Of a stretch of 52,374 nt of DNA, positions 1 through 52,374 are shown piece after piece. The position numbers were made by a program, and so were the translations under genes. The notes below the pieces were generated by a model. That model had not been told where the DNA came from, ran no database searches, and was given only the letters and a program-made list of their open reading frames with translations. The stretch is from Jaenimonas drosophilae. Taxonomy: Eukaryota; Euglenozoa; Kinetoplastea; Trypanosomatida; Trypanosomatidae. The DNA is taken from positions 1-52,374 of the forward strand of contig JASAON010001549.1 in NCBI GenBank assembly GCA_030849065.1, written 5' to 3'. Numbering within the stretch: position 1 is the stretch's first letter; every line of letters starts with the position of its first letter.

Positions 1-621
1 ATGGGAGCTGGGGAAGCCGCTCGGAGATTGTCTGCCGGAGCTCATCCCGTCATGCACCGCCTCCCCTTCAAAGTAGCAGCCACTCGGGATGGGCGAGAGG
101 CACCCCTGCTGCGCGTAGATGGAGGCACCCTCGCATGCGGAGAGGCTATCCCACTCCCGCAGAGGAGAGACGCGGCTGCTGGTGCTGCTGTGGTTGAGCG
201 GCCAGTCGGCGTGTGTGCGGGCGTTGGGGGAGAGGTGTGGCAGCGGGGCGGAGGGGTGCAGGGTGATGCGGCTGGTTTGGCTGCCGCTGGCCCACTCGCG
301 GCTGCCGTGCCGCGGTACGGCGGAGCTACTTCGTGTGGAGCCATTTGCACCATCGCTGCGGAGATCGTAGGCGGTGGCCACACGTGCGTGGCGGGGCGAG
401 GTTGGCTGGTGTAAGTCGGGCAGAGGTGAGCCATCATCCTCGGTGCGCGCATCTTGATCATCGAGCGAACGTTGTGGAGAAGGTGTTGGGGTTGGGGAGC
501 TACGGCAGTACGTCACCCGGCCACCGGGCTGCATCTGGCGCACGAATGTCTGTCTCGGCCCTCGCAGGAGGCGGTGGCGCCGATCATTAGCGGCTGGCGT
601 AGAGCTAGAGGAGGTTGGCAT
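1..621 (-). CDS. Low-complexity hypothetical protein, C-terminus cut by window edge
   Basis: I do not recognise this protein. Reading the minus strand from an ATG at 621, the frame stays open for 207 codons to base 1, so the stop lies outside the window. The product is hydrophilic, rich in Ser, Pro, Arg and Gly, with an acidic patch (DDQDARTEDDG) about a third of the way in. It shows no signal peptide, membrane segment or known domain. The start is chosen because a run of ten T on the minus strand (741-750) followed by AG at 729-730 looks like a trans-splice acceptor. The first ATG after it opens only a five-codon reading frame, and the next is 621. The alternative 139-codon minus frame at 42-461 is less convincing because the frame chosen here is longer and continuous. 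Likely a disordered protein at the end of the left gene block. Confidence 0.5.
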   Translation of the reverse strand, partial: MPTSSSSTPAANDRRHRLLRGPRQTFVRQMQPGGRVTYCRSSPTPTPSPQRSLDDQDARTEDDGSPLPDLHQPTSPRHARVATAYDLRSDGANGSTRSSSAVPRHGSREWASGSQTSRITLHPSAPLPHLSPNARTHADWPLNHSSTSSRVSPLREWDSLSACEGASIYAQQGCLSPIPSGCYFEGEAVHDGMSSGRQSPSGFPSSH

Positions 622-1113
622 AGGCACAAAAATTGTTGGTTGTGAGGAGGAGCTGTGGAGATCAGGGGGCCACTCCCATTGTGGGTGAGTGGGTGGGGGA
701 TGCGCGTCGTATGCCTCGGATGAAACACCTGCGTTGGCGGAAAAAAAAAACTCAATGGCTGCACTTGCTCACCGGTGTGGAGGAGGGGGAGCACAAGATG
801 GAGGGGAGATGGGGGAGGTGTGCAGACTGTGCGAGGTGCTGAGGTTGCCAAATGTGGGTGCAGTGCCTATGACTATGAAAAAACCACCAACAGACGAATA
901 ATATGGGAGATGAAGAAGATGAATAAGCAAGTGTACGGCTGTGTGATGGCACCACCGTGGGTGAAGGCTGTAGAGGGGAACCACACCATCCTCACTCCAC
1001 CTCGTGTTGCACAAAAATCTTCAATAAAGTCGCATGCCACACGCACGCACGTACGTGGGACGAGCCCTCTTCGGCACCTACACACGTGTTGTTGTGGCCA
1101 TGCCAACGTATGC
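622..1113. other. Intergenic region with trans-splice signal
   Basis: About 490 bases separate the partial gene from the proteasome gene. On the minus strand it should hold the proteasome 3'UTR and the splice and leader region of the next gene. The only clear signal is the ten-T run at 741-750 followed by AG at 729-730. I see no RNA gene. Short frames here overlap one another and show no recognisable protein. Confidence 0.5.
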
Positions 1114-1857
1114 CTATTCTTGGTCGGCCTGGCGCTTGCGCTTGGCTGCCTCAGCCTCGCGCTCCGCCTCCACGCGCACCACAAAATCGTGGAGCTCCGC
1201 ATCCGAGAGGTATGCCGCCTTGTGGTGCTGCAGCACAAGCAGCTCAATGTTCTTGGAGCCGCTCTCCACCACCTCGAGCAGCGACTTGATGGCGAAGTGA
1301 ATGCACGCATCGCGCGACATGCCGTCTGTGTAGTGCTTCTCCATGTACTCAATGATGGTTTGGTCGTGGCGGCCCACGGCGGTGGCCCGCCATGCCGCGC
1401 TCATGCCCGACGGATCCGTCTTCCAGAGATGCGGCTGACCTCCCTCGTTGAAGCCGCCAACAATGGTCGAGACGCCAAAGGGCCGGCTGCCGCCGCGCTG
1501 AGTGGCGCGCTGCTGCACACCTGCGAGGAAGCGCACGAGGAGCTCTACGCCAATCGTATCGGCGTAGTTTAGCTGAAAACGTTGGCACTCAAGCTGCGCC
1601 TTGTTGATGAGCACGCGAGCATCGGCGGAGAGCCCGGCGAAGGCGAGATAGATGTGCTCATCCACTTTCAGAATTTTTCGGATGGTGCGGCCATCCTGCA
1701 AACGCTGCGCCGACTTCTTCTCCACCGCAATCACGATGGTGTCGGAGCCGAGAACGCCTACGGCTGCGAGGCCCTTCTTCACGGCCTCTTGCGCGTACTC
1801 AACCTGGAAGAGATGGCCGTCCGGGGAGAAGACGGTGATGGCACGGTCGTAGCTCAT
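1114..1857 (-). CDS. 20S proteasome alpha subunit, alpha-4/PSMA7 type
   Basis: A 247-residue proteasome alpha-ring subunit, non-catalytic, part of the outer heptameric rings of the 20S core that gates substrate entry. The N-terminus MSYDRAITVFSPDGHL followed by FQVEYAQEAVKKG is the alpha-subunit signature and closely matches the human PSMA7 (alpha-4) start. Other family features are LQDGRTIRKI, LAFAGLSADARVLINKA, RPFGVSTIVGGF and KTDPSGM. The C-terminus is a charged Glu/Arg/Lys helix (EAEREAEAAKRKRQADQE), as in this subunit class. Length is normal. There is no N-terminal catalytic Thr, as expected for alpha subunits. In some trypanosomatid annotations the same gene is labelled alpha 7, so the number depends on nomenclature. 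Subunit type is likely but not proven; the alpha family assignment is secure. Confidence 0.95.
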   Translation of the reverse strand: MSYDRAITVFSPDGHLFQVEYAQEAVKKGLAAVGVLGSDTIVIAVEKKSAQRLQDGRTIRKILKVDEHIYLAFAGLSADARVLINKAQLECQRFQLNYADTIGVELLVRFLAGVQQRATQRGGSRPFGVSTIVGGFNEGGQPHLWKTDPSGMSAAWRATAVGRHDQTIIEYMEKHYTDGMSRDACIHFAIKSLLEVVESGSKNIELLVLQHHKAAYLSDAELHDFVVRVEAEREAEAAKRKRQADQE

Positions 1858-2137
1858 CCTGACGTGGGAATTGCGCGCTAGAGGTTGTTGGCTGAGCTGA
1901 GTAGGTGGATGATGCAGAGCAGGGCTCGGCGATACGTGCGGCTGCGACGAGGTCTGAGTAAATACAGAGATCTAGCTGCGTGCCAATACAAGAAGGAAGA
2001 AGGAGAGAAGATGAAGGAGGGTGCAGCGTCGCTTATACGAGTAGCAAGTCAGTGTGGTTATGACCAAGAACGAAGATGAGGGCCTATGAGTGAGATGGTT
2101 GAGAATCTTCTGAACGGCATCAGCAACAACAACACAA

Positions 2138-3469
2138 TCATCCCACCACAAAGGATGGGACGGCATCAAAGTCGTGCAGATCCACCACCGCCAGCGGAGT
2201 GGGCCACATCTCCATCTCCTCTGCACCAATCAGCTCCACCACAACCCAACAGGGCTGTGCAACCGAGCCATCGCTAACGGCCACATCATGAGCGTTCCGC
2301 AGATCATCAGCAAAGCTCATGAAGAGGCGCTCAGCACCACATGTGGAGCTCTTGCTCACGTACAGCTCCCGCACAACGACATCCAACTGGCTGCGTGCGT
2401 GCAGTCGCGTGGCAAAGGCACGCGGGGTCGCAACAACAACTTCGGTGTTGGCGGCCACCTTCCTCATTGAGCGGACACGCAGCCGTGGGTTTGACGAGGC
2501 CACGACGCGCATCACCAACGCCACATTCACGGCGTGGCGATATGCAGCACCAAGCTCAATCCGCGGCACTTCAAGTTCTGCCGGAGTGCCATCCGCAATA
2601 CCGCGTGGGCTACGGTCGTCTGTAACTAGCACAACCGCCACGGCACACATCTCAGCCAGCATCTTGATGCCGTTCATCAACGTCATGAGACGAAGCTGGC
2701 GATGTGGCCCTGATCGCCCGATGCCCATCAAGGTTTCTTCCCCATCACTGCGTTGAGCAAGCTGAGATAGGCTATCAATGATCATCAGCAGCGGGGAGGT
2801 ATGCGGAGGAGATGCATGCCGATGTTGTCGCAGCCACTGCCGCAGCGTGGATGATTCTAAGAGTACTTGGTGGGTGCAGACATCAAGATCGGCAACGTGG
2901 AGAAGATGGAGGCGCGATTCATCGTGGGATGCGCCGATGGATGGAGCCCAGCGCTGGAAGTTGGCGAGGTCCTCGTGAGGGCTCACGGAGCTCAGCCACA
3001 CTACATGTGCAGTGGATGATGATGCGAGGCACTGTGCAGCCATCTGCATGGCCAATGACGTCTTGCCCACCCCAGGAGCACCGGCGAGGTCGCACACGAT
3101 GCCTGGGCGTAGTCCGCCAAGAAGCCACGAGTTGAGGGGCTCAAGACCCGTCGGAATACACTGACGTGGATGTACGTGCTGCAGTGGTGATGATGATGAT
3201 GATGATGATGCTGCAGAACACGTGGCGTTCAGGAGCTGCTGCACCGTTTGTAGGCCCGGCGAGTGCATCCACGGGCTCCGCGCACGCGCAACCTTGCGTC
3301 GTGCCGCCTCCACCTCATCGAGGCTGACGTCGTAGCGCTCGGCGAGCAGCGCACTTGGCTGCAACATCATCTCCTCCGTTGAGGCATCTGCGAGAACAGC
3401 GGTGCGAACCACGCGTATCTTCGATGGTAGCTGGCGACGTGGAGGGATGGCTGATTGCTTGTGTGCCAT
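2138..3469 (-). CDS. RAD51/RecA-family recombinase paralogue
   Basis: A 443-residue RecA-fold ATPase, most likely a RAD51 paralogue that helps load or stabilise RAD51 during homologous recombination. Walker A is GAPGVGKTS at residues 130-138, preceded by the family-typical stretch around LNSWLLGGLRPG. Walker B is LLMIID at 227-232, followed by the SLSQLAQ segment. An N-terminal helical region of about 75 residues resembles the helix-hairpin region of RAD51 relatives. A poly-Ser run (about 88-94) is encoded by a GAT/TGA microsatellite. Similarity looks closest to XRCC3-like or trypanosomatid RAD51-3/4/5-type paralogues, but I cannot choose among them. The C-terminal third diverges from canonical RAD51, and no DNA-binding loop could be assigned with confidence. 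The start is ATG at 3469; the coding region is GC-rich like its neighbours. Confidence 0.85.
   Translation of the reverse strand: MAHKQSAIPPRRQLPSKIRVVRTAVLADASTEEMMLQPSALLAERYDVSLDEVEAARRKVARARSPWMHSPGLQTVQQLLNATCSAASSSSSSSPLQHVHPRQCIPTGLEPLNSWLLGGLRPGIVCDLAGAPGVGKTSLAMQMAAQCLASSSTAHVVWLSSVSPHEDLANFQRWAPSIGASHDESRLHLLHVADLDVCTHQVLLESSTLRQWLRQHRHASPPHTSPLLMIIDSLSQLAQRSDGEETLMGIGRSGPHRQLRLMTLMNGIKMLAEMCAVAVVLVTDDRSPRGIADGTPAELEVPRIELGAAYRHAVNVALVMRVVASSNPRLRVRSMRKVAANTEVVVATPRAFATRLHARSQLDVVVRELYVSKSSTCGAERLFMSFADDLRNAHDVAVSDGSVAQPCWVVVELIGAEEMEMWPTPLAVVDLHDFDAVPSFVVG
3188..3210. repeat. TGA/GAT trinucleotide microsatellite inside the recombinase gene
   Basis: About seven to eight perfect TGA units on the plus strand. 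On the coding (minus) strand they read as Ser codons and give the poly-Ser run just before the ATPase core. Length variation here would stay in frame. Confidence 0.8.
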
Positions 3470-3674
3470 CTTGTTTGTTGGGCTAGTGAAGATGCTTCAT
3501 GTAAAACCTGACCAGCCTCCATAACTATTCAAGAGGAGAGGCAGAGAAGGACGAGCATGAGCATGTGTCACGCCACAGCCACAAGGAAGCCGGCTCTGTA
3601 CCAAGCACAGAAACACAACAACACACACACGCTTTACTGATGGCTGGCGATGGGCTCACTGTAGAACCAACTTT

Positions 3675-4007
3675 TCATGCCGATGCACCGGGTAGAACGT
3701 GGAGCTTCTGAATCGCTTGCGCAAGACGTACGTCCTTCTCAGTGACTTGATTGCCCGCGTCGTGCGTCGTCAGCTTCAGAGTGATGCGGTTATACACGTT
3801 GATGATGCATGGATGATGATCCATCCCATCGCAGATGGGCACGAGACGCTGAATGAAGTGAATGGCCTCGGCAAAGCTCCCAAACTTGATCTCCGTCTCG
3901 AGCTTATTGGCGTTCTGGCGCCACCCGGGCAGCGCCTGGAGCGCCTCGGTGATGGCAGATGCACTGAGCGGGGCAGATGCGTACATCAGCCTACTCACGC
4001 GCAGCAT
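3675..4007 (-). CDS. Pterin-4-alpha-carbinolamine dehydratase (PCD/DCoH family)
   Basis: A 110-residue protein of the PCD/DCoH family, which dehydrates 4a-hydroxytetrahydropterin during recycling of tetrahydrobiopterin after aromatic amino acid hydroxylation. The catalytic signature is complete: DHHP with His64 and His65, then Tyr72, and TTHDAG with His82 followed by VTEKDVRLA. The family core begins at LPGWR (about 26-30). Length is close to the usual 100-105 residues. The extra N-terminal MLRVSRLMYASAPLSAS is basic and hydroxylated, so a short mitochondrial targeting signal is possible but not certain. Kinetoplastids depend on scavenged pterins, so a role in pterin recycling fits. The catalytic family assignment is secure; localisation is inference. 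Confidence 0.92.
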   Translation of the reverse strand: MLRVSRLMYASAPLSASAITEALQALPGWRQNANKLETEIKFGSFAEAIHFIQRLVPICDGMDHHPCIINVYNRITLKLTTHDAGNQVTEKDVRLAQAIQKLHVLPGASA

Positions 4008-4175
4008 GAATGAGTGTGGGGCTCACAACGTTGCCTTGAATACAATGGAAGAACAGAGAAAAAAAAAAGATGTAAAGAGGTGGCAGCATGAAGTTGGCAG
4101 CACTTATCTTGTGTCCTCATGAGTTGTAAGTAGAGCTGGCCAGCACAGCATTCTTCCACGACACAACAATGCCGT

Positions 4176-4394
4176 TCAACCCGCACTCTGGGCCTGCTGC
4201 AGCCGAGAGAGCTTCTCTCCCTCTGTGCTGAGCTGCTCCTGCAGCTTCACGAGCGCTGCACGTTCATCCTCCAACGCCGTCATGCGTTGATTCAAGTGAG
4301 CCCTGAGTGCGCGCAGGCTCGCCTCGTCGTCGGAGCTGTGCAACGGCAAGGCTGATGAGGTGGCCGCACCGCGATGATCGAGTCCGCTTGACAT
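4176..4394 (-). CDS. Small coiled-coil hypothetical protein
   Basis: A 72-residue protein I do not recognise. After a Ser/Ala-rich N-terminus (about 1-22), residues 25-68 form one amphipathic helix with heptad spacing of Leu and Ala (LRALRAHLNQRMTALEDE, then LVKLQEQL). No membrane segment or motif is present. It lies on the coding strand of the block with normal spacing (about 170 bases to the dehydratase and 230 to the PA-domain gene). That supports it as a real small gene rather than a shadow. A competing frame at 4264-4587 lacks protein-like composition. A role as a short coiled-coil adaptor is conceivable but unsupported. Confidence 0.5.
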   Translation of the reverse strand: MSSGLDHRGAATSSALPLHSSDDEASLRALRAHLNQRMTALEDERAALVKLQEQLSTEGEKLSRLQQAQSAG

Positions 4395-4508
4395 GTTTGA
4401 GCAGCGCTGTGTGAGCCCTACTCACTCGTATGATGATTGCCTTGAAGAACATGAAAACAAACAGGATGATGAAGGTCGTGAGAATCAAGTAGATACGGTC
4501 AAGCTCTC

Positions 4509-4527
4509 TCACACACACACACACACA
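4509..4527. repeat. CA dinucleotide repeat
   Basis: An uninterrupted CA run of about nine units in the intergenic spacer between the small coiled-coil gene and the PA-domain gene. Confidence 0.8.
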
Positions 4528-4628
4528 TCGCAGTAGTTCTTCATTCACAGTTGGCTGCATTTTCTTCTTCCATGTGTACGGTAGCAACGCACATCATGTA
4601 CTCCATCACTCAACCACGTTGTGGCACA

Positions 4629-5300
4629 TCAAAAGTAGTGAAAATCGCCCAACACACCCGTCATGGAGACGTCAATCTCGCGTTGTGAGCGCATTACACG
4701 CAGAAAATCCTCGTACCAACCACGTGGAATCATGAAGACGGGGATGTGCACCTGCTCCGACGCTTCGTTGAGTGGCATGGCACTGCCCATCACCACCGGC
4801 ACCTCCTCTTCTCGCCAGGTTGATACAAGAACACCAACTGCCCCGAGCTTCTCTGCTCGAATGGCCTTTCGAACGAAGTCGCACTGGCCACGCTCCGTCA
4901 GGACGATGGTGCCGCTGTATGCGCTCCACAAACGCCGCACGCCCTCCTCACCCACGTTGGTGTCGTTGAGAGCTCGCATCACTGCAGGCCCACGCTGGCT
5001 GTCTAAGCGGCTGGCCTGCTGGATGCTATGCGGCGCACAACTTTCATCCGCTGACATGAACCGCAACGGGCCGCGATGAGGCCTCGCCGTCCACCGCGGC
5101 GTGCCAAATGTAGCGCCGCGAAAAAACATCTCCCGTTGCGCCAACGCCGAGGGCGAATGCACACGTAGCGTGTGCGTGAGCGGCCGAATACGGTTCTCAA
5201 TGGCGTAGGGCTCAATCATATCAGCCAACGCCTCATCCAAACTCATGAGTATGCACACACACATCAGCACCGCCGTGAAGCACGCTTGGCGTGGTGCCAT
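4629..5300 (-). CDS. Secreted or lumenal protease-associated (PA) domain protein
   Basis: A 223-residue protein with an N-terminal signal peptide: MAPRQACFTAVLMCVCILMS, with likely cleavage near ALA-D at residues 25-27. The C-terminal half (about 105-223) is a PA domain. GTIVLTERGQCDFVRKAIRA followed by EKLGAVGVLVS matches the typical PA pattern of 'ALVxRGxCxFxxKxxxAxxAGA'. It also has IPVFMIPRGWYEDFL. There is no protease, RING or transmembrane domain after it, so this is a stand-alone PA protein for the secretory or endolysosomal pathway. PA domains act in protein interaction or sorting; the specific partner is unknown. The frame opens with GTG at 5303, but an ATG follows at once at 5300 and is the better start. 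Confidence is high for the domain and low for function. Confidence 0.8.
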   Translation of the reverse strand: MAPRQACFTAVLMCVCILMSLDEALADMIEPYAIENRIRPLTHTLRVHSPSALAQREMFFRGATFGTPRWTARPHRGPLRFMSADESCAPHSIQQASRLDSQRGPAVMRALNDTNVGEEGVRRLWSAYSGTIVLTERGQCDFVRKAIRAEKLGAVGVLVSTWREEEVPVVMGSAMPLNEASEQVHIPVFMIPRGWYEDFLRVMRSQREIDVSMTGVLGDFHYF

Positions 5301-6412
5301 CACATACTACACTAAATACGCTAGAAAACCAAAGAAGTGGTGAAGGGCAAAGAGCGACCCATGATCCGGAATCAGCTGCCGGCATACACATGTGAAGATA
5401 CAGAGAGAGAGAGAGTCCGGCACACCTGCTCGTGTCGGTGGTAAAGGTTGTGAGCCTCATTTACGTCCGCCTCTCGTGCTCGCCCGCCACAGGAGCACAT
5501 GACTAAGAATTCTGAACTACCAAGGTCAGGCACGACCGCCTATCCTACGACGCCAACACCCGCTCACATGCATACGTACCGCGTCTTTGTGTGGGCAGCT
5601 ATACTACTAACCGTGTGGGTGTACTTCGAAAAATATGAGCGATGGCACAGCCACCGCCTCGAGCATCATCAGCCGCGTATGCGCAGCCTAACCCATTCAC
5701 GTCTTCCTGCCACGGTAGCAGGGGGAGAATCTGAAAAAAGTAACAAGAAAAGAAGAGTGAAGACTGCCGTCGAGCACCTCCACGACGGACCTCATCCTCA
5801 CTCGCTCCTGTAAATCACCACACACATCATCATAGCTACACAGATACACGGAACACAAATGAGATGGAGGGCGTTAAGGATGCCAAGACAGGCTGAGTTC
5901 TCCCGTCGTAGCAGCAACGAGGGATTCAGACACACTAACCTTTAAAAGCTGCCTCCATCGTACATGGTGGCCTCGCTCCTCTTCATTAACTCACCACAAT
6001 AAGAAGGAGATCGTGGCAGCTCTCACTCAAGAAAAAAAACAACAACAACAGCACAATGAAAAAAGTGGGCAGCCTCGGGGAAACAGTGACGATGGATAGC
6101 TCGGACGCGATCACGGACGCGCCGGATGGAAGAATTGCTGGGGTGCGTGAATAATCTGTGAGTGGTGTGGGCAGGTGTTGGATTGAGCCATACACGAAGA
6201 TGATGATTGTTAGAGTTTATTGCGTCTTATGCTTTGTCGTGGTTAGCTTCATCATGGCGATGCTACACACGTACGCCTACACAACGTGGGAAACGGTGGA
6301 GCACGTCGATGCACCATCGCCATGATCTTGATCTCACATCCACTCGAACATGGCCCATCCAACGCCCGTACACGTACATATCTACGCATACTTCTTTACA
6401 CCCTCAGCCAGC
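5301..6412. other. 1.1-kb spacer without a confident gene
   Basis: Bases between the PA-domain gene and the pyrophosphatase gene. A short GA repeat lies near 5402-5415. The only protein-like frame is on the plus strand at 5499-5813, listed separately. A minus frame at 5986-6195 is poly-Leu/Phe from a pyrimidine-rich stretch and looks like a splice tract. I see no tRNA-like or repeat structure. Confidence 0.5.
5499..5813 (+). CDS. Doubtful small single-pass membrane ORF on the opposite strand
   Basis: A 104-codon ATG frame with one plausible membrane helix (RVFVWAAILLTVWVYF, about 29-44), a charged stretch after it, and a basic KKRR patch. It is the only candidate plus-strand gene inside a 35-kb minus-strand block, which argues against it. 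No family is recognised. It is listed because it fills an otherwise empty 1.1-kb gap and its composition is protein-like; it may be chance. Confidence 0.2.
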   Translation: MTKNSELPRSGTTAYPTTPTPAHMHTYRVFVWAAILLTVWVYFEKYERWHSHRLEHHQPRMRSLTHSRLPATVAGGESEKSNKKRRVKTAVEHLHDGPHPHSLL

Positions 6413-7678
6413 CTACACCTCGTGCTTCCTCTTGATCTTGCGCAGGTTCTCCCACATGTGGTGCGACTCCCGCAATACCTTCAGCGCGAATGCCTTATCC
6501 TTGAACTCACCATTAAACGCAAATTTGCTCTCCGCCCCACCTTGGCAGATCTTGTAAACGCGGAACCACTCACGCAACGCATCAAGGCAGCCTGGAAGGA
6601 ACTTGGGCACGTCGTGGATATCCTTGACGAAGCGCGCGATGGGATCATTCACTGATACCAAAATCAGCTTCCAGTCCATCTGCCCATCATCAATCATCCC
6701 GAGCACGCCGAGGACCTTCACCGGATGAATCTCACCCACGCGCATCTGCGACATGCCAATCTCCACGCCGTCGATGGGGTCATTATCACCGTACACCCCA
6801 TCCTCGAAGACCACCTCGGTGCTCTCCCACGTCTGCGGCATGGCGCCGTAGTTCCACATCATATCTCCATGCTTGTAGAAGCGTGGGATGCCATTCTTCA
6901 TATCCTGCTTGATGGGATTGAAGGGCTCACCCGTGGCGATCTCGAACTTTGCGCGCGTCCATTTTGGAATCTCACAAATAAAATTAAAGCGATTCGCTGG
7001 AATATCTTCTGGCTTCGTGCGCACGGGATCGCGCACCTGCATCGGGATGTCGTGCCACGGACTCACTTGCCTGCGGTAGCCCGTCTCGAGGTCCTTGAAG
7101 AAGTACTTCACACGGTAGCTCGGCGTAAACTTCTCGCCCTCCTCCACCATCTGGAGCTGCTGCTGGTGGTAGGGTACTGAGAAGTCGGCAGAAACAAGGG
7201 AGAAGCTCTTCTTGGTGAGCTCCACATCCGGATGCTGCACCCACCAGCTCCAGAAGCGGTCAAAGGTAACTTGGCCTTGAATGTTCTTGAGCTCCTCGAA
7301 CATCTTCTCAATGGACTGGGGGCTCGCCTCACGGCCGACGTAGGCACAAAAGTCCTTCAGCCGCGGGAGGTCGAGGAAGCCGGTCTGGGTCACGTCGAAG
7401 GCGTTAAACATGCGCGCCATGATGTTCTTGCGCATGGAGAGGCTGAGATCCTCCTTGGAGTACACGGCCCTGTCGTACTCCGTGAGTCCGGTGGCGGCGA
7501 TCTCGGTCTCGGTCGGGGAGCTGAAGGGGGCGGCCTCCTCCGTGTTGGGCGTATTCACTTGCGTTGTGAGGCCGGCGCGGAAGTTGCGCACGGCGGGGGC
7601 ACCGCCAACAACCTCGCGGGAGGTGGGGCTCATCGGGTCCTCCTCCACCTCGGGCTCTGTCTCGTAGGGAGTGGCCAT
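6413..7678 (-). CDS. EF-hand-fused soluble inorganic pyrophosphatase (VSP1/acidocalcisomal type)
   Basis: A 421-residue family I inorganic pyrophosphatase with an N-terminal extension carrying an EF-hand-like unit. It should hydrolyse pyrophosphate, and possibly short polyphosphate, to phosphate. The relatives in trypanosomatids (VSP1) are linked to acidocalcisomes and polyphosphate metabolism. The EF-hand-like loop is DVTQTGFLDLPR, with the usual Glu at position 12 replaced by Arg, so calcium binding may be weak. The catalytic half has the family signature DNDPIDGVEIG and the flanking VYG, plus RFNFICEIPKW, ATGEPFNPIKQD and VLGVLGMIDDGQMDWK. The C-terminus is HMWENLRKIKRK. An in-frame ATG at 7762 would add 28 His/Thr-rich residues encoded by a repeat-rich leader. 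MATPYETEPEV at 7678 is the better start. Confidence 0.93.
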   Translation of the reverse strand: MATPYETEPEVEEDPMSPTSREVVGGAPAVRNFRAGLTTQVNTPNTEEAAPFSSPTETEIAATGLTEYDRAVYSKEDLSLSMRKNIMARMFNAFDVTQTGFLDLPRLKDFCAYVGREASPQSIEKMFEELKNIQGQVTFDRFWSWWVQHPDVELTKKSFSLVSADFSVPYHQQQLQMVEEGEKFTPSYRVKYFFKDLETGYRRQVSPWHDIPMQVRDPVRTKPEDIPANRFNFICEIPKWTRAKFEIATGEPFNPIKQDMKNGIPRFYKHGDMMWNYGAMPQTWESTEVVFEDGVYGDNDPIDGVEIGMSQMRVGEIHPVKVLGVLGMIDDGQMDWKLILVSVNDPIARFVKDIHDVPKFLPGCLDALREWFRVYKICQGGAESKFAFNGEFKDKAFALKVLRESHHMWENLRKIKRKHEV

Positions 7679-7912
7679 GATCCTGTGTGTGCGTGTGCAG
7701 ATACGTGTAGGTCTCAAGAAGTGTGTGCGTCTGTGTGTGCGTGAATGTGTGTTTGGATGCAATGCACCACCAAGGCGAATCGAACTTTATAAAGAGAAGA
7801 TGAGATATAATAAGGATAGATGGATGAAGGGGAGACATGTATCACGACTTGTGCGCGCACACACACACATTGGATGGTGTTACGATGCAGAGAGAAAAAC
7901 TGAGTGAGGTGG

Positions 7913-8218
7913 CTAGCTTGCACATATGCTGCGTGCAAGGTCTAGCGCGACACGCATCTCGTGGACTGCCTGACGTCGCTGCTCCACCTCCGCCAGCAAG
8001 TAGCCCCGCAGCTCCAGACGAGCCGTTTGATCCGCCTTGCTCCGTATTCCAGCCTGCAAGCGCACCAAGCTCTTCTGCACTTCAGCCTGCAGCGAGGCAT
8101 CGGCCTGGCCATTGAGGCCGGAGGCTGCAGCTCCGTGATGAACCACCGCGGCGTAGCGGTCGAAGAGCACATTCACCTCCGCCAGAAGAGCCGCCGTACT
8201 TGCAACGGGCTGGCTCAT
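7913..8218 (-). CDS. Small helical hypothetical protein
   Basis: A 101-residue protein without a family I can name. It is almost entirely predicted helix: LLAEVNVLFDRYAAVV near the N-terminus, a Gly/Ala-rich break near 30-38, then a long amphipathic segment (LQAEVQKSLVRLQAGI and ARLELRGYLLAEVEQR). There is no Cys pattern, signal peptide or membrane helix. It sits on the coding strand with ordinary spacing between the pyrophosphatase and the Sec15-like gene. Its codon choice matches the GC-rich neighbours, which supports it as real. Its size and shape would suit a subunit of a larger assembly, but that is speculation. Confidence 0.6.
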   Translation of the reverse strand: MSQPVASTAALLAEVNVLFDRYAAVVHHGAAASGLNGQADASLQAEVQKSLVRLQAGIRSKADQTARLELRGYLLAEVEQRRQAVHEMRVALDLARSICAS

Positions 8219-8437
8219 GGTGCTGAGCCAAGACTAGGCTACTATCCAAAAGAGATGAAGAGTGCGAGTGAGTTGAGTAGTGCGCAGAATGATACAGGAC
8301 TGCCGCTGATGATACAAGTCGGAAGATACCAGTGGAGGTGAAGACCTCGTTCGTGTATGTTGCATCCATCCATGGTGCTACAGCAAATGGGCACTGGTGT
8401 GTGCGCGTGTGTGGGTGTATAGGGTAGGAGCATCTCC

Positions 8438-11383
8438 TCACTTGCCTGTCATGGTGCGCCCCATGGCCTGGAATCCCTTCGCCACGGCTTTCGTGGCCTC
8501 CGCCAACAACGGCTGCGGTCGTGCGGAGTGTTGCGCCTCCATCTTATCAATCCATGCCAGCGCATCCACCTCCATGGATTCAGGGGAGAGAGGAAAGTGC
8601 ATCGCAGCACGCAGCCCGGGCAGATTGAGGCTGCACAGCATCTGCTTCCATCGAGGAATGTGTCGGGCTGTGCTCTCAACGCACACATCCACGCACGCCC
8701 GCATCCCCGCAAAGTCGCGATCGCCGCCGTTGAATGCGTCTAGAAGACTCTCCTGCAGGCAGCCCTGCATCACCAGGCCAACCTGGGCGAGGGAGGAGCC
8801 AGCCACACTCATCAATACCGACTGCTGCAGCAACGCACTCAGCTCTCTGAGAACGCTACCCGCATGCTGCATAGCGTCCACGAAGGCGTTGCGCTGTGGT
8901 TGATCCATCGCAAACGGATCTTGGCGCTGGGCCTCCATCAGCTGCCGCCAGTGGGAGATGCGCGCGGCGGCCTTGAGGCGGTCGAGGAGCTCACCCGTGA
9001 TGGCGGCCAATAGGCGCTCAATGCCTTTCTGCAACGGCGCCACGAATAAGTCGGCTGCGGCGCGAAGAAGCCGCGGCTCGCCAAATTTCTGGCGCGCACG
9101 AAGGCCGTAGTTTCCCACCCAATGCAGTACAAACTGCTGCTCCGCGGCGGAGACGAGCACTGGCATCACCGCGCACGTATTCACGAAGATGGCGAGTTGC
9201 GTCAGCGCTCTTGACCCTACCGACATGAGCTGCCCGTGGAGAGACTCAACAATGGTGCGGAAAAGCACACCAATGTACTTGAGCAGCATGGCATCCACGT
9301 TGTTAAGCTCCGACTGTTGCACCGCAGTGGTGCTCGTACTCACTTCCATCACGGCGTAGCACTGATCCAGGAACTCCATCACCCGATCTCCTGTCATGGG
9401 AACAAGGAGGCTGTAGGGCAGCGATGCGCCCGCCACGTAGGCCGTTGGTATCTTCAGCTCCAAATCTCCGCACTGATCGAGATGAAAACGCTGAACGTAG
9501 GAGATGAATTGCTCGGGTTGCTCCATCGTGAGAGGCTGCAGCGCATCACTCAGGATGAGCTGGGTACACTCCAGGCAGGCTCCTTGCAGCCACCAGCTGA
9601 TGATGTTGTCGCTGAGCGACTCCACCACACGTGAAATGGCAATGGTGCTCAAGATGGTGGTGCTCGAGAGAGAAAGTGTGTTGCGCACAACACTCCGCAG
9701 GATGCGGAAGACAGCCAGCATGTGCTCTGAAAAGTTCGGTCCGTTGAGTAGAGCTTGCGAGATTTGACGAGCACGATCTGCCATCGCGTTGGAGATGCGC
9801 TCCCACAAGTGAAGCACGCTCATGCCCCACTCCTCCTGCAGCGATCCATCCACCTGCAGCAACATGCGCACGGTGTTCTCAATGAGCAGGAAGCCCACCG
9901 CAGTGGCGCAGTAGCGCTCAAAATCCGCCACCAAATCTGCACTCCGCGAGCCATCGCGGACAAAATGGGCCTCGATGAGATCCACACGCGCCTGTTGCGT
10001 GCGGCCGTCGGTGAAGGCGCGCTTGAAGAGCTCCCGCTTTCCCAACGCGGCGAAGACCTCGGAGATGCTCGCGCCAGCGATGATGGTTGCAATCGAGCTC
10101 GATGCAGAAAAGTTGGCCAAGTGAATGCGTGCGGGCAGGAATGTTTCTGATACCCACCAGCCATGACCTCCACCAGAAACAACGAGCTCCTTGCGGATTG
10201 TTCCTGGCGCCACCTCACCCGACCACTGCAGCACTGCCATGCCGATTGGAGTCGCCTGCTCGCGCAACACGCGCAGCCACAACTGCATCTGCTGAATGGC
10301 CTCGGCCAACACCGTCGCCGTCATGGAGGGAACTCTCCGTTGAAGTACATACGCACCGAGGGCGTACTCTGCGAGTGGCGCCGCTTGGCGCACCAACTCA
10401 GTGATGGACGCAACGGCGCCGGCGAGCTGCCCGCTGCGCACGTGTGCTTCTGCCGTCTCGAGGTACTCCGCCACAGAGAGCATCCGCTGAAGCAGTGCCT
10501 GGGCTTGCTGGAGATGTGCGCGTACGCTGCGACGTGCTGCAAGATCCATCACCACCTCACGCACCTCCAGCACCGCCGTTCGCACCAATGCCGTGGCCCC
10601 GCTGAGCTCCGCGCCGACGAGCTGAGCTTCGTCGTCAGAGATGGCCAAGCACTGATGCACCGCCTGAAGGAAGGCCGGGTAGTGGTGGGAGCACAACTTC
10701 TCAACCTGCTTTTCGTGCTCATCGACGAAGGTGGCGAGGTCGGCGAGGAGCTCCGCCTCTTCATGCTGCGCGTAGGCCTGACGAACGGCACGGTAGTCCG
10801 CGAAATCACCATCCATCAGCGCCGCCACCGCCGCTTGCCGCGACGCGGCGGTGGAGCGCACCGCAAGTGCCACATCCTCCGCCAGAGCTGCCGTACTACT
10901 TCTACCAGCCGCAGCAGTTGTTGCCGCGGATGCGGAGGTCTCCCCACCCTTGGCACGAGTGCGCGACTCGGCGAGTGTGGGCGGTGCGGGCATCATCCAC
11001 TCTGGTCCTGCGGCCGCGCTCCACGTGAGCGCCTTCTCCACCTGCCGCAATGCTTCCACGGATGGGAGGAGGAGCACCGCAGGGGTGAATTCCGCCGCCG
11101 CCGCGTTGTTGGGCCTCGACTCCGCCGTTTCCGCGGTGATACGCAAACGAAGCGGCGGCTCAGCGGCCACGGTCAGGCCGCGGTTCTCAAAGCGCACGTA
11201 CGCCTTGCACGCCTTCACCTTGATGAGATAGGTGTAGGCCGTGGTGCGAAGGAGCAGGACGGCCTTGGCGGTGCCATGGCGCTCGAGGTGGATGGCAAGG
11301 TTGGCACTGTGAAACACAATGTGTGGGGAGTCGCCGTAATCCGCCAAGATGGCCTTCCACCGCTCCTGGGCATCTGCCTCCAT
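8438..11383 (-). CDS. Exocyst subunit Sec15-like protein
   Basis: A 981-residue helical protein resembling Sec15/EXOC6, the exocyst subunit that links vesicle Rab GTPases to the tethering complex near the flagellar pocket in trypanosomes. The N-terminal 120 residues (IVFHSANLAIHLERHG, YLIKVKACKAYVRF) look like a beta-rich, possibly PH-like region. The middle has the Sec15-like stretch HHYPAFLQAVHQCLAI and QAQALLQRMLSVAEYLETAE. The C-terminal CATCHR-like region includes LPYSLLVPMTGDRVMEFLDQ, which parallels the Sec15 'FPFSKMVPxVxxxVKEF' segment. The frame is open to 11791, but that would overlap the next gene. A pyrimidine tract (11439-11476 on the minus strand) and AG at 11437-11438 point to the start at 11383 (MEADAQERW). 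Another exocyst or CATCHR subunit remains possible. Confidence 0.6.
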   Translation of the reverse strand: MEADAQERWKAILADYGDSPHIVFHSANLAIHLERHGTAKAVLLLRTTAYTYLIKVKACKAYVRFENRGLTVAAEPPLRLRITAETAESRPNNAAAAEFTPAVLLLPSVEALRQVEKALTWSAAAGPEWMMPAPPTLAESRTRAKGGETSASAATTAAAGRSSTAALAEDVALAVRSTAASRQAAVAALMDGDFADYRAVRQAYAQHEEAELLADLATFVDEHEKQVEKLCSHHYPAFLQAVHQCLAISDDEAQLVGAELSGATALVRTAVLEVREVVMDLAARRSVRAHLQQAQALLQRMLSVAEYLETAEAHVRSGQLAGAVASITELVRQAAPLAEYALGAYVLQRRVPSMTATVLAEAIQQMQLWLRVLREQATPIGMAVLQWSGEVAPGTIRKELVVSGGGHGWWVSETFLPARIHLANFSASSSIATIIAGASISEVFAALGKRELFKRAFTDGRTQQARVDLIEAHFVRDGSRSADLVADFERYCATAVGFLLIENTVRMLLQVDGSLQEEWGMSVLHLWERISNAMADRARQISQALLNGPNFSEHMLAVFRILRSVVRNTLSLSSTTILSTIAISRVVESLSDNIISWWLQGACLECTQLILSDALQPLTMEQPEQFISYVQRFHLDQCGDLELKIPTAYVAGASLPYSLLVPMTGDRVMEFLDQCYAVMEVSTSTTAVQQSELNNVDAMLLKYIGVLFRTIVESLHGQLMSVGSRALTQLAIFVNTCAVMPVLVSAAEQQFVLHWVGNYGLRARQKFGEPRLLRAAADLFVAPLQKGIERLLAAITGELLDRLKAAARISHWRQLMEAQRQDPFAMDQPQRNAFVDAMQHAGSVLRELSALLQQSVLMSVAGSSLAQVGLVMQGCLQESLLDAFNGGDRDFAGMRACVDVCVESTARHIPRWKQMLCSLNLPGLRAAMHFPLSPESMEVDALAWIDKMEAQHSARPQPLLAEATKAVAKGFQAMGRTMTGK

Positions 11384-11436
11384 CACCTTGATGCCCAATG
11401 ATGCTGCCACACGTTGTTGTTGTTGAAGTGCTTCTG

Positions 11437-11476
11437 CTGAAGTAGATGAGAGAGGGTAGAAGGAAGAGCATGAGGG
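11437..11476 (-). promoter_or_regulatory. Probable trans-splice acceptor for the Sec15-like gene
   Basis: The minus strand carries a pyrimidine-rich tract at 11439-11476 ending in CTTCAG, with AG at 11437-11438. Splicing here would leave a leader of about 53 bases before the ATG at 11383. This is the main reason for rejecting the longer frame that reaches 11791. Confidence 0.55.
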
Positions 11477-11706
11477 CACAACGTGGGCAGCAACATTATG
11501 ATGCACGCACATAACATTCTCCTTCATGCGGAGTTGAGGTTGCTTCTTCTTGTCGTTGTTGGGAGAGGTAGGATATACAGGCAAGGTTGCCACGAGACGG
11601 AGCGTTCTCGCCTCAGGATTGGCTGAATGTGTGGGGCTGGAGGAGGTGGCATGAGAACCTCTTCCTCCATCCACTGTGGTTCTATTGATCTCAAACGGAC
11701 GAACAT

Positions 11707-13290
11707 CTAGCGTTCCTCCCTGCAGCAGCAGAAGATGCGTGCGAGGGTGCTCGTCATGGCATCCCAGCACCCCGGGCAGCAGGAGCAGCAATTGCCATCA
11801 AACCAGCCGCAGCAGTACTCCTCAGCCCCATCAATCTCAGGAGGAGGCGTGGGGAAGTCCAGCGTGGAGCTCTCCGCCGACTTGATGGAGCCCACACTGC
11901 GGCTGTCGCTCGTGATGGGCTCCTGATCCTCGGCAAAGGGCTCGTGGTGCTTCCTCGATGCCACCGCCGCCACTGCGGTGCCGCGTCTTTGATTGGTGGT
12001 TGGTATATCTGGCAGAGAGCGGTGCCGTGAGGGTGTGCGGGAGTCCGAGGAGGGGCGCTTGGCTTCACTACTACTGCTGCTGCTGCTGCTGCAGGATGGG
12101 GTTGGTGCACGAAGTGAGCGGGATGGCTTCTTCTTCTCCGCCACACGTGGGTCCGCCAAGACATCATCGCCGCGGAGGAGCGCGGTAAAATCCTGCCGCG
12201 ACAGCGGCGCGCCGGCGAAGGTCGTCGCCCACGCGTTGGCGGAGTTCCGCACGCGTGGCTCCTCCACCGGCACTGGCGGCGGGCTGCGTGTTGGCCAATT
12301 GCTCGCCACATTCGCCCAAGGCTGCAAGCTGCGGTTGTGGCGATGAAGAGGGTCCAGCACAAATGTTGGCTGATTCATCTCCATCTCTGCTGCCGGTGGA
12401 GGTTGGGGCGGATTCTCGCGGTGGCGATGCACCTCCACCACCTCCGCGTCGTGGTGATGGATGGGGGAGGTTCCTGTGTTGGCAGTTGCCACGGAGAGCG
12501 GCAGTGGAGGCACCGAAAAGCGTCGCGAGGAGCTGCGACGGCTTGTGGGAGGGTCCGGTGCAGGGGAGGTGGAGGGCGGCAGGCTAACCTCGCGATCGGC
12601 GTCATGGGGCGGTGGGGGCGGAAGAGCAAGTGGCGGTGGCTGAGGTGCCTCCACATGTGGTGCAGGTATCGTCTGTTGCATCTGGTTGCGAACGAGCATG
12701 GATATATCCTCGTCCTCACCGCGCTGACTTGATCGCGAGCGCACCTCTCGCGAGAACGCCTCCTTCTGGCGAAGCAGCCGCGCCTCCATCAGCTTCAGCT
12801 GCTGCTCACGATGGAGAATGGCTTCATAGGCGGCCATCGTGGCGATACGCTCCGCGGTAGCTGAGGTCATGGAGGTATCGGAGCCACCCTCCTCCGCATC
12901 TGCCCCGGCTGCAGCAGAGCTGCCTGCGCTAGAGTAGGAGTACGTGTATTCGTAGCTACCCTCGGAAGAGGCATCGTGCTCCTCCTCCGTTGTGGCGGAG
13001 CTGTAGGCGGAGGTCTTGGAGTGAGGCGAGCAGGTTCGTGGCGATCCACTGCTTCCCTCTCCTCCCACATCCAGGGCTCTACCCCCACCGCTGTTGGCGG
13101 TGCTTGGTGGCGGATGTACTCCACGTCGATCACGTGGGGGCGTTGCGACCGGTGGCGGGGGAGGTGGAGGAGCTGCCGCTGCACGTGCGATGGCGGTTCC
13201 GCGTCGGGGATTATCGTTAAAGTAGGAACGCTTCGGTTCGTCGTCGTCACTCTCGCTCGATGCGGACCACAGCTGCCCTTGACGCCTCAT
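11707..13290 (-). CDS. Low-complexity protein with a cysteine-rich C-terminal tail
   Basis: A 527-residue protein I cannot assign. Most of it is predicted disordered: an acidic start (ESDDDEPKR), poly-Ala and poly-Pro runs near 37-47, acidic and Ser/Tyr-rich patches (EGSYEYTYSYSS), further Pro-rich stretches and a poly-Ser run near 400. A helical stretch lies at about 145-185 (AYEAILHREQQLKLMEARLL). The last 35 residues are quite different: EEYCCGWFDGNCCSCCPGCW, then a short hydrophobic helix, then IFCCCREER. Eleven cysteines in that tail suggest multiple palmitoylation and membrane attachment, or less likely metal binding. No signal peptide. The start is ATG at 13290. Function unknown; a membrane-tethered scaffold is my inference. 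Confidence 0.75.
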   Translation of the reverse strand: MRRQGQLWSASSESDDDEPKRSYFNDNPRRGTAIARAAAAPPPPPPPVATPPRDRRGVHPPPSTANSGGGRALDVGGEGSSGSPRTCSPHSKTSAYSSATTEEEHDASSEGSYEYTYSYSSAGSSAAAGADAEEGGSDTSMTSATAERIATMAAYEAILHREQQLKLMEARLLRQKEAFSREVRSRSSQRGEDEDISMLVRNQMQQTIPAPHVEAPQPPPLALPPPPPHDADREVSLPPSTSPAPDPPTSRRSSSRRFSVPPLPLSVATANTGTSPIHHHDAEVVEVHRHRENPPQPPPAAEMEMNQPTFVLDPLHRHNRSLQPWANVASNWPTRSPPPVPVEEPRVRNSANAWATTFAGAPLSRQDFTALLRGDDVLADPRVAEKKKPSRSLRAPTPSCSSSSSSSSEAKRPSSDSRTPSRHRSLPDIPTTNQRRGTAVAAVASRKHHEPFAEDQEPITSDSRSVGSIKSAESSTLDFPTPPPEIDGAEEYCCGWFDGNCCSCCPGCWDAMTSTLARIFCCCREER

Positions 13291-13829
13291 ACTTGATGAG
13301 TAGCCCCACCGTGTTGGGGATATGGCACAAGATGGTGATGAGAGCCACCGCCCACGTCAGAGGAGGAGTGTGCGTGTGTGTGAATGTATTTTGTGGAGAA
13401 GGTCAGTCTATGCGCATCAACTGCAATCAACCAACACAGAAAAAAAAACGAAGATATGAAGAGAAACAAGAAGATGTGAGCACGAAGATTCTCATGTCAG
13501 GCATGCTGGTGATGTAAATACCACATCGTGGCGGCGTTGTTGCATATTAGGATAGGATGATGTGGAGGCGCGATAGGTGCACCACCGCAACAAAAGCGGT
13601 ACTCGTGGTTGTGAGGTCCGCGGATGTGCGGTAGAAGTCTCAGCACATTCAGGTTCTCGTGCCATCACCACACACACACACACACACACACCGAAGCGCG
13701 TCGTCGCTTCCTTCCGGTGCTTAAGATGATCCCAGCACCACCTCCACTTTCTCCCATGGAGCACATTGAGAATAGCGCACGAGATGCGTGCGTGAGAGGG
13801 CGGAGGTGTCCGTGGCAAACCGAATGACG
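13291..13829. other. Spacer with CA repeat and pyrimidine tracts
   Basis: About 540 bases between the cysteine-tail gene and the PSP1 gene. It contains a CA repeat (about 13667-13691) and, on the minus strand, a T-rich stretch near 13440-13450 that could serve splicing of the downstream gene. The minus frame at 13492-13818 is built around the CA repeat and does not look like a protein. Confidence 0.5.
13667..13691. repeat. CA dinucleotide repeat
   Basis: About a dozen CA units, with one early interruption, in the spacer upstream of the cysteine-tail gene's neighbour. Confidence 0.85.
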
Positions 13830-14723
13830 TTACTCTGCTGCGTTGTCCGGCTCCATCCAGATGCGCGCACGAAAGGTCTTGTAGAGGTCTCGAACCAGGT
13901 TGCGGAAGTCCAGCCGTTGCTGTGAATGGTAATAAAAGGTGAGCTTTCGGCGATCAAATTGGTACTCCGCATCCACAATGATCATGGGAAGAGCGTGCTC
14001 AACCACCTTCTCCTGAGCAACATGTACCGCCCGCATCTCGAGCTCGCTCTGCACGCCCTCGAGCTGCGACGCTTCAAGGTCCGTCGCAACGCGCAGCACC
14101 TTGCCAGCGCCCATGGCACAGGGCTCCCCTGTGGATGGGCCTGGCTCCGTGGCGCGCCAGGCATGCACCACACGGCCAATATCCTCCCCGCGATCTCCGC
14201 CCACGACGACGTAGCCCCGTGGCGCGACGTACCACTGCGACTCATACTGCAGCCGGCGTTGACGCTTGAACTCCACAATCACACGAAACTGGGCGGTGCC
14301 GTCGCTGTGTGGCGAGCGCTCGCTGGTCGTCTTGGCGCAACGCTCCGCGGCCCTCGCCCAGACGCCCTCGCCGCGATCTGCCGCCTGACGTGCCGTGTTG
14401 GGCAATCCGCTGCCCATCACCTCATCGAGGAGCGTATCGTAGTTTACCGAGGCCGGGGTCGCCATGGAGTGGCGGAAGGGCGGGCTTGCTGGAGTGTGGG
14501 CGGGGAAGGGGCGCTGTGGGGTTCCTGCAACGACATGATCGGCACCGTGGCGCTGTGGTGTTGCGGAGGAGTCAGCCGCCCCTCCTTCGAGGAGCTGCGC
14601 TTCCACGTGGCGCAGCTTGCTGATCAGCGCGGCGTGGCTGACCTCGAGGGCGGAGGAGGAGTCCTTGTACCATTGGTCAATGGCACGACGAGTATCATCT
14701 ACTTCCTGGGCCACAGAGAACAT
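13830..14723 (-). CDS. PSP1 C-terminal domain protein
   Basis: A 297-residue protein ending in a PSP1 C-terminal conserved domain (about 145-290), the family that includes yeast PSP1 and bacterial RicT/YaaT and is expanded in trypanosomatids. Diagnostic stretches are YVVVGGDRGEDIGRVVHAW, then KVLRVATDLEASQL, VVEHALPMIIVDAEYQFDRR and KLTFYYHSQQRLDFRNLVRD. This last is the classic YxFDxxKLTFYYxxxxRxDFRxLV pattern. The N-terminal 55 residues are helical (LISKLRHVEAQLLEG), followed by a Pro/Ala-rich linker with repeated TPQR motifs. In T. brucei, proteins with this domain occur in cytoplasmic mRNA regulators. A role in mRNA stability or translation is therefore plausible but inferred. The start is ATG at 14721-14723. 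Confidence 0.9.
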   Translation of the reverse strand: MFSVAQEVDDTRRAIDQWYKDSSSALEVSHAALISKLRHVEAQLLEGGAADSSATPQRHGADHVVAGTPQRPFPAHTPASPPFRHSMATPASVNYDTLLDEVMGSGLPNTARQAADRGEGVWARAAERCAKTTSERSPHSDGTAQFRVIVEFKRQRRLQYESQWYVAPRGYVVVGGDRGEDIGRVVHAWRATEPGPSTGEPCAMGAGKVLRVATDLEASQLEGVQSELEMRAVHVAQEKVVEHALPMIIVDAEYQFDRRKLTFYYHSQQRLDFRNLVRDLYKTFRARIWMEPDNAAE

Positions 14724-15086
14724 ATCTACGCAAAGTTAGGGGTGAAGGTGAAAATGAATTCAGCCACACACAATGTTTATGTGTGGGGTGTTGCTACTGC
14801 TCGCTATGCGGTGTTGGGGGAGGTGGGGGAGTACTCCGCAAAAAACACTCGTTCTGGTGTTGGCTGGCGGTGCGGGCGTTGGTGAATCCACAGCAGCCAG
14901 CGATGGGCGGCCCTGAAGTGAAGGAGGAAGTAGGATGGGAAGTGGCAGGCTAAGAAGACTGCCAACAACACAGCATCATCAACCAAACAAAGAAGAGAAG
15001 TGCAGAATTGTGAAGCATTGTGTGGGGACAAGAAGTGTGAATGTAGCAGGCTCATCACTTGGAGCACATTGGCGCGTTTGTTTTCC
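14724..15086. other. Spacer without a gene
   Basis: About 360 bases between the PSP1 and NIF3 genes. The minus frame over 14804-15145 overlaps the NIF3 3' end and is Leu/Phe-rich from pyrimidine tracts. I see no RNA gene or repeat. Confidence 0.5.
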
Positions 15087-15908
15087 TTACCACACGGTGA
15101 GGGGATCGCGATCCACCTCCGATACGAGGATCGTCGCCGATGCAAGCCTCTCCTTCAACATTGGCGCGAGCACATCGGTAAGATAGCCCCGCTCCGAGTT
15201 GGTGTGCTCACAGAGAACTACGGCTGAACCACCAGCAACAGCTGCAAGAACCTCATGATGGCCCATCTCACCACTCACCAGGACATCCACGCTTTGACGT
15301 AGCTGCTTGAAGACGCCCCCGCCACTGCCAGCGCAGAGGGCAACTGAGTGGATGGGCTGCGTGCGGCTCCACGCTGGTGGCATCGCAACGCGGAGATGCT
15401 GAAGACGGAGGCCCTTCTTCAGATTTGCCACCAGCGAATCCATCGTGATGTTCGCCGACAGCTGCAGCACACGGCCCATGCCGCAGCGTGTGGGGTCAGC
15501 GTTGGGCGCCGTCGTGGGAATTATTGGAGAGGAGGCGGCATCGACGTCGATGAGGCGTGCCAGCCAGTCGTTGATGCCACCTTCAACGGCGTCGAGAGAC
15601 GTGTGTGGGGCGAAGATGGATATGCCATCGCGGATCACCTCCAACAACATCCGTTCCTTGGGAGACGCAAGTTGCAGGTGCTTGAGTGAGGCAAAGATGG
15701 GCGGGTGGTAGGCCACAATGACCTCCGCGTGATGCCGCTGGCACTCAGCCAAAACCTCAGGCGTCAGGTCAATGGTGAGCATCACGACACCGCTTTCGTT
15801 GGGGGTTGGGGCCTCCACGAGAACTCCAACGTTGTCCCATGAACGATCCGCAAGGGCCAGCGGCGCGAACTCCTTCATGACACCCGCCACGCGGTTGATC
15901 AACGCCAT
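15087..15908 (-). CDS. NIF3/DUF34 family dimetal protein
   Basis: A 273-residue member of the NIF3 (GTP cyclohydrolase I type 2 / DUF34) family, a widespread fold with a two-metal site and no settled biochemical role. The metal ligands are all visible: YHPP with His68, HTSLDAVEGG with His102 and Asp106, and CEHTNSERG with His235 and Glu239. The start SWDNVGVLVE matches the family's 'WDNVGLLVG' motif. The segment VSGEMGHHEVLAA matches the family 'TGE..HH' motif. Length is typical of the short form without the inserted PII-like domain. The ATG at 15908 is directly at the conserved N-terminus, so the start is firm. Metal binding is likely; substrate unknown. Confidence 0.93.
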   Translation of the reverse strand: MALINRVAGVMKEFAPLALADRSWDNVGVLVEAPTPNESGVVMLTIDLTPEVLAECQRHHAEVIVAYHPPIFASLKHLQLASPKERMLLEVIRDGISIFAPHTSLDAVEGGINDWLARLIDVDAASSPIIPTTAPNADPTRCGMGRVLQLSANITMDSLVANLKKGLRLQHLRVAMPPAWSRTQPIHSVALCAGSGGGVFKQLRQSVDVLVSGEMGHHEVLAAVAGGSAVVLCEHTNSERGYLTDVLAPMLKERLASATILVSEVDRDPLTVW

Positions 15909-16161
15909 GCTGTGGTGATTGAGGTATAATGTGATTGTGCTTGTGCGGAGAAGTGTAGAGAGCCCCTAGCCTCAAACGAGATCAATCAAGCTGAAAAAGA
16001 GGAGGAGAAGGTGTTCGTGCGCATGTTGCCGCTGCACACATCCGACGACTCAGAGATTGTCCTTGAGCCACAGACATTGCACATCAAAATTTTCCCTTTT
16101 CACGCACATGAGCCTTGCGCGACATGTACGTACAGCTGCCACGAGGAATGAGGACGATGAA

Positions 16162-17424
16162 TCACGCTCGCATCGCTGCTCGCTTGCGTCGCGACTCCAG
16201 CCAGCGGTAACGATTTGAAGTTGGCAGCGGCATCTCCTCCGGCGCGCATGCTGCAGGTGCTTGACCGAACCACCTGTGCTGAAGTAGCTCCTCCGCGCGC
16301 GGCCTCTTCGATGGCTCCAACTGAAGCATCTCCTGCACAAAGATGATGTTCTCCATATCAATGTGCATGCCTTCACAACGAGCAACAAATGTGCTCCGCT
16401 TCCCCTTTGGGTAGCTGAAATGGCGCACGTGCCCTCCACTTGCTGAGGAGCGCTGCGCATGGAACACACCGCTCGACGGCGATGGGCTGCCAAGCCAGTC
16501 GCTGATGCTGCCAATGGCCTCCAACTCCGTGTTGGCCGTCACAAAGGGCGTTCCGCCCGTCAACATCTCGAAGAGAATGCACCCACAACACCACACATCG
16601 AGCGCGAAGTCGTAGCGAGAAGATGCGGAGCCACCCTGCAGCAGCTCCGGCGGGCGGTACGTCAACGTGCACGGCGGTCCCGTCATTTTCCCCTGCCGCT
16701 CCGAACAGAACCGCGACCACCCAAAGTCAAGGAGCTTGACGCAACCGCGGTGGTCGAGCATCACGTTGCTGAGCTTGAGGTCGCGGTGGATGACCTTGTG
16801 TCGGTGGAGGTATGCCACCGCCTCAAGTAACTGCCGCATGATGCACTTGATGGAAGGAAGCGGCATCCGTGCGCGTACGTGGGCAGAGGCGTTCTCCTCC
16901 GCCTCCTTTGCTGGCGGACGACGCCATGAGCGCACCAGTGAAGCAAGGTCATGATCGGCGAGTGGCATGATCATGATGAGGTGCCCATTCTCCAAGATGT
17001 GGTAGTCAAGTAGGTTCATCAGATTGGGGTGCTTCAAAGTGGAGAGGAGATGCAGCTCTCGCGTGGAGGTCGTGTGGAGACCCATCAGCGACCTCCCACC
17101 ACTGTGAAGCAAACGGAACACGCGCTTCATGGTAAGGTACGTGCACGCCTCAACATCGTAGATAATGTGTACCTCACCAAAGCTGCCTTCGCCAATTTTG
17201 ATGATACGGCGGTAGCGTGCGTTGAGCACATCCATGGTGGGGAGAGGAATCCAGCTCAGCGCGGCAGGCGGCGCCATCTCCGTGGATAAGCGAGCGAGAC
17301 ACTTGCTGTAGCCGTGGAGGACCTGCTGGAGGTACTCGTCCGACTCAACCTGCAGCACACTCCGAGGCGAAGTCTCGCGCTCGCTGATCAACTCAAAACG
17401 CCGACGTTGTGGTGACGGCTCCAT
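16162..17424 (-). CDS. CMGC-type (CDK-like) serine/threonine protein kinase
   Basis: A 420-residue kinase with an N-terminal extension of about 70 residues. Catalytic elements are complete: Gly-rich loop GEGSFGEV (78-85), Lys100, helix-C Glu123 in TRELHLLSTLKHPN, HRDLKLSN with Asp215, DFG at 233-235, and the CMGC-type YRPPELL near 256-262, followed by DVWCCGCILFEMLTGGTPF. The loop TSTRELHLL occupies the PSTAIRE position but does not match it, so the cyclin partner cannot be inferred. There is an insert of about 15 residues between helix D and helix E (PAKEAEENASAHV). The C-terminal lobe ends with RPRAEELLQHRWF. It resembles the cdc2-related kinase group of trypanosomatids. It is predicted active; the pathway is unknown. 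Confidence 0.9.
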   Translation of the reverse strand: MEPSPQRRRFELISERETSPRSVLQVESDEYLQQVLHGYSKCLARLSTEMAPPAALSWIPLPTMDVLNARYRRIIKIGEGSFGEVHIIYDVEACTYLTMKRVFRLLHSGGRSLMGLHTTSTRELHLLSTLKHPNLMNLLDYHILENGHLIMIMPLADHDLASLVRSWRRPPAKEAEENASAHVRARMPLPSIKCIMRQLLEAVAYLHRHKVIHRDLKLSNVMLDHRGCVKLLDFGWSRFCSERQGKMTGPPCTLTYRPPELLQGGSASSRYDFALDVWCCGCILFEMLTGGTPFVTANTELEAIGSISDWLGSPSPSSGVFHAQRSSASGGHVRHFSYPKGKRSTFVARCEGMHIDMENIIFVQEMLQLEPSKRPRAEELLQHRWFGQAPAACAPEEMPLPTSNRYRWLESRRKRAAMRA

Positions 17425-17956
17425 CCTGTGTATCTACCGTCGCGTACCAGCAATGCTTGGATCTAGGGTGTTGATGTGAGAAGGAGGGGCAGGTACACTT
17501 CCCCCATATCCCACTTCCAAAAACGAATAAAGCACAGACACACACAGAGAGAGAGAGAGAGAGGGAGTGAGAGCACGAGTCAGATGATCGCAGCAACGAC
17601 ACTGCACGAGTGAAAACAAGAGTCTTCGAATACGTGCGTAGCAACGCGGTGCGGTGAGCATTGAGAAGGAGTAGCCCTCATATGCCCATGAAAAAGGAAG
17701 AAACAGATTGGGGAGTGTGGCACGTTGTGGTTGTGTGAGTGGCAACCCACTAGTACGATTGGTAGTGGATTGAGCGCCTGCAACAAGACGGTTGAAGCAA
17801 CTTCTCTCCCCACGACACCTCTTGCATTGTGGCTGCCCTCATGAAGGGTCATGGAAAACAGAATGAGCTTAGATATTAGAAGGATTGTGTGGGGTGATTG
17901 TGCTCCGAGGGACGAACACACGCTAGATGATATATGTAGATATCTGTGCCATGGGG
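17425..17956. other. Spacer with CA/GA repeat
   Basis: About 530 bases between the kinase and seryl-tRNA synthetase genes. A CA run passes into a GA run at about 17537-17564; on the minus strand this is a CT-rich tract that could serve as the splice signal for the kinase gene. No protein-like frame or RNA gene is seen. Confidence 0.5.
17537..17564. repeat. CA-GA dinucleotide repeat
   Basis: A CA repeat directly joined to about nine GA units. On the coding strand it reads as a long CT tract just upstream of the kinase start at 17424. Confidence 0.8.
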
Positions 17957-19390
17957 CTAGTTCTTTTCTGCTGCCGGTGCTTCCGCCGGAGCCTCGGGGA
18001 ACTTGAGCATCTCCGTGCCCATCATGTAGGGCCGCAGCACCTCTGGGATGATGACGCCTTCCTCGGTTTGAAAATTCTCGCAGATGCTGCACATGGTGCG
18101 GGTAACAGCGCAGAGGGTTCCGTTGAGCATGTGGCAGTACTCCTTGGTGTTGTTGGCCGCCGTACCCTTCAAGTTGGGCCCGTAGCGGCAGTTCACGCCA
18201 CGTGATTGGTAGTCGGTGCAGTTGGAGCAGGACACCAGCTCACGGAAGGCGCCAGAGCCGGGGAACCAACCCTCCAAGTCGAACTTCTTGGCGGCAGCGT
18301 TGTTGAGCGCACCGGAGCAGATGTTGATGACGCGGTAGGGAAGTCCGAGGCTCTCGTTGAACTCCTGCGACGTGGCGATGAGCTCGTCCAGGGCCTTCCA
18401 GGACTCATCCTCACGAGGGGAGCAGACGATGAATTGCTCAATCTTGTCGAACTGATGCACACGGAAAATGCCGAGTGTGTCGCGACCGTGCGCGCCGGCC
18501 TCCTTCCGAAAGCACGAGGACATGCCGGCGTACTTGATGGGCTCCTTCAGCTCCGTGTACCAGCGACCACGCTGGTAGGCGCAAATGGGGGCCTCGCTGG
18601 TGGCAATCAGGTACTTCTCCTCGCCATCGCCAGAAACCTTGTAGAGCGACTCGTCGAAGTCCGAGAGCTGCGCGACGTCGGCCATCGCACCCTTGTTGAG
18701 GAAGAAGGGAGGGTAAATGGGCTCGTAGCCACGATGAATGAGGAAGTTAAGGGCATACGATACAAGGGCAATCTGGAGCTGCACAAGGCCACCACGGAGG
18801 ATGTAGGCACGTCCGCCAGCCATCGCCGTCACGACCTTGGACGTATCCATCATGCCCAGACGCTCCATGCAGTCCACATGGTTCAGCTTGACGCGCTTCG
18901 ACACATCTCCCCAGGTGCGAACCGTCACATTCCCGGTATCCTCATCTTGAGCAATGGGAACAGACTCGTGGATGAGATTGCCAATGTTGCCAATGATTTG
19001 GTCGCGGCTCGTGACGAGCTCCTCCGCAGCCTTCTCGAGGTTAGCCACCTGCGTCGATAGCGCCTTCGACAGCTCCTTCAGCTGCAACACGCAGAGGCCG
19101 CTGAGTTGGGCGGCATCAAGGCTGCCGTCGTGGGCGGCGGAGAGAATGCTCTCGGGCACCTCAGACACGGTGCCATCGGCTTCCTTCGCCTTCTTCTTTG
19201 CACCGACGGCCTTGCTGCAGTTGTTGATCATCTTCTTGCTGGCCTCAGTAAGGAACTGGGTGCGGCGCCACTTCTCGTCCACCTCAATGACCTGATCCAC
19301 GACGGCAGGATCGCTGTAGCGACGGCGCTCGGACTCTCGGACAAGGTCTGCCAGCTCGGGCTCGCGGAAAAGCTGAATATCAAGGCCCAT
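17957..19390 (-). CDS. Seryl-tRNA synthetase, cytosolic type
   Basis: A 477-residue class II aminoacyl-tRNA synthetase that charges tRNA-Ser. It can also serve tRNA-Sec, where selenocysteine is used. The N-terminal coiled-coil tRNA-binding arm spans about 30-130 (VIEVDEKWRRTQFLTEASKK, then NLEKAAEELVTSRDQIIGNI). The catalytic domain has motif 1 (HRGYEPIYPPFFLNKGAM), motif 2 (CFRKEAGAHGRDTLGIFRVH) and motif 3 (TRTMCSICENFQTEEGVIIP with EVLRPYM). Also visible are LIATSEAP and the Ser-binding region. Length and the eukaryotic N-terminus MGLDIQLFRE are typical. The alanine-rich C-tail (EAPAEAPAAEKN) is a short lineage extension. Trypanosomatids usually use one enzyme for both cytosol and mitochondrion-imported tRNAs. 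The assignment is firm. Confidence 0.97.
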   Translation of the reverse strand: MGLDIQLFREPELADLVRESERRRYSDPAVVDQVIEVDEKWRRTQFLTEASKKMINNCSKAVGAKKKAKEADGTVSEVPESILSAAHDGSLDAAQLSGLCVLQLKELSKALSTQVANLEKAAEELVTSRDQIIGNIGNLIHESVPIAQDEDTGNVTVRTWGDVSKRVKLNHVDCMERLGMMDTSKVVTAMAGGRAYILRGGLVQLQIALVSYALNFLIHRGYEPIYPPFFLNKGAMADVAQLSDFDESLYKVSGDGEEKYLIATSEAPICAYQRGRWYTELKEPIKYAGMSSCFRKEAGAHGRDTLGIFRVHQFDKIEQFIVCSPREDESWKALDELIATSQEFNESLGLPYRVINICSGALNNAAAKKFDLEGWFPGSGAFRELVSCSNCTDYQSRGVNCRYGPNLKGTAANNTKEYCHMLNGTLCAVTRTMCSICENFQTEEGVIIPEVLRPYMMGTEMLKFPEAPAEAPAAEKN

Positions 19391-19611
19391 GGTTGTGTGG
19401 TTCGGAGGGTGTTGGTGTGTGTGGTTGCTTAGGAAAAGGTTGAGCTACGAAGAAGAGAAGAGATGAGAGGAATGCGGGCCCATGCATGTAGAGACTCAAT
19501 TTCGGGATGGATGTTCCTTCCAACCAACATAGGCTCGTGTCATCACCGAAGCAGCATTGATGATGATGATGATGTTTGTGCAGCTGCAGATATGTACATA
19601 TGCACCTCCTT

Positions 19612-21549
19612 CTAAGGCTTGAGTGCCAGCATGTCCTCCTCCATGAACTGCGCAAAGGAGCAGTCCTCACACTTTGCCGTCACCAGTGATGCGAGCGTCA
19701 CAATGATCTCCACGAAGTCAACCAATGTGAGCTCGAGGTACACCGTAACTCCAGCGACGAGCAGCGAACTGCGGGGCCCACACCCTTTTTCGAACACCTC
19801 CACAGACAAGTCTCTCTGGGGCTGGTTGTAGCCTGGAGGAATCGAGCCCTGCTCAGGGAACTTGTTGAATGGCATCATCGCGTCAATCGTTTCGACAACA
19901 TCGCAACCGTACTTCCGCATGGTGGGCTCTAGCAGAGATACTGCCCGGTAGGAGGGGAGAAGCCGCCGCTCATGGGTGAGCTCGAGGTCCACCATTCGGT
20001 TGAAGAGGCGCTCTAAGGAGTCGATGAACGGGGAGATCTTCTCCTGAAGACTGCGGGATACGGGGCACAGCGGGCAACGATCCAGCGGGGCTTTCAGAAA
20101 CTCCTCCACCAGCGCGTTGAACTTCTCCCCCAGCGTGCGGAAGCGGGAGCCAACACATACAAGAGGAGCCAGTCGTACTGTTGCTTCACAAAACTGCCGG
20201 TAGTTGAGGTGACCCTGCAGCCGGTAGACGTCTCTCTTCACTGCGCGTGCCTGCTCGACTGAGTAGTCGCCCCGCAGCGGGTCAATGTTGTGCTCGGCTT
20301 CGACGTCGATCACAGTCACCACGCAACGAATGACGGTGCTGATGGTGATGGGGCCGTTAAGGACCTTGGCATCGCTGAAGAAACGCAGCAGCTGCGGTAC
20401 ACCGATATGGCCCGGCACTCGGTGCTTCCACCAGTCCTGTGGAGTGAAGGCGAACGCGACATCTGAAGATGAGTTGGCGTACGTATTAAATAGAGCCTTG
20501 AGAGCCGTGTTGAAGCGCAGGAGCAGAGATTGGATGGTTGCCAGCATGTGCTCTGTGCTTCCGTCGTTCATGCTGCACAGGTCAGCGATGAAGGTCTCGG
20601 GAACTAAGGCGCTGTTGCCGCTTAACTCTGGCAGATCAGGAATATCCTGAGGAACATCCTCGACGAACATGCTGTAGAATGACGTTCCAACAGAGTTGGT
20701 GAACTGACCTCGGCCATTCTTCTTTCCGCATCGCCACTCACCGTCATAGCAACTTCCGTCGCCATAGTAGAAACGTCCAGTACCTTCACGGACCCCATTC
20801 AGGTAGCTGCCGTGGTAGGCGTTCATCACAGAGCGCACCGGCGGGGCATAGTTCTTTGGCTTCATCTCATCCGGTGCCATGGAGGGGTCGAGCACCCTAA
20901 TGTAGGTTGACTTTCCATCTCCCTGTTGTACGCCCTGATGCCACTCTCCGTCGTAGGTTTCCAAGTAGTGCGGCGTTCCCTGTCGCCAGCCCATAACGCC
21001 ATGGCCATGACGCAGGCCATCGCGCCACTCCCCTTCGTAGCAGTCCCCATTCTCGTACGTCAACATGCCCATGCCATGGCGTCGGTCGAGATCCCAATCA
21101 CCCTCGTAGACACAGCCGTTGGGGTACCTCTGGCAACCAACGCCGTGCCGCTTGCTGTGAGCCCACTCCCCTTCGTAGATGGCTTTCCCTTGATGAGAGA
21201 TGAAGCTTCCCTGGCCGTGGCGGACCCCGTTCAGGAGGTTCCCTTCGTAGACATCGCCATTGGGCCACGTGATGCGACCCATGCCGTTCGCCACCCCATC
21301 GCGGAACGCCCCTTCGGTGGTATACTGATTCAGCCATCTCATCGCTCCCTGGTCGTCGATCTGCCCGTGCGTGAAGGTGCCTTCGTAGGTGAACCCCATG
21401 CACGAGGCGGCAACACCGCGTCCATGGAACCGTCCCTGCGCGTCGAGCGGCCCGTGATAGTGGTCTACTGTGCAGACGGGGAATTGGCTCGGTGCTGGTG
21501 GCTTTGCCTCCAGCAGAGCCTCGTACGTTGCACGTGTTTCCGTCAGCAT
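19612..21549 (-). CDS. MORN-repeat protein, possibly axonemal
   Basis: A 645-residue protein whose N-terminal half (about 45-310) holds roughly nine MORN repeats with the pattern YEGxWxxGxxHGxG, for example CVYEGDWDLDRRHGMGMLTY and CYEGEWRDGLRHGHGV. MORN repeats mediate membrane or microtubule association and dimerisation. The C-terminal half is helical, with LNYRQFCEATVRLA and FNALVEEFL. The combination of MORN repeats and such a region reminds me of radial-spoke proteins of the RSPH10B kind, but this is inference. An upstream TTG-opened frame reaches 21570, but the first ATG is 21549. A pyrimidine tract followed by AG at 21577-21578 lies about 28 bases before it. Confidence 0.85.
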   Translation of the reverse strand: MLTETRATYEALLEAKPPAPSQFPVCTVDHYHGPLDAQGRFHGRGVAASCMGFTYEGTFTHGQIDDQGAMRWLNQYTTEGAFRDGVANGMGRITWPNGDVYEGNLLNGVRHGQGSFISHQGKAIYEGEWAHSKRHGVGCQRYPNGCVYEGDWDLDRRHGMGMLTYENGDCYEGEWRDGLRHGHGVMGWRQGTPHYLETYDGEWHQGVQQGDGKSTYIRVLDPSMAPDEMKPKNYAPPVRSVMNAYHGSYLNGVREGTGRFYYGDGSCYDGEWRCGKKNGRGQFTNSVGTSFYSMFVEDVPQDIPDLPELSGNSALVPETFIADLCSMNDGSTEHMLATIQSLLLRFNTALKALFNTYANSSSDVAFAFTPQDWWKHRVPGHIGVPQLLRFFSDAKVLNGPITISTVIRCVVTVIDVEAEHNIDPLRGDYSVEQARAVKRDVYRLQGHLNYRQFCEATVRLAPLVCVGSRFRTLGEKFNALVEEFLKAPLDRCPLCPVSRSLQEKISPFIDSLERLFNRMVDLELTHERRLLPSYRAVSLLEPTMRKYGCDVVETIDAMMPFNKFPEQGSIPPGYNQPQRDLSVEVFEKGCGPRSSLLVAGVTVYLELTLVDFVEIIVTLASLVTAKCEDCSFAQFMEEDMLALKP

Positions 21550-21576
21550 GGACTTGTTCCTACGAACCAAAGACCC

Positions 21577-21604
21577 CTAACAGAAAAAAAGAAAAGTGAA
21601 ATCA
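21577..21604 (-). promoter_or_regulatory. Probable trans-splice acceptor for the MORN gene
   Basis: The minus strand has a T/C-rich tract (about 21580-21604) ending TGTTAG, with AG at 21577-21578. This would give a leader of about 27 bases and supports the ATG at 21549 as the start. Confidence 0.6.
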
Positions 21605-21773
21605 CAACAGAGCTGCCATCTCAAGAAAGCACGACCACTCAAACCAAGTCACAAGGTGAGCCTCTTGTGAAATCTCGAACCACAACCGCCATCATTATCA
21701 TCACTTGTCTTATTATGGATGAACATTTACTCGAGGCATGTAGCGGATGGAAGGCTCCAAGAGAAAGACCCCC

Positions 21774-22421
21774 TCAGCGGCTTTGGCTTAAGTGCTTCTT
21801 CATAAACTGCTCAATGAACTCTCGATCAGACTGCTCTTGCTCAACGAGCCTGCGTTGTGTATCACCCTTGATCTTCTTACTCAGCTTTCGTCGGGCGATT
21901 TTGCTCTGTTGGCGATTGAGCATCAGGTTCATCTTCACCGATGTGACGCCGAGGAGGTCCCGTTGGTTGGTTCCATCCATAGTTTGAACGGCATGGAGAG
22001 CCATGGCCTTGTTCTTGAAGGTGAGGACGGCGAACTGCGACTTGTTTAGAAGATTCCCCTTTTGTGCAGTACGAATCTCCACCTTGGGTTCGTACGCCTC
22101 AAACGCCATTCGCACCGAGTTGATCTCCGTCCCAGGCTCCACGAAGCAATGCAGACGATATTCCTCCTTCTTGGCTTTGCTCAAGGCCTTCTTCTTTGCC
22201 TTGGGCTTGGCCACATCGCGCTCATTGCTATCGCTAATGACGGAGTCACCTGCATCGGAGAGAACATCTGCGTCCATCGGGGCATCCTCATCCTCCGCCG
22301 TGGGGACAGGCGCCTTCTTGGCAATTCCGCGGCGTTTTGGGTAGCGGGCGTCGCCATCGACCTCCCCTCCCCAAATCGCCGCCAGCTCCAGCTGCTTTTC
22401 CTTCTCTAAGTCGCGGCCCAT
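21774..22421 (-). CDS. Basic RRM-like hypothetical protein
   Basis: A 215-residue protein with no family I can name with confidence. Residues about 90-165 show an RRM-like order of strands and helices: YRLHCFVEPG, SVRMAFEAY, SQFAVLTFKNKAMALHAVQT and VTSVKMNLML. The SQFAVLTF strand resembles a weak RNP1. Before it is an acidic stretch (AEDEDAPMDADVLSDAGDS) and a Lys-rich patch (KPKAKKKALSKAKKEE). After it is a basic helical tail (SKIARRKLSKKIKG). Nucleolar or RNA-binding function is likely by composition only. The frame extends to a TTG at 22454, but the first ATG is 22421 (MGRDLEKEK). Confidence 0.7.
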   Translation of the reverse strand: MGRDLEKEKQLELAAIWGGEVDGDARYPKRRGIAKKAPVPTAEDEDAPMDADVLSDAGDSVISDSNERDVAKPKAKKKALSKAKKEEYRLHCFVEPGTEINSVRMAFEAYEPKVEIRTAQKGNLLNKSQFAVLTFKNKAMALHAVQTMDGTNQRDLLGVTSVKMNLMLNRQQSKIARRKLSKKIKGDTQRRLVEQEQSDREFIEQFMKKHLSQSR

Positions 22422-22495
22422 ATTGCCAAAGACTACTTCTGCATGATACAACAAAATGATGAGAAGAAGTAAGAATCATCCTAAGCGAGAACCAG

Positions 22496-22513
22496 CACAC
22501 ACACACACACACA
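22496..22513. repeat. CA dinucleotide repeat
   Basis: About nine CA units in the short spacer between the RRM-like gene and the coiled-coil repeat gene. Confidence 0.8.
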
Positions 22514-22567
22514 ATACTCAACAGTACCGATACCTCAGAGAGACCATCTTCCCACCAGCACCGTTCC

Positions 22568-24447
22568 TTACGGCAAATGTGGGCAGGATGGATTCGACGC
22601 AACAATATCCTGCTTCTCCAGTGCACTAAAGCCAAGCACTGCAGCAATTGCGGGAATCATCTTCAGGCGGGCACCAGCATCCGCACAGAGGTACTGGTGG
22701 ATGATGTTCTTGATGTACGTTGAGCTCAGTTGCATCTCTTCAATTGCCTTCCGTCTCTCCATCTGCTTGTTGTTCTCAATTTCCTGTCGTAGCTCGTTGC
22801 GCTCCTTCTCCATTTCACTCAGTGCTGCCCGCAACTTCTTGTGTTCTTGCTCACCAGTCTGCGAGGATATTTGAGCAGAGGGAGATCCTGTTGGCGATCC
22901 TAACTCCCGGTGGCCCTTCTCACGCTGCATGGCCTCCCGTTGACGGCGCATCTCCTTGCGAAGAAGTTCGCAGCGCTCTTCCAAATCCGAATGACTCTCC
23001 TTCAGCTCCTTCAGCTCGCCAATCGTACTCCCCAGTGATTGATACTCCATCAACTCATGCTTCAGCTTTTCCACTTCCATCGCAAACACACTCCGTTCAT
23101 TCTCAAGCGCAACCACGCGCGTTGCGTCGAATTCTGCCTCCTTCACGAGCAGCTCCTCGCTTCGCTCCATCAGCCTTTCCAGACAATGCTGCACAGTTTC
23201 TGATGCTTCCATGCCATCCAACAAGCTGCACCTTGACACCGATGCCACCATCCCCTGCAGCCCATCACACAGCGCACTAACACCATCTTCCAACGATTCC
23301 GTGCTCTCCAACAAAGGCACACCCGCAACACGGAAGCACAACCTCAAACGACCATCTACATTCTTCAGAGTTTCTCCCATCGTTGCTACCTTCGCCTCCG
23401 CAGTTTTGATGCGCTCCTCATCCGACTTCTTCGTCGCCTTCACCGTCTCCCGCCAACTCGACCAGCGCTCAGCCGCTGCACGACCGCCCTCCTCCGCCTC
23501 CACCAAGCGAGTCTTGAGGGCTTCCACTTCCACCTTCAGCGAATCACGATCCTCCGACACCAAGCGTGCTTCCCTACCTCGTTCATCGCACTCCACCGTC
23601 AACTTCGCCAATTCCGCAGTGGCGGTAGCCAGTTCAGCACGCAGAGCATCGCAATCCTTCTGCACCGCCTCGACGAGCTCATTGGCGTCGCTTGCACCTG
23701 CTGCAGCTTGTTCTTGCATGGAGCGCAGATCGGTGGAGGCCTGGTCAAGCTGTGCGGTGAGAGAGTCGCGTTCGGCAGTGGCGGCAGCCAGTTCAGCACG
23801 CAGAGCATCGCAATCCTTCTNCGCAGATCGGTGGAGGCTCGGTCAAGCTGTGCTTCGAGTTCCGCAATGCGCTTCATGTCTTGTATTTTGGCAGCCTTGA
23901 CGCGCTGTTTCCACGATTCCATTTGGGCCTGGGTGGCTGCAGCTGCAGATTGAAGCTGCTCTGCCGTTGAGGAGCTCATCCGTGGGGTGGACGGAGCAGT
24001 TGTTGTTGGTGTTGGTGCAGTGTCAGTTGCGTTCGGTGGGAGATTCCGGGTTGCCTCGAGTGTGGATATACGGCGCCGGTAGTGATCGAGGTTATCGTGA
24101 TAGGCTTGACGGATGTTGCTGATTTGAGCGTCAAGGAAGGATTGGTGCTCCGGAGAGAGAGCACCTGCGGTACCTGTTGCTTCGGCAACCGTACGATATA
24201 CACCTAGTTGAAGCTCGAGATCGAGTATGCGCGCCCGATCTGCCTCAGTCATTGCTTTAACCTTTTCCTGCCATGAACGTGCTTTACGCTGTAGTTCCTC
24301 GCGCTGAGACTTTTCGGTGGCTACTTGGCCCTCGAGCGCGCGCGCAGCACTCTCCACGGTACTCAGCTTCTGCTGCAGCATTTCGACCTCGTCCTGGTCG
24401 AGGCCATGTGCATTCTGCGGGGGAGAAGCACGCCTGGCTGGATGCAT
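22568..24447 (-). CDS. Coiled-coil repeat protein interrupted by an assembly gap
   Basis: One gene broken by the single unknown base at 23821. The N-terminal part (24447 down to 23822, from ATG MHPARRASP) and the C-terminal part (23820 down to 22568) lie in different frames. Both are long coiled coils of Glu, Ala, Leu and Gln. The sequence on each side of the n is repetitive: AQLDRASTDL ends one side and KDCDALRAELA begins the other. Both elements recur downstream (AQLDQASTDLRSMQEQ and KDCDALRAELATATAEL). The n therefore most likely marks collapsed tandem repeat units rather than a true frameshift. The C-terminus (YIKNIIHQYLCADAGARLKM) resembles GRIP-domain-like endings of golgins, so a Golgi-tether role is possible but unproven. 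True protein length is unknown. Confidence 0.75.
23821..23821. other. Assembly gap marked by a single n
   Basis: The only ambiguous base in the window. It lies between two copies of a coiled-coil repeat, and the reading frame changes across it. It should be treated as a gap of unknown length, not as one base. Confidence 0.85.
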
Positions 24448-24834
24448 CGGAGTGAAGCTGAAGTTGGACCTCAGTCACCTCTAAAGAACAAACGAAATGG
24501 AAGAGAAGTTTGCAGCAGCACGTGTGGTCAGCAAGATGCATGAAAGCGGGTACGAAAATCGGGCAGTGTAGCTCAAAATGGGGTATCAACAAATAATTCA
24601 GAGCTCTCATATGGTGGCGATGGGGGCACCCTCAGTCTCCCTTGTTACTGACGCCTGCACTCATTCTGCGAGTAATGAGGGTGAAATCGTGGGTGATGAT
24701 TAAGATGATCAGCGACGCAAGAAAAGAACTCCGCACTCGCTAAGCAACAAGCGGACTTGAGAGAGCACAGCAGCGTATGTGTAGGGGAAGAGGAGGAGGA
24801 GTTGGTACAAAGAGATGTTGAACCATCTGAGAGT
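24448..24834. other. Spacer without a gene
   Basis: About 390 bases between the coiled-coil gene and the eIF2alpha kinase gene. It should contain the kinase 3'UTR and the splice signal of the coiled-coil gene. No protein-like frame, RNA gene or notable repeat is seen. Confidence 0.5.
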
Positions 24835-27800
24835 TCAGCGGTGCGATTTCTTCTTGGTTGAGCCTTTGTCCTTGTTTGGCTGAGTCACTGCCCGTACCCG
24901 CCGAGGGTGAGCGAAGAACACCAATCGGCCATCTGCTAGAGAGTAGATGCCCACAATCCCGCAGGAAGAGTTTTGCCTGAGCCACTGTAGCAACTCAGGC
25001 ATCCCGCCGCCTGAACTGGCTGGTAAATCAACGTTACGGTCATCGACTTCCATTCGACGAATCAATGCATCCACTTCAGCCACTCCAGCATCCACGACAA
25101 GAGGAGGAGATGCCTTGCTCCCCCAGACGGAGGTGAAGAGCTCCACGATACGACTGTGCGACTTGGTGTCAACTGCACCACACAGAAAGAGCGGATCGCC
25201 AAGCTTGCCCCCATTGCTTTTGTCGTCCGCTGTTGCCGAGGTTCCCAGGCGCCGCACAGCGGCACGCACATCGTCCAAACTCAGCTGCTCTCCCTTCACG
25301 ACGTTCTTATCAAACTGTCGAGATGATGTGATGTATCGACCGTCCCACAAAATCCACCTGATGCGCACTGCCTTGAGCGTTTCCTTAAAGTGGATCGAGC
25401 TAATCTCAGCGCGGATGCAAGCCACGATGCCCCCACTCCACAGCTGAATCGCCGTCGTCGCCATTGTCGTGTACGGTAGACCGTCCTTACTGCGAAGTGC
25501 AACTCCGTCCATGTGGATAGAGTCGCGGTCTGGCAATTGAAATCGTTGGTTAGCCATCAGTGGTGCCTTAAGGTCCACCGTCACACTGAAGGCGTTCTTC
25601 ACTGCCTTCTTCGAGACCCAACATTGACTGAGAAAGTTGTCAAGGCTTACACCCACGGCAACATCTCCCGTTGAGGCGGTGCTCAGGCCAATGAGGAGCC
25701 CTGTCTGAACAGCCGCACGCATCACCAACCGTTCATCTGGAATCCAGCCAGGGTCGATGACGACGGAGCAGTTCAGATGAAAGGCAGAGGCCATTGGTCG
25801 AAGCAGTTCAACGATGGCTGTTGAAACAAGTCGCATAAAATCATCACGCCGTGGGGCGGCGGGAAGTCCATGAGAGGCGAGGACCGTGGCGATTTGGCTC
25901 ACTGCCGCAGCAACCTTTTCTGCTGAATCAACCACTGACTTCAGACGCTGCATTTCTGTGGGTGGAGAGCGCGAGCCCACTTCTGGCGGATGGACGGCAT
26001 TGAGCCAGCTGGCGTGAGAGATGATCAATGTTATCGTTGAAGGAGCCGGCTCCACAGTTGAGAGCAAATGGAGCGCACAGAGAAGGGGCTCCAAATGACT
26101 CTCCACGTCTGGTTCCTCATGAGGCTGAGGGGAAGTGAAGGTAACAAATGGTCGCGCCTTGTGGTAGAACTGATAAAAAGGTTCAATCATGTGTTCCTGC
26201 ATTCCCACGAAGGCGGCAATGGATAGCTGGGCGGTGTCAGCGTGGCAGAAACACCGACCTTTGGCATCAATGTGCGTGTCAAAACCCATGGATCGCAACC
26301 GTGGATTAGTAAGTACTAGTGGATCGTAAATCTCCAGAGGAAAGCATCCATGGAGCATTCCTACGCTGTGAGCGGCTTGCACCGCTTCCATGCACTTGGC
26401 AGACCCGAGAAAGTTGATTTCCTCACATAGCTTTGGAGGTGGTTTTCGATAGTGGTCTGTTGTCCGCTGCGCGATACGCTGGATTACACGTCCGTACATC
26501 TGCTCGCCATACATGTCAATGATATCTAGTGCCTCCGAGAGCTCAACTGGGTCTCCCGGTAGGTTGGCTGTCTTAAGGACTTCCTCGGCTGAGTCGCGTT
26601 TTGCGGGGTCCGCATTGATCAGGCGACTAATAACCGCCGCAATGAGTGGATTCCACGTAGAGAACCACTCGGGAAGCTCGCCAGTACGCCAAATGTTCGC
26701 CATGATGCTTGGTCTCTCACGAAAGTCTTTTCCCGCAACAGCCAGCCACATCTCCACAGCAATCATGCCAATGGCGAATTCATCCACCTTGAGCCCGTAA
26801 CTTCGCCCTTGTTCCTGCTCAGGGGCGGCGTACAAGACAGTGCCGCGGCTCTCTGAGCCGCATGTGCCGCCAGCCTCGGGTAGGGCTAGCGGAGTTTCAG
26901 CCTCAGACAGTTCCAGGCAGCTCGCCATTCGTCGACAGCTACTCTGTACCACCCGCGCCAATCCAAAATCGGCAACGCGGATGGTGCCGATTTCCCCCGT
27001 ATCTTGGTGGGCATTGAGCTCCAGCAGCACATTTTCTGGTTTTAGGTCTCGATGAGCGATATTCTCCAGGTGAGTGTGAGCTGTGACTCGCAGAAGCTGA
27101 CGCAGAACAGAAGCAGCCGCCTTCTCCCCGTTGACGGCGTTGAAGATTCCGCCGGCTTGGCTGTTACACTCGTCGAGTAGGTGCCGAAGAGAGCGGCCGG
27201 AGCAAAGCTCCATCTGGATGTAGAGCGTTTGATAGTGGTCGCTGCGAGTAGTCGACGACAGGCTCGAGTCTTCGTCCGCAGCCTCTTCATCCAAGTCGGT
27301 GGATGCGTCGCTGGACTTGCTCAAGGAGTAAGTTGACTCGTCAGATTGCGAATCCTCATCCGTCTCACTCTCGCTGCCCGAGGACTCGATGAACTGGCGA
27401 AGATCATCGTCGCAGCCATCTTCGACCCACGCGTCGTAGTACCGGACAACGTTTTTGTGGTTGAAGGCAGATAATGTCTGTACTTCACCAATAACTTTTT
27501 GAGTTTCTTTTGCACGCATGGCGACTTTTTTGATGGCGTACAAACGGCCATCCACTTTTTTTCGACACACGAACACTGGCGCAAAGCTTCCCGCCCCAAG
27601 CTGCTGCTGCTCAATGAACTCACGCGCGTAGCGTCCTTCTGATCCGGCCTGAAGCTTGATTGCGTTCCCAACATCCTCCCAAAGCCACTTTTTGAGAGGA
27701 TCGTCAGCGTTTGGGCCGAACACGTCTGAGATCTCGTCACGGAAATCGTCTGCAAATTGTGCGCTGTTCCATCGGTGAAATGACTTCATCTCAGCTGGAA

Positions 27801-28434
27801 ATAGCTGTATGTCGTGCATCAAATGGCGAGAGAGCTTCTCAAATACGTCGTTGGCCTCCTCCCTCGATTCAGACTCCTTCATGTAGCAGCACTTCTGGAG
27901 TAGATGAAGTGTTAGCAGGCTCAGTCGTCGGGCATCCTTCGACCGAAGGGGGAGGGGCGTTAGTGATGGGGAGGTTGCCACCCCTCCGCTGCCGGCCTTA
28001 CGGGGAGCTACGGCCTCCGCCTTCACCGGCACCCCGTTATCCAGCACACCAGACACGACGGAGACAATTGAGAGGATGCATGGCATACCAGCGGAGAGGC
28101 AGGGCTGAATGGTCTCATTTACCTCGGTTTTGATCTGCGCGACTTCTTCAGCGGACAGCTGCTCCGCGTCTTTTGAGTCGGCAAAGATCAGGCTGATACC
28201 TGGAAGGACGTATGGATAACCTGGAACAATGTTGATGACCAAAGTCACGCGGCACCCCGGCCTTCGCTCCGACTCAAGGGGAATGCGGAGGCGTCGGTGT
28301 GCCTGATTTCTTCCTGAAACCTTCACGTTTTCATAGGTGGACTCGATCAAGGCGACCTCTTCATCAATGTCTCCGTTTTGAGCCGTGTCATACCCCGAAA
28401 AGATATCAACTGTCACACCGGTGCGCTTAACCAT
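24835..28434 (-). CDS. GCN2-type eIF2alpha kinase
   Basis: A 1199-residue kinase with the GCN2 layout: RWD domain (about 15-125, with the family motif YPYVLPGISLIF), a linker, a protein kinase domain, and a HisRS-like region from about 650. GCN2 senses uncharged tRNA and phosphorylates eIF2alpha to slow translation. Kinase motifs are complete: GAGSFAPVF, AIKKV, HRDLKPEN near residue 459, DFGLAR near 490, and YAAPEQE. Between the small-lobe strands lies a Ser/Asp/Glu-rich insert, as is usual for eIF2alpha kinases. The HisRS-like part is diverged and lacks clear synthetase motifs, so it is regulatory rather than catalytic. The frame opens at a TTG (28470), but the first ATG is 28434 (MVKRTG). 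It corresponds to the eIF2K1 type of trypanosomatids; the exact orthologue was not tested. Confidence 0.92.
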   Translation of the reverse strand: MVKRTGVTVDIFSGYDTAQNGDIDEEVALIESTYENVKVSGRNQAHRRLRIPLESERRPGCRVTLVINIVPGYPYVLPGISLIFADSKDAEQLSAEEVAQIKTEVNETIQPCLSAGMPCILSIVSVVSGVLDNGVPVKAEAVAPRKAGSGGVATSPSLTPLPLRSKDARRLSLLTLHLLQKCCYMKESESREEANDVFEKLSRHLMHDIQLFPAEMKSFHRWNSAQFADDFRDEISDVFGPNADDPLKKWLWEDVGNAIKLQAGSEGRYAREFIEQQQLGAGSFAPVFVCRKKVDGRLYAIKKVAMRAKETQKVIGEVQTLSAFNHKNVVRYYDAWVEDGCDDDLRQFIESSGSESETDEDSQSDESTYSLSKSSDASTDLDEEAADEDSSLSSTTRSDHYQTLYIQMELCSGRSLRHLLDECNSQAGGIFNAVNGEKAAASVLRQLLRVTAHTHLENIAHRDLKPENVLLELNAHQDTGEIGTIRVADFGLARVVQSSCRRMASCLELSEAETPLALPEAGGTCGSESRGTVLYAAPEQEQGRSYGLKVDEFAIGMIAVEMWLAVAGKDFRERPSIMANIWRTGELPEWFSTWNPLIAAVISRLINADPAKRDSAEEVLKTANLPGDPVELSEALDIIDMYGEQMYGRVIQRIAQRTTDHYRKPPPKLCEEINFLGSAKCMEAVQAAHSVGMLHGCFPLEIYDPLVLTNPRLRSMGFDTHIDAKGRCFCHADTAQLSIAAFVGMQEHMIEPFYQFYHKARPFVTFTSPQPHEEPDVESHLEPLLCALHLLSTVEPAPSTITLIISHASWLNAVHPPEVGSRSPPTEMQRLKSVVDSAEKVAAAVSQIATVLASHGLPAAPRRDDFMRLVSTAIVELLRPMASAFHLNCSVVIDPGWIPDERLVMRAAVQTGLLIGLSTASTGDVAVGVSLDNFLSQCWVSKKAVKNAFSVTVDLKAPLMANQRFQLPDRDSIHMDGVALRSKDGLPYTTMATTAIQLWSGGIVACIRAEISSIHFKETLKAVRIRWILWDGRYITSSRQFDKNVVKGEQLSLDDVRAAVRRLGTSATADDKSNGGKLGDPLFLCGAVDTKSHSRIVELFTSVWGSKASPPLVVDAGVAEVDALIRRMEVDDRNVDLPASSGGGMPELLQWLRQNSSCGIVGIYSLADGRLVFFAHPRRVRAVTQPNKDKGSTKKKSHR

Positions 28435-28623
28435 TTGGGCCGGCAAGTGACAATGGCAAATCCGCACCAAAATGCCAAGATGCCAACAAGACTATAAGTG
28501 CGGCTCAGGAGAGAGACATGCGAAAGAGGAAGAGTGAGGGAGAGGAGCTACATCACAGTAACGGATTGTGTAATAAGGCACTTGATAACATCCAAGCGGC
28601 GCATACTTCACGAGAGGCTTATT

Positions 28624-31524
28624 TCAACAATCCGAGTCATTTGGAGAATGGTTGGTGTTGCACTTGTGACTCGAAACGCGCCGCCGACGACCCCCCAACA
28701 AGGACGCGACGGCTCGATCAGCAGAGGAAATGAACTCCTTCGTTGGCGTTGCATCTTCGGTGCGCCGACGTGAATGGCGAGCTGTGGTTATCGCCACCAC
28801 ATCTTCTCGAGTCTTCACGGCGTGGCAAGCAACGCATAGTGTCTGAAGATTGTCAATGGTGGCTCCACCGCCGCCCTGCGCAACAGGGACGACGTGATCA
28901 GCATGCCAGCAGTTACCACTTGTCGGATGACGCACAAAGTTGCGGCACAATACCGGGAACTCCACAAGTTGCGGGTGGACACGTTTGACGAGTAGCATCC
29001 TCTCCTTGATGGATGTCAACGCCATGGTGAGTCGGCACAGTTGCTGACAATCCACATGACAGTTTGAGCAGATACCACCGTCCACGGCTTCCAGACTCCG
29101 CCGAATGCTGCTGCTAGATCGCTGCACAAAATACTGCTCCCTGCACTTACCGCAACAAAACATAACTGTGTCCGAGTTAAGCGGCCGTAGTCGGCCCGGG
29201 AAAACCTCAATATCGGTCCTCCCCATCGCCACGTGACAATGCAGACATAGTGGTACGCCCTTCAAGGCAAAAGACCCAAAATAGTAGGTTGGAGGCCCAC
29301 GTGCACGGCGAACGACGTACCAGCAGCCCCAACCTATGGCAATAGAAGACGGATACCTACTAGTGCAGGTGCCCGTGATTTGGGTTGCACATGCTGCCCA
29401 CGGCGACTTGATGGTGCGCCACGTGCCAGCAGCAATCAACTGCCGCCGCTGGAAAGGACTCAGCTGTTCCCATTCCACGAGGCTTGTCTCAAGCTCACGC
29501 CAGCAGGGGCTTTGACGAAGTCGTACAGATTCATAGGCCTCATCCAGAGAGAACGACTCATAATAGTTGCCACCCTCCTCTTTTACGTGAATGCGACCAG
29601 TGTGCTTACTTACGGCCACATGGTAGGTGTGTGAAGGGAAGCAGTGATGCATGGTCGCTGCCATGCCAAGAGCCGCAGGGCGGGAACCAGAGGGGTTCGT
29701 GCGGTGGGCTGAGTAGTGAAAGCTGATCGATGACTTGGTTGGACCATCGAGGACATTGTCAACGTCAGAGACAGCAGAAAGCAGTCGAGAAAAGTGCCGA
29801 CCCTCTGTAGCAGAATACACCGCCAAAAGATAGTATACAACGACGGAATTTGGTTGACCAACACGGTGGAGGCGGTCCTCCGCCTGCCGCATCCATCCAG
29901 CATCTGGAGGCAGCTCACAAAACACAGCACAGCTCGCAGCTGCTAGAGATATACCAACAGCACACGCCGTGATCCCTATGAGGGCAACCCGAGACTTCTT
30001 TGCAGTGAAATCCGCTAGTATCTTTCCTCTCGACTTGGGGCAGGTGGTGCCATCAATTCGAATGTAGGTGAGTTTCCTTTGCTGAACATGTACCTCGAGC
30101 CGATCTAGCAGCAACTGGTGGTGCGCAAAAAGAACGAAACAGGGGTACTTCTCACTCATAAGGTCGACTGCCTCCAGAATACCCTCAATCCTATGCTTCC
30201 ACAAATTGGCGTATCGCGACTGAAAGGAAGCAGATTCGTCCTCACTGGCACCACCAGCAATTCGAAGAACCACGCGACGCTTTCCGGGTAGTTCTAATAC
30301 CTCAGATTTCAGCCGCCGGATCATGCATGTTTGTCGCAGAAGAGAATTGAGTTCAATGGGTCGAACGCATTCCATCACTTTTACGTAGGGGGAAAAATGG
30401 ATATGAGTATAGCGAAGCGCCATTTCCCATGGCGACTTCCCGATGACCGAACCACGCGTGAGCATCTCGATTTGGTTGAACATATCGAAAGGAGACGACA
30501 GTGCTGGAGTTCCCGATAACAGCAAGCAATTTGACGCCTGCTTTCCAATATCCAATAGGATGCGCGTATAAACGGCGTCAGTTCCATTGACGTTTGTGTG
30601 AAGAATATGACTCTCATCACAGAGTAGCCCGCTCCATTCCCTCCTTCGTAAGTCATCTGCAAGTGCAGAGACCATATGATAGCTGATTATGACAACCTTG
30701 GGAGAAGCATCATGGCTCATGGCGTCATTAGAGCCGGCGATGATGTGCATATCGTCAATCGACACCTGACCATGGAGGTACTTTTCGATGTGATCGGCCC
30801 ACATATACTTAAGCGCTGATGGGCACACAATGAGCAAGGGATAACACCGAAGAATTGATATTGCCCCTAGGGCCTCCATCGTTTTGCCAACACCCATATC
30901 GTCGGCAATGAGTGCTCTTCCTCCAAATCCAATAACCTCTTTAATTGCGCATAGTTGGTGCATCCACAGAGTCTGGTACAGTACCAACGGAATTGCTTGT
31001 AGTATCTTATCGTCACTAGCTGGTGCCGTCTTGTTATCCCATGCTTTGATAGCTTCTGGGAAGGGTCCATTCAGAAATACATGCCCTGGCCGTGCAGCAC
31101 AGAATAATCCAAGAGAGTCCATCAATTCATCCAGAAGACCACTGGGTAATCTAAATGCTGTGGTGTCCAACCTGGATTGGCTGCGCAATACATCAGGAAG
31201 CGCTTCCAACACGTCCTGAAGGGAGCATGAGTCCAAATTGTTAGCTGTAACGTGAAGCTCTCCTTGACAGCAATCAAGCTCCACTGAGACCACGCTTATG
31301 CAACTGGTGCCGAACGAGCTTGACGAGGAGATCATTGGAAGCCAGGAGATGTCAGAGTAGGCGAGCACATCTCCGCGGAGGGAAACGAAATCCCTCACTA
31401 CGGTTGCTATGCCCAGAAATGAGCACAGGCATGCATATCCACACCCATACCGAGAAATTCGAAACAATCTGCGTGTTCTGCAGGCGGAGCAAAACTTTCT
31501 ATCTTGTTGGAGCAGAAGCTCCAT
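28624..31524 (-). CDS. SNF2-family helicase fused to HNH endonuclease (ZRANB3/SMARCAL1-like)
   Basis: A 966-residue SNF2 ATPase with a C-terminal HNH nuclease. Residues 1-45 hold a Cys pair pattern (CSACRTRRL and YACLC) that could be a zinc finger. ATPase motifs include DDMGVGKT (208-215), LLCDESH (300-306, DESH in place of DEAH), LLSGTPA, GITACAVGISLAAA and QAEDRLHRVGQ. Near 820-840 there is CSNCHVDCQQLC, another likely zinc site. The C-terminal HNH motif is HADHVVPVAQGGGG, then IDNLQTLCVACHAVKT. Human ZRANB3 has the same SNF2 plus HNH combination and acts on stalled forks, cutting one strand. A fork-remodelling or structure-specific nuclease role is likely by analogy. It has no visible PIP box or NZF of the human type. 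Confidence 0.88.
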   Translation of the reverse strand: MELLLQQDRKFCSACRTRRLFRISRYGCGYACLCSFLGIATVVRDFVSLRGDVLAYSDISWLPMISSSSSFGTSCISVVSVELDCCQGELHVTANNLDSCSLQDVLEALPDVLRSQSRLDTTAFRLPSGLLDELMDSLGLFCAARPGHVFLNGPFPEAIKAWDNKTAPASDDKILQAIPLVLYQTLWMHQLCAIKEVIGFGGRALIADDMGVGKTMEALGAISILRCYPLLIVCPSALKYMWADHIEKYLHGQVSIDDMHIIAGSNDAMSHDASPKVVIISYHMVSALADDLRRREWSGLLCDESHILHTNVNGTDAVYTRILLDIGKQASNCLLLSGTPALSSPFDMFNQIEMLTRGSVIGKSPWEMALRYTHIHFSPYVKVMECVRPIELNSLLRQTCMIRRLKSEVLELPGKRRVVLRIAGGASEDESASFQSRYANLWKHRIEGILEAVDLMSEKYPCFVLFAHHQLLLDRLEVHVQQRKLTYIRIDGTTCPKSRGKILADFTAKKSRVALIGITACAVGISLAAASCAVFCELPPDAGWMRQAEDRLHRVGQPNSVVVYYLLAVYSATEGRHFSRLLSAVSDVDNVLDGPTKSSISFHYSAHRTNPSGSRPAALGMAATMHHCFPSHTYHVAVSKHTGRIHVKEEGGNYYESFSLDEAYESVRLRQSPCWRELETSLVEWEQLSPFQRRQLIAAGTWRTIKSPWAACATQITGTCTSRYPSSIAIGWGCWYVVRRARGPPTYYFGSFALKGVPLCLHCHVAMGRTDIEVFPGRLRPLNSDTVMFCCGKCREQYFVQRSSSSIRRSLEAVDGGICSNCHVDCQQLCRLTMALTSIKERMLLVKRVHPQLVEFPVLCRNFVRHPTSGNCWHADHVVPVAQGGGGATIDNLQTLCVACHAVKTREDVVAITTARHSRRRTEDATPTKEFISSADRAVASLLGGRRRRVSSHKCNTNHSPNDSDC

Positions 31525-31782
31525 GTGATACCAGATCTATGGAAGCATGCTCACCTTTACCAGGAGTCAAACGTAACAATGAGGGGGAAAGAGAAACTGC
31601 AGTTGCACTTTTGAAGAGTTGAGAACCTGAAAAGCTTCCAAGTATCGCCCCGCCCCAAATGAGAAAGGCAGTCGCCTCTGGAAATCGAAGGAATGCGCGA
31701 AAAAGTGAAATTTCCAAAAAAAAGCAGGTGGCTCAGTAAAAAACAATGTCACAAAAAACCCTTGTAGCGAGGCAAGAAGCGG

Positions 31783-32682
31783 TTACTGCTGAAACAGAGC
31801 GTTGACGATGTTGACCATTTCTGGGTCCTCATCCAAATTAATGGGTTTTTGAGCTTGTGCGGTTTCGTATTCGTGTAGCTGCCGCGTCGTGCTTTCTTGT
31901 TGTGTTGGCTCTTCGACAGAAGCAACTTGAATGGATTCAGCATCTCGGCAGAGCTCATCCCAAGCGCGATCTCGAATGCTCTGAGGAATTTTCTCAACAG
32001 TGCTTACCTTTCCGTCTCTCAAATACATTACGCGATGACCGTACTGTTTCATATACACATCATGTGTCACCATTACCATCGTAAGACCTCGAGTCCGGTT
32101 TAGTGACAACAGAATCTTCATCACAACTAGTGTGTTCTTCGTATCAAGATCACCTGTTGGTTCGTCCAAGAAAAGAATCTCAGGACTATTTGCAAGGGCT
32201 CTTGCAATGGTCACTCGTTGCTGCTCTCCACCTGAGAGCATTGACGGAAAGTGATCCAGGCGGTGCCCAAGTCCCACTTCCTCAAGTAGAGACACTGCAC
32301 GCTTCTTCACTTCGGATGCCGAGAGCTTTCCCAAAATGAGCATTGGAAGAGAGACATTGTCCACTGTTGTCATGGTTGAAATTAAGTTAAAAGACTGAAA
32401 CACAAAACCAATGCGCTCACACCGCAAGTTTGCAAGGATAGCATCAGATGTCTCATCAGTGATTCTCTGGTCGAACAGGAATAGGTTGCCCTTGGTTGGT
32501 GTATCAATGGTACCAAGAACGTTGAGCAATGAACTCTTTCCGCCACCACTTGTGCCATACAAGATTAGCAACTCACCTGCATTTACGTGAACATCAACAC
32601 CACGTAGTGCGGGTACACCTTCCCGACCCAGAAGGTAGGTCTTGTGGATGTTGTCACACGAAATAATTTCCCTTTGAGACAT
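31783..32682 (-). CDS. LolD/MacB-type ABC ATPase (soluble subunit)
   Basis: A 299-residue ATP-binding cassette protein without membrane helices. Motifs are complete: Walker [10 protein letters not shown] (43-51), Q-loop Gln96, signature LSGGEQQR (149-156), Walker B ILFLDEP with TGDLD, and H-loop His207. The GEQQR(V) signature and the [17 protein letters not shown] stretch match the LolD/MacB/FtsE branch. In trypanosomatids, ABC proteins of this kind have been grouped with the ABCH family. The C-terminal 60 residues are Gln/Glu-rich and helical ([12 protein letters not shown]). The bacterial relatives power an FtsX-like permease; no such permease is nearby, so a partner must be encoded elsewhere or the function differs. 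The start is ATG at 32680-32682. Confidence 0.9.
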
Positions 32683-32891
32683 ATCAAATTGATTCTGTAT
32701 TCTACATGTTACAAACGATAAATGGAGTGGAAAAAATGCAAGAGATGCAATAAGGTGACACTGTGAAGCATAGATCAGCGCTCTTGAAATATGCTGATAC
32801 GTTCTTCAAGCACATGATACCTACGAGAACAACAACAACCCTATGCTACACACCTACACATATCTCGCAAACTCTTCTTTGCTAGCAGCCG

Positions 32892-33815
32892 TTAGTACCC
32901 CTCAATGTGACTTCCCATCATCGAAGGTTTGTTTTCACCGCCATCGGCTACCTCCTTGGGTGTCTTTCGTCCCATTGCCTTTCTATTAGGCCGCGGAGGC
33001 TCCTTCATGTACATAGCCTTCATCCTAAGCTCACGGTTGTTCTCTGCGTACCGCGCAAACTGCTCGCGTCCCTCCCGCTGATCCTCAAGTTCCTCCCATG
33101 TCAGTTCCCAAGAATCATGATGTTCAATTGCTAACAGAACCATATGCTTTGCAGACTTTACGATTTCTTCCCGCTCCTTCTCTGAAAGATCAGCCACTTT
33201 CTGCGCTGGGTTGCCTGACCACATCTCACCGGATGGAATGATGGAACCTGCTTGAAGTACACTGGCAGCGCATAGCATTGAACCGGATTCCATTCGACAC
33301 CCCTTCATAACGATTGCGCTGGCTCCAACAAATGAACAAGATGCAATGTCAGAAGAGTCAATAATTGCCATGGGTTCAACTGTAGCCCATTTCCCTATAG
33401 TGGTGTTTCCAGTAACCACAGCTTTTTCTTGAATGTTGCAGCTCTCTCCCATCAAAATGGACTCGCCATCGTTTGCACGAATGATGCAATTATACCCAAT
33501 GTAGTTCTTCCGGCCGACGCGGACATCACCAGTGACAAGAGCACTTGGGGCAATAAAGCAGTTATCTTTTACAGTTGGACGCTTACCGTGGACTTTTAAC
33601 AGTCTCGGAACTCGGTAGAGGCATTCTTTTGGCTGGATACCCATAAACTTGTCACTAAGTGCGATGGTTTTTGTTGCAAGTCGCTGCATCTTCCCTGAAA
33701 AACGGTCAAAGAAGAGTGATAAAGATGTCCTCTTTTCTACTGCCCACTCTGGTAGAACCTCCGGCACTTTTGCCGATGGGTTTGATACTGCCCTCCGAAT
33801 GGAAGAGCGAATCAT
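32892..33815 (-). CDS. Gamma-carbonic anhydrase-like protein, probably mitochondrial
   Basis: A 307-residue left-handed beta-helix protein of the gamma-carbonic anhydrase family. The hexapeptide repeats run from about 85 to 215 (ALVTGDVRVGRKNYIGYNCI, then ANDGESILMGESCNIQEKAVV). The ending PSGEMWSGNPAQKV is a strong family signature. In the plant mitochondrial gamma-CA the zinc ligands sit in LVHV and in GHSAVLHGC. Here the matching stretches read VVTG and GKWATVEPM, so the His ligands appear lost. That makes it the CA-like, non-catalytic type associated with complex I in plants and some protists. The N-terminus (MIRSSIRRAVSNPSAK) looks like a mitochondrial targeting signal. A C-terminal basic tail of about 40 residues is lineage-specific. 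Mitochondrial complex I association is inference from the family. Confidence 0.87.
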   Translation of the reverse strand: MIRSSIRRAVSNPSAKVPEVLPEWAVEKRTSLSLFFDRFSGKMQRLATKTIALSDKFMGIQPKECLYRVPRLLKVHGKRPTVKDNCFIAPSALVTGDVRVGRKNYIGYNCIIRANDGESILMGESCNIQEKAVVTGNTTIGKWATVEPMAIIDSSDIASCSFVGASAIVMKGCRMESGSMLCAASVLQAGSIIPSGEMWSGNPAQKVADLSEKEREEIVKSAKHMVLLAIEHHDSWELTWEELEDQREGREQFARYAENNRELRMKAMYMKEPPRPNRKAMGRKTPKEVADGGENKPSMMGSHIEGY

Positions 33816-33965
33816 CAGTGCTCCCTCTTACAAGCGATGTCAGAATTGAAAGCAAGTGGGGGAAAGTTCAAGATAAATTTAGCTATCGCATCACAGGTGC
33901 AATTGCTTTTCACAAGAACAAGTGTTCGCCTCCAGAGAAGTTTACATGCGTCAAATGCATCAGAT

Positions 33966-35162
33966 TTACGCGAGTCGCAGAGTTTGGACAGCCCATGAAG
34001 CAGAACTGTCAATCGCACCAAGTACAACGAAGAGACCACCAATGATTCCACAGAGTTTCACAACAAAGTGAAGAAAAGACTCACGCTCAAATACATTATT
34101 CACCTGCATGGGCGAGATATCAAATCCAACGGTGACAGATGGTAAAGCTCCGTAGAATCCTGGCGAAACCGCACGATGACTCCAATGTGCACTGTACTCG
34201 AACGACGATTCGGCAGTACCACCTTTTCCACTACGGTACGTTGTCGGAACCACCTTTAAGAAGTACTTTACCTCCGTCATTCCTTGTGCTTTTAGAAAAT
34301 GACCATCTAGCGGGATGACTGGCCCTCTGCTTGAAAACCTTTGAATCCGTTCATCTCCAAATGAAAACGATTTGATAATGTGAGATGCGTCGAAGCGGAA
34401 TACGTCGCTCACTTGATAGTGTGTTGCGGAAAACCTCCTCGGGCCAAAGATAATAGTACCTGTGACTTTTTTAAGGTTCAGCGTTCCTCTGACAGAGCAC
34501 CCAGGATGGGATAGTGACAACTCGTGCAGGCACTGCGGTATTTTGCTCTTCGGAGGAGGAACAAGATTTCGCTGCTCAAAGTACTCAATTACAGAGTGAC
34601 ATGTATTGCAGCAAATTCTATCCTTTTCCTTATCGTCAGTTTCAATACTGGGAGTCTCCAGAGTGCACGAACCGCAGTATTGCTGCTCCGTTTGGTCAAA
34701 AAAAAAGTCGCCTGAGATGGTGTTGTCACGAGCAATCCCATCAAAAACCCTTTCACCTGACCGTGTCACTGGCGATTTCTCAAGCGAACGAGTCACATTG
34801 AATCTCTTTGTGCCGGCTGCATCAACTATATCCACACTCAACTGATGACAGGGAACAAGGGGAAATACAATGTCCATATTGACTTTCATGCGACCAGATA
34901 CTCCACTGTCAATGGAGACTTCCGTGCGGTACGCATTTCTTCCCGACAAGTAGTTGAACCCCTCCACAATCAGGAGGAGAGAAAGAACTGCAACAGTTCC
35001 CAAACTTACGTAGCCACCAATGACTGACTGTGAGCGTTTGTACTCTTCTTTCGGTTTGGGAAACATATCAACTGCAGCTACACGACGGAGAAGGGGTGCC
35101 CGTGGAGATGATGGAGTGTCATGATCAAGGAGCTGCCCCTTTCTTTGGCGAAGAGTTGACAT
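33966..35162 (-). CDS. ERGIC3/Erv46-like ER-Golgi cargo receptor
   Basis: A 398-residue member of the Erv41/Erv46/ERGIC family, which cycles between ER and Golgi and retrieves or sorts cargo. It has two membrane helices: one near the N-terminus (YVSLGTVAVLSLLLIVEGFN, about 48-70) and one near the C-terminus (VVKLCGIIGGLFVVLGAID). The lumenal region between them has the Cys pairs CGSC and CCNTC typical of ERGIC3. It also has DIVFPLVPCHQLSVDIVD and the RGTLNLKKVTGTIIF stretch. The short C-terminal tail ends WAVQTLRLA. The frame opens with GTG at 35165, and ATG follows at 35162. It is the first gene of the minus block, next to the strand switch. The family assignment is firm; ERGIC3 rather than ERGIC2 is likely from the Cys pattern. 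Confidence 0.9.
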   Translation of the reverse strand: MSTLRQRKGQLLDHDTPSSPRAPLLRRVAAVDMFPKPKEEYKRSQSVIGGYVSLGTVAVLSLLLIVEGFNYLSGRNAYRTEVSIDSGVSGRMKVNMDIVFPLVPCHQLSVDIVDAAGTKRFNVTRSLEKSPVTRSGERVFDGIARDNTISGDFFFDQTEQQYCGSCTLETPSIETDDKEKDRICCNTCHSVIEYFEQRNLVPPPKSKIPQCLHELSLSHPGCSVRGTLNLKKVTGTIIFGPRRFSATHYQVSDVFRFDASHIIKSFSFGDERIQRFSSRGPVIPLDGHFLKAQGMTEVKYFLKVVPTTYRSGKGGTAESSFEYSAHWSHRAVSPGFYGALPSVTVGFDISPMQVNNVFERESFLHFVVKLCGIIGGLFVVLGAIDSSASWAVQTLRLA

Positions 35163-35344
35163 CACCTATACGTCGCTGATTACCTGTGGTAATTTCTATT
35201 TCTCAAAGGAACAGAAAATGGTGGAAAAATGTAAATGCAAGAATATCACAATCAAGTTCACCGGCGTGTCGATTGCTTGTCAAACAGCCATACGCCGGCG
35301 GCGGCGGTGCGGCTGTTAAGATGGTCCATTTGGCGCGTGGGCAA

Positions 35345-35356
35345 GGGGGGGGGGGG
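35345..35356. repeat. Homopolymer G12
   Basis: Twelve consecutive G on the plus strand inside the strand-switch region, the longest G run I saw in the window. Confidence 0.9.
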
Positions 35357-35397
35357 CTTTGCCGCGCGACATCTGGCCCCCTCTACTGGACTCAGTG

Positions 35398-35413
35398 CCC
35401 CCCCCCTCCCCCC
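35398..35413. repeat. Poly-C tract with one T
   Basis: Nine C, one T, six C on the plus strand, in effect a G tract on the other strand. It lies between the two poly-G runs. Confidence 0.9.
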
Positions 35414-35466
35414 ATCATCCTTTTGGCTCATGTTGGGGTTGGTGTGGGTGGCTTCGGGCGAGCAGT

Positions 35467-35480
35467 GGGGGGGGGGCGGG
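35467..35480. repeat. Poly-G tract with one C
   Basis: Ten G, one C, three G on the plus strand. Together with the neighbouring runs it could form stable G-rich structure or a nucleosome-poor element. Confidence 0.9.
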
Positions 35481-35808
35481 TAAGTTGACGACTGGAAGGT
35501 TTCTCTATTTGCTTCTCCCTTCTTCTCCAGTGGTACGCCTGCTACGGCTCAGACCTGATGGGCGTGGCCGCTATTCCAAATTGTTCAACTGACGGGCGAG
35601 TTCTTTCTCCAAGCCGCATGGCGGCAGTCAAAACCCTCTCTGTGTGGCCTCATTCTGTTCCATTGCGATGTTGTTGCTTCAACTACTCACATTGCCACAC
35701 ACTTCCCATAGCAACATTCAATATTCTCCTTCCTTCTCTTTCATATTCAAATAGCACTGCGCTCTCACTCTCTGTACTTTCCCTTCGCTTCTTCGCTGCC
35801 CTGACGCG

Positions 35809-38691
35809 ATGGAGGCCCATATAGCAGTTTGCATGCATGACATGAGGGCAAGGGTGGACAACTTGCCCAAGGCAGCTTCCATCAATGGAAATAATATTGT
35901 GTTTTCATGCCCTGAGCCTCTCAAAGCAGCTGGATTCCCTGTCAAAGAAGCGACATTCGTTATGGATCAGGCTTTCCATAATCCAACCTCAGCTTCTATT
36001 GCTCAACAGATTATGCCATCGCTAGTGTCAAATTTCAGCAAAAACAAACAGAATGCGGTGATCTTTTCGTACGGTGTGCGCTCCACTCCAAAGCGTCAGC
36101 TCATGATCGGATCCTCGAAAGAAGAGGGATTTGCCCAGAAGCTCATCGCAGAGGCGGTTACACAGGGCAAAGGAGTTATGGCCGTGTCGTGTTTTATTCT
36201 TGGCGCATCGGAGAAGTTGATTGATCTCACAAATCTCAAAAATGAGCTTGGTGTCATTGTTGACTCAGTGAAGGAAGGGCCGCGTGTGCGGATGGTGGAT
36301 CGAGTTAAAGTTCGCAACTCCGATGATGTCCGTGGCACCTTCGCAAAGATCATTCAAAATTATCAGCAAGTATTTGCGGCAGTCATTCCTGAGCAGCAAC
36401 CAACACCTGAATTGGAAGCTCTTCCTCCTTACAATGGTGACACAGTGATGCTGCAGTTGCTTCGCTACGAGAGCGAGGAAGCATTCACCGACTACAATGA
36501 GGCTAACTCGCTGAACTTTGTCGCTCTCGGTGACTCCGAACGCCCTGTTCTGTGTGGTGTGGATGCTGCGCAGCAGGCCAACTATGAGCGCACGCAACGT
36601 ATTCTTGTTTCTGCGGCTGGTATAGTGTCAAGTATAAAGTGCAGCCGTCTCCGTATTCCCTTTGGAAAATCCAAAATGAGTCAGCTGCTGCGGCGCGCTT
36701 ACAACTCCGAGAGAAGAAGCAACCAGAATAACAACAACGCACCAACGCGCACTATAATGCTCATTCATGCGTTTACCGATGGAAAATGGTCCGAGGAGAC
36801 GTATCACTCTTTATCAATGGTTCGCCGCGTATGCAACACACTTGGGTCCACGGGCATTGGCTCTATTCTTCGCGACCTACCGGTTGAGAAGTGGAGGCTG
36901 GACCAGGACATTGCTGAACTCCGCGATGAAATCGCAATTGCCAAAACTGTCTACGATTACCGACCATGTATTTTCGAGTCTTCCAAAAATATACCCAACA
37001 TCAAGGAAGAGGAGCTGAAACGACTCTCTGTGATTCAGGCAAAGCGAAATGAGGCACGCGAAAAGCAGCTCTTCATTGTTCGACAGAGAGCGCAGGAAGA
37101 AGCAGCCAAGCTTATCAAAGAACAAGAAGCAAGTAGTGGTACCACATTGGCCGAACTTGAGAAGACTCTCGAAGCTAAAAAGCGTGAGAATGCGTCGTTG
37201 CAGGCGGATCGTGATGAGCGAACTCGAGAATATGAGCAGACCCTTGAAAAGATTCGCAAGAAGAAGGAAGAAGAAGAAGCCGCAGCTGAGAAGCTTCGAG
37301 AGGAGGTGACACAGCTGGAGGAGCAGCTTGTCATTCGCCAAGTTGCGATCCAGAACAAGCAGAAGCAGTTGGAAATGGCCAAACTTGACAAAGCAAAAGG
37401 AAGAGAAGCTGTGCTTCGCGAGCGTGAATCTGTGCAAGCAATGCGCAAGAATGTTCTTGCCGGCCGCCGCCGTCAACGCGAGCAGTGGATAAAACAGATC
37501 AAGGATATCAATGAAAAGGTTCTTGCCCAAATTCGGTGCCTCGCCCAAGAACGGAAGGCAAAGGGAGAGCAAGCATCTCAGAAGGAGGAATCTGCAGAGC
37601 AGGCAGTTGTGGCAGACATCAAGACCATCGAGGACTACCTTCCAAAACTCATCTCACTTGAAGATACACCAGTAAATCCAGAAGAAACGGAAACTATCCG
37701 ACGGCAATTTGATGAAGTATTCTCTCAGGAAAAGCAAAGTTATTTGACGAAGATCGAGGAAGAAAAAGCAAAGAAGGAGAAGCTTGAGAAGGGCCTGGAG
37801 GCTTATCGAAACCGTGTCCTTGAAGCTGCCCAGACTCAGAAGAAGAAGAACCTCCAAGAAGCTGAGAAGAAGAAGCAGCACCTTCACTCACTCATCGATG
37901 AGGTTCTCAACTACCTTCGGCGAGGTGTCCGGATGACGAAAATCTCAAGTAAAGGAAACCTACGCCGGCGCTACTATTTTCTCTCTGAAGACTACAAGAG
38001 GATCCACTCATGTGAGCTGGACAACCAGGGTGAGCCCATCAATCGACGCAAGCCCCCAGTGACTATTTTCCTGACTGATATCAAATCCATCATTCTTGGC
38101 ATATACACACCGTCATTCTGTGGATTTAGCAGCGAAGCTGAACTTGTCAATTCTCGTTCCACAGCTGTCACAGACAATGGAACGTTCCGTTCTGATGTTA
38201 CCCAAAGCATTACACCCTCTACTCTTGGTATCAACAACTATCGGGCATTTGCGTTGCTTCTGGAGGGCGGAAAGTCATTGGAAATTGTGTGTGATACTGA
38301 CTCAGACTACGAAGCGTGGATGGTTGGACTGAAGCGCCTAATGGGCATCAAACTACCTGTTGAGATGGCGGGCGAACAAAAGGCACGACCGACCATGGAA
38401 TTGGATGGGAAGAGAGCTGAAACGACTTCTGAGATGAAGTACGGAGGCCGTCTTGATGTGCGGAAAATGCACGGGTTTGTTTCTTTGTCACCTGAGGAAG
38501 CCCAGTTCTGCAGCGAGCATCACACTCCTCCAGCACTTTTCCTACGCATGAGGCAAGAGCTATCGGAGAAGGGCCAATCTGGCTCAGTGACCGTATACGA
38601 TGTTCGAGTCTCCTCTGGACTTGACCTGATTCGCTCGTGGTTTCTTTTCAATTATTTTTCCGAGAAACGACTGATTGTTTCTTCTCTATGA
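35809..38691 (+). CDS. Degenerate kinesin motor with coiled coil and PH-like domain
   Basis: A 960-residue protein. Residues 1-345 keep kinesin motor landmarks: ATFVMDQAFHN (strand 2), VIFSYG before the P-loop, FVALGDSE (237-244, where active motors have LVDLAGSE), IPFGKSKMSQLLRRAY (283-298, the 'PYRDSKLTRLLQ' element) and MLIHAFTDGKWSEETYHSLS. The P-loop itself is destroyed: GQTGSGKT is replaced by GVRSTPKR (89-96). Only the first Gly and the Lys remain, so ATP hydrolysis is unlikely. A long charged coiled coil spans about 400-690. A PH-like domain follows at about 703-847 (KGNLRRRYYFLSEDYKRI to YEAWMVGLKRLMGI). It should be a non-motile, membrane-linked cytoskeletal adaptor; the partner is unknown. 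It is the first gene of the plus block. Confidence 0.8.
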   Translation: MEAHIAVCMHDMRARVDNLPKAASINGNNIVFSCPEPLKAAGFPVKEATFVMDQAFHNPTSASIAQQIMPSLVSNFSKNKQNAVIFSYGVRSTPKRQLMIGSSKEEGFAQKLIAEAVTQGKGVMAVSCFILGASEKLIDLTNLKNELGVIVDSVKEGPRVRMVDRVKVRNSDDVRGTFAKIIQNYQQVFAAVIPEQQPTPELEALPPYNGDTVMLQLLRYESEEAFTDYNEANSLNFVALGDSERPVLCGVDAAQQANYERTQRILVSAAGIVSSIKCSRLRIPFGKSKMSQLLRRAYNSERRSNQNNNNAPTRTIMLIHAFTDGKWSEETYHSLSMVRRVCNTLGSTGIGSILRDLPVEKWRLDQDIAELRDEIAIAKTVYDYRPCIFESSKNIPNIKEEELKRLSVIQAKRNEAREKQLFIVRQRAQEEAAKLIKEQEASSGTTLAELEKTLEAKKRENASLQADRDERTREYEQTLEKIRKKKEEEEAAAEKLREEVTQLEEQLVIRQVAIQNKQKQLEMAKLDKAKGREAVLRERESVQAMRKNVLAGRRRQREQWIKQIKDINEKVLAQIRCLAQERKAKGEQASQKEESAEQAVVADIKTIEDYLPKLISLEDTPVNPEETETIRRQFDEVFSQEKQSYLTKIEEEKAKKEKLEKGLEAYRNRVLEAAQTQKKKNLQEAEKKKQHLHSLIDEVLNYLRRGVRMTKISSKGNLRRRYYFLSEDYKRIHSCELDNQGEPINRRKPPVTIFLTDIKSIILGIYTPSFCGFSSEAELVNSRSTAVTDNGTFRSDVTQSITPSTLGINNYRAFALLLEGGKSLEIVCDTDSDYEAWMVGLKRLMGIKLPVEMAGEQKARPTMELDGKRAETTSEMKYGGRLDVRKMHGFVSLSPEEAQFCSEHHTPPALFLRMRQELSEKGQSGSVTVYDVRVSSGLDLIRSWFLFNYFSEKRLIVSSL

Positions 38692-38959
38692 GCCCATATA
38701 CAAGCGGCTATTGAGCAGACTCTTGCACTAGACGCTCGCTCACTTGTGACTCTTTGAATATCTGAAAATGGCGTGACTGCCGATGTGAGGTGTGCCTTTT
38801 GCCGTTGCTGGAGGGTAAAACTCGAACCTCGCCGTCTATAGACGTAGTTTCATCACGTAGTGGAGGCTGTTGATACCTTGGGCAGCCAGATTATTATACC
38901 ATACCATCAAACCACTGCAGGTCTCAGAATGCTTTCCATTGACTGCTAATCTGCAACAC

Positions 38960-38985
38960 CCTGTCCTTCTCTCTTCACTTTGTAG
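38960..38985 (+). promoter_or_regulatory. Probable trans-splice acceptor for the TCAIM-like gene
   Basis: A pyrimidine tract (about 38960-38983) ends in TTTGTAG, with AG at 38984-38985, only five bases before the ATG at 38991. If used, the gene would have almost no leader beyond the spliced leader itself. Confidence 0.5.
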
Positions 38986-38990
38986 TGACG

Positions 38991-41261
38991 ATGCGGTCGT
39001 CATGGCTGGTCAGGGCGATGACTCCGCGGTCTGCTTTAAAGGTGCTTAACCTTGACGCGTCGACCTCCCCGGCACCATCTGCGATAAAAAGAGCATTTAT
39101 CCAGCAAACCCTTCAGTGCCATCCCGATGTTCATCCTGATGACCCAACTGCGACGGAAAAGTTTCATGCCCTGTCAGAGGCTCTTCAGGTGGCGCTAAGC
39201 GCTGTTAGTAGCGTTGGGCACCATCAAAACGATTCGGGAGCCACTGAGAATCCAGCAACCACGCCACAAGGATACCTTGACAGTCTACGACATGTGTTTG
39301 CTTCGCATCGCCGGTGCCGCGAAATGGGAGCTGGGTTCTCACATGGTAACGCCGGATGCTCATCAACCGTGAACGATTGTTTTTCCTCTCCTACTCTGAC
39401 AGATATCACTGAGATCTGCGGAGATGAGTTTCGAGCGATGCGGCAAGTACGGACATTCAGCCAGGAGTTGCCCACTCTTCTGTGCGGCAGCCGCTCAGCT
39501 GCATTATTTGACACAGTGGTATTCTTTCACTCGCGGTACATTCAATCCATGACTTCGGGTGTGGTTCGTTTCTCGAAGAATTTGCCTGCCATTGTAAGTC
39601 GCGTTGTCAGAGCGCGAAAGAAACACGTGAGCAATCGGCATTCACGCGCGACCATGGGCATGGGCACCGGATCTCGACCGCTGGAGCAGCGCATCGAAGA
39701 TATGCCGTTGAAGCCTCTTGTCCTTATTGGTGCGCTGATCTTCGCTTTGCCGAGCCGCAACGAGGACATGTATCAACGAGAACCAGTGTCAAGCACGCAC
39801 CATGGCATCCAGTCTCCCAAAGAGATCCTAGTCGCTAGCGAGCTGAAATGTGTGATTTATCCATCAGACAGCATCGGCACCATCGCAACCAAGATTAGCG
39901 CGTGGGAGGCGGCGAGTTATGAGCGTCTTAAGGTGGAGCAAGCAATCACGGATGCTGTGAAGGTGGTCAGTGATGTGCTTGCCGTTGGTTCTCCAGAGGG
40001 TAAGGGATTCGTCCTTCGACCACACCTGGAGCTTGATAAGCAACAGGCTAATCGTCTCCTGAGCACAGTTCAAAAACTTGCCTGCGAACTCTGCCTATTT
40101 TCCGATGATTGCTCCGCTCCAGATGGTTCCAACCTCCAAGATGATCAGAGTGAGGGCGAAACCGATCACCCACCGACTGTCGGGGGCCTCATATCGCAGT
40201 GCCGTCGTCTGCTTGCTTTGGCGTCTCCTTTGCTGGAAGGACCAATAACGCTAAAAACCAACGACGTAGATGCAACCAGCGAAATTGGGGAGTCAAGAGG
40301 TGTCCCAACGATTACTGAAGATGACCTTCACCTTCCAGTATCCCTGTTTTCAGTTTCCCGACACTCGTCATGTTGCGTGGCAGAAGTTATTCGTATGGCT
40401 GTTTACTGTGAACTGAGCGACAATGTGGTTACGTTTTTGCTCCGTCTTCGAAACGCATGCAGGAAGGTTGTGCAAGAGGGGAAAAACTCTGCAGAAGTTC
40501 TTCCTGATCTTTTACGTCTGCGGTCAGTTGTGACCAAGGAGGAGTTTATTGAGCAAAGTCCTCCATCAAAGGAGGAGAGCTCAACCCTGAATTGTCTTTC
40601 CAACGAACCGCAGCCTCTTTTGTTTCGACATCGCGGACCAGTAACACTGTTTCCTCGAATCTACAACATGAGCTGCAGACGAGAAAAGTCATTTTGGGAT
40701 TACGTGTACACACATCGTGAGCACCTTGCTCGTTGTGCTCCCGCCATGCATCCTCTGAACGTTTTCTTTGAGTGCGCGCCGCATGATGCCGAAGCAGTGC
40801 ATCTCAGTCCGAACCACATGGCGGGATGGATGGGCGAGGCTACCGATGGCTGTGACAACGTCTGCATTACCTCAAGTGAACTCCAGAGTGCTTGCGCATT
40901 CCTAGCGTGGATGGACGAGATTATCGAAGAATCCACGCTGAGTCGCTGTGCATTCTCCGAGTTGCGAAACGAAGGTATTGGCTATGTGGTGCGAGATAGC
41001 CCGCTACGACTCTCACAGTTTTTGTCCTTTGTGCGCATGTATACTGCGGCGAAGGCAGTACGTTCCATTATGGAGCATCGAAACAACTCTGACACTGCTT
41101 CGCGCATCCTTTCCCCTCATGATGTGGGACTGTCGATTGTTGTGGGGTATACGTGCGATGTTGCCGAGGGCGGTAAACTTTACATTCCGTGGAATGTAGA
41201 TCCTGTGACACTGTTGGCCCTTCTTGATGACTGCTCAACCAACCTGAAACTGAGCGGATAA
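38991..41261 (+). CDS. TCAIM-like J-domain mitochondrial protein (DUF4460/DUF4461 type)
   Basis: A 756-residue protein. The basic N-terminus (MRSSWLVRAMTPRSALKVL) suggests mitochondrial import. Residues about 15-75 are a J-like domain with the HPD tripeptide: SAIKRAFIQQTLQCHPDVHP, then ATEKFHALSEALQV. The C-terminal end reads GLSIVVGYTCDVAEGG followed by KLYIPWNVDP. That closely matches the end of animal TCAIM, a mitochondrial protein built from DUF4460 and DUF4461. The central ISAWEAASYERLKVEQA also fits a TCAIM-like helix. The middle 300 residues are diverged and low in recognisable motifs. The frame begins with GTG at 38985, but the first ATG is 38991. The TCAIM link is my reading by eye and should be tested with profiles. 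Confidence 0.65.
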   Translation: MRSSWLVRAMTPRSALKVLNLDASTSPAPSAIKRAFIQQTLQCHPDVHPDDPTATEKFHALSEALQVALSAVSSVGHHQNDSGATENPATTPQGYLDSLRHVFASHRRCREMGAGFSHGNAGCSSTVNDCFSSPTLTDITEICGDEFRAMRQVRTFSQELPTLLCGSRSAALFDTVVFFHSRYIQSMTSGVVRFSKNLPAIVSRVVRARKKHVSNRHSRATMGMGTGSRPLEQRIEDMPLKPLVLIGALIFALPSRNEDMYQREPVSSTHHGIQSPKEILVASELKCVIYPSDSIGTIATKISAWEAASYERLKVEQAITDAVKVVSDVLAVGSPEGKGFVLRPHLELDKQQANRLLSTVQKLACELCLFSDDCSAPDGSNLQDDQSEGETDHPPTVGGLISQCRRLLALASPLLEGPITLKTNDVDATSEIGESRGVPTITEDDLHLPVSLFSVSRHSSCCVAEVIRMAVYCELSDNVVTFLLRLRNACRKVVQEGKNSAEVLPDLLRLRSVVTKEEFIEQSPPSKEESSTLNCLSNEPQPLLFRHRGPVTLFPRIYNMSCRREKSFWDYVYTHREHLARCAPAMHPLNVFFECAPHDAEAVHLSPNHMAGWMGEATDGCDNVCITSSELQSACAFLAWMDEIIEESTLSRCAFSELRNEGIGYVVRDSPLRLSQFLSFVRMYTAAKAVRSIMEHRNNSDTASRILSPHDVGLSIVVGYTCDVAEGGKLYIPWNVDPVTLLALLDDCSTNLKLSG

Positions 41262-41380
41262 TCCAGATAACTGCAATGGTGTGCCCATTGGTAATACTGG
41301 CGGAGCAACCGTATCCTTTCGTTGTTACCACTCTCCCATCATGTATGTGGTTGACGTGGGTCCAAGCCTCCTTTTATGAA

Positions 41381-41421
41381 TCTCTCCAACTCTTTCTTCT
41401 TTTTTCTGCCCGACACCGCAG
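41381..41421 (+). promoter_or_regulatory. Probable trans-splice acceptor
   Basis: A strong pyrimidine tract ends in CCGCAG, with AG at 41420-41421 and a second AG at 41423-41424. This places the upstream ATG at 41376 before the splice site, so translation should begin at 41439. Confidence 0.65.
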
Positions 41422-41438
41422 TAGTGCGTTGGGGACAT

Positions 41439-42452
41439 ATGATCCGTCAGCGGAATGTAGAAGGCACCATGTCGCGGACCTCTCTCGTGGAGTCAATTGC
41501 TCAGAAGCGAGTAAAATTTCTCGACTATCTCAAGGAAATTCATAGCGATGACGGTGCTCTCTGGATGAATACGGTGCACCTGAAACGTGTAGACCTCTGC
41601 AGGCACTTTAGTGCGGAAGAGGAGTGCGCCGATGAAGATCACTCAGGAGGTACTACAGTAAAGGTACCACTCGATGTAGGCTGTGGTGGGGGCACCTCAT
41701 CGGAGTTCACCGGAGAGCCTGCGGCTCAGTGCGTGGCGCTCCATCGCAGTCTAGCCTCCAAGCCACCAAAGTCGTCATGGGCGAATCGATACATCCTCTC
41801 CTTTGTTGCGCTCGCCTACTCATTGGCGGACTTGCTCGCTGCGGCGATGCGAGGAGACCAGTTTGCGGAGTGTTTTCACGGCCTTCTTCTGGAGGTTGAG
41901 ATGAATGCTGCAACGGGGCCTGCGGCCAAGGCTCTGGCTCAGCGCAACGTCAAGCACTATCGTCAGCACCTTTCCTCTTCTTTGGTAGCTGCTCTTGCGT
42001 CGTCCCTTCCGTCAGGTGAATCATTTGCCGCATTGGAGGGTGGTCCAAAGTACTTGTTTCTGCGGACGGATCAACTTTCATTTCTCCCTACTCGTCCCTC
42101 ATATGGAGCTGTTGTCCCGTCGGTGCTCTCTTTGCTCATTCTTGCTTATCAGCGGTTTTGTGATGTTGAGTTCCCCATAAGCGACACCATGGCTCACCAC
42201 ATTGTGCAGGCAGATCGATGCGTTCAAAAGCTGGTACTTGACCGACTCTGCTCCGAACTTCAACGGGTGGCGCAGGGAATCCTTCGCGGTCAGATGACGG
42301 TGCTATCGACAAAGGGGCTGTTCTCCCACTGCTCCGAAGAAGGCGAATCGGGAGGAGCAGCTCTCGCGAACTTCTTCCATGACCTTGATACCGGCACCAC
42401 CCAATTGGATGAGGTGGATAAGGATGAAGAGGATTCCGAGACCAACGACTGA
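41439..42452 (+). CDS. Conserved-looking hypothetical protein
   Basis: A 337-residue protein I do not recognise. An earlier in-frame ATG (41376) lies upstream of a clear splice acceptor and would encode a Phe run from the pyrimidine tract, so MIRQRNVEG at 41439 is chosen. Residues 15-110 are mixed, with an acidic patch (HFSAEEECADEDHSGG) and a Gly-rich DVGCGGGTSS. From about 120 the protein is helical and hydrophobic: YILSFVALAYSLADLLAAAM, HYRQHLSSSLVAALASSL and VLSLLILAYQRFCDVEF. These look like buried helices rather than membrane spans. The tail is strongly acidic (DEVDKDEEDSETND). It may be a helical-repeat or complex-subunit protein. The DVGCGGG stretch resembles a methyltransferase loop, but no such fold follows. 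Confidence 0.75.
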   Translation: MIRQRNVEGTMSRTSLVESIAQKRVKFLDYLKEIHSDDGALWMNTVHLKRVDLCRHFSAEEECADEDHSGGTTVKVPLDVGCGGGTSSEFTGEPAAQCVALHRSLASKPPKSSWANRYILSFVALAYSLADLLAAAMRGDQFAECFHGLLLEVEMNAATGPAAKALAQRNVKHYRQHLSSSLVAALASSLPSGESFAALEGGPKYLFLRTDQLSFLPTRPSYGAVVPSVLSLLILAYQRFCDVEFPISDTMAHHIVQADRCVQKLVLDRLCSELQRVAQGILRGQMTVLSTKGLFSHCSEEGESGGAALANFFHDLDTGTTQLDEVDKDEEDSETND

Positions 42453-42620
42453 CCGCCATTTTTATGCACTTCGCGCACACTTTCACGTCACCTTGACACC
42501 TTGACAATGGGCGGACTGTGCTAGCCGAATACGGCGACGATCAATTTGTGGGATTCGGCAATCGTGCACTCAGTTTCTCTCTCCCCTTCACTTCTTCTAT
42601 GCTGATATAGATTCATCGTG

Positions 42621-42640
42621 CTTTTTTTCTTGCTAGCTAG
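42621..42640 (+). promoter_or_regulatory. Probable trans-splice acceptor
   Basis: A T-rich tract (42621-42631) followed by GCTAG, with AG at 42635-42636 and 42639-42640. The first in-frame ATG after it is 42689, which sets the start of the membrane protein. Confidence 0.6.
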
Positions 42641-42688
42641 GTGAGGGCTTCCATATCTACGATACCCTCACAGTTTTTAATCCGAGCA

Positions 42689-43231
42689 ATGCACTTCATA
42701 TCTTTGTGCGCAGAGGCACGCAGCTGGATGGTCTATACCATATCAGTTTCACTGATTTATTTGTCGTGGAGAGTGCACCCCCTCTTGTTGAGCGCATCAA
42801 GCTTTCCGCTGTGGCAGTATGCTTTGATCGTATGTGGTTCAATGGTGATGGGCAGCATTGGAATAGCTTTCATTGCGGAAGATTCTCTGTTGGAGTTTGA
42901 TCCGTCGTCTCTCCTAGTTCTGCACAGGGAAGCAACAGTCGATGCAGAAGTAGATGACGATAACATCGCCAAGAAAGAAGAAGAGAGTGCCACCATTTTC
43001 TACGAGAAGAGAGCACTATGGTTTTTTGCGTTCGCGATCTTCGCAAACTTGCTCGTTGTCGTTGCACTCCTTCTGCTAGTCCACCCGTTCACAAGAGCGT
43101 ATGACCTTTATCTGGGAAGTTTCCGTGTGCTTATCGACATGACGTTTCTTTGCATTTTATTGGTTGTCAGGTTGATTCTAAACTGGCGTCTTTTGACGGA
43201 TGACGGTGTTTCTTGTGAGTCTGAAGTCTGA
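42689..43231 (+). CDS. Small multi-pass membrane protein
   Basis: A 180-residue protein without a known family. It has about four membrane helices: one near 12-28 (WMVYTISVSLIYLSW), one near 40-62 (LWQYALIVCGSMVMGSIGIA), one near 112-132 (WFFAFAIFANLLVVVALLLL) and one near 148-168 (LIDMTFLCILLVVRLIL). A hydrophilic acidic loop between the second and third holds EVDDDNIAKKEEES. The frame is open from a GTG at 42641, but that lies at the splice acceptor, so ATG 42689 is preferred. No signal peptide cleavage site is clear. Function unknown. A possible relic of a second copy lies about 0.8 kb downstream. Confidence 0.7.
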   Translation: MHFISLCAEARSWMVYTISVSLIYLSWRVHPLLLSASSFPLWQYALIVCGSMVMGSIGIAFIAEDSLLEFDPSSLLVLHREATVDAEVDDDNIAKKEEESATIFYEKRALWFFAFAIFANLLVVVALLLLVHPFTRAYDLYLGSFRVLIDMTFLCILLVVRLILNWRLLTDDGVSCESEV

Positions 43232-44499
43232 TACTGCGACTGTGGGCATTATGTCCTACAGAGAGGGAATCATTATCAAGTGAATGTCCACCCCTTGATG
43301 CTTTTCACGTTTTCACGTTTTGTTTTTCAATTGTTGACCACATAATTTCCATGTTATGATTTGGTGCCATGCGAGGGCAAGCGACGGTGTCTTACAAGAG
43401 CCCCAAGATCTGACTGATTTTTTCTCTTTTGCCTTGTCTGTTGCCGTAGTGGCTCTGATTCTTTGATGGGTTGCGTCCCGCTACCATTTCCTGTGGAGTT
43501 CTCCACATTGAGAACCACTCACCCTCAAACTTGCGATGCTATCAATCCTTTGCTGCTGTTCACTTACCTGAAGACTACCATCCGCTAGGTTACTTTGAAG
43601 GTTTCCATTATCGTTAAGTGGCAGTCTAATGAAGAAGATTCACAACAAGAAACTTAGATGTGACTGCATCTGTTTTTGGTCAGCGGGGCCAAAGTGGAAT
43701 GAAACTTGCTCTACAATGGCGGTCACGTCGAAGTAGATGAAGGCTCCGAAATTACTGCTGAAGATATTCCCAACGAACGAACCCATCTGTTTTACGAGTA
43801 CTGATGGACACACAGCGAATAGCCAAACCTCTTCAGTGAAGTCCGAGTAATGGAAGCTGAGTTCAGAGATTTTCGTCTATCTCAATTGTGCTTCTACTTG
43901 TTTCCTTTCACACGGGCAACTCTTCGATATTGCCACCTACCAGCAACAACGACTCTATGTTGTTTCACCTTGGTGTTGTGGTAGCCATACCCGCGTACGC
44001 ATGTGTGCGCTCTTCTTATGCGTTTGAGCGGGTTTTCAGCCGAGTCTCAAGCAACCAGGCTGACCTCAAAGCCGTCATATCAACCTTTAGCAAACCGATG
44101 GCGTCTACGACTCAACTCCGGCTCCAAACTTCGATTTCCACCAAGCAACAGTTTGTGGTAGTCTCCCTAGTCAACATCCTCACCGTCGTACGCTCGGCTC
44201 CTTCAAGACCTTTTGAGGCAGTAGCTGATTGGTTTCACTATTCCTGGAAGTGACGACATTACCTTCAACTGTGTTGAGGTGAGTCAATCCCTCCAACTCT
44301 CTGGTAACGGCCTTCTTGTTGGGAACTGTCCGGAGCGCATAGCCTTCCACGTACGTGACGAATGGACTGATCGGTTTAGTATCTGATTCTGTGGTTGCTT
44401 CATCTTCATTTGCCAGTACGATTGTGCTTGACTTCATTCTGGAAACATAAAAAGCCGCAGATATGTAAGACCAACGTGGTGTATCTGTTTCCAATTTGA
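43232..44499. other. 1.27-kb stretch of decayed sequence
   Basis: No intact gene. A 31-codon stretch near 43707-43803 (EVDEGSEITAEDIPNERTH then LFYEY) and LLLV near 43890 faintly resemble the loop and third helix of the small membrane protein upstream. The frame at 43888-44253 may be a badly decayed N-terminal part of the receptor-cyclase pseudogene that follows, but I could not align it convincingly. I found no tRNA. Confidence 0.4.
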
Positions 44500-47266
44500 A
44501 CCAGGAGCTGTACATTTGTGCGTCGTGCCTGTACGAGCAGCTAAAGTCGACGTCTGTTGTGTGTGGTGTGGCACGTGCGCGAATGTGATTGCATCTGGAG
44601 ACAGGAACACACCACTCATGGATTATTCGCTTCAACTATATCTCCCCAACCCTATCCACGCGGTTGGGTTCTCTGCATCGGAAAACTCGATGATTGCGCT
44701 CGTATGCAATGACTATCAGGATGTTATCACGCGGCTACACAACAGCACCCTATACTGGCATCACTCCTTCCACAGATTCACAGGCGCCTGCATCAACACA
44801 GTATCCACGGCGGCGCCTGGAGCGATCACCACTTTCCAGTCCATCTACGTCATGAACACCCTGATGGGTGTATTGCCCGACAGTGTTGTCGCTACTTTGG
44901 GTACATCCAGCAGATTTGTAGTGAATGTGTTTCCACGGACCACGCAGCCAATCTGATTTACCTGTTCTCAACTTTGGAGCAGGATCTGCATGTGCTGGCG
45001 CCTTTTCTTGGTGAATCTACGCCATCGAGCTCAAAGGTGTGCGCAGTGGTCGGTTTCTCCACCGTTTCGTCCTCTATTGCCACGGTACTCTCCACGACGC
45101 TCAAGAGCGTAGAGATTGATGTGAGTACTGGTGCGGTAGTTACCGGAACGAGTGGAAGCCTGACATCAAGCATTCCAGCAGGGTGCGATTACGCCTTTCT
45201 TGTGGGACTTGCTACAGAAGATGTCGCGCTCATCTCCACCTGCCTTGGGGCTCATTCAACAGCAACAATCCTAATTACCTTTGATGACCTCACCAAGTAC
45301 TACAGCAACTTTGCAACAACCTTCACCTCAGCGAATGCAGTAACCGACCGCCTACTCTTTGCAACGAACATCCCCTCGTGGACGGCCACAACGTATGATT
45401 CCTCCGCAGCCAACGCTCAAGTTCCACTCAGCACTGTTGGTCAGTTCTTGCAGAGTGGACCACCCTATCTGCACACCCCAGCTGCGCGCGTTTCTGACTG
45501 CCATGGTGGTGGATTTCATCAGCGCGAACCCCAGTCCGGCGTACCCGACAATGAGCGGTGCACTGTATGGCAACGGCACAGTTTCGGTGGGCGATGTTGT
45601 TTTTGGTCCGTTCAGTCAAACGTGCGGATCCAGGGAGGCAGCAACATGCGTCCTGAACTTTGGTGCGCGTGACATCTCAGTGTGGTCCTACACTCGCGTT
45701 CTGCAACCAGTAGCCCCCCTGAAGTTTGATCCGACAACACCAAATGCGTTCAACATTTTGGGTAGTGGGACGCAAAGTAACATTGTGGATGGAGGGCAAG
45801 TTGCATTGGAAGGTGATGCAGATGAGCCGCTGGATTGCGTCATGTTCCATGATTGACAGCATCAGCAGCGAGCATCACAGCACTTCTCAGCACCAAGGGA
45901 GCAGCAAGTCCTCCAAGCCCACTCCCACAGAGAGTCATGCACCTGACCGCAGTTTGAAGGACTCAACATCCTCTGACCAACAAAACTCCAGCAGCGACAG
46001 CAATGTACTGGATTCTGTGCTGTATTGCCTTGTTGCTCTTGTTTGCGTGGTGGCAGTACTTCTATTGGCACTTTGGCTCTACGGACAGTGTGGATTATGC
46101 TACTGTAGGCGTGCCACGATTTGTATTCCGCCGGCTCGCATCACAAAGGCGCGACACTGGCATGAAGATGCAGCGCTTAGGGCACAAGCCAGTACCCCAT
46201 TGACCTCAATGAAACAGCTGACGGCGGTGGTGGTTGACGTGGATGGCTTTCAGGCCCTCTGGGATCGTGCACCGGTTGAGATGTCACAGTTCATGCGCAA
46301 TTATCATGATGTTGTTCGACGAGCCATCATTCGTCATCACTGCTCCGAGGCTGGTCAGATTGGCGGGTACTACGCTGTTGCCTGTGAATCTCCCTCTACC
46401 GCTTTGGCGTTGGCCTACGAAGTGGAGTCGGAGATTGTCTCTGCAATTACTACTGAACTCTGTGCCGCTCTTCCGCAGGACCCACACGGAAGGAGCTCTC
46501 CCATCACCCCTTCGCATTGGCGAACATACCATGACAGGTACAACAGTAAATGACCCTGAATTGTTTTGCATTGCTCATCGCACTGCATATGTTGCCAGGC
46601 AAGGGCACACGATGGCCACAGACGCTGTGCACAACTGTATCGAACCACCGTCTCACGCACTTCAGCTTGTGCCTGTTGGACGTCATCCAGTACTGGAGAA
46701 GAGCGGCGACGCGATGCTGGAGATTTTCGAGCATTCCGAGTTGGAGGTACGTGCTCCGTCAAAGCAGACAGACGGTGCGTATCGCAGGAGTGCCGCCATG
46801 GCTGAGCGGCAACGTGAATGCCAACACCTTGTGCAAGAATTACCTGCAAAGCCTCAATCGCGGTTGTTCCACAAACACGATAACGGTCACGTTGGAGTTT
46901 CTGTGCCAGCACTATGGCCTTGTTGTTGAGCGGGCACCATCTCTACCGGATAAGGAGTACCTATCGCTCTTGGCTGAAGCTATATCGCAGCGATTGGGTG
47001 CTATGATGGAGTACCGATACTTTTCAGTTGTGGATCTCACAACGTATGAGCCACCCAGCATCCACTCAGAGGTTCCGTATGAAGTGCTTGGTGAGAGGGG
47101 TAACCAACTGAGCGGCGTCTCCAGGATGTCGCAAGGCACGTGCCGGAGGCGGCGTTACTCTGCAAGTGCAGCGGGTTTGCGGGAGTTCCGGTACACCAAT
47201 TTGCTCAATCATTCGATGGAGACCTCTCCGTGGACACCAATGTGCCCCTTAAGTAGCTTGCTTTGA
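44500..47266 (+). pseudogene. Receptor-type adenylate cyclase-like pseudogene
   Basis: A decayed relative of the intact receptor-cyclase gene 0.8 kb downstream. Homology is clear from about 44500 (LCANL/TCANV region; LHNSTLYWHHSFHR against LANTTLYWHRSNHA) to the C-terminal helical region near 47050. The reading changes frame at about 44945, 45490, 45850, 46500 and 46790, so at least five frame breaks separate the pieces. Recognisable parts in order are the second half of the ligand-binding ectodomain, the SWSYTRV-like end of the ectodomain, a membrane helix (YCLVALVCVVAVLLLALWLY, near 46015-46080) and a cyclase domain beginning VVVDVDGFQALW. The first metal-site Asp is kept, but the second site reads IGGYY, so that Asp is absent. 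The N-terminal half of the ectodomain is missing or unrecognisable. It should not give a functional receptor. Confidence 0.8.
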
Positions 47267-48077
47267 AAAGCTGTCATTATCATCAAATTAATAAGCGTCT
47301 GACACGTTGCCACTATTTTTCTAGAGTGAACGTTTTCTGAGAAATTGGCGAGTACAGCTTTGTGGAGACCTCACAGTCGGAGAGTCACGCTGATCTCTCG
47401 GACACACCTAGATGCTTGTTTTTCCAATTATTGTGGAACTGTTCTGATTCTGCTTCTGCAAACGATGTTTTTCTTCTAGTGAATCTTCATTCTTTCTTTA
47501 CAGGTACCTTGTTCTTCTTGTTTTCTTTGCGTCGCTGTCCACGCGACTGCCAGTGCTTCTCGTCATTCTCCTTTCCTGTGCTTATACTCAGCACCCGAAC
47601 AACATGTCCATTGACAGTGCTTTTGTTCAAGATTCTTTAGTACTTTTGCTATCGTTTGATCATGCCCACAGCTCCGAAGTCTGACCGAGGAGGCTCGTGA
47701 GCGTGTTGTTATCTTTTGCGTGAGATCAGTTTTGTGACCACCCACTCTGCAGTGAAACACCCGCCAAAACCCTTCTATATTTTGGATGGGGAGGGGGATG
47801 GGAGTGATGTTACAGAGAGGGTTGATCTGGCTCTATGGCCAAGTGTGTCAGTTTCCTTATGCCTCACGTACGTAGCTTTCGTTGAGGTTCTGCATCCCTT
47901 CTGGGGTATCTTGTATTGTATTCAGCTTCGCTGTTGATGCAGCAACCTTGTAGTTTCATCTTCATCCCACCTTCTCACTTTAGACCCTTTTCCACTGGCG
48001 ATACCTCAAGATCCTTGATCCACCCAACATTCAACGCAGTTTTGGCGAAGTATAGCGACGAATTCCGTTTCATCAGG
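47267..48077. other. Spacer upstream of the receptor-cyclase gene
   Basis: About 810 bases between the pseudogene and the intact gene. T-rich tracts are frequent (for example near 47490-47530). The only firm signal is the splice acceptor at 47982-47983, listed separately. Small plus frames here show no protein-like composition. Confidence 0.5.
47954..47983 (+). promoter_or_regulatory. Probable trans-splice acceptor for the receptor-cyclase gene
   Basis: A pyrimidine tract (about 47954-47980) ends in ACTTTAG, with AG at 47982-47983. The earlier in-frame ATG at 47916 lies upstream of it and would not be in the mature mRNA, so the start is 48078. Confidence 0.65.
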
Positions 48078-51000
48078 ATGTCTCCACCATGGTGCAGTTG
48101 GAGTTTGATGTGTGCCATACTGCTTGTGCTTAATGCCCAAGTACTTACTGCTCAGGACCGAAGGTATGTCGTTGCGGGCTACCTCTCAGAGTCAGGACTT
48201 CTAACGACGTCAGTGAGTAGCTACGTCATAGGCCTGTCTTCAGCTCTCTCTTATAACCATGTCGCTGCGGATGTGTCGTACTCTGCCATAGTGGTAGGTA
48301 CTGGCAGGGGGGGCGGCTTTATGATGTACTCTTCCGGCGCTATGGATCCAAGTGCTGTGGCATTCTTCGGCCCTGGTGGACGTGCGGTGATGTCCAACAT
48401 CATCTTGAGCATTGGTGATCTTGCGTTGGCCTGCTTTGCCCCCTTTGCACAGACACAGACAGCGCGTCCCTCCTTTTCCGCCTATCAAGATCAGGTGTAC
48501 TGGACGCTCCCGTCAACCCAGGCACAAGGAGTGGGGCTCCTCCACCATCTCTCTCTGCGGGACCTGTACCCACTGCAGCAGCTCGTCACTCGTAGTAATG
48601 GATTCTCTCTTGTTGGGGGAAGCCTCTTTCAACTCGTGATGGCTGCTGCCCCTGCGTTGGGTGTGACGGAGATGTCCACAAGTTTGTACGAGAAGGGTTC
48701 CACTGTCAGGAGAATTGCACGCAGCAAGATTCGCATACTGTATCAGAGTACCCATGCCGATGACGACGCACCCGGCGCCATTACTGAGCTGATTTCCTCA
48801 TCGGTCCTCATCGATCTCAATACGTCGTTGGCCACGACGGTGGAGCTCGCGTACATGACCGTAGAGCTGTTCAAGACTGCAGCCGCCAGTGGAGATGTAC
48901 TCCCTCCCGAGAACATCATCATTTCAATGCCTGTGCCTGGCATTGACTCCACGGAGTACGTGGCTTCTCAGGAGTTCGTCCAGCAGGCGAGCGGCCACCT
49001 TAACTCCTTGACGTTGGTGGAGAAGATGCTTATGATGGCTGGTTGGGCGAGCGGGCGTGCCCTGCTGCATGCAATGAATATGTACACGGGAGAAGTGCTC
49101 ACAGAAAAGGCCATCTTCTACAACAACCTCCTGGCGGCCCAGTCAAGCTTCTTGGTGAGTGACTTGTATATTGGGTCGTTTGGTTCATCCAATTGCCCAG
49201 CAGCTACTGCAATCTCTCAAGGAGCGGTATGCAAGTGCCACGCCGGGGGCAACAACATGTGGTTTCACTCCCTTGTAAAGATTGGAATGTCCTATGACAT
49301 AACCTCACTCCCTGGGGGACTGTTTCAGTATGGCCTCGGGTTGTGCGCCAATCTCCGCGCGGACGGTGACGACAACTTTGCGACACCAAACACAATGCAT
49401 CAGCTTCTTGAGCTACCTCGAACGGTTCATTTGGTTGGAATGAGCCCATCTGACAATGTCATGGTGTCTTCTGTTTGCAGCCAAGTCCATCGTACGATGC
49501 ACAGACTGGCGAATACGACTCTGTACTGGCACCGCTCTAACCATGCAGTACGGGGCTACTGTAAGCAAACAACCATGAGAACAGCAAGTGAAGATATCAA
49601 AGCACACGAGGAGACTTACGTGACAACGTCGTTGATGGGTGTTATTCCAGATGGAATCTTGACGTCAGCTGCACCAAAAACACTTATTCTTGACTTTATG
49701 CCGCAAACCACGCAATCTCACATATCCAAGGCTAACTACGTGTACCTCTTTCCGACGTTGGAGCAGGAACTTAGTGTGTTGGCATACTACCTTTCCGGGG
49801 TGGTGACGGATGCATCGACTGTGTGCGGTGTTGTTCGCCGCTCCGCAACGTCGGATGCAACTGCCAGCCTTGTGAGAAGCACTCTCGTGTACTTTGGAAT
49901 GGACGTGTCTGCTGAACATCTACAGCAGCCTGCAGATGACCTTGGTGCCAACATTCCATTTGGGTGTACGCACACTGTGGTGATTGGCATGACAGAAGGT
50001 GATGCTTCTGGGCTGCTAGCATACCTTAAGGGGCATTCAACGGGAGTACTTCTCGTGTCATTTGATGACGTAACAAAGCTGTACGCGTCCATCTACACAT
50101 CCTTTCACGGTGAGAAATCTTCCGTGACGGATCGGCTGGTCTTTGCAACGAACCTGCCCACGTGGACCGGGCCAACGCTATCTGCCAGTGAAGTCAGCCA
50201 GGCTGCATGGCTATCCACTGTGCCGGAGTTTGTGCAGACGCTGCCACCTTTGGAACAGACGCCTGCAGCTGCTCGTACCTTCATTGTGGCCATGGTGTAC
50301 GATCTACTGACGAGGGGTACGCAGTGGGGCCACTCGGACTTACTTGCTGCCCTTTATGGCAATGTGACGGTACGGGCTGGTGGCATGACCTTTGGACCCT
50401 TCACCACGACGTGGGGCGGAAACAGGAAGATTGTGAAAAACTATGGAGCGCAAGATATTGCTGTTTGGTCCTACACACGAGTGAAGGAACCATCGACGGA
50501 GCTGCTGGCACCTCCGAAAACTCCGTGGCTAGACGTCGATGCTGTTGCTGCTGCTGCTGCTGTTTCTACGAGCAGGCTTCCAGTTAATGTGGCATTGCTG
50601 GAGCAAGGTGGCCGAGCTTCTTCTTCTGAAGAGGACTGCGTTGAGCTTCAAGCTTCGTCGAGTAAGCTGGAGGGGCAAACAGTCTTATTGAAGTCAGGCG
50701 GCAGCGCCTCTCCGATAACCAATGCTACCAGTTCTTCATCACGTGAGACAGCGGATGTATCGACGGATTCAACAGCACTCTGGTCACTGTTGTATGCCGT
50801 GGCTACGCTGCTGATGCTGGTTTTGCTGTACATTGTGCTGCTGCTAATGTGGACTGGATCATGGAACCGGGATGACAGGTGTGCTTCATCCGTCGTGTGG
50901 TGTGGAAAGAAGAGTTCAACAACAACACCTCAGTCTGCAGCTGCGAAGATACGCGCGCAGATGGGCTTGGAGGCCCGCCAAGACCGTGAGCTGCAACACA

Positions 51001-52070
51001 AGGCACGTGATTCTTGTCGAGCTCCACACGACTCTGCTGGGATTCTCACTGTTGTCTATGTTGAGGTGGAGCAGTGGCGTCCACTGTGGGTGCGTCAGTC
51101 TCGGGTGATGTCACGTGCCGTTCGGCACTATCACCGTTGTGTACGACATGCGGTGATTCGGCATGAGTGCTATGAGATGGAGTCCGTGGAAGGTATGTTT
51201 GTTGTGGCGTGCCCGTCGGCGAGCGTTGGCGTGCAGCTTGGTCGTGATGTCATCACAAAAGTTGCCCGACTGACGAAGCGTGATGCGGACGTTCTCGCCG
51301 AGGAGTACAACAATTTTGGTTACCGTGGAGGGCCAGTTACTGGTCTTCGTGTACGTGTTGCCGTTCATGTGGGCAGAGCAGAGCAGATGGCTGATGTGGG
51401 TGGAAGAGTGCGGTGGAGTGGTGCCGCGATCGATGACGCCGTTTGTGCTGCCCACGTTGCTGGAAGTGCTGGTCTCATTGTCTTCACGGAAGGTGTGACA
51501 CGAGAGGTGAATGATGTGGAGGGCCAATCATCTCTGGGCTTTCACTCGTTGGGCTACCGAGGAACGGAGGAGCTCTTTTGTCAGCAAGTGTTACCTTTGG
51601 CTGCAAACTCTTCCGATGTCACGCCTCAGCGTGGGGAAACTGATGTCAGCATTGCGTTGGCCACGCTGAGTGGTACGGCGGATGACCTCTTAAGAGCAAA
51701 GTGTGCAGCCCAGCTTGAGGCACATTATGCAGGCGTGCATGAAGAGGAGCGCATTGCAGACCTCCAGTGCTTGTGCCATCTCTCTGGCGTCTCCGATGCA
51801 CCTCATAACTTGAATTCCAACCGTCATTGCTACTACCTTGCATTGCGCGATGGAATGAGTTGCCACCTTGCAGCACTGAGTGACTGCCATCATGGAGTAT
51901 CTCGAGCGGAGCGGATTCTCGCACGCGCATCCACGGTAACCCAGGAAAGCCCTCTCGGCCATATGACAAGCAGCAGATTCTTTGGACGAACCTCTCGCAA
52001 CACATTTCGACGTACATCAAAACGACGACTTGTGCACTTTGCCTATGCGCGAAGTGAGGACGATGCTTGA
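48078..52070 (+). CDS. Receptor-type adenylate cyclase-like protein with degenerate cyclase domain
   Basis: A 1330-residue type I membrane protein with the layout of trypanosomatid receptor adenylate cyclases (ESAG4/GRESAG4). It has a signal peptide (MSPPWCSWSLMCAILLVLNA, cleaved near TAQ at about 26), a large periplasmic-binding-protein-like ectodomain to about 900, one membrane helix (about 902-927) and an intracellular class III cyclase-like domain from about 988. Key catalytic residues look lost. The usual TDIES reads VEVEQ (Glu996 in place of the first metal Asp). The usual VGDSF reads VEGMF (Gly1039 in place of the second Asp). The PNMAAR element that holds the transition-state Asn and Arg reads roughly AIDDAV. 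An Ala run near 825 comes from a GCT repeat. The protein is probably a pseudoenzyme receptor or needs a catalytic partner. The start follows the splice site at 47983. Confidence 0.85.
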   Translation: MSPPWCSWSLMCAILLVLNAQVLTAQDRRYVVAGYLSESGLLTTSVSSYVIGLSSALSYNHVAADVSYSAIVVGTGRGGGFMMYSSGAMDPSAVAFFGPGGRAVMSNIILSIGDLALACFAPFAQTQTARPSFSAYQDQVYWTLPSTQAQGVGLLHHLSLRDLYPLQQLVTRSNGFSLVGGSLFQLVMAAAPALGVTEMSTSLYEKGSTVRRIARSKIRILYQSTHADDDAPGAITELISSSVLIDLNTSLATTVELAYMTVELFKTAAASGDVLPPENIIISMPVPGIDSTEYVASQEFVQQASGHLNSLTLVEKMLMMAGWASGRALLHAMNMYTGEVLTEKAIFYNNLLAAQSSFLVSDLYIGSFGSSNCPAATAISQGAVCKCHAGGNNMWFHSLVKIGMSYDITSLPGGLFQYGLGLCANLRADGDDNFATPNTMHQLLELPRTVHLVGMSPSDNVMVSSVCSQVHRTMHRLANTTLYWHRSNHAVRGYCKQTTMRTASEDIKAHEETYVTTSLMGVIPDGILTSAAPKTLILDFMPQTTQSHISKANYVYLFPTLEQELSVLAYYLSGVVTDASTVCGVVRRSATSDATASLVRSTLVYFGMDVSAEHLQQPADDLGANIPFGCTHTVVIGMTEGDASGLLAYLKGHSTGVLLVSFDDVTKLYASIYTSFHGEKSSVTDRLVFATNLPTWTGPTLSASEVSQAAWLSTVPEFVQTLPPLEQTPAAARTFIVAMVYDLLTRGTQWGHSDLLAALYGNVTVRAGGMTFGPFTTTWGGNRKIVKNYGAQDIAVWSYTRVKEPSTELLAPPKTPWLDVDAVAAAAAVSTSRLPVNVALLEQGGRASSSEEDCVELQASSSKLEGQTVLLKSGGSASPITNATSSSSRETADVSTDSTALWSLLYAVATLLMLVLLYIVLLLMWTGSWNRDDRCASSVVWCGKKSSTTTPQSAAAKIRAQMGLEARQDRELQHKARDSCRAPHDSAGILTVVYVEVEQWRPLWVRQSRVMSRAVRHYHRCVRHAVIRHECYEMESVEGMFVVACPSASVGVQLGRDVITKVARLTKRDADVLAEEYNNFGYRGGPVTGLRVRVAVHVGRAEQMADVGGRVRWSGAAIDDAVCAAHVAGSAGLIVFTEGVTREVNDVEGQSSLGFHSLGYRGTEELFCQQVLPLAANSSDVTPQRGETDVSIALATLSGTADDLLRAKCAAQLEAHYAGVHEEERIADLQCLCHLSGVSDAPHNLNSNRHCYYLALRDGMSCHLAALSDCHHGVSRAERILARASTVTQESPLGHMTSSRFFGRTSRNTFRRTSKRRLVHFAYARSEDDA

Positions 52071-52374
52071 TGCGTGTCAAGCTTTTTGTTTTTCCATCTT
52101 GCTGTTTTCTGTGCGTTGCAGCACTGCTCTCGTTACGGATGTGTGAGAGTACGTGTTTTTGACGGTACAGCTGGTGCGTGAAGTTCACCCGTGCACGTAG
52201 GGTGAACGGATTCAGTCGTACTATGTTTTGCTTTTTTGTGTTTTCTCATGTGTCGCACCTCATGCAGAGCTCTCTTTGTGCAGTGGTTTCCTTTTTGTTT
52301 TTGGCAGGCGAGATTGAAGTTGTGTGTATTGATTCAATGGCTCCAAACATGTGCGAACGTGCACTGTTGTTGGT
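52071..52374. other. Downstream region to window edge
   Basis: The 304 bases after the receptor-cyclase stop are T-rich, with several TTTTG runs. They are consistent with its 3'UTR and perhaps the next gene's splice signal. No coding frame of note reaches the edge. Confidence 0.5.

What the first reader, a model, noticed from the sequence alone, without database searches (positions are those of the whole stretch)
48078..52070. Receptor adenylate cyclase-like gene with both metal-site aspartates replaced
The gene is intact, with signal peptide, ectodomain, membrane helix and cyclase fold, yet Glu996 and Gly1039 stand where class III cyclases need two aspartates. The Asn/Arg element also looks lost. 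The fold is kept open over 1330 codons, which suggests selection for a non-enzymatic receptor or a dimer partner. This would be an unusual pseudocyclase receptor in this family.
Basis: partly seen in the sequence, partly recalled or inferred. Interest (0 to 1): 0.75.

Follow-up and report, generated by a model that had tools for sequence, protein, structure and literature searches.

The report
Large family of dead cyclase receptors
This gene encodes a cell-surface receptor whose inner half looks like the enzyme that makes the messenger cAMP but has lost its catalytic residues, and it is one of many such dead-enzyme receptors kept in the same genome.

Summary
The gene at 48078-52070 is an intact 1330-codon receptor adenylate cyclase homologue: PF25493 ectodomain E 1.8e-60, best solved relative T. 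brucei GRESAG4.3. Four alignments put Glu996 and Gly1039 on the two metal Asp; the other four catalytic positions are replaced too.

It is no isolated oddity. The genome has 94 matches to the ectodomain family, fragments included. Of 54 aligned cyclase-like domains 48 are receptor type: 42 of 48 lost at least one metal Asp, 20 both, 16 carry the window's Glu/Gly pair, 2 keep all six residues. The window gene lies in a 14-member Glu/Gly clade (99/97) where Glu996, Glu1038 and Gly1039 are invariant. The domain is under purifying selection (dN/dS 0.196; window branch 0.067, 1 rejected, 2dlnL 26.3), more loosely than in the least degenerate receptor paralogues (0.054).

Best reading: a non-catalytic receptor whose cyclase fold is a dimer or docking module, possibly silencing active cyclases. 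Structure, partners, expression and species are unknown.

The parts
48078..52070 (+). receptor-type pseudo-adenylate-cyclase gene, 1330 codons, intact
48078..48152 (+). signal-peptide-like hydrophobic start, residues about 1-25
   Evidence: hydropathy only; inference
48153..49415 (+). first ectodomain half (residues 26-446), no Pfam match; by analogy with T. brucei cyclases the first Venus flytrap
   Evidence: no match there; analogy from passages of PMC6027212
49416..50531 (+). PF25493 A-cyclase periplasmic-binding-protein-like domain (residues 447-818)
50784..50852 (+). single membrane helix, residues about 903-925
   Evidence: hydropathy
51021..51578 (+). class III cyclase homology domain (residues 982-1167), catalytically degenerate; delta-subdomain stretch 8 residues against 20, 28 and 28 in L035, L036 and L038
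51063..51065 (+). Glu996 at metal Asp 1; Glu in 14 of 14 clade members
51180..51182 (+). Glu1035 at the adenine-side Lys
51192..51194 (+). Gly1039 at metal Asp 2; Glu1038-Gly1039 in 14 of 14 clade members
51411..51413 (+). Arg1112 at the adenine-side Asp
51432..51446 (+). Asp1119 to Cys1123 at the Asn/Arg transition-state element (register uncertain by one residue)
44189..46619 (+). broken tandem copy of a receptor cyclase just upstream, in pieces in three frames; not part of the intact gene
   Evidence: PF25493 and PF00211 pieces

Best explanation
The protein is a surface receptor of the trypanosomatid receptor-adenylate-cyclase (GRESAG4-like) family that no longer makes cAMP. Its ectodomain still senses or binds something outside; its cyclase-homology domain is kept as a protein-protein module. 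Shown: homology, replacement of all six catalytic positions, clade-wide fixation of the replacing residues, purifying selection. Inferred: because both halves of the shared class III site are missing, a dimer of this protein with an active receptor cyclase has no complete site, so pairing with one of the few active cyclases should silence it or tie it up; if it pairs only with its own kind it should act as a docking receptor for cytoplasmic partners. About 0.93 on 'not a working class III cyclase', about 0.85 on 'kept by selection for another role', about 0.45 on the silencing-heterodimer route in particular.
For: Alignment to GRESAG4 and paralogues. 16 of 48 receptor-type domains share the Glu/Gly pair; 14 of these 16 form one clade, 99/97. 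Glu996, Trp1000, Arg1001, Glu1038, Gly1039 and Cys1045 are 14 of 14 in that clade and absent at these places from 6 reference domains. Domain dN/dS 0.196, lnL -6082.0 against -6308.2 at 1; window branch 0.067, and 1 there is rejected, 2dlnL 26.3. Ectodomain 0.269, window branch 0.218, 1 there rejected with 2dlnL 69 (fits stopped at 10 iterations). Of 59 domains 12 keep both metal Asp, 5 keep Lys/Asp/Asn/Arg, 0 keep the second set without the first, so nothing in this set completes a site with the window domain. In T. brucei receptor cyclases co-purify with other isoforms, the catalytic domain is needed to bind CARP3, and dominant-negative heterodimers are discussed (passages of PMC9481589); overexpressed ESAG4 mutants give a transient phenotype (passage of PMC6027212). 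Trypanosomatids use dead paralogues elsewhere (AdoMetDC prozyme PMC5201418, DHS paralogue PMC3663545; starts of abstracts in the listing).
Against: No structure: the single-sequence model is poor (mean pLDDT 46.2); its best match, 1fx4, is not significant (E 0.091). No expression, localisation or partner data. Only 2 of 48 receptor-type domains keep all six residues (L035, L038): few targets for some 40 silencers, which fits docking as well. dN/dS of four degenerate groups (0.196-0.299) is about 3.6 to 5.5 times that of L035/L036/L038 (0.054), so constraint is looser. For the closest pair, L003/L004, the domain ratio is 0.461 with 2dlnL only 4.6 against 1. Cyclase halves are exchanged between genes (L003/L004 domain dS 0.13, ectodomain dS 1.02), which breaks the single-tree assumption; the window branch is near saturation (dS 1.1-2.7).
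Confidence: 0.6

Rival explanations
1. The ectodomain is the selected part (surface ligand binder, adhesin or antigen) and the cyclase-like half is only a tolerated anchor or tail.
For: The ectodomain match is far stronger than the cyclase match; arrays on C222, C68 and C79 have the ectodomain with a very degenerate cyclase-like domain; degenerate groups are less constrained than the least degenerate receptor-type paralogues.
Against: In the window clade the cyclase-like domain has dN/dS 0.196, lower than the ectodomain's 0.269, and new invariant residues.
Confidence: 0.2
2. The copies are an archive for gene conversion, as in other variable surface families, and frames stay open through exchange and not because each protein works.
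For: Exchange of halves in L003/L004; the broken C160 copy is 84% identical in DNA to the window gene over 956-2438 of the coding sequence; broken copy beside the gene.
Against: Window branch dN/dS is well below 1 in both halves; residues at the old active site are fixed in the clade; 27 places, the window's included, have open frames of 1325-1473 codons (one, L033, holds N).
Confidence: 0.12
3. It is still a nucleotide cyclase, or another nucleotide-binding enzyme, with a rebuilt site in which Glu996 holds the metal.
For: Asp to Glu at metal site 1 is conservative and occurs in separate parts of the tree; Glu996 is invariant in the clade.
Against: The second Asp, the Lys, Asp, Asn and Arg are all replaced; PF00211 was not reported for the protein at E up to 1.
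Confidence: 0.06

Closest known systems
Trypanosoma brucei receptor-type adenylate cyclases ESAG4 / GRESAG4 (1fx2, 1fx4)
   Same: Order of parts (signal, large ectodomain, one membrane helix, class III domain), ectodomain family PF25493, best solved relatives.
   Different: Both metal Asp, the adenine-side Lys and Asp and the Asn/Arg element are replaced; the delta-subdomain stretch is cut to 8 residues.
Trypanosomatid dead-paralogue regulators (AdoMetDC prozyme, deoxyhypusine synthase paralogue)
   Same: Catalytically dead copy of an enzyme kept beside active copies in the same group of organisms (starts of abstracts).
   Different: Those activate their partner; the window domain keeps neither half of a cyclase site, so activation by complementation is not expected. 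A large gene set, not one gene.
Mammalian adenylyl cyclase C1/C2 halves (recalled, from no call)
   Same: A cyclase fold without its own full site, used in a dimer.
   Different: C2 keeps the base and transition-state residues; the window domain keeps neither set.
Globin-coupled cyclases of the same genome (C47, C155; the names OAC and HemAC are recalled)
   Same: Class III domain of the same wider family.
   Different: Globin and not receptor ectodomain (L037 and L039 tested); L037, L039 and L040 keep all six catalytic residues.

Membership tests
Trypanosomatid receptor-type adenylate cyclase, by descent | PF25493 ectodomain | tested here: met
   E 1.8e-60, residues 447-818
Trypanosomatid receptor-type adenylate cyclase, by descent | class III domain nearest to GRESAG4 among solved chains | tested here: met
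   1fx4 E 1.7e-10, profile E 1.7e-15, hhalign to reference paralogues 99.1
Trypanosomatid receptor-type adenylate cyclase, by descent | one membrane helix between the two | tested here: met
   hydropathy only, residues about 903-925
Working class III adenylate cyclase | two metal-binding Asp | tested here: not met
   Glu996 and Gly1039
Working class III adenylate cyclase | Lys and Asp of adenine recognition | tested here: not met
   Glu1035 and Arg1112
Working class III adenylate cyclase | Asn/Arg transition-state element | tested here: not met
   Asp1119 and Cys1123; the register printed gives Asp1120 and Ala1124
Working class III adenylate cyclase | makes cAMP | not testable with these tools
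   needs an assay
Pseudoenzyme kept by selection | catalytic residues lost with the fold kept | tested here: inconclusive
   residues lost, sequence homology kept; the fold was not modelled with confidence
Pseudoenzyme kept by selection | purifying selection on the dead domain | tested here: met
   paralogues, not orthologues
Heterodimer-type dominant-negative cyclase partner | binds an active receptor cyclase | not testable with these tools
   no partner data; precedent in T. brucei only

The most novel reading that the evidence does not exclude
In this organism the receptor-cyclase family has been turned, clade by clade, into a cAMP-independent receptor repertoire: dozens of Venus-flytrap receptors use a dead cyclase fold with new conserved residues (an E...WR.LW and an EG motif in the window's clade) as a docking or silencing module, and only two receptor-type genes found here still hold the full catalytic set.
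Probability: 0.45. Interest if true: 0.75.

Novelty: new variant of a known kind. Interest (0 to 1): 0.58.

Why it matters
Why trypanosomatids keep so many receptor cyclases is open, and is usually framed as many sensors feeding one messenger. A genome in which 42 of 48 receptor-type domains examined lost at least one metal Asp, while the groups tested stay under purifying selection, says that much of such a repertoire may not signal by making cAMP at all. It gives a natural set of dead receptors for testing the heterodimer model discussed for T. brucei (PMC9481589, passages), and warns that counting receptor cyclases by annotation can overstate cAMP capacity.

Tried and rejected
Homologues in the 5.8-billion-protein set: the 7984 candidates sharing most words were scored, none at E 0.001 or better; kinetoplastid proteins seem not to be held, so the miss says nothing about rarity. 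Structure: one AlphaFold2 job on the window's own domain without an alignment gave mean pLDDT 46.2; Foldseek's top hit was 1fx4 at E 0.091, with 0 of 303 matches at E 0.001; not used as evidence. Species: spliced-leader patterns gave no match; none of the 21 assemblies in table 2 of PMC10441713 has 18.8 Mb (nearest 18.2); a literature search by size did not help. Globin cyclases speak against the genus Trypanosoma if, as I recall from the abstract of Durante 2020, these are lost there. That paper, the key survey of trypanosomatid cyclases, is not held, so I could not check whether it reports dead receptors.

Considered and rejected: a misplaced alignment (four methods agree on the metal sites); a decaying pseudogene (open frame and dN/dS against it); complementary C1/C2 halves (no C2-like domain among 59; one relaxed candidate, L063, lacks the Asn and is not receptor type).

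Rows dropped: of 63 loci, four frames (L027, broken; L057, L061, L062, repeats of other loci) before the domain search; L023, L025 and L031 had no domain, each frame running to the end of its contig; L042 (domain in two pieces) and L034 (distant, partial) were left out of the alignment of 54. Of the 22 loci gave a domain match at E 0.001, several weak, and only 5 entered the set of 59. The tree was asked to leave out three motif columns; I took its column numbers to start at 1 and did not check this.
Full report
What the window is. The window is one whole contig (C258, 52,374 bases) of an 18.8 Mb, 370-contig genome. The longer open frames run mostly on the minus strand to about 35 kb and on the plus strand after it, as in kinetoplastid gene clusters (recalled). 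Of ten neighbouring frames scanned, nine have Pfam matches, among them inorganic pyrophosphatase, Sec15, NIF3, seryl-tRNA synthetase, a protein kinase, an SNF2 helicase and a DnaJ protein. The species is not given and I could not identify it.

The observation. The frame 48078-52070 has 1330 codons and no stop. Pfam finds PF25493 (A-cyclase periplasmic-binding-like) at residues 447-818 with E 1.8e-60; PF00211, the cyclase domain, is not reported at E up to 1. The best solved relatives are T. brucei GRESAG4.3 (E 1.7e-10) and GRESAG4.1 (E 2.9e-08), and this alignment already sets Glu996 on the Asp of FTDIE and Gly1039 on the Asp of VGDSF. A profile of 13 window-type domains extends the match to the later part of the domain (1fx4, E 1.7e-15 in all; the second stretch alone is weak), and hhalign against six reference domains of the same genome gives probability 99.1, E 8.3e-19 over 170 columns with the same placement. 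The six references are L035-L040; five of them keep all six catalytic residues, L036 lacks the Asn and Arg.

Paralogues. A search of the genome with the protein gave 37 matching rows, its own included; the nearest full gene has 53% identity (C59, L002). PF25493 has 94 matches, fragments included, PF00211 has 33. I aligned 54 cyclase-like domains. At the two metal sites: Asp/Asp in 10 of 54, Glu/Gly 16, Asp/Gly 10, Glu/Asp 10, Asp/Ser 2, and one each of Asn/Gly, Gln/Gly, Ser/Asp, Asp/Thr, Thr/Lys and Ser/Gly. Six of the 54 are not receptor type, having no PF25493 match at their place: globin cyclases L037, L039, L040 and DUF1935 proteins L044, L056, L063 (Pfam was run on five of these six, not on L040). 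Of the 48 receptor-type domains, 6 keep both metal Asp, 42 lost at least one, 20 lost both, 16 have the Glu/Gly pair, and 2 (L035, L038) keep all six catalytic residues. Of 22 further loci fetched by place, 21 gave a domain match; 2 (L064, L078) keep both metal Asp and none keeps all six; several of these matches are weak and their columns unsure. The sample was drawn by similarity to the window protein and to PF00211, so the shares are not those of a full census.

History. A tree of the 54 domains puts the window gene with L002 (96/84) in a 14-member Glu/Gly clade (99/97), inside a 27-row set (93/90) in which no row has the second metal Asp; another group of nine rows (99/93) has Glu at site 1 but keeps the second Asp. 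The other two Glu/Gly rows (L021, L024) lie elsewhere, so the pair did not arise once only. The fewest changes are 4 at the second site and 5 at the first. Most simply, the second Asp went first in the window's line and the first became Glu later; this order is inferred.

Selection. In the 14-member clade the domain (159 codons) has dN/dS 0.196, lnL -6082.0 against -6308.2 at 1. With its own ratio the window branch has 0.067; 1 is rejected there (lnL -6079.6 against -6092.7, 2dlnL 26.3), and the gain over one common ratio is small (2dlnL 4.8). The ectodomain (12 genes, 828 codons) has 0.269, window branch 0.218; 1 on that branch is rejected with 2dlnL 69 (optimiser stopped at 10 iterations). 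Other degenerate groups: 0.234, 0.225 and 0.299; the receptor-type L035/L036/L038 0.054; globin cyclases 0.121; 1 fits worse in each. So constraint is real but looser than in the least degenerate receptor-type genes. Limits: paralogues and not orthologues; the window branch is near saturation in the domain (dS 1.1 to 2.7; pairwise to L002 8.0); the closest pair, L003/L004, gives 0.461 and only 2dlnL 4.6 in the domain, and its domain dS of 0.13 against 1.02 in the ectodomain shows exchange between copies. Random mutation without selection would have broken the frame early: at 0.05 substitutions per site, mean 6.6 stops, 0 of 100 runs intact.

The old active site is a new conserved site. Thirty-five columns are the same in at least 13 of 14 clade members. 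Among them Glu996, Trp1000, Arg1001, Glu1038, Gly1039 and Cys1045 are 14 of 14 and in none of the six reference domains. Drift alone after loss of catalysis is not expected to fix new residues at these places; a new packing or binding role would.

Mechanism. A class III site is shared between two domains: one gives the two Asp, the other the Lys, Asp, Asn and Arg (recalled, established for the family). Of 59 domains, 12 have the first set and 5 the second, and none has the second without the first. The window domain has neither. If it pairs with an active receptor, both shared sites are incomplete, so it should silence it; if it pairs with its kind, it can only dock other proteins. In T. brucei, isoforms co-purify, the catalytic domain is needed for CARP3 binding, some isoforms hold back and others promote social motility, and dominant-negative heterodimers are discussed by the authors (passages of PMC9481589). 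Overexpressed ESAG4 mutants give a transient cytokinesis block (passage of PMC6027212). These are precedents, not data on this protein.

Around the gene. A broken receptor-cyclase copy lies upstream at 44189-46619, in pieces in three frames; its cyclase piece has Asp at site 1 and Gly at site 2. It shows a copy that has lost its frame next to one that has not. A second broken copy, on C160, is 84% identical in DNA to the window gene over 956-2438 of the coding sequence.

Print. Going by titles and starts of abstracts, my searches listed no paper on catalytically dead receptor cyclases in trypanosomatids. I saw passages of PMC6027212, PMC9481589, PMC8472099 and PMC8406214, passages and one part of one section of PMC10441713, and of PMC2447327 a single passage of its reference list; the others are listings only. 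The main survey (Durante 2020) is not held, so absence from print is not shown.

Verdict. Observation confirmed; reading partly supported. The gene is a well-kept pseudocyclase receptor, but a typical member of a large, mostly degenerate repertoire, and that repertoire is the finding worth attention.

Noticed in passing
44189-46619: Broken tandem copy of a receptor cyclase in three frames just upstream of the intact gene.
   Followed up: partly
L027 (C160:26888-31089): Broken copy, 84% DNA identity to the window gene over part of the coding sequence, lower or none elsewhere: a mosaic.
   Followed up: partly
L058, L066-L072, L085 (C222), L073-L076 (C68), L059, L079, L080 (C79): Runs of neighbouring frames, mostly about 650-880 codons, with PF25493; the cyclase-like domain ranges from degenerate to hardly recognisable or not found (L066).
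   Followed up: partly
L037, L040, L042 (C47) and L039 (C155): Globin-coupled cyclases (globin shown for L037 and L039); L037, L039 and L040 keep the full catalytic set; L042's domain match is in two pieces and the locus holds N.
   Followed up: partly
L044, L056, L063: Cyclase-like domain followed by DUF1935, without the receptor ectodomain; L035 has the receptor ectodomain, the cyclase domain and DUF1935.
   Followed up: no
L003 and L004: Close cyclase halves (dS 0.13) on diverged ectodomains (dS 1.02): exchange of the cytoplasmic half between genes.
   Followed up: partly
L064 and L078 (C368): Two long genes with equal domain scores that keep both metal Asp and the Arg but not the Lys, Asp and Asn (DRDRDR), a possible one-sided (C1-like) type.
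   Followed up: no
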